A stretch of 38,747 nucleotides of DNA. Source: Deltaproteobacteria bacterium (GTDB lineage Bacteria > Desulfobacterota > Binatia > UBA9968). A program made the translations under genes and the position numbers. This document shows, one piece after another, positions 1 to 38,747 of this stretch (positions within the stretch are counted from its first letter, which is position 1; every line of letters begins with the position of its first letter). The notes below the pieces were generated by a model. That model had not been told where the DNA came from. It saw only the letters and a program-made list of their open reading frames with translations, and ran no database searches. The stretch covers positions 1 to 38,747 of the forward strand of contig JACPSE010000144.1 in NCBI GenBank assembly GCA_016193465.1, in the 5' to 3' direction.

Positions 1-1670
1 ATGTAGGAGTGGGTGGAGGCGACGAAGAGGTATTCGACGAAATCCTCCTCTCGCGTCGTCGTCCCGATTTTCCCCTTCCCCCCTCGGCGCTGCGCCCGGT
101 AAAGGGTCGCCGGGTTACGCTTGATGTAGCCTTCGTGGGAGATGGTGACAACCATGTCCTCTTCGACAATGAGATCTTCGATGGAGATTTCCTCGGTATG
201 AGCCAGGATCTGAGTCCGTCTGGGGTCGCCGTAGCGTTCTTTAATATCTTGCAGCTCTTCAATAATAATCCGATAGATTTCCTTCTCATCGGCAAGGATC
301 GCTTTCAGTTTGGCGATCAGCTCAACGGTTTCCTTGTGCTCCTGCAGAATTTTTTCCCGCTCCAGACCGGTCAGCCTCTGCAGCCGCATATCCAGGATCG
401 CCTGGGCTTGAACCTCGGTCAGGCCGAAACTCTGAATCAATCCCTCTTTCGCCACCTTGGGGTCCTGGGAGCGGCGGATCAGGGCGATCACAGCATCCAA
501 ATGGTCGAGGGCGATCTTCAGACCTTCCAGGATGTGGAGCCTCTCCTCGGCCTTGCGCAGATCATAGGCAGTGCGGCGCGTGACCACCTCTTTACGATGG
601 TCGAGGAACGCCTTTAGGGCGTCCCTCAGGCTCAACAGTTTGGGTTTGCCCTCGACGATGGCGAGCATATTGACGCCGAAAGACTCCTGCAGGGCCGTAT
701 GCTTATAAAGCTGGTTGATCACCACCTCCGCTACGGTGTCGCGCTTGAGCTCGATGACGATGCGCATTCCCTCGCGGTCCGATTCGTCGCGCAGATCGCT
801 AATCCCCTCGATTTTCTTCTCCTGGACCAGCCCGGCGATCTGCTCGATCAAGCGGACCTTGTTAATCATATAGGGAATCTCGCTTATAATGATCTGCTCT
901 TTTCCGGTCCGCTTGACCGTTTCCGTAAAGGCCTTCCCCCGCATCTGGATAATCCCCCGACCCTCCGCATAGGCCTGCGCTATGGCCTCCTTGCCATGGA
1001 TAAAGCCGGCCGTGGGGAAGTCCGGCCCCGGAATATATTTCATCAGCTCTTTGACGGAGATATCCGGTTTCTCCACCATCGCCACGAGACCGTCCACGAC
1101 TTCTCCCAGGTTGTGGGGGGGAATATTGGTGGCCATGCCGACGGCGATGCCTGAAGAGCCGTTGACCAACAGGTTAGGGACGCGCGAGGGGAGAACGGTC
1201 GGCTCCTTAAGCGAGTCATCATAATTGGGGATGAAGTCAACGGTTTCTTTATCAAGATCAGCCAGGATCTCGCCGGCCAACTGGTCCATGCGGATCTCGG
1301 TGTATCGCATGGCTGCGGGAGGATCGCCGTCTATCGAGCCGAAATTTCCCTGACCGTCCACCAAGGGGTAGCGCATGGAGAAATCCTGAGCCATGCGAAC
1401 GATGGTGTCGTAAACCGCCACGTCGCCGTGGGGATGGTATTTTCCGATGACATCGCCGACCACGCGCGCGGACTTCTTGTAAGGGCTGTTCCAGACATTT
1501 CCCATGTCGTACATGGCGTAAAGGACCCGGCGGTGCACCGGCTTCAGCCCGTCGCGCACATCCGGGAGGGCCCGTCCAATGATGACACTCATCGCGTAGT
1601 CCATATAGGACTGGCGCATCTCGTCTTCAATGTAGACCGGGACCTTTTGTTGTTTTAGCGTAGCTTCCAT
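1..1670 (-). CDS. gyrA: DNA gyrase subunit A, N-terminal part (runs off the left edge)
   Basis: Type II topoisomerase subunit that cuts and rejoins DNA to introduce negative supercoils, as an A2B2 complex with GyrB. About 556 codons are open from an ATG at 1670 to the window edge with no stop. The start reads [20 protein letters not shown]. The breakage-reunion core follows: KYHPHGD near residue 77-83, the quinolone region, and [10 protein letters not shown] containing the catalytic tyrosine (Tyr123). The C-terminal beta-propeller domain lies outside the window. The position equivalent to E. coli Ser83 is Val84, while the acidic partner Asp88 is kept. It lies 91 bp downstream of gyrB on the same strand, so co-transcription is likely. 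GyrA rather than ParC is favoured by pairing with gyrB and by the sequence of this core; the GyrA box that would prove it is not in view. Confidence 0.97.
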
Positions 1671-1761
1671 TTTAGTCGTTCAAGTTGTTCAAGTAGTTCA
1701 AATCGTTCAAAACGTTTTAAACGGCTTGAACGGCTTAAACGTTTTGAACTTTTTTTGGCGG
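1671..1761. repeat. gyrB-gyrA spacer: 9-bp tandem repeat plus hairpin
   Basis: The spacer holds four copies of a gttcaa(g/a) heptamer with exact 9-bp period (starts 1678, 1687, 1696, 1705). The last copy forms the left arm of a perfect 13-bp inverted repeat, gttcaaaacgttt at 1705-1717 and its complement at 1737-1749, with a 19-nt loop. Seven T follow at 1750-1756 on the plus strand, so the terminator-like polarity is opposite to gyrB-gyrA transcription. In the gyr mRNA the hairpin lies just after the gyrB stop and could tune gyrA expression; that is inference. Confidence 0.8.
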
Positions 1762-4299
<2,538 letters not shown>

Positions 4300-4421
4300 T
4301 CAAACTTGGAAAAAGGTAATTTTAGGATTGGTCAGGGGGGGATGGACGGAAGGTTTTCCGGCCTTTGACAAAGAGCCCGCCGTATGTTGACAGGGAAAGC
4401 GTCCTGAGGGAGAAAGGGACG

Positions 4422-5135
4422 ATGCGTTCTTTTGGGATAGCGCTTAGGTTTTTGACGGTCTTTCCCTGGCCTAGAAATCCGCCGGTTGCATCGCAGATTG
4501 ATCAGTCTACGCCCTTTTTCCCCGTTGTGGGACTCTGCCTAGGCCTGCTCTTAGTTCTTTTGAACCGAATTTTGGAGCCCTATGTGGAATCCGAGATCTT
4601 GGGAGTTGTGCTTGTAGCTCTCTTGATCTTAGCGACCCGGGCACGACACCTGGAAGGAGTCGGGAGGACCTTTGATGGGATACGCCTTGGAAACCAGGGG
4701 AGCAGCATGGCAGAAGGCCGCATGGGGATTTTTGGCCTCCTCGCAGTGCTGGTGGTCGTCATGCTCAAGTTCCGTGCCGTTGAGGTGATGGGGGAAATGC
4801 GCAACCAGGGACTTCTCCTCGCACCGGTACTCAGCCGCTGGTCTATGGTCATCTTGGCTTATGATTCCGGGCCCAACCTGTTAAGAATAAATCAAACGAT
4901 GGAGATAGAGGTTCAGGGGAAGCATCTTTTTTGGGCTAGTGCGCTCACGCTTGTTTTGTCGGTTCTTCTTTCCGGTCGCCTGGGACTGTGGATCGTCCTT
5001 TGGGTCTCTCTTCTCGCCCTTATAGCTGGGTGGTATTTTCAGAGGCGCCTGGACGGCGTGACCGGATATAACCTTGGGGCAATGGCGGAGATAAGTGAAG
5101 CTTTCGCCATGGTACTCTTCGCGTCGCTTTATTAA
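4422..5135 (+). CDS. cobS: CobS-like adenosylcobinamide-GDP ribazoletransferase (divergent)
   Basis: CobS is an integral inner-membrane enzyme that joins adenosylcobinamide-GDP to alpha-ribazole in the last steps of cobalamin assembly. This 237-residue hydrophobic protein has the family start (ALRFLTVFPWP), a PVVGLCLGLLL segment and the central motif region, and its length is close to the usual ~250. The ATG at 4422 follows a purine-rich gagggagaaaggga stretch; an upstream TTG at 4365 would add an unlikely 19-residue leader. The normally strict motif HxDGLADTADGL reads HLEGVGRTFDGI here, and MKDSRxGxxG reads MAEGRMGIFG. Some acidic residues usually thought to hold Mg2+ are therefore replaced. 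The context (two B12 riboswitches, tonB, btuB downstream) supports a cobalamin role. It may be a divergent or altered CobS. Confidence 0.8.
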   Translation: MRSFGIALRFLTVFPWPRNPPVASQIDQSTPFFPVVGLCLGLLLVLLNRILEPYVESEILGVVLVALLILATRARHLEGVGRTFDGIRLGNQGSSMAEGRMGIFGLLAVLVVVMLKFRAVEVMGEMRNQGLLLAPVLSRWSMVILAYDSGPNLLRINQTMEIEVQGKHLFWASALTLVLSVLLSGRLGLWIVLWVSLLALIAGWYFQRRLDGVTGYNLGAMAEISEAFAMVLFASLY

Positions 5136-5160
5136 CCCGATAGACTGGCGTATGGTTTTT

Positions 5161-5192
5161 GTCGCGCGGCGGCCTGGAAAAAGCCGCGCGGC
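5161..5192 (+). terminator. GC-rich hairpin after cobS
   Basis: gtcgcgcggc at 5161-5170 pairs over 10 bp (one G-U) with gccgcgcggc at 5183-5192, with a 12-nt loop. It lies 25 bp after the cobS stop and before the riboswitch promoter. No U-tract follows, so it is terminator-like rather than a classical intrinsic terminator. Confidence 0.5.
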
Positions 5193-5215
5193 CCTATCCA
5201 GCCTGAGAAAAAATC

Positions 5216-5242
5216 TTGACAAACCCCTTCCACGGGTGTAAT
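5216..5242 (+). promoter_or_regulatory. Candidate sigma70 promoter for riboswitch 1-tonB
   Basis: A perfect -35 TTGACA at 5216-5221 and a -10 TGTAAT (5 of 6) at 5237-5242 are separated by 15 nt, slightly short of the optimal 17. It lies directly upstream of the first conserved bases of the cobalamin riboswitch and downstream of the cobS hairpin, where a promoter for the tonB transcript is expected. Confidence 0.5.
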
Positions 5243-5464
5243 GGTTTGCCTCGTTACATTGCTCTGAGGCTTCATAGGGAAGTCCGGTGTAATTCCGGCG
5301 CGGTCCCGCCACTGTGATGGCCACGAAAGCCGCGAGCTAAGCCACTGTCGGTAATCGTTTTTCGTGTTCGTGAGTCATTTGACGAGCACGAGTACCGAGC
5401 ACGAGCGACGAACCGGTGGGAAGGCGCGGCGAGTAGGTTAAAGCCTAAGCCAGGAGACCTGCCT
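5243..5464 (+). ncRNA. Cobalamin riboswitch 1 (upstream of tonB)
   Basis: An adenosylcobalamin-sensing leader RNA. The conserved core is visible in order: agggaagtccggtgtaattc around 5277-5295, cggtcccgccactgtgatgg at 5301-5320, agccactgtcgg around 5340-5351, ggtgggaaggcg at 5415-5426, and the B12 box aagcctaagccaggagacct at 5441-5460. The variable stem between the gccactg and gggaaggcg segments is enlarged (about 5352-5412) by palindromic cgtgttcgtg/cgagcacgag sequence. It lies about 90 nt before the tonB ATG, so B12 should repress tonB. Confidence 0.95.
5358..5412 (+). repeat. Palindromic repeat inside the riboswitch variable stem
   Basis: The segment holds tcgtgttcg near 5362-5370, which can pair over 9 bp (one G-U) with cgagcacga, and a second cgagcacgag copy. 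The same words, cgtgttcgt and cgagcacgag, recur in the glmU-glmS spacer (34499-34613), and a decayed form is at the tonB 3' end. It appears to be a small dispersed repeat accommodated in a stem of the aptamer that tolerates length change. Confidence 0.65.
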
Positions 5465-5481
5465 AGAGCACCTTAGCCGGC

Positions 5482-5516
5482 CTCTCCGACGGAGAGAGAA
5501 AGGTTCGCTCTTTTTT
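5482..5516 (+). terminator. Possible expression platform of riboswitch 1
   Basis: ctctcc/ggagag (5482-5487 and 5491-5496) forms a 6-bp hairpin shortly after the B12 box. A T-tract of six lies at 5511-5516, about 15 nt after the stem. The gap between stem and T-tract is long, so a transcription terminator is only a possibility; the hairpin could instead act on translation. Confidence 0.3.
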
Positions 5517-5556
5517 CCCCTTTCTGCTTTTGTAGAGGCCTGAGTGGGTCGCTGTT

Positions 5557-6330
5557 ATGAGGCTAGCCTCGTGGTTGCTGATCTCTGTTGCCGTTCATAC
5601 GGTCATCCTCTCTTTGCCTGTCTCCTTCTTGGAGAGACGAGGGGAACAAATAGTAGTTCCGGTGACTCTCGTCAGTGGAGGCGGAGAAGGTAGGGTCGGC
5701 ACAGGGGGAGAAGGTGGTATGGATGGAGGCAGGCGAGAAGCAACGCCTCCCGTGCGCCAGCATCGCGCTGGAGCACAGAGAACGGAGGAGCAGAATCCTT
5801 CCGATGGCAGCGATCGGGAAGAGACAGCAGGCCCAACGAATCGACGTATAGTCATTAATGGAGAGTTCTCCGGGCAAGGGTTGACAGTGGCTGACTTCAA
5901 AGGCGAGGAGGGTGGGCAAAGCGTTTCTTTTGGGGCAACGGGAGAAGGAGGTAATGGAGCAGGATTTGTTGGGAACGGCAATGCTCAGGGAGGAGCAGGC
6001 TTTGGCGGATCGCGTGGGGAGGGTGGTCTGCCCGGGTCAGGTTTCGCACGAGTCACCTACGCCTACAATCCCAGGCCGAGCTATCCGGAAACGGCGCGCC
6101 GGGAAGGATGGGAGGGAACGGTTATCCTGCGGGTTTTGGTGGATCGCGAAGGAAGCTCAAGATTGATTGAAATCAGCCGGAGCTCGGGGTTCGACACTCT
6201 CGATCGGGCTGCCGTGGAGACAGTTAAGTCCTGGCGTTTTCATCCCGCGCACTACGGACAGAGGCGGGTGGAGAGCTGGGTTAAGATTCCCATTGTGTTT
6301 AGTCTCTCGGACCGTGATCGTGGTTCGTGA
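5557..6330 (+). CDS. tonB: TonB family energy transducer
   Basis: Couples the inner-membrane proton motive force (through ExbB/ExbD, not present here) to outer-membrane TonB-dependent receptors. It has 257 residues: a short cytoplasmic start, one N-terminal membrane anchor (about residues 4-22), a Gly-rich rather than Pro-rich periplasmic spacer (about 45-165), and a C-terminal TonB domain with RPSYPETARREGWEGTVILR and AAVETVKSWRFHPA. It starts at an ATG after cobalamin riboswitch 1 and is followed by riboswitch 2 and btuB, so it is probably a dedicated TonB for B12 uptake. The last codons (SDRDRGS, stop) are made of cgtgatcgtggttcgtga-type sequence resembling the dispersed spacer repeat, so the C-terminal tail may be repeat-derived. 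Confidence 0.9.
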   Translation: MRLASWLLISVAVHTVILSLPVSFLERRGEQIVVPVTLVSGGGEGRVGTGGEGGMDGGRREATPPVRQHRAGAQRTEEQNPSDGSDREETAGPTNRRIVINGEFSGQGLTVADFKGEEGGQSVSFGATGEGGNGAGFVGNGNAQGGAGFGGSRGEGGLPGSGFARVTYAYNPRPSYPETARREGWEGTVILRVLVDREGSSRLIEISRSSGFDTLDRAAVETVKSWRFHPAHYGQRRVESWVKIPIVFSLSDRDRGS

Positions 6331-6399
6331 CCGCGTTTGTGACGAGCGCGAGTGCCAAATCGCGAGCATCATTCGTTTACGGCAAGGAGGGCGACGAAA

Positions 6400-6563
6400 A
6401 GGTTTTATCAACCGCAGATGGATTCAAGGGAAAGGGGTGAAATTCCCCTGCTGCCCCGCAACTGTGATGGCCACGAAAGCCGCAATGTAAGCCACTGCCC
6501 TGAGCTAAGTCGAAGGGTGGGAAGGCGCGGCAAGTAGGTTGAGGCCTAAGCCAGGAGACCTAT
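6400..6563 (+). ncRNA. Cobalamin riboswitch 2 (upstream of btuB)
   Basis: A second full adenosylcobalamin aptamer. Core elements: aagggaaaggggtgaaattc from about 6426, ctgccccgcaactgtgatgg at 6451-6470, aagccactgccc from 6489, gggtgggaaggcg to 6525, and the B12 box gcctaagccaggagacct. Its variable stem contains ccctgagctaagtcgaaggg (6498-6517), a near copy of a short palindromic repeat common in many bacterial genomes. The btuB ATG follows 45 nt later. Having one riboswitch for tonB and one for btuB means each gene is controlled independently by B12. Confidence 0.95.
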
Positions 6564-6607
6564 CCATTCTGCCTCAACAATCCCCTTTCGCGGGAAAAGG
6601 AGGCTTT

Positions 6608-8473
6608 ATGAAGTTTTTCTTTCTGCTTTTCTTTTTGGTGTTTTCCCCTATTTTTTCTCTGGCCGGGGAGCCGCAACAGGAAGAGACCCTGACGCCCGTA
6701 GTGGTGACGGCGACCCGGATTGAGACGCCCCAGCAGGAAGTGACCACCTCGGTCACGGTAATCACCTCCGAGGATATTCGTGCGCAACAGGCAGAGATGG
6801 TCTTGGAGGTCCTGCGCAACGTGACCGGCGTGGATGTTGTCCAATCCGGGTCGCGGGGAAATACCACGTCCATTTTTATTCGCGGCTCTAATTCCAACCA
6901 GGTCCTGGTATTGGTGGACGGGATGGAGGTGAATAGCGTCACAGCGGGAAATTTTGATTTTGCCCATCTGCTTACTGACAACGTAGAGAGGATTGAAGTC
7001 CTGAGAGGAGCCGGCGGCACTCTTTACGGCTCCAAGGCGGTTGGAGGTGTCATCAACATCATCACGAAGAAGGGACAAGGCAAGCCCCAAGTAACCCTCT
7101 CGGCTGATGGCGGCAACGGAAGAAACCACCGCGAGGTGCTGGGCCTATCGGGAAGCTACGGGGCGTTGGGCTACTCTTTAACCCCGAGCTATCTTCGAAC
7201 CGGCGGCTTTAGAGCGACCAACGATAATTACCGCAGCGGGGCGCTGTCCGCCCGTTTGGACTATGACGTTATCAAAGATGGATCGCTGAAAGCGATCCTG
7301 ACTATGACCGACACGAGCCTCGGGTTGGTCAACGACGACGTCTCATGCGAGGCGTTGGATCGCGATGCTCATCAAAAAGACCAGCATTGGACAGGCCAGA
7401 TGGAATGGAAACAGAAGCTCCTCCCGCAATGGGACTACCGCCTGTCCATGGGAGTGAACCAGTCGCACGAGCTTTTCAGGGATGCCGATACCTCTTGTTT
7501 TTCTCCGCGGCGCACGTTGATCAGGCCGCGCATTCTATCCCCCCAATTCCAGACGAATTATCGTTTTGGATCAGGGCATCACCTGACATTCGGAGTGGAC
7601 CTCGACCGGAGGTATGCCAAGTACAGGAACACCGACTCCTCCGGGGATATGACGGCGTTCAACAAATCCCAGAGCAATCAGGCGCTCTATCTTCAGGACC
7701 AATTCAAGCTTCTGAGGGAGCGGCTGATTCTGGTCGGCGGCATTCGGTATGACCACAATGGCGACTTTGGCTCTGAATGGAGCCCTGCGTTGTCAGCGGC
7801 CTATCTCGTCCGAGAGACCGGGACAAAGCTCAAGGCAAGTTACGCCGAGGGTTTTAGAGCGCCTGCCTTCAATGACCTATTCTTCCCTGGCTTTAGTAAC
7901 CCTAATCTCAGCCCCGAGGTGAGCTGGGAGTTTAACGCGGGGATAGAGCAACGCCTGTGGCAGAACAGGTTGAAACTGGAAACGATTTACTTCCATCGCG
8001 AGGTCAAGGACCTTATCGTCTTTCGCGGCTCCAAGCCGGAAAACGTGGGGCAGGTGATCTTCGACGGCGCCGAGATGATTCTAGAAGCCCTGCTGGGTTA
8101 TGGCTTCTCATTCAAGGGCAATTACACCTATGTGAACTTTAGCGACCGTCTCACGCGCCGTCCCAAACATAAGGCCAACCTGATCCTGGGTTACCAAAAC
8201 GGCCCCTTGAACATCCATTTCAACTCCCATGTCACGGGCCGCCATCTTGATGTTGACGCGGTGAATTTTAACACCATCGACAAAGGCGGGCTTAGCCGCT
8301 TCGACCTTTCCTCCTCTTATGCTCTCCCTTGGCAACCCCCGGGCACCAGACAGGTTAGCCTCTACGCCAAGATAGAAAATCTCTTTAACAAGAAATACGA
8401 GGAGGCGGACGGTTTTCGCGCCCGCCCGCTCAATTTTCTGATCGGCGTCCGGGGGACTTTTGGAAAAGATTAG
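6608..8473 (+). CDS. btuB: TonB-dependent vitamin B12 outer-membrane receptor
   Basis: Outer-membrane beta-barrel importer of cobalamins, powered by TonB. It has 621 residues from the ATG at 6608, preceded by an aaaggagg Shine-Dalgarno. A signal peptide (MKFFFLLFFLVFSPIFSLAG) is followed by the TonB box region (TPVVVTATR) and the plug domain, with VTVITSEDIRAQQ, SIFIRGSNSNQVLVLVDG and RIEVLRGAGGTLYGSKAVGGVINI. The 22-strand barrel region ends KYEEADGFRARPLNFLIGVRGTFGKD. It lies directly behind a cobalamin riboswitch, which fixes the likely substrate as B12. The next gene starts about 60 bp downstream and probably shares the transcript. Confidence 0.95.
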   Translation: MKFFFLLFFLVFSPIFSLAGEPQQEETLTPVVVTATRIETPQQEVTTSVTVITSEDIRAQQAEMVLEVLRNVTGVDVVQSGSRGNTTSIFIRGSNSNQVLVLVDGMEVNSVTAGNFDFAHLLTDNVERIEVLRGAGGTLYGSKAVGGVINIITKKGQGKPQVTLSADGGNGRNHREVLGLSGSYGALGYSLTPSYLRTGGFRATNDNYRSGALSARLDYDVIKDGSLKAILTMTDTSLGLVNDDVSCEALDRDAHQKDQHWTGQMEWKQKLLPQWDYRLSMGVNQSHELFRDADTSCFSPRRTLIRPRILSPQFQTNYRFGSGHHLTFGVDLDRRYAKYRNTDSSGDMTAFNKSQSNQALYLQDQFKLLRERLILVGGIRYDHNGDFGSEWSPALSAAYLVRETGTKLKASYAEGFRAPAFNDLFFPGFSNPNLSPEVSWEFNAGIEQRLWQNRLKLETIYFHREVKDLIVFRGSKPENVGQVIFDGAEMILEALLGYGFSFKGNYTYVNFSDRLTRRPKHKANLILGYQNGPLNIHFNSHVTGRHLDVDAVNFNTIDKGGLSRFDLSSSYALPWQPPGTRQVSLYAKIENLFNKKYEEADGFRARPLNFLIGVRGTFGKD

Positions 8474-8534
8474 TTGTAACTTTGCTCGAATCTTGTTAAA
8501 GAAGAGCCATCCAAGTGGCAAAAGGAGAAATCTT

Positions 8535-9053
8535 ATGAGATCACGCCTAGGACTTTTAATCGGGATGATTTTCGCGGCCGCTGGCATGCGTTTGCTGCCG
8601 CATCCGCCCAACTTTGAATCGATCGGGGCGCTCGCGCTTTTTGCCGGCGCCCATTTCGACGACAAGCGCTGGGCCTTTGTTCTGCCGCTGGCGGCGATGC
8701 TTTTGAGCGACGCCGTGATTGGATTTCATGGCCAGATGCCGGTCGTCTATGGGACCTTCGCGCTGGTGGTGTGGTTGGGGGTTCACCTACGCGAGCGGCG
8801 AACGGCTCTGAACGTAGCCGGCGCAGGCCTGGCAGCTTCGATCCTCTTTTTTGTAGTAACCAATTTCGGGGTCTGGGCTTTTGACGGGCTTTACCCGAGG
8901 ACCCTTGAGGGGCTGGTTGTCTGCTATATCGCGGCGATTCCGTTCTTTGGTTATACGCTCGCGGGCAACCTCTTTTACGCGGCCTTGCTGTTCGGAGGTT
9001 TTGCCTTAGCCGAGCGAAAGATCCCTGTCTTTTCCCCAGCCGCGCGCTCGTAG
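8535..9053 (+). CDS. DUF6580-like membrane protein, possible B12-regulated transporter component
   Basis: A 172-residue protein with several hydrophobic segments and a conserved start, GMRLLPHPPNFESIGALALF, recalling DUF6580 proteins and, more loosely, the membrane S components of ECF transporters. The ATG at 8535 follows an aaaggag Shine-Dalgarno. It is the third gene of the riboswitch-controlled tonB-btuB block, so a role in cobalamin (or precursor) transport across the inner membrane is a reasonable inference. No BtuCDF genes lie nearby, which leaves room for such a role. The family assignment is from memory of the motif and the function is not proven. Confidence 0.7.
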   Translation: MRSRLGLLIGMIFAAAGMRLLPHPPNFESIGALALFAGAHFDDKRWAFVLPLAAMLLSDAVIGFHGQMPVVYGTFALVVWLGVHLRERRTALNVAGAGLAASILFFVVTNFGVWAFDGLYPRTLEGLVVCYIAAIPFFGYTLAGNLFYAALLFGGFALAERKIPVFSPAARS

Positions 9054-9085
9054 GTCATTTCTCTCCTAATGAGCGGTCAGTTTTC

Positions 9086-9110
9086 AGGGCCGGAGAACTA
9101 CTCCGGCCCT
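9086..9110. terminator. Bidirectional hairpin between convergent genes
   Basis: agggccggag (9086-9095) pairs perfectly over 10 bp with ctccggccct (9101-9110), loop aacta. It lies between the convergent stops of the DUF6580-like gene (9053) and the acyl-CoA dehydrogenase (9136). A good U-tract is missing on both strands, so termination may be weak or factor-assisted. Confidence 0.65.
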
Positions 9111-9135
9111 AACGCGTTGCTAACCGATTTCCGCG

Positions 9136-10287
9136 CTACCGATTCGCCTTCCTGTAACCGAGGGCGTCCTGGGCGATGATGAGCTTTTGAATGTTCGAGG
9201 AGCCCTCGACAATCTGATAAGACTTGGAGTCGCGCAGGTAGCGCTCCACCGGAAACTCCGTTGAGTAACCGTAGGCCCCAAGGATCTTGAGCGCTCCGTC
9301 CGCCGCATAGGCGGCCGCCTCGGCAGCGGTATACTTGGCTATGGAAACTTCCAGATTGTTGGGCTGCCCGCGATCCGCCAGCCATGCGGCGCGATAGACC
9401 AGGAGGCGAGCTGCCTCCTCGTGCACGACCATCTGGGCGATGACGTCCTGGATCATTTGGAATTGGCCGATCTTCTGGCCGAACTGCTCTCTCTGGTTGG
9501 CGTAGCTGACAGCGGCTTCCTTGGCTGCTCGCGCTACCCCCAAGGCCCCAGCGGCGCAGCTCAGTCGGGTCTGGTTTAGCTGCCACATGCAGATCTTGAA
9601 TCCCTCGCCCTCTTTGCCGACCAGGTTTTCCGCTGGAACAGGGAAGTTTTCAAAGCTCAATTCCCCTAGGGGCGAGCAGTGAGTCCCCAGGGCATCCAGG
9701 GATCGGCGGGTTACTCCAGGCTGATTCAAATCCGCGTAGAAAGCGGAAATTCCCCGGTGCTTTTGGGAGCGGTCTGTGCTGGCATAGATCAAGGCGGTGT
9801 CCGCGACAGGCGCGTTCGAGATCCAGATTTTGCTCCCGTTGAGCGCGTAACTGCCACCGCTTCGAACAGCGGTCGTCCTGATCGCGGCTACGTCCGATCC
9901 TGCATCCGGCTCGGTGATCGCGAAGCAACCGACTTTCTCTCCCCGGACCAGCGGCGGAATCAAGCTCTTTTTCTGTTCTTCAGAGCCAAAGCGGAACAGG
10001 GCCAAGGCTGGCCCCACTTGCATATTCATAAAGACCCGCATGGCGCTGTGGACTCGCGCGATCTCTTCGGTAATCAGCGTGAGGGCGAGAAAACCCAAGC
10101 CGTTGCCGCCGTAACTCTCCGGGATGACACAGCCGTAAAATCCCAGTTCCCCCATTTTAAGCACCAAGTCTCTACGGAAAGTATGCTCTCGATCGTCTTT
10201 GGCGGCCGTGGGCTGAATCTCCTTCTCGGCAAACTCCCGGGCTAAATCGCGAACCGCTATTAACTCTTCTGACAAGTCAAAATCCAT
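9136..10287 (-). CDS. Acyl-CoA dehydrogenase
   Basis: FAD flavoenzyme that introduces an alpha-beta double bond into an acyl-CoA and passes electrons to ETF. It has 383 residues, full length for the family: N-terminal helical domain, a beta domain with [12 protein letters not shown] (about 138-149) and the substrate-contact GSKIWISNA, and a C-terminal helical domain with [13 protein letters not shown]. The catalytic base is Glu361 in [11 protein letters not shown]. The ATG follows a gggaggag Shine-Dalgarno. The fold resembles short/medium-chain, butyryl-CoA or glutaryl-CoA dehydrogenases; the substrate cannot be fixed from sequence alone. It is the last gene of a minus-strand run with a second dehydrogenase, an SDR and a Lon-like protease, with a 58-bp gap to the upstream paralogue. 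Confidence 0.93.
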
Positions 10288-10345
10288 AGCTCCTCCCTCA
10301 ATCAGGCAACAGTTTCTAACTCACGCCCATTGCCTATTCCCTCGT

Positions 10346-11482
10346 TTATAACAGGCTCCGTGCTATGACAAGCCTTTGGATCTCTGAAGTTCCCTCGTAG
10401 ATTCTCAAAGCCCGGACATCGCGGTAAAGCTGTTCCACAGGAGTTCCTACCACTACTCCTGTCCCACCATGGATTTGGAGCGCCTGGTCGACGATCCTCT
10501 GCGCCGCCTCGGTGGCGAAGAGCTTGGCCATGGAAGATTTCTGTTTGAGATCTTTTTGGTTGTGATCGTTAGCCCAGGCGGCCTGGTAGGCCAGGAGTCG
10601 GGAGGCCTCGAGCTCCGTGGCCATGTCGGCGAGCTTGAATTGCGTCGCCTGGAACTGAGCCAACGCCTGTCCAAACTGACGCCGCTTTTGGCTGTATTGC
10701 AGCGCCTCTTCCAAAGCCCTCTGCGCGAACCCTACTGCTGCTGCGGCCACCGTGCATCTCAGGGTATCCAGAGTGGCCAAGGCGATTTTGAGTCCTTCTC
10801 CCTCTTTGCCGAGGAGCTGTGCGCGCGGGACGCGGCAATCCTCAAAGGCGATGACCCCGAGGGGATGGGGAGAGAGCAAAGGAGTGTTTTCCTTAAAAAC
10901 AAATCCAGGGGTATCGGCCTGCACCACAAACGCGCTCATCCCTTTCGCCCTTTTGTCAGGATCGGTTAAGGCAAAGACCGTATAGGTTTGGGCGATGCCA
11001 GCGTTGGAGATAAAACGCTTGATCCCCGTGAGACGGTATCCGTCGCCGTCTCTCACTGCCCTTGTCTCCATCGAGGAGACGTCAGAGCCCGCCTGTGGTT
11101 CCGTGAGCGCGAAGGCCGCGATTGCCTCTCCTCTGGCAACAGGAGGAAGGTAGCGTTTTTTTTGCTTGTCGCTGCCGGCAACCGTAATAGGATAGCTCCC
11201 CAGCGCCTGCATGGCGAACATCGTGTCCGCCAGGGCCGATCCCCGCGCCAGCTCCTCGCGGATGATGCACAGGTCGCGGGCCTGCACCTTCTCCTTTACT
11301 CCTCCGAATCTCTTGGAAGCCACATAGGCGGTGAAACCCTCGTGGCCGAGCTGACTTACAAGCTGTCGGGCCTGCTGTCCGATGTCCGCCTCTCTTGTGA
11401 CAGATGAAATCAGGTTTTTCTCTACCCAGGAACGGACCTGACCCCGCAGGAGTAACTGCTCTGGGTCAAAAAAAAGATCCAT
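10346..11482 (-). CDS. Acyl-CoA dehydrogenase
   Basis: Second acyl-CoA dehydrogenase, 378 residues, clearly diverged from its downstream neighbour. Seen: AFALTEPQAGSDVSSMET (FAD/substrate beta domain), GIKRFISNAGIA, KRRQFGQALAQFQ, and the catalytic Glu363 in LRIYEGTSEIQRLVIARSLL. Having two different ACADs side by side with an SDR points to catabolism of a specific acyl-CoA (fatty acid, branched-chain or aromatic-derived), but which one cannot be said. The start ATG at 11482 has an aaggga Shine-Dalgarno. The 58-bp gap to the SDR contains no obvious terminator. Confidence 0.93.
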   Translation of the reverse strand: MDLFFDPEQLLLRGQVRSWVEKNLISSVTREADIGQQARQLVSQLGHEGFTAYVASKRFGGVKEKVQARDLCIIREELARGSALADTMFAMQALGSYPITVAGSDKQKKRYLPPVARGEAIAAFALTEPQAGSDVSSMETRAVRDGDGYRLTGIKRFISNAGIAQTYTVFALTDPDKRAKGMSAFVVQADTPGFVFKENTPLLSPHPLGVIAFEDCRVPRAQLLGKEGEGLKIALATLDTLRCTVAAAAVGFAQRALEEALQYSQKRRQFGQALAQFQATQFKLADMATELEASRLLAYQAAWANDHNQKDLKQKSSMAKLFATEAAQRIVDQALQIHGGTGVVVGTPVEQLYRDVRALRIYEGTSEIQRLVIARSLL

Positions 11483-11540
11483 TTTGGACTCCCTTGCTAC
11501 GGGCGATCAAATGGCGCCGGCCTTATCACGTTTCTTTTTT

Positions 11541-12329
11541 TTAGACCATTACGGCGCCGCCATCGATGTTGATGGCCTGTCCGGTGATCCCGGCCGCCGA
11601 TTTTGACGCCAGCATGAGGGCCAGTTCTGCCACTTCTTCGGGAGCAATCAACCGCTGCTGGGGCGAACTGCCCTGAAACAGCCGCAGCGCCTCTTCGACC
11701 TTCTTGCCGGTTTTTTCGGCCATAAGTCTGGCGTTGTTTAGTGTTAGGTCCGTATCAACATATCCCGGACAGATGGCGTTTACCGTCACCCCCGATCTAG
11801 CCATCTCTACGGCCAGGGCCCGGGTGAGCCCGAGCACCGCGTGTTTAGAAGTGGTGTAAGCGGATGTATGGGAGTAGGCTACTTTAGCGACAATGGAGGC
11901 GATGTTGATTACTCGACCCCATTTTGCGGCGATCATTTCAGGGAGAAATACTTTACAGCAATTGTATGTGCCGGTCAGGTTCACTTTCAATACCTCCTCC
12001 CAGAGACTATCCGGCATTTGCAAAAAGCCGGCTGCGGGAGCTACTCCGGCATTATTGATTAAGATCTGGACTGTGCCAAGCTGGCTAGTAATCTTCGTTT
12101 TGAGGGCTTCCACTTCCTGCCTGTTGCTGACGTCACAGGCTAACGGGAGGGCCTTGCCGCCAAGGCGGTGGATCTCTTCAGCTACCGCGTCAAGCGTGGG
12201 CTGGGTCCGGCTTGTAAGGACTACGTGACCACCACGGGCGGCAAAAGCTAACGCTATGTAGCGACCGATACCACGACTGCCTCCGGTCACCAGAACGATT
12301 TTTTCTGCAAGCTCTTGACCTTCGCTCAC
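11541..12329 (-). CDS. Short-chain dehydrogenase/reductase (3-hydroxyacyl type)
   Basis: Classical SDR of 262 residues: cofactor motif TGGSRGIG (about 15-22), NNAG (about 91-94), catalytic Ser in NIASIV and Tyr-Lys in SAYTTSKHAV, and the C-terminal GQAINIDGGAVMV. The sequence resembles 3-hydroxybutyrate dehydrogenase or FabG/PhaB-type 3-oxoacyl reductases. With two acyl-CoA dehydrogenases downstream, a 3-hydroxyacyl-CoA or related oxidation step is plausible. It starts with GTG, and that codon overlaps the stop of the Lon-like gene (GTGA, 12326-12329), implying translational coupling. Confidence 0.9.
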   Translation of the reverse strand: MSEGQELAEKIVLVTGGSRGIGRYIALAFAARGGHVVLTSRTQPTLDAVAEEIHRLGGKALPLACDVSNRQEVEALKTKITSQLGTVQILINNAGVAPAAGFLQMPDSLWEEVLKVNLTGTYNCCKVFLPEMIAAKWGRVINIASIVAKVAYSHTSAYTTSKHAVLGLTRALAVEMARSGVTVNAICPGYVDTDLTLNNARLMAEKTGKKVEEALRLFQGSSPQQRLIAPEEVAELALMLASKSAAGITGQAINIDGGAVMV

Positions 12330-14773
12330 TCCTTTTCCGCTCCCTTCTGCGCCGCAGGGGCGGCGAGTTTTAACCTATCGGCATACTCCTTTAACTGTTT
12401 CTCGACCAAGCCGTTGACCGATGAGGTCGGGTAATGGTCTTCGCTATCCCTCTGTCCGGCCGGGACACCGGTCAGGACTTCGATACCCTCGTCGATGGTG
12501 CTGACCGAGTAGATATGAAATTTCCCTTGCTCCACGGCTTCGACGACATCGCGGCGCAGCATCAGATTTCTTACATTGGACCGCGGAATGAGAACGCCCT
12601 GCTCTCCGGTCAATTCTTTAAGCCGGCAGACATCGAAAAACCCCTCGATCTTCCGATTGATCCCACCGATAGCCTGGATCTCTCCGTTTTGGTTCACCGA
12701 ACCGGTTACGGCAAGACCCTGTTTGATCGGAATTCCCGAGAGGCTGGAAAGAGTAGCATAGAGCTCTGTCGAAGAGGCGCTGTCCCCGTCGATGCCCTCG
12801 TAGGACTGCTCAAAACAGAGGCTAGCAGAGAGGGAAAGGGGGCGATCTTGGGCATACTTGGCCCCCAGGTAACCGCTCAGAATGAGAACTCCCTTGTCGT
12901 GGGTTTTTCCGCTTAGCTTGGCTTCTCTTTCAATGTTGATAATCCCGCTGCGGCCCAAGAAGGTCTTGGCTGTAATCCGTGATGGCTTGCCGAAGCTGAA
13001 ATCTCCTAGCTGGTAGATGGCTAGACCGTTGACCTGCCCCACGACGCTCCCGCTGACGTCCACCAGCAGGGTCCCTTGGGTGATCATCTCCTGAATGCGC
13101 TTCTCGATAAGATTCAGTCGAAAGGCCTTTTCCTCCAGTGCCTTCTCCACGTGCCCTCCCGTGACTAGCTCGCTGCCGGCCTTTTCCGCCCAATAGTTGG
13201 ACTCGATTAGCACATCAACGATGTCACTGAAGCGGGTCGAAAGTTTTTTTTGGTCCTCGACCAGCCTTGCTCCGTATTCGATGATCCGCGCCACGCCGCT
13301 AGGATCGAAGTGGCGCAGTCCCTCGCGCTGGCAGTAAGCGCTGATGAAACAGGCATAAGCGACGATATTGTCTTTGGTCCGGTCGATCTCGAAATCAAAG
13401 TCTGCCTTGACCTTGAAGGTCTCACGGAAGTCAGGGTCCATGGTCGAGAGATAGTGATAGAGCATAGGATCGCCGATTATGATCACCTTGGCATCCGCAG
13501 GGATGGGATCGGGACGCAGCCCCTGTGGAGGGATCCAGCCAAAAAAAGCGGCCGGCTCTTCGATGCATAGCTCACGGTTTTTGATCACTCGCTTCAGTGC
13601 TTCCCACACCCCGGGATTGGCCAACACATCGCGATCGTAGAGGACTAGATAGCCTCCGTTAGCGCGGCTCATCGAGCCCGCTTTGATCATAGTAAAGTCG
13701 GTGACATAGCCGCCCATTATCGGTCTTTTTTCGACGACGCCGAAGAGATTGTGGTAGGTGGGGTTCGTTTCGATCACGATCGGCGGTCCCACCGTGTCGC
13801 TGTTGTCTACGAAGACATTGACCCGGTAGGGCAGGAAGGGGTCCGTAGGGGGCTCGACCGGTTGCAACAGGGAGAGCGGCGTGACCGCCTGAGCCCCATC
13901 ACTGCCCTTGAAGCGCTGAAGGTTCTTTAAAATATGGTCCCGAACCGCATCGAGATAACTGAGCACCTTGGGATAACCCTGGTATTTCTCCTTTAGCTCG
14001 GATAACGGGATGCGCACCAGATACTCTCCTGTCTGCTGGTCCAATGCTTCGAGCTTGGCCGCGATTTCCCGCTCAAGTTTTTTCGCTCCTCTCAACGCCT
14101 CCTCGACGCTCTTTTCGATCGCGCTCCGTTTCTCCTCCAACGCCTTTTTCTCTTCTACAGATAGTGCGAGATATTCCTCCTCCTGCATAGGTTTTCCCTG
14201 CTTTAAGGGGATAAGGACCATCCCAGAGGGGGAAAATCTAAGAGCGAAGCCGTCTTTCCTCGCCTCTTCCACCAGCGACTCCATGATATTTTGCTGTTCT
14301 TTCTGCATTCTCTCGGTGATGACCTGGCGCTGGCGCGCGAAGTCTTCGCTTTCGAAGGTTTTCTTGGCTTCTCTCTGTAAAGTCTGGATCAAAACCTCCA
14401 TGTCCCGTTTTAGAATCTTTCCCCAACCGCGCCGGATGTTTAAAGCCTGTGGCCGATCAGCATCGCTGAAGTTGTAGACGTAGCACCAGTCTTCAGGAAA
14501 CGGAGAATCGTCCTTGGGGGGAGTCTCTTCCGCCGTGATCTTTTTCAGGAAGGCCTTGATGATGGTGGTCTTGCCGGTTCCGGTCAGGCCGGTGACGAAG
14601 ATATTGAAGCCGGGTTTGTTGACGCCCAGACCGAACTCGATCGCGCGCATGGCCCGTTCCTGGCCGACGAAATCTTCAAGGGGCGTCATGTCCGCGGTGC
14701 AGGCGAAGGGGAGCAGAGATGGATCACAGCGCCACGCGAGCCTTTCTAGCGGAACCTGAAAAAGAGAGCTCAT
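12326..14773 (-). CDS. Lon-like ATP-dependent protease (AAA_32/YcbZ type)
   Basis: ATP-powered serine protease related to Lon but lacking the classical Lon N-terminal domain. It has 815 residues. Walker A is GLTGTGKT at 62-69. A long helical, charged region follows (about 100-270), then the Walker B/LID part with GGYLVLYDRDVL and IIIGDPMLYHYL. In the C-terminal protease domain Ser665 (DGDSAS) and Lys708 (NRKIEG) form the Ser-Lys dyad, 43 residues apart as in E. coli Lon. The ATG at 14773 was chosen because GAGGAG lies 6 nt upstream; an ORF start at 14803 adds 10 residues. It heads the SDR/ACAD run and is divergent from the M48 lipoprotein; both could serve protein quality control. Confidence 0.93.
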   Translation of the reverse strand: MSSLFQVPLERLAWRCDPSLLPFACTADMTPLEDFVGQERAMRAIEFGLGVNKPGFNIFVTGLTGTGKTTIIKAFLKKITAEETPPKDDSPFPEDWCYVYNFSDADRPQALNIRRGWGKILKRDMEVLIQTLQREAKKTFESEDFARQRQVITERMQKEQQNIMESLVEEARKDGFALRFSPSGMVLIPLKQGKPMQEEEYLALSVEEKKALEEKRSAIEKSVEEALRGAKKLEREIAAKLEALDQQTGEYLVRIPLSELKEKYQGYPKVLSYLDAVRDHILKNLQRFKGSDGAQAVTPLSLLQPVEPPTDPFLPYRVNVFVDNSDTVGPPIVIETNPTYHNLFGVVEKRPIMGGYVTDFTMIKAGSMSRANGGYLVLYDRDVLANPGVWEALKRVIKNRELCIEEPAAFFGWIPPQGLRPDPIPADAKVIIIGDPMLYHYLSTMDPDFRETFKVKADFDFEIDRTKDNIVAYACFISAYCQREGLRHFDPSGVARIIEYGARLVEDQKKLSTRFSDIVDVLIESNYWAEKAGSELVTGGHVEKALEEKAFRLNLIEKRIQEMITQGTLLVDVSGSVVGQVNGLAIYQLGDFSFGKPSRITAKTFLGRSGIINIEREAKLSGKTHDKGVLILSGYLGAKYAQDRPLSLSASLCFEQSYEGIDGDSASSTELYATLSSLSGIPIKQGLAVTGSVNQNGEIQAIGGINRKIEGFFDVCRLKELTGEQGVLIPRSNVRNLMLRRDVVEAVEQGKFHIYSVSTIDEGIEVLTGVPAGQRDSEDHYPTSSVNGLVEKQLKEYADRLKLAAPAAQKGAEKE

Positions 14774-14881
14774 CTGCATCTCCTCATTGCTTTGATAGGG
14801 CATAGAATATTGCCTCGGCGCTTCCGGGTCAACCCTTGCCGGCTATTGCCCCCTCAGGCAACTCTATCTATAATCAAGCTT

Positions 14882-16264
14882 ATGTCTCCCAAGCTTTGTT
14901 ATTTCTTCTTCTGTGCTTATCTCCTGGTTGGGTGCGGATCCTATCAACCGACCAAAGTACCGTTTGCTAGGCCGGCCGCTGAAGATGAGGAAGTAAGGAT
15001 CAGCCGGGAATTCCGCCGTGAGGCGAAAAAGAAGCTTAAACTGGTTCAGCACCCTGAGGTGGAGCGCTACGTCAATCAGGTCGGGCAGAAAATCCTTGCC
15101 GTCATGGGCCCCCAGCCCTTCGATTACCGCTTCTTTGTTGTGGAAAATTCCCAATTGAACGCCTTCGCCGTCCCCGGGGGATCTATCTATGTGCATACCG
15201 GCGTCATCGAGCGCGTTGGCAGCACTGACGAAGTCGCCGGCGTTTTGGGTCACGAAATCATTCACGTCAAAGGCCACCATATGGCCCGCATGTCCGGGCT
15301 CGATCCGGCGAGTCTCCTGTCCCTCTTGGGAGTATTCCTGGGCGGCAGTGGCCCCCAGGCAGCCATAGCGCTGGGCCAAGCCTTGGCTCTGACACGTCAG
15401 CTCTCTTTTACCCGCCAGCTTGAACAGGAAGCGGATACGCTGGGCGTAAAATACATGGCCGACGCGGGCTACAACCCGAACGCCGCCCTGACTTTTCTCA
15501 AGGCCGTCGATCAGGAAAGGTTATTGAACCCGACCGATATCCCTCCCTATTTGATGACTCACCCCTTGACGCAAGAGCGCATCACAGGCGTCGAGAGCGT
15601 CATTCGTTCACTCGACTGGAAACGGCCAAAGTCGGAGTTTCCTGATCCGATCAAAAAGATCCAGACCTTGCTGCGGCTGGAGAGGCATGAATCGGATGCC
15701 GTAATAAGCGAGTACGAAAGGATCTTAAGCCAGAACGCACACAGTTCGGAGGCGATGCATCTCCTGGGAGTCGCCCACTATTATAACGGGAGGTGGGCGA
15801 AGGCCAGGGATTATTTCGAGCAGGCAAAGGCCGTCAACGCTCAAAGTTCGGGGATCGACCAAGATCTGGGCCGGGTTTATACGCAGATCGGAGAGTTTCG
15901 TCTGGCCCATTTGGCCTTTGAGCGCTCTGTGAATAGTGAGCCTGCCGAGAGTTTGAACTACCTGTTTCTAGGAGAATTGTACGAGAAGGAGTCTAATCTT
16001 CCGCAAGCTGTAAGCGCCTACCTGCGAGCCGTCAATCTTTCCCCTCTGTGGGCCGTGCCCGCGCACCATCTGGGAGTCGTCTACGGAAAAATGAACCGCC
16101 TGGGAGATGCCCATTACTACCTGGGTCGCTCTTATCTTTTGTCGGATGAAGATGAGATGGCAATAAGCAACCTCGAGCGGGCGGTAAAGATCGTCGGGCC
16201 GACCTCTCCTCGAGGTCAAGTCATTAAAGAGGAGCTTGAGATGATAAAGGCGAGAAGAAGATAA
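14882..16264 (+). CDS. M48 metallopeptidase lipoprotein with TPR repeats (BepA-like)
   Basis: Periplasmic zinc protease that probably works on outer-membrane protein quality control, as E. coli BepA/YfgC does. It has 460 residues from the ATG at 14882. The lipobox LLVGC puts the lipidated Cys at 18. The M48 domain contains HEIIH at 124-128 and the third zinc ligand Glu183 in QEADTLG. The C-terminal half (about 265 on) is built from tetratricopeptide repeats (LLGVAHYYNGRWAKARDYF, YLFLGELYEKESNLPQAV and others). An upstream ATG at 14792 would add 30 residues before the lipobox and is rejected. Its stop is 2 bp from the stop of a convergent small gene. Confidence 0.92.
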   Translation: MSPKLCYFFFCAYLLVGCGSYQPTKVPFARPAAEDEEVRISREFRREAKKKLKLVQHPEVERYVNQVGQKILAVMGPQPFDYRFFVVENSQLNAFAVPGGSIYVHTGVIERVGSTDEVAGVLGHEIIHVKGHHMARMSGLDPASLLSLLGVFLGGSGPQAAIALGQALALTRQLSFTRQLEQEADTLGVKYMADAGYNPNAALTFLKAVDQERLLNPTDIPPYLMTHPLTQERITGVESVIRSLDWKRPKSEFPDPIKKIQTLLRLERHESDAVISEYERILSQNAHSSEAMHLLGVAHYYNGRWAKARDYFEQAKAVNAQSSGIDQDLGRVYTQIGEFRLAHLAFERSVNSEPAESLNYLFLGELYEKESNLPQAVSAYLRAVNLSPLWAVPAHHLGVVYGKMNRLGDAHYYLGRSYLLSDEDEMAISNLERAVKIVGPTSPRGQVIKEELEMIKARRR

Positions 16265-16266
16265 AC

Positions 16267-16638
16267 TCATTCTCGGCTGCTGAGGAGGAAAGGATAAACC
16301 TTGCCTCTAGCCGGCTTTCCGATCTTGTGCTCCCGTTTCAGCAAAAACTCCCGCAGGTAATCTGGATCAAATCCCAAGAATTCGCAGATATTGTTAAAGG
16401 AAAAAAGCCACCCTGTGCTTTTATCCTCAATCCACTCTAGGGCGTTTTGATAAAGCTCCCCGCCAGAGCTGCTCCTGGCCCCCCGGTACTTTTCCAGACA
16501 CTCTACCGCATCCTTGAGGATGGCCAGCATGAGTCTCTTTTCCCCTTCAAGCTGCCGGGATAGGACTCTATTCCCGTAGAACTGGGAGGGTAAAAAGGTA
16601 TCCGGCTCCAGAATTCTTGCTAGAAAGTCGTCGTACAT
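16267..16638 (-). CDS. Conserved small protein of unknown function with HTH-like segment
   Basis: A 123-residue protein with no family name I can assign with certainty. I recall similar proteins in deltaproteobacterial genomes that share an N-terminal helix (EGEKRLMLAILKDAVECLEKY here) and a C-terminal FSFNNICEFLGFDPDYLREF. The second segment has the helix-turn-helix look of a DNA-binding recognition unit, which suggests a small regulator; that is inference. The core EWIEDKSTGWLFSF links the two. It stands alone, converging on the M48 gene, with an AT-rich 132-bp upstream region (16639-16771) probably holding its promoter. No clear Shine-Dalgarno precedes the ATG at 16638. Confidence 0.75.
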   Translation of the reverse strand: MYDDFLARILEPDTFLPSQFYGNRVLSRQLEGEKRLMLAILKDAVECLEKYRGARSSSGGELYQNALEWIEDKSTGWLFSFNNICEFLGFDPDYLREFLLKREHKIGKPARGKVYPFLLSSRE

Positions 16639-16771
16639 ATACTGACTCTTAATAAAAGACTAAGAATTTATCTAAATAACACAAGTCCGCACAAACTTCA
16701 AGAAAATTCCTTGTGAGATCGGGACTCAAGGCGGGCTCGAAAAAAACATCAAGTAATTCAGGAGGTTATGA

Positions 16772-17479
16772 CTAAAATCCATCCAGGAGCCCGGCCACCT
16801 TGGCCTTGGCAATACTGTGATCCCAGATCTTCTGTATTACAGGCAGGCGTCCCCTTCCCTTCGCCACCCTTTGCACCTCATCCTCGGTATAGAAACGCAC
16901 CGGGCCCAATAGCGAGGCATAGCAAAGGCGCGTGGCGCTCTCCTCTAGGTCGATGCAAGCGGCAAAGGTCCGTTCGATCGAACTTCCAACCACAATGGAG
17001 CCATGGCCGCGCAGAATCGCGGCATCGCCAGAACCGAGAGTGCGGGCGACTGCGTCTCCTTGCTCGTTGGTATGGATCAGGGCGGGATCTTGATACACTG
17101 GGATAGGGCCGGGGCCAAACGAGGCGCCGGGGTTAGATGCGGGGATGAGGGGGCGGTCCGCCATACTCAGAATCACCACCATTCGGTTATGGAGATGGGC
17201 TACGCACTGAACGTCTTCCCTGGCCCGGTAGGTGCGGGTGTGCATAGGAAGCTCGGAGGGGAGGTTCCATTTGCCTTCCAGGCGTTTGCCTTCGAGATCA
17301 AAGGTCAGGATATCTTCGGGCTTGACTTCCGCCCGACTGATGGGGTGAGGATTGATCAGGAAGTGGTTTGTTCCCGGGATCCTCACGCTGATGTGACCGC
17401 TGTAATCAACCAGTTCGGCGCGACAAAGCAACCGGCAGGCCATCGCTAACTTAATCTTGAGTTCATCGATCTCTGACAC
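16772..17479 (-). CDS. Class II aldolase/adducin family protein
   Basis: Zinc-dependent aldolase/epimerase fold, 235 residues. Seen: SGHISVRIPGTNHFLINPHP near the start, the base Glu in PSELPMH, the metal-binding pair in AHLHNRMVV, and a third His in AILRGHGSIVVG. The tail GRLPVIQKIWDHSIAKAKVAG is typical of the uncharacterised decarboxylase/aldolase branch of this superfamily. The substrate (a sugar phosphate or hydroxy-acid) is unknown. The start is GTG with an aaagggga Shine-Dalgarno. It is divergent from oligoendopeptidase F across a 244-bp spacer and has no obvious operon partner. Confidence 0.88.
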   Translation of the reverse strand: MSEIDELKIKLAMACRLLCRAELVDYSGHISVRIPGTNHFLINPHPISRAEVKPEDILTFDLEGKRLEGKWNLPSELPMHTRTYRAREDVQCVAHLHNRMVVILSMADRPLIPASNPGASFGPGPIPVYQDPALIHTNEQGDAVARTLGSGDAAILRGHGSIVVGSSIERTFAACIDLEESATRLCYASLLGPVRFYTEDEVQRVAKGRGRLPVIQKIWDHSIAKAKVAGLLDGF

Positions 17480-17578
17480 GGCTTTTCCCCTTTCTCACGG
17501 GAGGTTTTCTCTTAGTGCTATATCGCCCATCCGACAAGACTGTCAACGAGAGCCCTTGCTCCGCAGTGGGTCAGTATC

Positions 17579-17660
17579 GCCTGAGATCCTTCACTGCGTT
17601 CCTGAACGGAGCGAAGAATCTCTCTTCCTTCGACCTGTCGGCTTGCAGTCCAAAATGACC
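17579..17660. repeat. Imperfect palindromic intergenic repeat
   Basis: gagat at 17583 and atctc at about 17618 bracket nested complementary words (cttc/gaag, gcgtt/aacg), making one long imperfect hairpin. The adjoining ccttcgacctgtcggcttgc stretch continues it. I recall near-identical palindromes scattered through many environmental genomes. No ORF passes through convincingly. It lies in the aldolase-pepF spacer, upstream of the pepF Shine-Dalgarno. Confidence 0.6.
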
Positions 17661-17723
17661 CCCTACCTCTTGCTCCGTCACGAAAGAAATGGTTATTAGG
17701 AAAAAATAGCAGAAAGGATTTTT

Positions 17724-19520
17724 ATGGGCACCAACAGCGCAGAAGGCATCCGCTGGGATCTCAGTGATCTGTTTGCCGCGCACGATGACCCACGTTTGGA
17801 AGCGGCCCTGAATGACTGCCTGAGCAGGGCCAGGAGTTTCTCGACTCTTTTCCGCGGCACGATTCATACTCCGAGCGGCCCGGCTACGGAACATCTGCTC
17901 AGCGGCCTAAAGGAACTGGAAGAGATCGAAGAGTCGCTCAGCCGGGCAGCCAATTATTCCAGCCTTCTCTACGCGGCTGACTCGCTAAGGCCTGAACACC
18001 AGGACCTGGAACAAAAGGTGGAGCAGCGCGTGACCGGAGTGAAAAACCATCTGCTCTTTTTCCAGTTGGAGTGGATGGGGCTGGACGATCACGTGGCCGA
18101 GCGCCTGAGGCAGCATCCGGCGATAAGGCCCTACCGCCATTATCTTCAAAATCTCCGTCGTTTTTGTCCCCACAGACTTTCCGAGCCAGAGGAAAAAATT
18201 GTCAATGAGAAGGACAATACGGGGAGAAACGCTTTTGGGCGCCTTTTTTCGGAGATTACGTCATCACTAACTTTTTCCTTGGAACAGGACGGGAAGGCAG
18301 GAGAGCTGACCTTAAGCGAGATTCTGGCGCTCCTGCACCAGCCGGACCAGCAGCTAAGAAAAAGCGCCATGGAGACGCTTTTTCAAGGGCTGTCTCATCA
18401 AGGGCAGGTCCTGACCTTCGTCTACGACACGCTCGTTCAGGATCATTTGACGATGGACCGGCTGCGCCGCTATCCGGATCCGATGAGGGAGCGCCACCTT
18501 GCCAACGAGATCGATGCCCAGGCGGTGAACCAGATGATGGAAGTAACAGAAGCGAATTACGGAATTGCCCACGACTATTTCCGCCTGAAGGCCCGGTTGC
18601 TCAAGCTCCCGCGCCTTGCCCTTTACGACCAGTATGCTCCTGTGGGAAAAGAGCTGAGCCCCTTTACCTTTGCTCAAGCGCAGCAGGTGATCGTGGAGGC
18701 CTTTGAGGCCTTCACGCCGGTATTTCGCGCCATCGCCAGCGAGTTTTTTGATAAACGCTGGATTGATGCGGAGATCCGCAAAGGCAAGCGGGGTGGCGCT
18801 TTCTGCGCCTCGCCTTCTCCCCGGCTGCACCCTTATATCCTCTGCAACTACACCGACAATCTGAGGGACGTTATGACCGTGGCGCATGAGCTGGGCCACG
18901 GTCTCCACGGTTATCTCAGCCGCAAGCAGAGCTTTTTGAACTACGACACGCCGCTGACCACTGCCGAGACCGCGTCTGTCTTCGGCGAGATGTTGGTATT
19001 CGACTATCTGATGGAGCATCAAAGCGATTCTCAGTTGCAGATCGCTCTGATTGCCGGGAAGATCGAAGATGCCTTTGCTACGGTTTTTCGCCAGAATGTG
19101 CTCACCCGCTTTGAGCAAGCGGCCTTCTCGAAGCGTCAAACTGGACGGCTGACCCCTCAGGCCGTCGGAGATTTATGGCTCGGGGCCAATGGAAAGTATT
19201 ACGGGGACGCCGTGGAGATGCCCGAGGGGTATCGTTGGGGCTGGTCTTACATTCCTCACTTCATCCACAGTCGCTTTTATTGTTACAGCTATGTCTTTGG
19301 TGAGCTTCTGGTTCTTTCCCTCTATCGCATGTATCGGGAAGAGGGAAAGAGTTTTGTCCCGAAATATCTCGCTTTGCTTGAGGCTGGGGGATCGGATAGC
19401 CCGGAGGCGCTGCTCAAGCCATTAGGCGTCGACATCCACGATCCGAAGTTTTGGCAAAAGGGCTTCGATGAGATCCGTGGGCTGGTAAAAAAGCTTGAAG
19501 GACTGGCAGAAAATCAGTAG
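17724..19520 (+). CDS. pepF: Oligoendopeptidase F (M3 family)
   Basis: Cytoplasmic zinc endopeptidase that cuts short peptides (about 7-20 residues). It has 598 residues, usual for PepF/M3B. The N-terminal helical domain is followed by the catalytic domain with HELGH at 388-392 (VAHELGHGLHGYLSRK) and the third ligand in the TAETASVFGEML helix. The C-terminal region has YRWGWSYIPHFIHSRFYCYSY, which lines the active-site channel. The ATG has a gaaagga Shine-Dalgarno 5-6 nt upstream. It is likely monocistronic, with its own promoter within the repeat-bearing spacer. Confidence 0.95.
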   Translation: MGTNSAEGIRWDLSDLFAAHDDPRLEAALNDCLSRARSFSTLFRGTIHTPSGPATEHLLSGLKELEEIEESLSRAANYSSLLYAADSLRPEHQDLEQKVEQRVTGVKNHLLFFQLEWMGLDDHVAERLRQHPAIRPYRHYLQNLRRFCPHRLSEPEEKIVNEKDNTGRNAFGRLFSEITSSLTFSLEQDGKAGELTLSEILALLHQPDQQLRKSAMETLFQGLSHQGQVLTFVYDTLVQDHLTMDRLRRYPDPMRERHLANEIDAQAVNQMMEVTEANYGIAHDYFRLKARLLKLPRLALYDQYAPVGKELSPFTFAQAQQVIVEAFEAFTPVFRAIASEFFDKRWIDAEIRKGKRGGAFCASPSPRLHPYILCNYTDNLRDVMTVAHELGHGLHGYLSRKQSFLNYDTPLTTAETASVFGEMLVFDYLMEHQSDSQLQIALIAGKIEDAFATVFRQNVLTRFEQAAFSKRQTGRLTPQAVGDLWLGANGKYYGDAVEMPEGYRWGWSYIPHFIHSRFYCYSYVFGELLVLSLYRMYREEGKSFVPKYLALLEAGGSDSPEALLKPLGVDIHDPKFWQKGFDEIRGLVKKLEGLAENQ

Positions 19521-19573
19521 GCAGACCACAGTAGACAGTAGGCGGAGTGATTTTTCTTGCTGCCCACTGCCTC
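19519..19573. repeat. Low-complexity inverted spacer repeat
   Basis: Between the convergent pepF and amidohydrolase stops, cagtaggcagaccacagtag is followed by ctgcccactgcctcct. This is built from repeated cagtag/gtaggc words and their complements and can form a hairpin that may end both transcripts. The run of five T in gtgatttttcttg fits weak termination on the plus strand. Confidence 0.45.
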
Positions 19574-21016
19574 CTATGTCATACGAAACGCCGGGGGCAT
19601 CACTTCGTCCACGCCCTTTCCTGTCCAGTGCCATTTCGGGAGGCTCGCCCAGACCTCTTCACCTTTAGCCTGAACCTTCTCCAGAAGCTCTTGTTCGTCA
19701 AGACGAAGATATTTGCCGTTGTCAACCAAGACTTCTCCGTCTACGATCACCGTCCGCACGTCGCGGCTCGTGCCGGTTTCGACCAACGCCTTGATCGGGT
19801 CACGCACCGCGCCGAAGGCGATATCCTTGAGATTGACGATGGTGATGTCTGCCTTCGCTCCCTTTTGGAGTTTTCCTAAGTCCTCTCTCCCCATCATCTT
19901 CGCCCCGCCGAGAGTAGCCGCGGTGAAAACATCTCTAGGATGGCCGGCGATGAAGCTCTTCTCAGCTACACGGGAGCATAATGCTGCGTAGCGCATCTCA
20001 GAGATAATATCTTTCGGAAAGGTATCTGTTCCTATTCCCACATTGATGCCTGCCTTGAGATAGCGATCAAAGGATCCCATGGTGACGCCGAGCTTTAGGT
20101 ATTTGAGCGGGCTATGGGCGACCGAGGCCCCGGAATCGGCGACGATCTTGAGATCGTCTCCGTAGGGATAGGCGAGCCAGCTATGGCCGCTGATGAATAT
20201 GCAGTGCGAGAGGGAGACCTCCGGATCGAGGAAGCCGATCCTATGGAGCAGCTCGACCGGCGTGCAGCGATAGCGCTGCATCACCGCGTGAAACTCGATC
20301 AGGTTGATCGCGGTGTGAATCTGCACGCGAACTCCGAGCTCTTTGGCGGCCTTGCGGGTTTCTTTAAGAAGCTCCGGTGTGCAGGTGTCCACATGGCCGG
20401 GGAAGAGCATGGTGCCGATGCGGCCGTTGCAGGCGCCGTTGAACTTTTTTGCGAAGGCGATCGCTTTTTTTAGTCCCTCACTCCCTCTCTCGTCGTCCCA
20501 ATCGTATTCGAGCCTTCCTTCGCGGTCGTGAAAAAAATTGACGTTTTTGTAGCTCGGTCCCGTGTAGCAACGAATCCCTACTTCGTCGACCATCTCGACG
20601 TAAGGTTCAGGGCTGGCTCCGGGCCCCCCGATCTCCAGAATCGTGGTGACGCCGCTCTTCAAGATATGGATCAGCGAGAAGCGCTGCCCCACATCGACGT
20701 CTTTTAGGTGCGCTTGCTTGGCCCCCTCTCTGGTGGGGGCGCCGTGCGCTAAATAGTTGGAGGCAAAGAAGTCAGGTTTGTCGGGCTCGTTCAGAAGATA
20801 GTCGCTCGCATTGCTGCCGGAATGAAAATGGGTGTCGACGAAGCCGGGGGAGACGAGACAGCCCTTCGCCTCTATCTTCTTATCTACCGGTTGAGCGTAC
20901 TGCTTGCCGACAAAAAGAACTCGATCCTGTTCGAAGGCCACCACGCCATCCCGAATGACCTCGTGCCCCTTGCCGTTAAAACCAACTACATATCCGCCTT
21001 GGATGAGGGTTTTCAT
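19574..21016 (-). CDS. Amidohydrolase, ATZ/TRZ-chlorohydrolase type
   Basis: Metal-dependent hydrolase of the amidohydrolase superfamily, 480 residues. Metal ligands: DTHFHSG (HxH, about 62-66), VQIHTA, a later His in SHCIFISGH, and Asp in GIGTDTFP. The small N- and C-terminal beta-sandwich pieces are present (MKTLIQGGYVVGFNGKG; ADITIVNLKDIAFGAV). Relatives include atrazine chlorohydrolase, guanine and cytosine deaminases and hydantoinase-like enzymes, so a cyclic or N-containing small molecule is the likely substrate; which one cannot be read from sequence. An agaaaggg Shine-Dalgarno precedes the ATG. It follows the epimerase gene by 15 bp and is probably co-transcribed. Confidence 0.9.
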   Translation of the reverse strand: MKTLIQGGYVVGFNGKGHEVIRDGVVAFEQDRVLFVGKQYAQPVDKKIEAKGCLVSPGFVDTHFHSGSNASDYLLNEPDKPDFFASNYLAHGAPTREGAKQAHLKDVDVGQRFSLIHILKSGVTTILEIGGPGASPEPYVEMVDEVGIRCYTGPSYKNVNFFHDREGRLEYDWDDERGSEGLKKAIAFAKKFNGACNGRIGTMLFPGHVDTCTPELLKETRKAAKELGVRVQIHTAINLIEFHAVMQRYRCTPVELLHRIGFLDPEVSLSHCIFISGHSWLAYPYGDDLKIVADSGASVAHSPLKYLKLGVTMGSFDRYLKAGINVGIGTDTFPKDIISEMRYAALCSRVAEKSFIAGHPRDVFTAATLGGAKMMGREDLGKLQKGAKADITIVNLKDIAFGAVRDPIKALVETGTSRDVRTVIVDGEVLVDNGKYLRLDEQELLEKVQAKGEEVWASLPKWHWTGKGVDEVMPPAFRMT

Positions 21017-21031
21017 CGCTTTGCCCTTTCT

Positions 21032-21991
21032 CTACTTGTAAGTTCCATGTCGTGCCCAGAATAGATAGTGTTCCACCCCGTGGTAAGGATCGAATTCCGG
21101 CGTAAACCCCGTCTCTTCACGAATCCTGGATATATCCACGCAGGTATTGATGTCCATCGGAGTCTTCGTTGAGACCACTGGGCCTGGCCCGTCTCCCAAG
21201 TGGATTTCAGCTTCGGGCAGCAGTCTTTTGATAGCGTCGGCGAACTCCCCAACGCTCGTGAGCCTGCCAAAGCCGAGGTTGTAGATTCGATGCCTCAGTG
21301 TTGGGGCCTCTAGCAGCAGGACAAGCGCCCGAGCTGCATCCTTGATGTAGATGAAGTCGTGCGCCTCCGCCGGATCATAGTTGCCAAGGGCAATAGGCTT
21401 TCCTTTGGCCGCGCTCTCAACCATGAGCCCCGCAAGATTGCGGATTCCCCGGTAGAGCGGGCCATAGACCCGGGTGAGCCTAATGGAAACGGCTTCCATG
21501 CCGTATTCTTTGCAGTACATGAGGCAGAGGATCTCGCCCGCCTTCTTCGTCCCCGGGATAAAGCGGTCCGAAGTGATAGTGAGTCTTTCCTCTTCCCTAA
21601 AGGGAGTGGTATCCGCCATGCCCTGGTAGACCGCCTCGGAGCTGATGAAGAGAACTCTCTTGATTTTCGCCCTGTGGGCGGCCTCGAGCACATTGATGGT
21701 CCCGGTGACATTCACGTGCATCGCCTGATAGAGCGGGGTATCGCCCTTTTCTGAGCGGATGGCGGCGTGGACGATGCTTTTTACCCCAAGTTGCTGAATG
21801 GCCTGTGAGACGTTCTCCAGAGAAGTTATGTCCAAGGGAATAATTTTAAGAATTTTGTCCACATAGGGGGCAAGGAGGGAGGGAACCTCTACGTTGCGGT
21901 TGCTGGTCAGAACAACTTGCTCGCCGGCATCGCACAGGAGTCTGGCCAAGTTACATCCTAGAAATCCGAGTCCGCCGGTAATGAGAATCAT
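21032..21991 (-). CDS. NAD-dependent epimerase/dehydratase-like protein lacking the usual catalytic Tyr
   Basis: Extended SDR of 319 residues: Rossmann motif GGLGFLG (about 6-12), catalytic-type Ser in LFISSEAVYQGM, and C-terminal substrate domain (LPEAEIHLGDG). The family normally has YxxxK at the active site. Here the segment reads FIPGTKKAGE, so the residue four before the Lys is Ile. I checked this on the nucleotides (codon atc on the minus strand). The reading frame is intact, so this is not simple decay. A sugar-nucleotide epimerase or related role is the default, but the loss suggests a binding or altered function. It sits in a minus-strand run upstream of the amidohydrolase. Confidence 0.85.
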   Translation of the reverse strand: MILITGGLGFLGCNLARLLCDAGEQVVLTSNRNVEVPSLLAPYVDKILKIIPLDITSLENVSQAIQQLGVKSIVHAAIRSEKGDTPLYQAMHVNVTGTINVLEAAHRAKIKRVLFISSEAVYQGMADTTPFREEERLTITSDRFIPGTKKAGEILCLMYCKEYGMEAVSIRLTRVYGPLYRGIRNLAGLMVESAAKGKPIALGNYDPAEAHDFIYIKDAARALVLLLEAPTLRHRIYNLGFGRLTSVGEFADAIKRLLPEAEIHLGDGPGPVVSTKTPMDINTCVDISRIREETGFTPEFDPYHGVEHYLFWARHGTYK

Positions 21992-22020
21992 TTTTGGCTC
22001 CGGAGGAAAAGCTTTTAGCG

Positions 22021-22082
22021 GTCAGCCATCAGCAGTCAGCAAGAGAATTTCGCTGAAAGCTGATAGCTGAAGGCTGATGGCC
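22021..22082. repeat. Inverted low-complexity repeat in spacer
   Basis: gtcagccatcagcagtcagc at 22021-22040 faces gctgatagctgaaggctgat and ggcc ending at 22082; the two arms are largely complementary. I recall such gctgatagctga-type repeats from many environmental genomes. It fills most of the 149-bp spacer between the M24 and epimerase genes. Confidence 0.6.
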
Positions 22083-22140
22083 ATTTAACGCTCGGCCATA
22101 GGAAACGACAGCAAGACCCGCTTCCCAAGACACGCCTTAG

Positions 22141-23250
22141 TCACAAGACGATTAGCTCATCCCCGACTTTATTAAGCCTCTGATTTCCCTTTTCTGTAAT
22201 GAGATAGGTCTCTCCCCACAGGAGCGAGCTTTTTCCCAAAACAGGCCAGGGATGAACGATAAAGACCATACCTGGAGTAATATCGGTTTCGTTCCTTGGC
22301 GTGGGCCGATCCTCGACCATGTCGATGCCGACGATATGGCCATACACCGGTGTAACATCGAGCCCCATGCTTTTGACATGCTCTTCCATTACGGTCATGG
22401 GCTTGGAGACCCTAAATCCGGGCTTCAAGTAGGGCAGCGCCTTCTTAATCGATTGCACCGATACTTGATGCAGTCTCACCAGATCCTCAGAGGGTTTCCC
22501 TAAGGAGACAGCCCGGGCTAGTTGAGTCCAATAGCCGCCGTAGCAAGCGGTGATCTCAACGAAGACCATTCCCTTTTTTGCGATCCTCCTTCCCGAAGGG
22601 GCATAACCGTTGGTCTTGGGTCCTTGAGAGATGATATTGAAACTTTTCTCCACGCCGTGGCTCTTGAGCACGCAATCTATCCCGGCAATCACTTCCCACT
22701 CCGTTTTTCCCGGCTTGATGTATTTGAGCCCTTTCTTGAAGGCCAGATCGACCAGCGCGGCTGACCTCTTGACCAGGCGGATCGCTTCGCGACTTTTGTG
22801 CTGGCGTAGACTCTTTAGCGCGGGGCCGAAATCGGCAAGGGTGAACTCCGGGAAAGCGTCCTTGATCTGTTGGTGCCACAGAAGCGGGAACCTATCCAAG
22901 CCATCGGCCCCGACCCTAGCCTGAGCCGAATCTTTTTCTCTAATAATCTCCAAAAGACTCTGAAGAAAATTGGTGCTCAATCTCACGTCCTTGATCCAGG
23001 AATACTTTCTTGCCCGGTCGGCCTGAAACCTGGACTCTACGAGCAAGATGGGCTTTTGCTCTTCGTCTTTAAAGAAAATGAGAACCAGAGGGATGTTGAT
23101 GTTGGAAAAATCAGTGAGGAAGCGAAAACTCGCCCCGTCTCCACGGATGGCGCTGGAGCCCCTCATTATTATGGCATCGAGGCCGTGCCGCGCCATCTCT
23201 TGCCGCACCGCTTGATACCGCGTCCCTTTTTCTTTTTGTGAAAGAAACAC
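22141..23250 (-). CDS. M24 (creatinase/Xaa-Pro peptidase-like) protein with degenerate metal site
   Basis: Pita-bread fold protein of 369 residues starting at GTG 23250. That start is supported by a ggggagga Shine-Dalgarno 7 nt upstream; the longer frame to 23499 overlaps the GTPase gene and is Arg/Ser-rich noise. The N-terminal domain carries MARHGLDAIIMRG. M24 enzymes bind two metals through Asp, Asp, His, Glu, Glu. Here the first motif reads VFVEITACYGGYWTQLAR (Asp to Glu, Asp to Gln), the His is kept in YGHIVGID, the next Glu becomes His in VFIVHPW, and the last Glu may be kept in WGETYLIT. It is thus probably not a normal metallopeptidase. Its neighbours are a YchF-like GTPase 28 bp upstream and an epimerase. 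Confidence 0.85.
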   Translation of the reverse strand: MFLSQKEKGTRYQAVRQEMARHGLDAIIMRGSSAIRGDGASFRFLTDFSNINIPLVLIFFKDEEQKPILLVESRFQADRARKYSWIKDVRLSTNFLQSLLEIIREKDSAQARVGADGLDRFPLLWHQQIKDAFPEFTLADFGPALKSLRQHKSREAIRLVKRSAALVDLAFKKGLKYIKPGKTEWEVIAGIDCVLKSHGVEKSFNIISQGPKTNGYAPSGRRIAKKGMVFVEITACYGGYWTQLARAVSLGKPSEDLVRLHQVSVQSIKKALPYLKPGFRVSKPMTVMEEHVKSMGLDVTPVYGHIVGIDMVEDRPTPRNETDITPGMVFIVHPWPVLGKSSLLWGETYLITEKGNQRLNKVGDELIVL

Positions 23251-23278
23251 CGTGCCGTTCCTCCCCAGTCCACGGCTT

Positions 23279-24319
23279 CTACACGTTGAAGCGGAAGTGG
23301 ATGATATCTCCGTCCTGGACCGAGTAGTCCTTGCCCTCGAGGCGTAGCTTGCCCGCTTCTCGGCACTTCGCCTCGCTACCCAGCACGATGAAGTCCTCGT
23401 AGGGGACCACCTCGGCACGGATGAAGCCGCGCTCGATATCGCTGTGGATCTTTCCAGCAGCCTTCTTTGCCGTGGTTCCCCTTTTGATGGTCCAGGCACG
23501 AACTTCGTCTTTTCCGGTGGTCAAAAAACTGATCAGATCAAGGAGTCGGTAAGAGGCACGAATGAACCGGGCGCGCGCCGGCTCTTCGATGCCGATCTCT
23601 TTTAAGAAGACCTCACGGTCTGCTTCGTTTAATTGGGCGATCTCCATCTCTACCTTCCCGGCCAGGGCCAGGCCCTGGATTGCCCGCCGTCGAAGTTCCT
23701 CCTCGTAGGCGCGCAGCAGCGGTTGCCCGGCCCGCTCGTCAGAGGTGTTAAAAAGCGCCAGCAGCGGCTTGCGGCTGAGAAAACCGAAGCCCGAGAGGAG
23801 AGCTTCTTCATCAGGAGTAAGAGAGAGACTTCTCAGACTCTCCTCGTTTTCTAAGGCTTTGCGGCAACGCTCCAGGAGCAGCGATTCCTGTTCCTTTCCC
23901 TTCTCCTTTTTCAATCTGGCAAGACGGTTTTCCACCACCACGAGATCGGCGAGAATCATCTCGGCCAAAAGATTATCGAGCTCTTTGAGAGGCTCTGCCT
24001 GAACATCGAAATCGCGGAGCACGAGGGCCATGGCCTCGACCTCGCGCATCTGGCTGAGGAGGTCGCTGCCGGCTTTGAGATCGTCTTTTCCTTGACTTGC
24101 CGGGAAGTCGGTGAAGCGGATCTCGGCGTAGGTGGTCTTCTTAGGTTGGTAAATCTCCGCCAGCCGATCAATCCGTTGATCCGGGACTTTGATGACTCCC
24201 AAATGGATTTCGCCTTTGTCGCTGCCGGCGTATCCGCCTACCTGGGCGTCCAGGCCGGTGAGCATATTAAAGATCGTTGTTTTCCCGGAGCCACGCCGGC
24301 CAATCAATCCTACTTTCAT
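23279..24319 (-). CDS. YchF/Obg-like GTPase, divergent
   Basis: P-loop NTPase related to YchF/OLA1, which bind ATP/GTP and associate with ribosomes. It has 346 residues from the ATG at 24319 (aggggtg upstream; an in-frame GTG at 24328 would add three residues). Seen: P-loop GRRGSGKTT (about 7-15) instead of the usual GLPNVGKST, a G3-like TDFPAS instead of DxAG, and a central helical arm (ENRLARLKKEKGKEQES). The C-terminal TGS-like domain reads AAGKIHSDIERGFIRAEVVPYEDFI, near-canonical for YchF. The altered P-loop and G3 suggest a paralogue with a special role rather than the housekeeping YchF. It is in a run with tenA upstream and the M24 gene downstream. Confidence 0.85.
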   Translation of the reverse strand: MKVGLIGRRGSGKTTIFNMLTGLDAQVGGYAGSDKGEIHLGVIKVPDQRIDRLAEIYQPKKTTYAEIRFTDFPASQGKDDLKAGSDLLSQMREVEAMALVLRDFDVQAEPLKELDNLLAEMILADLVVVENRLARLKKEKGKEQESLLLERCRKALENEESLRSLSLTPDEEALLSGFGFLSRKPLLALFNTSDERAGQPLLRAYEEELRRRAIQGLALAGKVEMEIAQLNEADREVFLKEIGIEEPARARFIRASYRLLDLISFLTTGKDEVRAWTIKRGTTAKKAAGKIHSDIERGFIRAEVVPYEDFIVLGSEAKCREAGKLRLEGKDYSVQDGDIIHFRFNV

Positions 24320-24389
24320 CGCTCGCACCCCTGAGACGTGGAAACTTCAGAACTCTAGCAAGAATTTAGCAGGGAGGAAACAGCGGTAT

Positions 24390-25061
24390 TTACACCGGCC
24401 ATTGTTCCAAACGGTAGGCCTGATCCCAAAAGAGAAACTCATAGCGGCTGCTGAGGAGAAAGTGGGAGAGCATGAGCTTTTTTTCCTCGGCTCTGGCGCT
24501 CGTTCCTAAGTGGTTCATCAGACGGATCTGCTCCCGCACAGGTTTCCAATACTCTTCCGAGGCATAGGTCTCGATCCATTCGCGGTAAATCTTCGGTCCC
24601 TTATAGCGCTTCTTATGGAGTCTCTTTCCTACCTCTCCGTAGATCCAGTAGCAGGGAAGCACCGCGGCGACGATCTCGCCCAGGCTCCCGCCACGTGCTA
24701 CCGCCTGCAGGTGGCGCGTGTAGGCTTCGGTAATCGGCGCCTTAGGGGCCGTGTCGAGCTGTTTCCGGGAAAAACCCAGCCACTTGCCAAAGGCGGCGTG
24801 GAAGCTCCTTTCCACCTCGACGGCGATAAGCGCGTGGCGGGTAAAAATTTCCAGGGTCTTGAGATCTGGAGACCTGGCCCCGCCCAGGCAAAGGACCTGG
24901 GCGAAGTCGAGGAGATAGAGGTAGTCCTGGAGAATGAAGTAGGCAAAACGGTCCATCGGTAGAGTGCCGGCATGGAGCTCGGTCAGAAAAGGATGGGCGT
25001 AAATCGAACGCCAGATAGGGTCCGCCTGACGTCTTAGCTGTTCGCTGAACGGTCTCGCCAC
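24390..25061 (-). CDS. tenA: TenA family thiaminase II / aminopyrimidine aminohydrolase
   Basis: Salvages thiamin breakdown products by hydrolysing aminopyrimidines to HMP. It has 223 residues of all-helical fold. The active-site pattern is intact: Asp and Tyr in ILQDYLYL, catalytic Cys in AVLPCYWIYGEVG, and Glu near the C-terminus in YEFLFWDQAY. This is the Cys-bearing TenA_C type. The predicted start is GTG at 25061. A five-codon ATG-AAA-CCG-GCA-ACG-TAA frame lies just upstream after ggaaagg, possibly fortuitous. No thi biosynthesis genes or TPP riboswitch are nearby; it heads the GTPase-M24 run. Confidence 0.93.
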   Translation of the reverse strand: MARPFSEQLRRQADPIWRSIYAHPFLTELHAGTLPMDRFAYFILQDYLYLLDFAQVLCLGGARSPDLKTLEIFTRHALIAVEVERSFHAAFGKWLGFSRKQLDTAPKAPITEAYTRHLQAVARGGSLGEIVAAVLPCYWIYGEVGKRLHKKRYKGPKIYREWIETYASEEYWKPVREQIRLMNHLGTSARAEEKKLMLSHFLLSSRYEFLFWDQAYRLEQWPV

Positions 25062-25224
25062 TTTACGTTGCCGGTTTCATCCTTTCCGCTTGCGGACGAA
25101 ATGGGCTCTAGCCTCAGGCCCTTCTTGCAGTTTGTTCAAATTCTTTCTATAACATAGCCTCAATGGGTTGTCACCCGGACGGCGGCATAGAAGGCACTGC
25201 CACGCCGAAGAGAAAGGAACAGCG

Positions 25225-25692
25225 ATGAAAAAGAATATCCGCATGCGCGTCAACGGGAAGAAGGTGGAGGTGGAAGTCCCCACCAACCGTCTTTTGATAG
25301 ATTGTTTGCGTTACGATCTAGGGCTGACCGGCACCAAAGAGGGTTGCAGCGTTGGCGTTTGCGGCGCCTGCACTGTGTTAATGGACGGGGAGATGATTAG
25401 TTCGTGTCTTGCGTTGGCGGTCTTTGCCGACGGCCGCCAGATCACGACCGTCGAGGGGTTGGCCAAAAATGGAGAGCTCCATCCGGTGCAAAAGAGCTTC
25501 ATTAAATACGGCGGCTTCCAATGCGGCATTTGCACCCCGGGTCAGGTGGTAGCGGCCAAGGCCCTGCTGGACGAGATTCCCAAGCCTAGCGAGGAGCAGG
25601 TCAAGGAGTGGATGATGGGCAACCTCTGTCGCTGCACGGGTTACTACAAGATTATCGAGTCGATCCAGAAAGCGCACCAATTCGCTAGATAA
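25225..25692 (+). CDS. coxS: [2Fe-2S] subunit of a xanthine-oxidase/CO-dehydrogenase family enzyme
   Basis: Small iron-sulfur subunit that passes electrons between the Mo centre and FAD in molybdenum hydroxylases. It has 155 residues from the ATG at 25225 (agaaagga upstream; an earlier ATG at 25168 is discounted). The N-terminal plant-type ferredoxin domain has GCSVGVCGACTVLMDG, and the second cluster domain has QCGICTPGQVV and GNLCRCTGYYKI. Length and cysteines are normal. It is followed by the FAD subunit after 10 bp and a CoxG protein; no Mo-binding large subunit is in the window. Confidence 0.94.
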   Translation: MKKNIRMRVNGKKVEVEVPTNRLLIDCLRYDLGLTGTKEGCSVGVCGACTVLMDGEMISSCLALAVFADGRQITTVEGLAKNGELHPVQKSFIKYGGFQCGICTPGQVVAAKALLDEIPKPSEEQVKEWMMGNLCRCTGYYKIIESIQKAHQFAR

Positions 25693-25702
25693 GGAATGGG
25701 CC

Positions 25703-26620
25703 ATGATACCCTTCGAATACCGTACCCCTAAGACCCTGAGAGAAGTGCACCACGAGCTAAAGGAATTCGGCGCCGACGCCAAGCTGATCGCCGGCGGCAC
25801 CGCTCTCGTTATCCTGATGAAGCAGCGCCTTGTTCGGCCATCTTGCCTGATTAGTTTGCGTTCGGTGCGCGGATTAAGCGGCATAGCCCAGAGAGACGGC
25901 GGGCTGCGAATCGGCGGGCTGACTACTCACCGCGAAGTTGAGACCTCTTCCGTGGTGCGCCGACAGATACCGCTCCTGGCCGAGACCTACCGGCGCGTCG
26001 CCACCATCCGGGTGCGCAATGTGGCGACAGTTGGCGGCGGACTGGCGCATGCCGATCCCAACCAAGACCCCCCGCCTACCTTGATTGCCTTGGGGGCGAC
26101 AGTGAAGGCAAGCTCGGCCAATGGCAGCAGGCTCATCCCGTTGGACGGATTTTTTACCGATTACTATGAGACTGTGCTCAATCCGGACGAGATTATTACT
26201 GAGGTCTTTGTTCCTCGATTACCGCCGAATAGCGCTGGCGCTTTTCTCAAGTTCCTGCCCCGCACCGCTGATGATTATGCCACGGTTTCCGCCGCAGCCG
26301 TGGTCACCCTGGACCGGGCCAGGAAAATCTTCGCCGATGTGCGGATTGTCCTGGGGAGCGTAGGAACTACAACGATCCGAGCGCGGGAGGCAGAAGCCGT
26401 GTTGCGTGGACAGCCGGTCAAGGCTGAGGCTCTGCGCGAGGCCGGGGAAAAGGCAAAGCAGGTCGTTGATCCGGTGAGCGACTTCCGTGGCTCCGCGGCC
26501 TACAAGAGGGAGATGGCGGGAGTTTTTACGCGCCGCGCCCTGGAAGCTGCCCTGGACAGTTTAGCCAAAAAAAGCAAAAGCAGCCGGACTCGCAAGGGGC
26601 CAAGGAGGAGGAAAAAATGA
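25703..26620 (+). CDS. coxM: FAD-binding medium subunit of a CO-dehydrogenase/xanthine-dehydrogenase family enzyme
   Basis: FAD subunit of a molybdenum hydroxylase, 305 residues. FAD-binding motifs are visible: LIAGGTALVILMKQ (about 32-45) and ATVGGGLAHADPNQDPPPTL (about 110-129). The FAD_binding_5 and CO_deh_flav_C domains are in order, and the C-terminus is a Lys/Arg-rich tail. The start has aagga 8 nt upstream, close behind coxS. Its TGA overlaps the ATG of the CoxG gene (ATGA), indicating coupled translation. Substrate specificity would be set by the missing large subunit, so CO, an aldehyde, nicotinate or other N-heterocycles are all possible. Confidence 0.93.
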   Translation: MIPFEYRTPKTLREVHHELKEFGADAKLIAGGTALVILMKQRLVRPSCLISLRSVRGLSGIAQRDGGLRIGGLTTHREVETSSVVRRQIPLLAETYRRVATIRVRNVATVGGGLAHADPNQDPPPTLIALGATVKASSANGSRLIPLDGFFTDYYETVLNPDEIITEVFVPRLPPNSAGAFLKFLPRTADDYATVSAAAVVTLDRARKIFADVRIVLGSVGTTTIRAREAEAVLRGQPVKAEALREAGEKAKQVVDPVSDFRGSAAYKREMAGVFTRRALEAALDSLAKKSKSSRTRKGPRRRKK

Positions 26621-27069
26621 AGTTTAACCAGCGTGCAGTGATCTCCGTGGCTCGCGAGCCTCTTTGGGACTTTCTCATGGACGTGCCTAAAGTGGCGCGC
26701 TCGCTTCCCGGAGTGGAGACAGTCACTCAGATCGATGACATCACTTACCAGGGCGTTCTCAAAGTGCGCGTGGGTCCGATCTCTCTGAACCTGCAAGGGA
26801 AGATTATTTTGGAGCAGTGCGACCGCGGGAGTTGGCGGGCTGCGCTGAGGGCGGAAGCGAGCGACCGGATGGCCGCCGGGGCGGTCAAGGGTCAAACCAG
26901 CATGGAGCTAAAAGAGATTGGCCCTAAAGAAACCGAACTCGTGGTCGAGACCGATGTCAACATCCTGGGCAAAATCGGCGAGTTCGGTCAACCGATTATT
27001 CGTAAAAAGGCCGATCAGATGCTGCAAGAATTTGTCGAAAACATCAGGAAGCAGCTAGCCGGAACTTAA
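26617..27069 (+). CDS. coxG: CoxG-like SRPBCC protein
   Basis: CoxG proteins have a START/Bet v1-like fold and help maturation or membrane attachment of CO-dehydrogenase-type enzymes. It has 150 residues: VISVAREPLWDFLMDVPKVARSLPGVETV at the N-terminus, then GVLKVRVGPISLNLQGKI and the C-terminal helix ADQMLQEFVENIRKQL. No membrane-anchor tail is visible, unlike Oligotropha CoxG, whose C-terminus is extended. It overlaps coxM by 4 nt. Its TAA overlaps the stop of the convergent olsA-like gene by 2 nt. Confidence 0.88.
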   Translation: MKFNQRAVISVAREPLWDFLMDVPKVARSLPGVETVTQIDDITYQGVLKVRVGPISLNLQGKIILEQCDRGSWRAALRAEASDRMAAGAVKGQTSMELKEIGPKETELVVETDVNILGKIGEFGQPIIRKKADQMLQEFVENIRKQLAGT

Positions 27070-27875
27070 TAAAAAGACGCCTGCCGTTCTTGCGCCGTTT
27101 TCCCTTTGCCCGCAATGCTGTCGTAGCTCGCTTGGCTGAGCGCTTTTCGACCCGACGAATCGTTCCTATAACGGGAGGTCTCTATCGTAGGGTGGATCTG
27201 AACGGTAACCTCGATGCGCCGCACCGCTAGGAGCTCCCAGAAATGGCCTAAAAACTCCATGTCGCCATACCAGTAAACTCGGTCCCGGTTGGCGGTGGTC
27301 AATGGCTGGTGGTCGACGTTGCGGTAGGAGAGGGTCACCGGCAGTATGGGGGCCCGAGCGCGTAGCGGCGCCGCAAATAGGGCGGATTGAAAAGGCAGCA
27401 AGCGATCCCCGTTGGTTGAAGTACCTTCAGGAAAGAGAAGAACGTTCGCTTTCTGGTCTAACTTCTCCGCCATCTCTGCTACCAGCAGCGGAATCTTCTC
27501 TTTCCTCTGGCGGTCGATGAAGATGGTTCCGCACAGTGCGGTCCACTGGCCGATCCAAGGCCATCCTCGAACCTCCTTTTTGGAGACGTAGATGATGGGG
27601 AAGAGACTGCCTAGAACAATGCCATCGATGTAACCCATGTGGTTAGTGACAATACAATGACCGCCGCTCTCTGCGCCTTTCGCTTCTCCTTCTACTCGGA
27701 CCTTTATGTTGAGAAGGGTGCGCACAAAGGCGGCGAAGTTTCGGTTGATCACTCGGCTCATCGATCTCCAGCGTCTGCGGGATCCAGAGACAAAAAGTAG
27801 CGAATGCAGCAGGAGCGCTGCGGCGAAAAAGAGGGGCCAGAAGATCAGGAGGACAGCTAGCCTAACCAGCCGCAT
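27066..27875 (-). CDS. 1-acyl-glycerol-3-phosphate acyltransferase family, OlsA-like
   Basis: PlsC-family membrane acyltransferase, 269 residues. An N-terminal hydrophobic helix (LAVLLIFWPLFFAAALLLHS) is followed by the HX4D motif NHMGYIDG and the FPEGTSTNGDRLLPFQSALF block. In ornithine-lipid synthesis OlsA adds the second acyl chain to lyso-ornithine lipid made by OlsB. The start overlaps the 3' end of the OlsB-like gene by 14 nt, so the pair is translationally linked. A general lysophosphatidic acid acyltransferase role is the alternative, but the overlap with an OlsB-like gene favours OlsA. Confidence 0.85.
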   Translation of the reverse strand: MRLVRLAVLLIFWPLFFAAALLLHSLLFVSGSRRRWRSMSRVINRNFAAFVRTLLNIKVRVEGEAKGAESGGHCIVTNHMGYIDGIVLGSLFPIIYVSKKEVRGWPWIGQWTALCGTIFIDRQRKEKIPLLVAEMAEKLDQKANVLLFPEGTSTNGDRLLPFQSALFAAPLRARAPILPVTLSYRNVDHQPLTTANRDRVYWYGDMEFLGHFWELLAVRRIEVTVQIHPTIETSRYRNDSSGRKALSQASYDSIAGKGKTAQERQASFY

Positions 27876-28632
27876 TTTGTACGCTTGATCCTATAAAACC
27901 GAAACGGCGCAGATAATCGGCGTTCATCCGGGTCACGTCCAGGAGCAAAAAAAGATCGGTTGTGCCAAATTCCATGTCCAAGGCTGGCGGGCCGCAGAGC
28001 AGCGCCCCGATCCTCAAATATCCTTTGATGAGACTCGGTAATCGCATAAATATCGCCCGTTCGTCCGAAACGGACACCTCCTCGTCCAAGCCGTGAAATA
28101 TCTTTTCCGGCACAGGGTGGACTCTAAACTCCTGTGGAGCGTAGTATTTTTCTTTTAGATAAGAGTAAAACTGGCCCACCTCTGCGGGCTGGGTGGTCAA
28201 GAGACTGGCGCATCCAAAAACGTACCTGACCTTATGGCTCTTCACGTAATCGGCGATGGCGTCCCACATGAGGGAGATGAGCGATCTGTCCCGGTAATTT
28301 TTGTGGGCGCAGGAGCGTCCCACTTCTAGCAGTCCCCCATCAAGCCTTTTGATGTTCTCCAAATTAAATTCCCTTTCCGAATAGAAGCCGATGTGCCGGC
28401 GGGCCTGCACGCCTAGCAGGAGGCGATAGGTCCCTATCACCCTGCCGCTGTCTAAGTCACGGACGATAAGGTGCTCGCATAGAGGGTCGTAGTCATCGGC
28501 GTCCAGGCCTCGCTGGTAGGACCCCGCCAGCCCTTTTTTCATCTCGAGGTTGAAAACCTCAAATCTCAGCCTCTGCGCTTCTCGTATCTCGCCTTGATCC
28601 CTGGTAATCTTAATTTTGAACTCGCCCATCAT
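27862..28632 (-). CDS. OlsB-like N-acyltransferase (GNAT, PF13444-type)
   Basis: OlsB transfers a 3-hydroxyacyl group from ACP to ornithine, giving lyso-ornithine lipid, a phosphorus-free membrane lipid. It has 256 residues, close to the family. Seen: RLRFEVFNLEM (about 22-32), ADDYDPLCEHLIVRD, VIGTYRLL, and LLEVGRSCAHKNYRDRS, the family signature near the acyl-CoA/ACP site. Two adjacent ATG codons exist at 28632 and 28629. A 12-codon frame with a strong Shine-Dalgarno ends on the start (see 28632-28670). Homologues such as homoserine-lactone synthases share the fold; the overlapping OlsA-like gene supports the ornithine-lipid role. Confidence 0.87.
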   Translation of the reverse strand: MMGEFKIKITRDQGEIREAQRLRFEVFNLEMKKGLAGSYQRGLDADDYDPLCEHLIVRDLDSGRVIGTYRLLLGVQARRHIGFYSEREFNLENIKRLDGGLLEVGRSCAHKNYRDRSLISLMWDAIADYVKSHKVRYVFGCASLLTTQPAEVGQFYSYLKEKYYAPQEFRVHPVPEKIFHGLDEEVSVSDERAIFMRLPSLIKGYLRIGALLCGPPALDMEFGTTDLFLLLDVTRMNADYLRRFGFIGSSVQNAAG

Positions 28633-28670
28633 TATCGTGCTCTTCTTTTCGCTATAACAAACCCCGCCAT
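28632..28670 (-). CDS. Possible 12-codon leader peptide upstream of olsB-like gene
   Basis: ATG at 28670 follows aaggagga (28686-28679) at 8 nt, the strongest Shine-Dalgarno of this neighbourhood. It encodes MAGFVIAKRRAR and stops at TAA (28634-28632), overlapping the olsB start as TAATG. The olsB ATG itself has only a weak gaagag upstream. Translation of the leader could hand ribosomes to olsB by reinitiation. It has a basic C-terminus and no known family. Confidence 0.4.
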   Translation of the reverse strand: MAGFVIAKRRAR

Positions 28671-28737
28671 AAGAAAGTTCCTCCTTAGCGATGACGCCAG
28701 GAGGGTTTTCTCTTCTCTAAGAAAGCCTGGACGCCTT

Positions 28738-29997
28738 CTATGGTTGTTGGCTCTCCACCGTCTTTCCCACAAAAGCGGCATCTTCTTTCCTTGCCTCCGG
28801 TATGGCAAGGACAATAAAGTTGGCGAGCAAGATTGTGCCGGCAAGAAAATAGAAAGCAGCCAGGATGCCCCACCGGTCAGCGATGAAGCCGCACAGGACC
28901 GGTGACAGGGAACTGAACAGGGACTGAGCGCCGGAGAAAAAACTCACTGTCGTTCCCCCCAAATCCTTCGGCCCCAGATCTAAGACCCACGCCCAGATAA
29001 CAGGTCTGATGGCGTATAGAAAAAACCCCAGCAGGGCCAAAACTGCAATGAATAACCAGGCAACTTGAAAATAGGCGAGGACAATCAAAACCATGCTGGT
29101 CGAGAAGAGTCCGGTAGCGATGACGGGTTTCCTGCCGCTCTTGTCCGACCATCCGCCGGCCAGAGGGGTGGAGACCATGCCGGCAGTTTGGGCCACTGAG
29201 ATATAAAGCCCCACCAGGGCGCTGGAGAGACCTAACTGGTTGGTCAAATAGATTGGCAGGAAGGTGTTCAAGCCCGTTTGCGTCATCGAACGCATGCCGG
29301 CGACACAAACCAGGAGGAGGAGATGAGGATTCCGGGCCATGCTCTTAATCCCGCTCACATAGTGCGAGACGGAAACCCCTTTCTTGCTGGGGCCTTGGAT
29401 CTCAGGTTTGCCGAAGAGGAACTTCCACAGGACAAAAAGGATCACGAGCCCGGGAATGAGATTCAGAAAGAGGACATTGCGCCACGAGAAATAGACCAGA
29501 AGCACGCCGACCAGCAAGGGGGCAATGCCTTCCCCGATATTGGGACCCACGGCGTGAACGGCGATGGAGAAACCTCGCCTTTCAGGATATTTTTCGGAAA
29601 GAGTGGAGATGGCCGCTGGATGCCAGAGGTAGTTACCCATGCCCACGAAGGCCATAAAAACCGCCACCCAAAAATAGCTGGAACTTAAACCGACAAGAAA
29701 GTAGGGAATGCCGGTCCAAGCCAGGGCTAGGGCCATCATCAAACCCCTTCTGCCGATGACGTCCACGGCTATACCAGAGGGAATATTGATGGCGATGCTC
29801 GCCACCGACCTGGCGGTAATCAGGAAACCCGCCTGACTGTAGTTCAGGTTTAACTCGCGAACGAGGAATGGAAGCAAGAGAAAAAAAGTCGCCGGACACC
29901 AATGAGTGAAGGTATGGCCTAGGGTGATGAGCCATAACAGGGAGTCCGTTTCTCTTAGCTGGTTCCATTTTTCCTTGATCTGTTCAAGCCGACCCAT
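28738..29997 (-). CDS. Major facilitator superfamily transporter
   Basis: Inner-membrane secondary transporter of 419 residues with about 12 hydrophobic helices. The loop 2-3 signature region reads PSGIAVDVIGRRGLMM, and the second-half counterpart reads LAGGWSDKSGRKPVIA. The start region LLWLITLGHTFTHWCPATFFLLLP resembles fosmidomycin-resistance/drug efflux-like and organic-acid permeases. The substrate is unknown. The start has GAGGAG 6 nt upstream. It lies 68 bp upstream of the leader/olsB region on the same strand, so it may be co-transcribed with the lipid genes. Confidence 0.9.
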   Translation of the reverse strand: MGRLEQIKEKWNQLRETDSLLWLITLGHTFTHWCPATFFLLLPFLVRELNLNYSQAGFLITARSVASIAINIPSGIAVDVIGRRGLMMALALAWTGIPYFLVGLSSSYFWVAVFMAFVGMGNYLWHPAAISTLSEKYPERRGFSIAVHAVGPNIGEGIAPLLVGVLLVYFSWRNVLFLNLIPGLVILFVLWKFLFGKPEIQGPSKKGVSVSHYVSGIKSMARNPHLLLLVCVAGMRSMTQTGLNTFLPIYLTNQLGLSSALVGLYISVAQTAGMVSTPLAGGWSDKSGRKPVIATGLFSTSMVLIVLAYFQVAWLFIAVLALLGFFLYAIRPVIWAWVLDLGPKDLGGTTVSFFSGAQSLFSSLSPVLCGFIADRWGILAAFYFLAGTILLANFIVLAIPEARKEDAAFVGKTVESQQP

Positions 29998-30144
29998 GCA
30001 AGCTCCTCGGTGGCGATGATTTTTCTTTCATAAACCACCGGACCCATTTTTACAAGGCTGTTTCCGCCTTCCTCGGGCCGTTTGACAAGCGGGGGATTAA
30101 AAATTATAATAAAACATCTTTTCAAAATAGCTCAGGAGGTTCTT

Positions 30145-30903
30145 ATGAAAACCTTACGGCTTTTGACGGTTTTGCTTTTTCTGTTGCTTTCTCTCTTTTC
30201 GGCATCGCGGCCGTCCCTGGCGGATGAATATGACGACAGTCAATCCCACCCCTTTAGAGTGGTGGCCTATTTTGCCCATCCGGTTGGTGTTCTGCTGGAG
30301 TGGATTGCCGCTAGACCTTTTCACTCGCTGGTTAGTGGCTCGAAAGAGCTCGAATATGTTTTCGGCCATCACGACCATCCCGCGTTCTTCGGCGAGCCCC
30401 AGCCTGCCTATGACTTTGGAGCGTCAAAACGGGTGCGCATGAAAGCTGCCGAAGCGCCCAGGAAGGCTGTACCGCAAGAGCCGGTCGCGGAGCGGGTGAC
30501 TGTCAGAGAGGTTACGGTAGAGAAGGCAGTTCTCAAAGAGGTTTCCAAGATTGTCGAGGTGGAAAAAGTTGTTCTCCCCGATGTTGCCTTTCGCTTTGAC
30601 TCGGCTGATCTTACGGATCTAGGCAAGGGCAGAGTCTATCTGGCCGCCCAGAAAATGAAAGAGAAGTCGGAGTTCGTGATCGTCATTGAGGGCCATGCCG
30701 ATTACATCGGCAGCGAGGAATACAATCAGCGGCTTGGGCTCCAGCGGGCGGACAAGGTGATGAAAGAGCTCGCGCAGCTTGGAATCGATCCTGTGCGAAT
30801 GTCAGTTGCCAGTTTCGGAGAATCCAAGCCGGTCGTCGACCAGCAAACGGATTGGGCCCGGGCGGTTAATCGCCGGGTCGAGTTGAGAGTCGCGACGCCG
30901 TAG
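30145..30903 (+). CDS. OmpA-family peptidoglycan-associated protein
   Basis: Exported envelope protein of 252 residues. Signal peptide MKTLRLLTVLLFLLLSLFSA with cleavage likely after SLA (about residue 30). A linker with the repetitive VTVREVTVEKAVLKEVSK and VEVEKVV is followed by the C-terminal OmpA domain: VAFRFDSADLTDLGK, VIVIEGHADYIGSEEYN, LGLQRADKV and ARAVNRRVELRV. The domain binds peptidoglycan diaminopimelate. It has no lipobox and no obvious full N-terminal barrel, so it may be a soluble or surface-tethered type. A caggaggt Shine-Dalgarno lies 4 nt before the ATG at 30145; the upstream in-frame ATG is discounted. A strong terminator follows. Confidence 0.9.
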   Translation: MKTLRLLTVLLFLLLSLFSASRPSLADEYDDSQSHPFRVVAYFAHPVGVLLEWIAARPFHSLVSGSKELEYVFGHHDHPAFFGEPQPAYDFGASKRVRMKAAEAPRKAVPQEPVAERVTVREVTVEKAVLKEVSKIVEVEKVVLPDVAFRFDSADLTDLGKGRVYLAAQKMKEKSEFVIVIEGHADYIGSEEYNQRLGLQRADKVMKELAQLGIDPVRMSVASFGESKPVVDQQTDWARAVNRRVELRVATP

Positions 30904-30926
30904 CGAGAGCCCGCTGCATCTCCAAG

Positions 30927-30960
30927 GCCCAGCCGAGAAAAGACGGCTGGGCTTTTTTTT
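30927..30960 (+). terminator. Rho-independent terminator after the OmpA gene
   Basis: gcccagccg (30927-30935) and cggctgggc (30944-30952) form a perfect 9-bp stem with loop agaaaaga, followed by eight T (30953-30960). It is the clearest intrinsic terminator in the window. The rlmE start codon is 23 bp further on, so rlmE needs its own promoter or read-through. Confidence 0.92.
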
Positions 30961-30983
30961 GACAGCGCCCCCCGGTTCACGTC

Positions 30984-31622
30984 ATGAGTTACCAACCGAA
31001 GGATCCCTATTATCGCAGGGCAAAGACGGAAGGATACCGCTCGCGCGCTGCTTACAAACTCTTAGAACTAAACCAGCGATTTCATCTCATAAAGTCTGGT
31101 GACCGTGTGGTCGATCTCGGAGCGGCGCCCGGTGGCTGGCTGCAGGTTGCTGCCCGACTGGCGGGAGAAAAAGGAAAGGTCCTCGGCGTGGATATCCAGC
31201 CTATCGAGCCTCTGAAAGGAGAAAACGTCGGTATTCTCCAAGGGGATGTCACTGCCGAGGAGTGCCAGAAGAAAATAGTGGAGCTTCTAGGCGCCTTGGC
31301 TGATTGCGTCCTTTCTGATCTTTCCCCTCGTCTGAGTGGCATCCGCGACGCGGATGTGAGTCGCTCCGCCGAGCTGGTCCGCTCGGCGCTGGAAATCGCC
31401 TGCCGGCTTCTCAGGCCAGGGGGGAATTTTCTGGTGAAGACTTTTGTCGGCGGGGAACTGAATTCCCTCTGTGCAGAGCTCAAACGCCGCTTCCGCGCGC
31501 TTCAACGCGCTCGCCCTGAATCCACCCGCAAAGGTTCCTCTGAGATTTACTTATGTGCCCGAGGATTTCAAAAAGCGGATTTTCATTCAGCTCTAGCTAA
31601 GGTAAGGCAGGCGACCTCATGA
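30984..31622 (+). CDS. rlmE: 23S rRNA (uridine-2'-O-)-methyltransferase
   Basis: FtsJ/RrmJ enzyme that methylates the 2'-OH of U2552 (E. coli numbering) in the A-loop during late 50S assembly, using SAM. It has 212 residues. SAM site VVDLGAAPGGWLQVAAR (about 42-58). The K-D-K-E catalytic tetrad is visible: Lys in RSRAAYKL, Asp in LSDLSPRLSG, Lys in LVKTFVGG, and Glu in SSEIYL. Its TGA overlaps the mscS ATG (ATGA), so the two are co-translated. No strong Shine-Dalgarno precedes its ATG at 30984. Confidence 0.94.
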   Translation: MSYQPKDPYYRRAKTEGYRSRAAYKLLELNQRFHLIKSGDRVVDLGAAPGGWLQVAARLAGEKGKVLGVDIQPIEPLKGENVGILQGDVTAEECQKKIVELLGALADCVLSDLSPRLSGIRDADVSRSAELVRSALEIACRLLRPGGNFLVKTFVGGELNSLCAELKRRFRALQRARPESTRKGSSEIYLCARGFQKADFHSALAKVRQATS

Positions 31623-32665
31623 CTGATTTTTTTGGCGTCAAAATTCTCATACCTCCGTGGGTAGTCTTGCCTCTTCTCCTGCTTGCCACGGTGATCCTCG
31701 CTTATCTTGTCAGCTCGGTCACTCTGTGGGTGCTGAGGAGATCCATGCCGGAGCTCGTCAAGGAGTCCGATAGCCGATTTTACCGGCTTCTCAGGAGCTA
31801 CTTCTTCCCATTTCTCATCGTGGGTGTGCTTTTGATTGTGCTGGATGCGGTTCCTCTCCCGCCCAAGATCCTTCGCGTGGCCGACCGCGTGCTGGCCCTG
31901 TCGGGCCTCGTGCTCTTGATCTTTGTTTTAGGCAAGGCAGCCCTGCAGATCCTGCGGAACATTGGTGCCCGTTATGAGGCCATGGGCAATATCCAAGGCC
32001 CGGTCGAAGCGCTCATCAAGATCGTGTTCATCGCCGTGGGGGGGATGATCATCCTGGATAATCTGGGGATCACGCTCACGCCGATTATCACGACCCTGGG
32101 AATCGGCAGCTTGGCAGTCGCCATCGCCCTGCAAGATACGCTTGGGAACTTTTTTGCCGGACTCTATCTCAAGGCGGACCGTCCCATTGAGATGGGTCAC
32201 TATGTCCGCCTGGAAAGCGGCCAGGAGGGTTTTGTGGATCGCATTGGCTGGCGCTCCGCCCATATCCGTACGCTGCAAAACAATATAGTCGTAGTGCCAA
32301 ATAACAAACTGGCGCAAACGATCATCACCAACTTTGACCTGCCGGAGGAGCGAATGGCGGTGCTAATTCCAGTCGGGGTCTCTTACGACTCGGATCCTCA
32401 AGGGGTCGAGGAGATTTTGCTCGACGAAGTCAAAAAGGCTGTGGGGGAGGTGGAGGGGCTGCTCGGTTACCCCGAGCCCTTTGTCCGGTTTATTCCCGGA
32501 TTTGGAGATTTTGCTATGAACTTTACCCTTACCTGTTACGTGAGAAGGTTCGCAGACCAATTTCTGGTTCAACATGAAATGAGAAAGCGAATCTTTAAGC
32601 GCTTCAAGGAAGATGGAATTCAAATTCCCTTTCACCGGGCTTACGTCAGGCCTGAGTCCAACTGA
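31619..32665 (+). CDS. MscS-family mechanosensitive channel
   Basis: Inner-membrane channel that opens under membrane tension during osmotic downshift. It has 348 residues: about four N-terminal hydrophobic segments, then the pore helix and conserved core GIGSLAVAIALQDTLGNFFAGLYLKADRPI, and the beta domain with GHYVRLESGQEGFVDRIGWR and VVVPNNKLAQTIITNF. It has more TM segments than E. coli MscS (3). It overlaps rlmE by 4 nt and its stop is 3 bp from the convergent glmS stop. Confidence 0.92.
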   Translation: MTDFFGVKILIPPWVVLPLLLLATVILAYLVSSVTLWVLRRSMPELVKESDSRFYRLLRSYFFPFLIVGVLLIVLDAVPLPPKILRVADRVLALSGLVLLIFVLGKAALQILRNIGARYEAMGNIQGPVEALIKIVFIAVGGMIILDNLGITLTPIITTLGIGSLAVAIALQDTLGNFFAGLYLKADRPIEMGHYVRLESGQEGFVDRIGWRSAHIRTLQNNIVVVPNNKLAQTIITNFDLPEERMAVLIPVGVSYDSDPQGVEEILLDEVKKAVGEVEGLLGYPEPFVRFIPGFGDFAMNFTLTCYVRRFADQFLVQHEMRKRIFKRFKEDGIQIPFHRAYVRPESN

Positions 32666-32668
32666 TCC

Positions 32669-34498
32669 TTATTCTACCGTTACGCTCTTGGCCAGATTGC
32701 GCGGTTGATCCACGTCGGTGCCGCGGTATACGGCGATGTGATAAGCCAAAAGCTGAAGTGGGATCGTGAGCACAATCGGAGTGAGAAAATGGGAGGCTTT
32801 GGGCACGGTCAGCACCCGGTAGGCCGCCGCTTCGAGAGGACCAGGCTCCTGGTCGGTGAGGACAATCACCTTGCCATCTCTCGACTCCACCTCTTTGAGA
32901 TTTCCAAGCGTCTTGTGAAAATAGTGGTCTTTGGGCAGGAGAACCACGACGGGCATGTTTTCATCGATCAGGGCTATTGGGCCGTGCTTCATCTCGCCGG
33001 CAGGGTATCCCTCGGCGTGGATGTAAGATATCTCCTTTAACTTGAGGGCGCCCTCCAGGGCAATCGGGTAGTTGATTCCTCTCCCTAGATAGAGAAAATC
33101 GGAAGCGCCGCTGAGATCCAGCGCCAGCGCCTCCAGTTGACTCTCAAGCTTTAGGGCCTCTTCCACCCAGTGCGGCAGATGCATGAGATCTTCTAGGAGT
33201 TTTTTTGCCTTGGCGCGGTTCAGCCATCCGCTCAAGCGTCCGAGGCCAACCGCTAAAAGGTAGAGGGCAGCCACCTGGGTGGTAAAGGCCTTGGTGCTCG
33301 CTACGCTGATCTCTGGCCCGGCGTGGGTATATAATACCCCGTCGGATTTGCGCGCGAGGGTAGAATCCACCACGTTGCAGATGGAGAGTATGTGTGCTTT
33401 TTTCTCCCGGCCCATATCAACGGCGGCTAAGGTGTCGGCCGTCTCTCCCGATTGGCTGACCAGGAGAAGGAGAGAACGGGAATCGATCAGGGGGGATCGA
33501 TAACGAAACTCCGATCCGTAGTCTACCTCGGCGGGGATCCGCGCTATCTCCTCCAGCATGAATTTCCCCACCAGCGCGGCGTGCCACGCGGTGCCGCAAG
33601 CGACGAGATGAATCCGCTTGATCTGTTTGACAGAGCTGGCCTTGAGATCGATGTCCCCCAGGCTGACTTTCCCCTCCCTGAGAGAGATGCGGCCGCGGAA
33701 GGTGTCAGCGAGCGCCCGCGGCTGCTCATGAATCTCTTTGAGCATGAAATGGCGGTAGCCCCCCTTGCGGGCAGCTACGTTATCCCAGGTGATTTCCTTG
33801 AATGGCCGGCGGATGGTTTTCCCCTTTCCATCCAGGATGCGGAAGCCCTGTGCGGTCACCTCGGCGATCTCGCCGTCTTCCAAAAAGGTCACCCTGCGGG
33901 TGTAGTCGAGCAGCGCCGGGATGTCGGAGGCAACGAAGCTTTCGCCCTCTCCCCAGCCCACCACGACGGGAGTCGAGTTCTTGGCCACGATCAACCGGTC
34001 AGGTTTTTTTTGATTGAGGAAGACCAGGGCATAGGAACCGTGAATCTGTTTCAGGCTCTTTTGCACCGCCGTGAGGAAGTCCGTATCCTTTTGGATTTTC
34101 TCGTCCACCAGATGGGCAACGATCTCGGAGTCGGTCTCTGATTCAAAGCGCGCGCCCCTTTTGAGAAGGTGTTCTTTGAGTTCCAGATAGTTCTCGATGA
34201 TGCCGTTATGCACCACCACGACGTCACCGGCGCGGTGCGGGTGGGCGTTGGTCTCGGAGGGCTTGCCGTGAGTTGCCCAGCGCGTGTGACCGATTCCCAC
34301 GCTTCCTCGGACCGGCCTTTGGCACAGGATTTTCTCGAGGTTGGCGAGCTTCCCTTCGCAGCGGCGGATGGTTACCCGACCGTCATTGAGAACGGCTATT
34401 CCGGCCGAATCGTAGCCCCGGTACTCAAGCTTTTTAAGGCTTTCTAAAAGGATCGGGCCGGCCTCGCGGCTCCCTATGTATCCGACAATGCCGCACAT
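32669..34498 (-). CDS. glmS: Glutamine-fructose-6-phosphate aminotransferase (isomerizing)
   Basis: Makes glucosamine-6-phosphate from fructose-6-phosphate and glutamine, the first step to UDP-GlcNAc for peptidoglycan and LPS. It has 609 residues, like E. coli. The N-terminal glutaminase has Cys2 (MCGIVGYIG), GHTRWATHG and EKVAHNGIIEN-type residues (VVVHNGIIENYLEL). Two SIS domains follow, with LVSQSGETADT and STKAFTTQ. The C-terminus DQPRNLAKSVTVE carries the usual Lys. It lies downstream of glmU on the same strand; the 115-bp spacer carries a palindromic repeat. There is no sign of a glmS ribozyme. Confidence 0.97.
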   Translation of the reverse strand: MCGIVGYIGSREAGPILLESLKKLEYRGYDSAGIAVLNDGRVTIRRCEGKLANLEKILCQRPVRGSVGIGHTRWATHGKPSETNAHPHRAGDVVVVHNGIIENYLELKEHLLKRGARFESETDSEIVAHLVDEKIQKDTDFLTAVQKSLKQIHGSYALVFLNQKKPDRLIVAKNSTPVVVGWGEGESFVASDIPALLDYTRRVTFLEDGEIAEVTAQGFRILDGKGKTIRRPFKEITWDNVAARKGGYRHFMLKEIHEQPRALADTFRGRISLREGKVSLGDIDLKASSVKQIKRIHLVACGTAWHAALVGKFMLEEIARIPAEVDYGSEFRYRSPLIDSRSLLLLVSQSGETADTLAAVDMGREKKAHILSICNVVDSTLARKSDGVLYTHAGPEISVASTKAFTTQVAALYLLAVGLGRLSGWLNRAKAKKLLEDLMHLPHWVEEALKLESQLEALALDLSGASDFLYLGRGINYPIALEGALKLKEISYIHAEGYPAGEMKHGPIALIDENMPVVVLLPKDHYFHKTLGNLKEVESRDGKVIVLTDQEPGPLEAAAYRVLTVPKASHFLTPIVLTIPLQLLAYHIAVYRGTDVDQPRNLAKSVTVE

Positions 34499-34613
34499 GA
34501 TCGTTACTCGTGTTCGTTGTTCGTGTTCGTCATTCCTGTTTGTGGCCGGGCTCTGGCAATCCTGTTTCTTCTTTCAACCTTCACGAGCACGAGCCACGAT
34601 CACGGAGCACGAT
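34499..34613. repeat. glmU-glmS spacer built from CGTG/CACG palindromic repeat
   Basis: The segment contains ctcgtgttcg and ttcgtgttcgt (34507-34530) and, about 50 nt further, cacgagcacgagccacgat and cacggagcacgat (34582-34612). The two sides can pair, giving a long imperfect hairpin in the glmU-glmS mRNA. The same words occur in riboswitch 1 (5358-5412). No clear Shine-Dalgarno for glmS was seen here, so the structure may influence glmS translation or mRNA processing. Confidence 0.65.
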
Positions 34614-36002
34614 TCAGCCCTTCTTCATCTTCTTCCGCTTTTGCTCCGTCCAGCCCGCCCGCGCCTTCTCCCTCCGTTCGTTGTAGACCAGTGCCCCCGC
34701 CGGGACATCGTGACGCACAGTGGTGGCGGTAGCTACGTAAACGTCGTCTCCGAGACGGACCGGCGCCACTAGCGTTGAGTCGCTGCCGACCTGCACGCGG
34801 TCGCCGATGGTGGTTCGGTATTTTTGGAAGCCGTCGTAATTGCACGTGATGGTGCCGGCGCCGACGTTAGTCTGGCGGCCGATGGTGACATCGCCTAGAT
34901 AGGTGAGGTGATTTGCCTTCGTTCCCTCGCCGATGATGGCTTCTTTGGTCTCCACGAAGTTGCCGATGTGCACGCCGCGCCCGAGCGAGGTGCCGGGCCG
35001 GAGATGGGCAAAGGGGCCGACAATGGCGCCCTCGGCGATCCGGCAATCCGTCAGGACAACAGAAAACCTGAGATGGACCTCGTTCGCCACCTGGGCGTTA
35101 GTGACGTAAGCGCTGCCGTCGATCCGGCAGCGCTCTCCGATGACCGTTTTCCCCAAGAGATGGGTGTTCGGGCCTATGACGGTGTCCTTGCCGATCGTCA
35201 CCCCCTCCTCAATATAGGTTGTCTGCGGATCCTTGAGAGTGACGCCTGCTTCCATCCATCTGCGATTGATTCTTTCCTGCAACGTCCTTTCCATAAAGGC
35301 AAGCTCCTCTCTCGTGTTAATGCCAAGGATTTCTCGCGCGTCCCCGGCGCGCACGGTTCGGACGGGCTTGCCGCTCTTTCGGGCAATGCCCACGATGTCC
35401 GGCAGATAGTATTCGCCTTGCTCATTGTTGCTGTCCAGTTCTCTCAACGCGGCATAGAGAAAACGCGGGGAAGCCGCGTAGATGCCCGCGTTCACCTCTT
35501 TGAATTCTTTTTCGCAGCTAACCGCGTCTCGTTCCTCGACAACGCCAACCAGCTCTTTTTTCTCGTCGCGCAAGATCCTGCCATAACCGGAGGGCTGGTT
35601 CAAAACCGCGGTCAGGAGCGTTAGCTCCGCGTCTTGCTCACGGTGGTGGCGCAGCAGTCCGAGCAGGCTCTCTTTGGAGATGAGAGGGACATCGCCGCTC
35701 AGGATCAAAAGGTCGCCAGAAAAATTACGGAAGATTTCCCGAGTGCAGCCGACCGCATGGCCCGTGCCGAGCTGTTTTTCTTGCAAGACCCATACGACGC
35801 CGTCATCGCCGCAAATTTCTTTTACTGCCTCCGCGCCGTGCCCCACGACAATCGCTATTCTCTTCGGGTTCAAGCTGCGGGCGGTCTCAAGAGGATGCAA
35901 GAGAAGCGGTTTTCCTCCCAACGGGTGGAGCACCTTAGGCAGGCTGGACTTCATGCGCTTGCCCTCGCCTGCCGCCAAGATAATCACTCCCAGATCGCTC
36001 AT
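34614..36002 (-). CDS. glmU: Bifunctional UDP-GlcNAc pyrophosphorylase/GlcN-1-P acetyltransferase
   Basis: Makes UDP-N-acetylglucosamine from glucosamine-1-phosphate in two steps. It has 462 residues. The N-terminal uridyltransferase carries LAAGEGKRMKSSLPKVLHP and LQEKQLGTGHAV. The C-terminal left-handed beta-helix acetyltransferase carries hexapeptide repeats, GAFAHLRP-like PFAHLRPGTSLG, and the catalytic His365 in KANHLTYLGDVTIG. It is upstream of glmS and forms with it the hexosamine part of envelope precursor synthesis. Beyond it on the right lies the accessory island. Confidence 0.97.
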   Translation of the reverse strand: MSDLGVIILAAGEGKRMKSSLPKVLHPLGGKPLLLHPLETARSLNPKRIAIVVGHGAEAVKEICGDDGVVWVLQEKQLGTGHAVGCTREIFRNFSGDLLILSGDVPLISKESLLGLLRHHREQDAELTLLTAVLNQPSGYGRILRDEKKELVGVVEERDAVSCEKEFKEVNAGIYAASPRFLYAALRELDSNNEQGEYYLPDIVGIARKSGKPVRTVRAGDAREILGINTREELAFMERTLQERINRRWMEAGVTLKDPQTTYIEEGVTIGKDTVIGPNTHLLGKTVIGERCRIDGSAYVTNAQVANEVHLRFSVVLTDCRIAEGAIVGPFAHLRPGTSLGRGVHIGNFVETKEAIIGEGTKANHLTYLGDVTIGRQTNVGAGTITCNYDGFQKYRTTIGDRVQVGSDSTLVAPVRLGDDVYVATATTVRHDVPAGALVYNERREKARAGWTEQKRKKMKKG

Positions 36003-36053
36003 TCTTGCGCTCTCAAAATAACTATCGGTGCGAATTATAGCCTAAGACCTATT

Positions 36054-36161
36054 TCAATCAAAGGGCAGGCGCTCTTCTTCCGTCAACCCGTAGAATTTGC
36101 AGGCGACTTGGTCGATCTGGCGGTCGGTGGCGTCAATCTCGCGCTGACAAGGGTCTTGCAC
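36054..36161 (-). pseudogene. C-terminal remnant of a type IIG-like restriction-modification protein
   Basis: A 35-codon open stretch (from a GTG at 36161 to TGA at 36054) reads QREIDATDRQIDQ then VACKFYGLTEEERLPFD. From memory, the sequence (A)TDRQIDxLVYxLYGLTEEE is a recurrent C-terminal end of Eco57I-like type IIG or related methyltransferase-nuclease proteins. Only this end is present; the rest of the gene is gone between glmU and vapC. It marks this point as an old insertion/deletion site for defence genes. The start is arbitrary. Confidence 0.6.
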
Positions 36162-36220
36162 AGGTAAAGACCTGATCCTCGCGCAACTATTTATGCTGAC
36201 TGCTGACCCCTTTACTGACC

Positions 36221-36616
36221 TTAGATCCAGTTCTCCGTCTTGAGCCCTGCCACCCGCTCGAAGTGCTTCAAGTTGTTCGTGACGAATGTAAGCCCCAACG
36301 ACAGTGCATGCGCCGCGATAAGCGTGTCAAATGTACCGATGGGCTCACCACGCCGCGCCAGCGAGGCTGCAACGGCCGCAAAGCGATCCGCCGCCCGCTG
36401 GTCGAAGGGCACGACCGCCACGGCGTCCACAAAGGTGCCTATGAGGCCGTGAAGCTTCTGGGATCGTCTCGCCTCGGCACCAAAGCGCAGCTCGGCCAGG
36501 GTGATCGAGCTGATGCAGATCTCTGATGGCCGATGTTTCAGCAGGTATGTCGCAACCCGTCCCTTACCACGGAGAGCAAAGCTCACCGTATCCGTGTCGA
36601 GCATGTACCGAGGCAT
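36221..36616 (-). CDS. vapC: VapC-type PIN-domain toxin
   Basis: Type II toxin ribonuclease, 131 residues. PIN acidic residues: Asp in YMLDTDTVSF (about 7-9), Glu in TLAELRFGAE, Asp in IGTFDTLIAAHAL, and the later TNN. It overlaps its antitoxin by one base (TGATG at 36618-36614). It resembles the FitB/VapC subgroup acting on tRNA. It has a complete frame and residues, so it is probably active. Confidence 0.93.
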   Translation of the reverse strand: MPRYMLDTDTVSFALRGKGRVATYLLKHRPSEICISSITLAELRFGAEARRSQKLHGLIGTFVDAVAVVPFDQRAADRFAAVAASLARRGEPIGTFDTLIAAHALSLGLTFVTNNLKHFERVAGLKTENWI

Positions 36617-36855
36617 CAGGCAAACGGGTCACGAAGATCTCGGACCTGCCGCTGCCCAGGGCGGGGGATCTCCCCGGACCAAGCGCCCAGGCAAGCTCGG
36701 AACTTGTCTGACCACTCATCCGCCGGCTCGAGGATCACGCGCCGGCCTTCCCGGCGCGCCAGAACCTCCCGTTGAGCAGTGAAGCGACACTCCTTCGGAA
36801 GGCGCACCGCCTGACTACCACCGTTCTGGAACAACTTTGCACGAGCGGTTTTCAT
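36616..36855 (-). CDS. vapB: VapB-type antitoxin (AbrB/SpoVT fold)
   Basis: A 79-residue antitoxin. The N-terminal swapped-hairpin DNA-binding domain reads KLFQNGGSQAVRLPKECRF, with REVLARREGRRVILEP. The C-terminal part (DEWSDKFRACLGAW) would wrap the toxin. It binds and neutralises VapC and autoregulates the operon. Its promoter places the -10 six bases before the ATG (see 36862-36890), so it is probably leaderless; no Shine-Dalgarno is present. Confidence 0.92.
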   Translation of the reverse strand: MKTARAKLFQNGGSQAVRLPKECRFTAQREVLARREGRRVILEPADEWSDKFRACLGAWSGEIPRPGQRQVRDLRDPFA

Positions 36856-36861
36856 GGATGC

Positions 36862-36890
36862 AGTCTAGACCGGAGTCTATACATAGTCAA
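36862..36890 (-). promoter_or_regulatory. vapBC promoter and operator palindrome
   Basis: On the minus strand a -35 TTGACT (36890-36885) and a -10 TAGACT (36867-36862) are 17 nt apart. Six bases separate the -10 from the vapB ATG (36855). An inverted repeat TAGAC/GTCTA with 4-nt spacer (36866-36879) overlaps the edge of the -10 box and is a good candidate for VapB binding. Confidence 0.65.
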
Positions 36891-36928
36891 GTGCGACGCT
36901 GTGTCCGGGGTCCCTCGCGCTCTCGTCC

Positions 36929-36988
36929 GCCGAACGTTTAGCGTGAGCGGCGCGGTTTTCCGCGTCCGGCTCTACGCTGTGGTTGGGC
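36929..36988 (-). other. attC1: integron cassette recombination site (60 bp)
   Basis: Read on the minus strand, it begins with R'' gcccaac (36988-36982) and ends with R' gttcggc (36935-36929), complementary at 6 of 7. Inside, agcgtagagc and gctcacgct pair with one extra-helical base, the hallmark of attC folding, and a GC stem, gcgg-aaaa-ccgc, forms the tip. Its length is 60 bp, as in classical 59-base elements. It lies at the 3' end of the PIN toxin gene, whose TAA is inside the site (36940-36938). R' differs from GTTRRRY at one position. Confidence 0.75.
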
Positions 36989-37381
36989 CTTCAGTTTCTC
37001 CCAGAACTGTCTGGGGGAAAGAATTGCCAGTTTCTCGATTCGACCTATATTTAAGATTTCCTTGTCACCTGTCACGAACACATCGGCTCCAGCCGATATC
37101 GCAGCCGACAGAATAGGTAAGTCATCCTGATCTTGAATTTCGACCGTCGGAAATTGGTCGGGCTCGGCAAGCACCGTATCTTCCCGCATCAGCGAGATGA
37201 AGTCATCAATCAAATCCTGAGCCACACCGAACTTGGTCCTCAGGACACGCTTCAGTTCGCTCAGTACTTGTGCTGATGTCAAAAGTTCGTGTGAAGTGAG
37301 AACCTCGCGCAGAACATCTGCGCAAAGACCGCGAGTTGCCGCTGCACTGGCCAGGACATTTGTATCCAGGAAAACCCTCAC
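36938..37381 (-). CDS. PIN-family toxin (COG1569-like)
   Basis: Putative toxin RNase of a PIN toxin-antitoxin pair, 147 residues, GTG start overlapping the antitoxin stop (GTGA at 37381-37378). PIN residues: Asp in VFLDTNVLASAA, Glu in VLSELKRVL, Asp in DQDDLPILSAAISAGAD and VTGDKEIL. The family proper ends near RQFWEKLKAQ. The last roughly 16 residues (Arg/Gly-rich, QPQRRAGRGKPRRSR) are encoded by attC1, so the tail is a read-through of the recombination site. Confidence 0.9.
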   Translation of the reverse strand: MRVFLDTNVLASAAATRGLCADVLREVLTSHELLTSAQVLSELKRVLRTKFGVAQDLIDDFISLMREDTVLAEPDQFPTVEIQDQDDLPILSAAISAGADVFVTGDKEILNIGRIEKLAILSPRQFWEKLKAQPQRRAGRGKPRRSR

Positions 37382-37599
37382 GACACCTCGGCGAACACGT
37401 CTTCGTCGGTTAGATAACCGCGCGCCTCTGCAAAAGGCATGATCTTGCGCCGCAGTGCCTCAAACTGACTGATGCGAAGCTGGCGACGAAGGGCCTCTCG
37501 GGCAACCTCACTGCGGTTTCTTCCTGACTGACGACTCGCCTTGGTTAACAGGTTGTCCAGATCTTTATCGAGCCTGATTGTGAGAACATTTGTCTTCAT
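37378..37599 (-). CDS. Ribbon-helix-helix antitoxin (CopG-like)
   Basis: A 73-residue antitoxin. The N-terminal RHH domain reads TNVLTIRLDKDLDNLLTKAS and NRSEVAREALRRQL; the rest, ending YLTDEDVFAEVS, probably binds the PIN toxin. The ATG at 37599 is favoured over an in-frame TTG at 37608. A promoter and palindrome overlap this ATG, no Shine-Dalgarno is visible, and translation is likely leaderless. Confidence 0.88.
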   Translation of the reverse strand: MKTNVLTIRLDKDLDNLLTKASRQSGRNRSEVAREALRRQLRISQFEALRRKIMPFAEARGYLTDEDVFAEVS

Positions 37600-37635
37600 G
37601 TCGTACAATGTAGGACAATTTCAAAGGGGTGTCAA
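37599..37635 (-). promoter_or_regulatory. Promoter with overlapping operator for the RHH-PIN pair
   Basis: Minus strand: perfect -35 TTGACA (37635-37630), 17-nt spacer, -10 TACATT (37612-37607), then 7 nt to the ATG (37599). An inverted repeat tgtcgtac/gtaggaca with 3-nt spacer (37599-37617, one mismatch in 8) covers the -10 and the first base of the start codon, a fitting operator for an RHH dimer. Confidence 0.7.
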
Positions 37636-37653
37636 TGAAGCCTTTCGCTCCAC

Positions 37654-37799
37654 GAGCCTGTAGAAAAAGTCCCAGCAACTAAAAAAGTGCCAAATTGGGG
37701 GTACCTGAATGGTCTCTCGATCCGAGATCATCGCTTAAAAGCCAAATACGGAGGTCGCTTTTCTTGTAAATTTCTCGATCTACCTTTTTCTACAGGCTC
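37654..37799. mobile_element. 146-bp MITE-like element with 16-bp terminal inverted repeats
   Basis: gagcctgtagaaaaag at 37654-37669 and its exact complement at 37784-37799 bound 146 bp with no ORF. The termini resemble ends of some DDE insertion sequences (a tttttcaacaggct-like motif), from memory. It is probably a non-autonomous, internally deleted derivative. No convincing target-site duplication is visible. Its right end (37796-37799) overlaps the R' core of attC2. Confidence 0.7.
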
Positions 37800-37892
37800 A
37801 ACACCAAGCTCAGCCGTTGCGGCTAGCGCCGGCCCTCGCATGTCCGCGCGAACGGCTCTGTGGCCGCGGGCGGCTGGAACGCTTTGTTAGCC
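37796..37892 (-). other. attC2: integron cassette recombination site (97 bp)
   Basis: Minus strand: R'' ggctaac (37892-37886) and R' gttgagc (37802-37796, matching GTTRRRY). R'' and R' pair as GGCT/AGCC plus AAC/GTT with one bulged G. Inner boxes aagc/gctt and agccg/cggct also pair, and the central part is GC-rich with imperfect stems, as in long attC sites. It starts inside and covers the 3' end of the DUF2442 gene, and its R' abuts the MITE-like element. Confidence 0.6.
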
Positions 37893-38127
37893 GGGCCTTC
37901 ACGGCGGCATGGAGAAACTCCGGCGCAAAGTCGGCTCCATTTGGCCACGCGATGGTGTGCCAGTCGGGATGGACCGCCACGGAACGAAAGAGCCTTTTAT
38001 CTCTCAGAGGCTCGAAGATCTCGCCGTGTAATTCTCCGCGCAGATCAAGTTTGCCCTCGGTGCCATCGCTGAAGCGAAGCCACACCACATAATCTTTTAC
38101 ATATCGTGCCTCGATCACTCTTATCAT
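37810..38127 (-). CDS. DUF2442 family protein (attC-extended C-terminus)
   Basis: A small protein of the DUF2442 family: IRVIEARYVKDYVVWLRFSDG then GKLDLRGELHGEIFEPLRD and HPDWHTIAWPNGADFAPEFL. It has 105 residues, against about 80-90 usual; the last roughly 25, from RLTKRSSRPRPQ on, are encoded by attC2. The ATG at 38127 is preferred to an overlapping GTG at 38130 because ctggag lies 7 nt upstream, inside the end of the DUF4160 gene. The function of this family is not established; the tight pairing with DUF4160 suggests a two-protein module, possibly TA-like. Confidence 0.87.
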   Translation of the reverse strand: MIRVIEARYVKDYVVWLRFSDGTEGKLDLRGELHGEIFEPLRDKRLFRSVAVHPDWHTIAWPNGADFAPEFLHAAVKARLTKRSSRPRPQSRSRGHARAGASRNG

Positions 38128-38131
38128 CACA

Positions 38132-38389
38132 TTACTCCAGGGGCGGAATCTTTTTCAGCGGTTTGCGCCGGGTTGCAAGCGTCCAGTTCTCGTGCAGTTC
38201 CTGCTTGTGAAGATCGTACCACTCGAGAACGTGCCGGAGGGCGCGCTTCGGAAACTTCCCCGTCACCACACCATCCTCAATCGAGACTTCGATGTCGAAG
38301 TCGCCATATGTGGCATGAAAGTGCGGCGGCGCGTGTTCTCGGTAGAACATCGTGATCACGATCCCAAGAAAGCGGCTCAACTCTGGCAT
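38132..38389 (-). CDS. DUF4160 family protein (copy a)
   Basis: An 85-residue protein: PELSRFLGIVITMFYREHAPPHFHATYGDF at the start, VLEWYDLHKQELHENW in the second half, and a terminal KKIPPLE. PPHFHA is the family hallmark. Its stop is 4 nt before the DUF2442 ATG, so the two are coupled. The mRNA is probably leaderless: TAGACT (38401-38396) lies 6 nt before the ATG, the same hexamer and gap as at vapB, with a weaker tagcca -35 17 nt upstream that falls in attC3. Confidence 0.88.
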   Translation of the reverse strand: MPELSRFLGIVITMFYREHAPPHFHATYGDFDIEVSIEDGVVTGKFPKRALRHVLEWYDLHKQELHENWTLATRRKPLKKIPPLE

Positions 38390-38419
38390 CGATCAAGTCT
38401 AACACAGCCATAACAGCCT

Positions 38420-38469
38420 GGCTAACGTTGCGGGTGAGCCGCCCTGTCGGTCTCAACCCAATGTTAGCC
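38420..38469 (-). other. attC3: integron cassette recombination site (50 bp)
   Basis: Minus strand: R'' ggctaac (38469-38463) and R' gttagcc (38426-38420) are perfect complements. Inside, ttgggttgag pairs with ctcacccgcaa with one extra base and one mismatch, giving the typical attC L-box stem with an extra-helical base. It begins 5 bp after the stop of the second DUF4160 gene. R' differs from GTTRRRY at one position. This is the clearest attC of the three. Confidence 0.8.
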
Positions 38470-38473
38470 GTTC

Positions 38474-38734
38474 TCATTCCAAGGGCGCGATCTTTTGGAG
38501 CTCCTCTCGTGCCCCTGCCCTATCCCAGTCGGCGAGAAGCTCCTGCTGATGAAGCGTTGCCCACTCGATCACGAGACCGGTTACGCGGGGCGGCAACCGC
38601 CCTGAAAACACGGCCAAACTGCGGATATCGATCAGTGCAAGGTCACCGCCGTATTCCGCATGGAAGTGTGGGGGATTGTGATCGTCGAAGAACATTTTGA
38701 TGACGATGCCGAAGAAACGGCTGATCTCAGGCAT
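38474..38734 (-). CDS. DUF4160 family protein (copy b, no DUF2442 partner)
   Basis: An 86-residue protein with the same layout as copy a: PEISRFFGIVIKMFFDDHNPPHFHAEYGG, VIEWATLHQQELLADW and the ending LQKIAPLE. It differs in the middle (ALIDIRSLAVFSGRLPP), so it is a distinct family member rather than a recent duplicate. It is followed directly by attC3 with no partner gene. No Shine-Dalgarno is seen in the 13 bases between its ATG and the window edge. Confidence 0.87.
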   Translation of the reverse strand: MPEISRFFGIVIKMFFDDHNPPHFHAEYGGDLALIDIRSLAVFSGRLPPRVTGLVIEWATLHQQELLADWDRAGAREELQKIAPLE

Positions 38735-38747
38735 AGGTATGCTGGTC

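Follow-up and report, generated by a model that had tools for sequence, protein, structure and literature searches.

The window, the whole 38,747-nt stretch of DNA analyzed here, is one complete contig of a draft genome of 4.5 Mb in 238 contigs. It harbors two cobalamin riboswitches that flank tonB (5557..6330, + strand; Pfam TonB_C, E 5.9e-23). Aptamer 1 is located in the tonB leader (5225..5480, +), and aptamer 2 (6383..6581, +) precedes a gene for a btuB-like TonB-dependent receptor (6608..8473, +; Pfam Plug and TonB_dep_Rec_b-barrel; start codon chosen by eye). Both match RF00174 over its full length (model positions 1-189), with 86.1 and 94.4 bits, respectively, at a gathering cut-off of 31.5 bits. 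Between the sequences AGCCACT and GGGAAGGC each aptamer carries an apical arm, here called site A. In aptamer 1 this arm is enlarged to 71 nt (5347..5417, +), and 61 of its residues stand against only 4 model positions in the Rfam alignment. In aptamer 2 the equivalent arm is the 22-nt, REP-like palindrome GCCCTGAGCTAAGTCGAAGGGT (6497..6518, +), which agrees with an earlier note on this DNA that had seen a different palindrome there. We place site A in the P6 accessory region, which the part of PMC9600662 available to us describes as highly variable in length.

The outer six nucleotides on each side of the aptamer 1 arm (5347-5352 and 5412-5417) are able to pair as a basal stem. They enclose a copy of a dispersed imperfect hairpin, the TCGTG element (5354..5411, limits set by eye), the right arm of which is longer than the left. 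The words from which the earlier note considered this arm to be built are present: cgtgttcgtg at 5363-5372 and cgagcacgag at 5383-5392 and 5396-5405. A further word match at 34584-34593 lies in the spacer between glmU and glmS, which had likewise been pointed out and which is filled by another TCGTG element (34499..34613). A third copy in the window, missing from that note, is degenerate (6312..6352; arm 6312-6333 with two mismatches) and overlaps the 3' end of tonB. The last codons and the stop codon of tonB are supplied by this copy (region 6303-6352). The aptamer 1 arm folds better than most shuffled versions of itself (z -2.04), with 5 of 200 shuffles equally good. A fold of the whole 296-nt leader did not show the aptamer, was no better than shuffles (z -1.28) and was set aside.

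Within the window the two 10-mers, with at most one mismatch, occur 10 and 7 times against means of 3.7 and 1.6, above 100 of 100 shuffles. Genome-wide, the bare 10-mer CGAGCACGAG shows a modest excess, with 80 matches compared to 61 for the reversed control. On its own it is thus weak evidence of dispersal and was dropped as proof. Among the 30 of these 80 matches that were retrieved, 28 are part of an array of TCGTG words 22 nt long (at up to three mismatches). Within about 130 nt, such words were found on each of the two strands at 27 of the 30 matches and at 31 of 689 random places in the same loci. The extended motif, TCGTG-N-TCGTG-NN-TCGTG-N-TCG, yields 85 matches in this genome (G000) versus 2 for the control at up to one mismatch, 110 versus 20 at up to two, and 38 exact matches. 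The dispersal suspected in the earlier note is therefore seen with the extended 22-nt motif and not with the bare word. In a full element, TCGTG words separated by 1 and 2 nt form the left arm, CACGA words form the right one, and a loop lies between; each arm measures at least 22 nt and the loop 2-73 nt. Some copies are single-armed, and 74 arms form 42 groups. More than half of the element overlaps a called ORF in 6 of 22 long-flank elements, compared to 89% of random placements. Of 17 elements with a called gene on each side, 16 are located between co-directional genes, one between convergent and none between divergent genes, all of these locations resting on crude ORF calls.

The motif (up to one mismatch) was found in all 17 genomes of the window's family, with 2 to 85 matches each, and in none of 12 relatives outside this family. 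These 29 genomes comprise our own and relatives. Among the relatives identified through the btuB-like protein are three uncultured Deltaproteobacteria assemblies. In the phylum, 6 of 395 genomes contain the motif: our own, two of one other family with two matches each, two with single matches, and G314 with 190. The last belongs to another family (contigs C1 and C2), and the ten matches listed include runs 13 nt apart. The TCGTG element is thus dispersed, mostly intergenic and concentrated in one bacterial family. Twenty-three plasmid records match, with a query coverage of at most 20% among the 20 listed, and three viral contigs contain one exact match apiece. In a literature search for the repeat letters, the matches listed carry the 11-mer TCGTGTTCGTG alone and, by title, none deals with such repeats.

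The spacer between glmU and glmS allows orthologous sites to be compared in 19 family genomes that were read, of 25 with a GlmS match. In 15 of the 19, including G003 of the same genus, glmU and glmS leave no spacer, the stop codon of the first overlapping or adjoining the start of the second. The gap is filled by a TCGTG element with a recognizably shared loop in G000 and G001, and G002 retains an apparent remnant. G029, a member of another genus, harbors TCGTG words with a different loop, an independent insert. No element was found at this site in G003 or in the remaining 14 of the 19 genomes. Inspection by eye revealed inverted arms but no clear target-site duplication. This shows that the element is present or absent at orthologous sites, and from this pattern we infer that it is mobile.

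The cobalamin riboswitches of the family were surveyed. They occur in 20 of 25 genomes, 38 in total, of which 18 correspond by position to aptamer 1 (tonB switches) and 20 to aptamer 2 (btuB switches). The switches were segmented by anchor sequences, with the btuB switches of G031 and G032 and several L4 segments delimited by eye. Large hairpin inserts are present in 16 of the 38 (4 of 18 tonB and 12 of 20 btuB switches), belong to several repeat families and occupy three loops. None of 17 switches outside the family contains a large insert, site A measuring 14-22 nt and L4 being normal; in some of these, site C reaches up to 44 nt, without the insert words of the family. Site A is at least 60 nt long in 11 family switches, of a 22-nt type (CCTGAG..CGAAGG or CCCGAG..CGAGGG) in 15, and short or otherwise built (11-23 nt) in 12. 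One of the 11 large arms is the TCGTG arm of the window and seven we assign to hairpins of GATTTT words, found in the tonB switch of G004 and the btuB switches of G010, G015, G032, G033, G035 and G036; those of g9 and g11 are diverged. Two more, one in each switch of G008, are CCCCCTCTTTCATC hairpins, and the tonB switch of G029 carries a 90-nt insert of GTTCAA words. The window itself contains a counterpart of the latter outside its riboswitches, a hairpin at 1674..1754 with tandem GTTCAA words and inverted arms at 1700-1717 and 1737-1754. The suggestion that a single permissive place accepts unrelated palindromes is upheld across the 38 family switches.

Two further loops receive inserts. 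Site B is L4 according to the numbering in the accessible parts of PMC9600662 and PMC10653944. It measures 60-155 nt instead of 8 in 10 of 20 btuB switches and in none of the 18 tonB switches, with the L4 of G034 counted as normal. Four of these inserts contain GATTTT words (G005, G014, G015 and G031) and have C-rich and G-rich flanks that could pair, two carry a CCCTCTCCCTC..GGGAGAGGG repeat (G008 and G009), and four lack a firm family assignment (G032, G033, G035 and G036). Those of G005, G014 and G015 (L094, L102 and L103) look nested, with GATTTT words within a larger insert. At site C, between GAGTAG and AGCCAGGA, TCGTG hairpins are found in the btuB switches of G006, G015 and G033. G005 (L094) shows a fourth kind of site: past the btuB aptamer, its expression platform holds a CCCTCTCCC repeat ahead of GCGGG. 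In G035 (L145) and G036 (L147), tonB is missing from the place before the btuB riboswitch, where another cobalamin aptamer ends instead.

Repeats of the TCGTG, GATTTT and CCCTCTCCCTNNGGGAGAGGG types were also counted in whole genomes. Besides our own, G006 and G015, which carry TCGTG inserts in riboswitches, contain 74 and 22 matches to that motif. A 26-nt GATTTT-type pattern, at up to one mismatch, was found in 14 of 17 family genomes and in none of 12 outside. It matches 5 times in G004, 35 in G005, 17 in G010, 5 in G014 and 13 in G015 and, at up to two mismatches, 25 times in G031, 30 in G032, 68 in G033, 2 in G035 and 12 in G036, counts that include the riboswitch copies and overlapping registers. 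Our own genome has one match, and dispersal is unconvincing in G035. CCCTCTCCCTNNGGGAGAGGG yields 62 matches in G008 and 24 in G009, many sites being counted twice as it is a near-palindrome. In G024, from another family of the same order, it matches 372 times (190 forward, 182 reverse).

Despite the inserts, the aptamer core, L5 and the expression platform appear intact at the sequence level. All 38 family switches pass the Rfam cut-off, the lowest with 46.5 versus 31.5 bits. The L5 segment CTGCTGCCCCGC is kept in all 20 btuB switches, and its likely L13 partner reads GCGGG in 18 of them and GTGGG in two (G032 and G034). In the window such kissing-loop partners (L5-L13) were examined in aptamer 2 and are present there, with CCCGC in L5 and GCGGG downstream. 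The 11 large site-A arms all have four or five standard pairs among their first five. Insertion into a structured RNA without breaking its core, as proposed in the earlier note, is consistent with this conservation and with the location of the insert in a region known to vary. The Rfam covariance model places the 5' half wrongly in at least three of the switches (G005, G014 and G015), which calls for caution in RNA family searches.

The content of a given loop differs between sister species, a comparison that rests on draft assemblies. In the tonB switch of g1, site A holds the TCGTG hairpin in G000 and 22 nt in G001 and G002. The TCGTG arm is absent from the orthologous tonB switches of the two same-genus genomes in which that switch was detected. 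Since the window arm no longer contains the 22-nt hairpin of the sisters, the element has taken its place and was not cleanly inserted into an arm like theirs. In the btuB switches, site A contains two different large hairpins in g6 (G008 versus G015) and, in g9, 22 nt in G031 compared to GATTTT hairpins in G032 and G033. In the tonB switch of g7 it measures 17 nt in G009 and 90 nt in G029. Mapped on a GlmS tree, the contents of site A require at least 9 changes in the tonB switches and 9 in the btuB switches, those of L4 at least 5 and those of site C at least 3. This is a maximum likelihood tree of one gene with 23 rows, of which 10 of 20 inner branches are starred, and the states were assigned by eye. 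The two switches of G008 share a near-identical insert, perhaps by gene conversion.

The arm of aptamer 2 probably has a different history. Its CCTGAGC..GTCGAAGG type is a widespread REP-like one, found in 15 of 38 family switches and also in both switches of G017, which belongs to another family. Exact copies of the REP-like word CCTGAGCNNNGTCGAAGG were counted in 25 of 29 genomes, among them 106 in G015, 124 in G008 and only 3 in our own. Because the arm type is common to the sisters and its word is so rare in our genome, the 22-nt arm of the btuB switch is more likely to be inherited than to be a separate recent insertion. The arm type itself likely goes back to an ancestral REP insertion. 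The claim that both aptamers had accepted unrelated palindromes is supported for the tonB switch, which does contain a dispersed hairpin, but probably does not hold for the btuB switch in the form of a separate event.

The TCGTG elements follow an unusual pairing pattern. It was analyzed in 62 paired elements (37 from G000, 17 from G006, 4 from G011, 3 from G012 and 1 from G033), aligned in the register of greatest identity. The TCGTG words match between the arms at 997 of 1116 positions, whereas the linkers match at 32 of 248, compared to 90.0 expected from shuffled pairings (sd 7.8; 0 of 10,000 as low). The deficit is seen separately in G000 (18 of 148; 0 of 10,000 as low) and G006 (12 of 68; 20 of 10,000); G011 alone, with 2 of 16, shows no significant deficit (2549 of 10,000). 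It is found with loops of up to 5 nt (4 of 68, 26.3 expected), with longer loops (28 of 180, 63.9 expected) and in elements with near-perfect words (16 of 140, 49.0 expected). Of the linker cells, 74 are G.T (on the strand read) and 68 A.C; a further 74 hold other mismatches, and 32 form Watson-Crick pairs. Only 2 of 121 off-consensus word positions are altered alike in both arms, so that the words look conserved by sequence and not by pairing. A simple model of two arm types is incomplete, as orientations are mixed in 28 of the 62 elements, and for the same reason a single asymmetric master copy explains the linker rule only in part. The tendency to mispair is weaker in the GATTTT elements, to which a model with two fixed types of arm fits better. 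In 19 of them, matches were counted at 12 of 57 linker positions (20.8 expected; 189 of 10,000 shuffles reach so low a value) and at 73 of 114 TT positions (84.8 expected; 15 of 10,000). The linker rule could arise if long perfect palindromes are avoided, if structure serves as a recognition signal or if there were several asymmetric master copies.

Taken together, the arm of aptamer 1 is best read as a copy of the dispersed TCGTG hairpin that inserted into, or replaced, the expendable tip of a P6-accessory arm and is tolerated there, with turnover; we give this reading a probability of about 0.86. Hairpin families, TCGTG and others, would insert widely in untranslated DNA, and selection would then remove those insertions that break the aptamer. 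The survivors would be self-contained hairpins that lengthen a stem (site A), enlarge L4 (site B) or fill a second loop of the accessory region (site C). Old inserts would be lost while new ones arrive, and such turnover would leave different families in the same loop of sister species. The insert itself is probably near-neutral for B12 sensing. Site A is a natural place for insertion. L4 takes part in the tertiary packing of the riboswitch core, and inserts at that site are therefore more surprising.

An ordinary, fast-evolving peripheral stem that merely resembles a local repeat, without any insertion, would fit the known variability of site A, the long stem-loop insertions of riboswitches described in the accessible part of PMC2258182 and the bare 10-mer count that barely exceeds its control. 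Such a stem is very improbable, because the extended motif is dispersed (85 versus 2), comes and goes between glmU and glmS, and has other dispersed repeats as its counterparts in the same loop of other family switches. Alternatively, the hairpins might be actively targeted to existing hairpin loops as single-stranded DNA. GATTTT hairpins nested in larger L4 inserts, and REP-like and other words inside TCGTG loops (L009, L015 and L019), point in this direction. A test on the 62 elements nevertheless gave no support to such targeting: their flanks pair less well than shuffled ones (mean -10.3 versus -11.5 kcal/mol), with better pairing in 200 of 200 shuffles, and no unusual structure is seen in the 34 loops of at least 20 nt (mean z -0.14; three below -2). 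We regard it as quite improbable.

The elements might also be protein-binding sites, an operator or a nucleoid signal, instead of mobile units. This would agree with words that are conserved without covariation while the linkers vary, but of the 17 elements with a called gene on each side none lies between divergent genes; the presence or absence at glmU-glmS, with loops of differing sequence, and the copies inside riboswitch loops also argue against binding sites, which we consider improbable. A functional insert, kept because it tunes the leader RNA in its folding, stability or processing, is unlikely as well. The high frequency of large inserts in btuB switches (12 of 20) and the folding of the window arm, which beats most shuffles, speak for it. 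Tolerance is suggested instead by a loop that holds unrelated families in sister species and no such insert in others, and changes in the words are almost never compensated (2 of 121).

Insertion and tolerance of a dispersed hairpin remains the preferred reading, and the dispersed-hairpin observation for the tonB riboswitch is confirmed. Across this family of uncultured bacteria, short hairpin repeats scattered through the genomes have come to occupy a small set of loops in B12 riboswitches time and again, one replacing another, apparently without harm to the sensing core. A more far-reaching proposal is that the TCGTG elements, and probably the GATTTT elements, constitute a distinct class of mobile hairpins with pairing words, linkers actively kept mispaired and a machinery as yet unrecognized, and that their serial insertion and replacement is the main source of new B12-riboswitch domains in the family, including L4 and the platform. 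We put this forward tentatively, as a possibility with less than even odds. For a unit that moves as a whole, inter-arm loops of 2-73 nt are odd. An association with Y1-transposases was not supported: TCGTG arms closely flanked none of the 10 loci examined, of 18 Y1 domains in the genome, and two of the 10 have one TCGTG arm about 0.9-1.2 kb away.

That riboswitches tolerate stem-loop insertions is already known. Barrick and Breaker (2007; PMC2258182) reported variable aptamer insertions and, in the accessible part of the article, name the optional P8-P10-P11 domain. No origin of the insertions is given in that part, whereas those of the present family are copies of hairpins dispersed through the genome and vary from one sister species to the next, so that a source becomes visible. 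In effect, nature has carried out an insertion scan of a large aptamer in this family, which also offers ready-made pairs with and without an insert for tests of tolerance and tuning. Separately, the mispairing of the linkers provides a quantitative clue to how the elements are recognized or maintained.

Comparable dispersed palindromes within structured RNAs are the Rickettsia palindromic elements, which are inserted in tmRNA and M1 RNA and are possibly neutral (Ogata et al. 2002, as cited in the part of PMC2229807 available). Those elements are shorter, occur in another bacterial group and interrupt housekeeping RNAs, whereas here riboswitches are affected and several families share a loop. 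In a literature search on riboswitches with palindromic, miniature or mobile repeats, no dispersed repeat in an aptamer loop was found among the matches listed, subscription papers being mostly outside its scope. REP sequences, according to the part of PMC3733652 consulted, are units of 20-40 bp that bear an unpaired tag, GTAG or CGTC, on one of their ends. Like REPs and REPINs the elements of this family are short, dispersed and mostly intergenic palindromes, and the CCTGAGC-type word of aptamer 2 is itself REP-like. The TCGTG elements differ from them in consisting of arrays of 5-nt words with mispaired linkers, variable loops and longer units. REP/REPIN systems are associated with RAYT transposases; no RAYT-like gene flanked by TCGTG arms was seen in the 10 of 18 loci examined. 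With MITEs they share the small, non-autonomous form and the formation of stem-loops in transcripts. The accessible text of PMC10969869 suggests that MITEs could form riboswitches or terminators, and none inside an aptamer loop is described there. The window also contains a MITE-like unit bounded by perfect 16-nt inverted repeats, GAGCCTGTAGAAAAAG, at 37654-37669 and 37784-37799, 114 nt apart.
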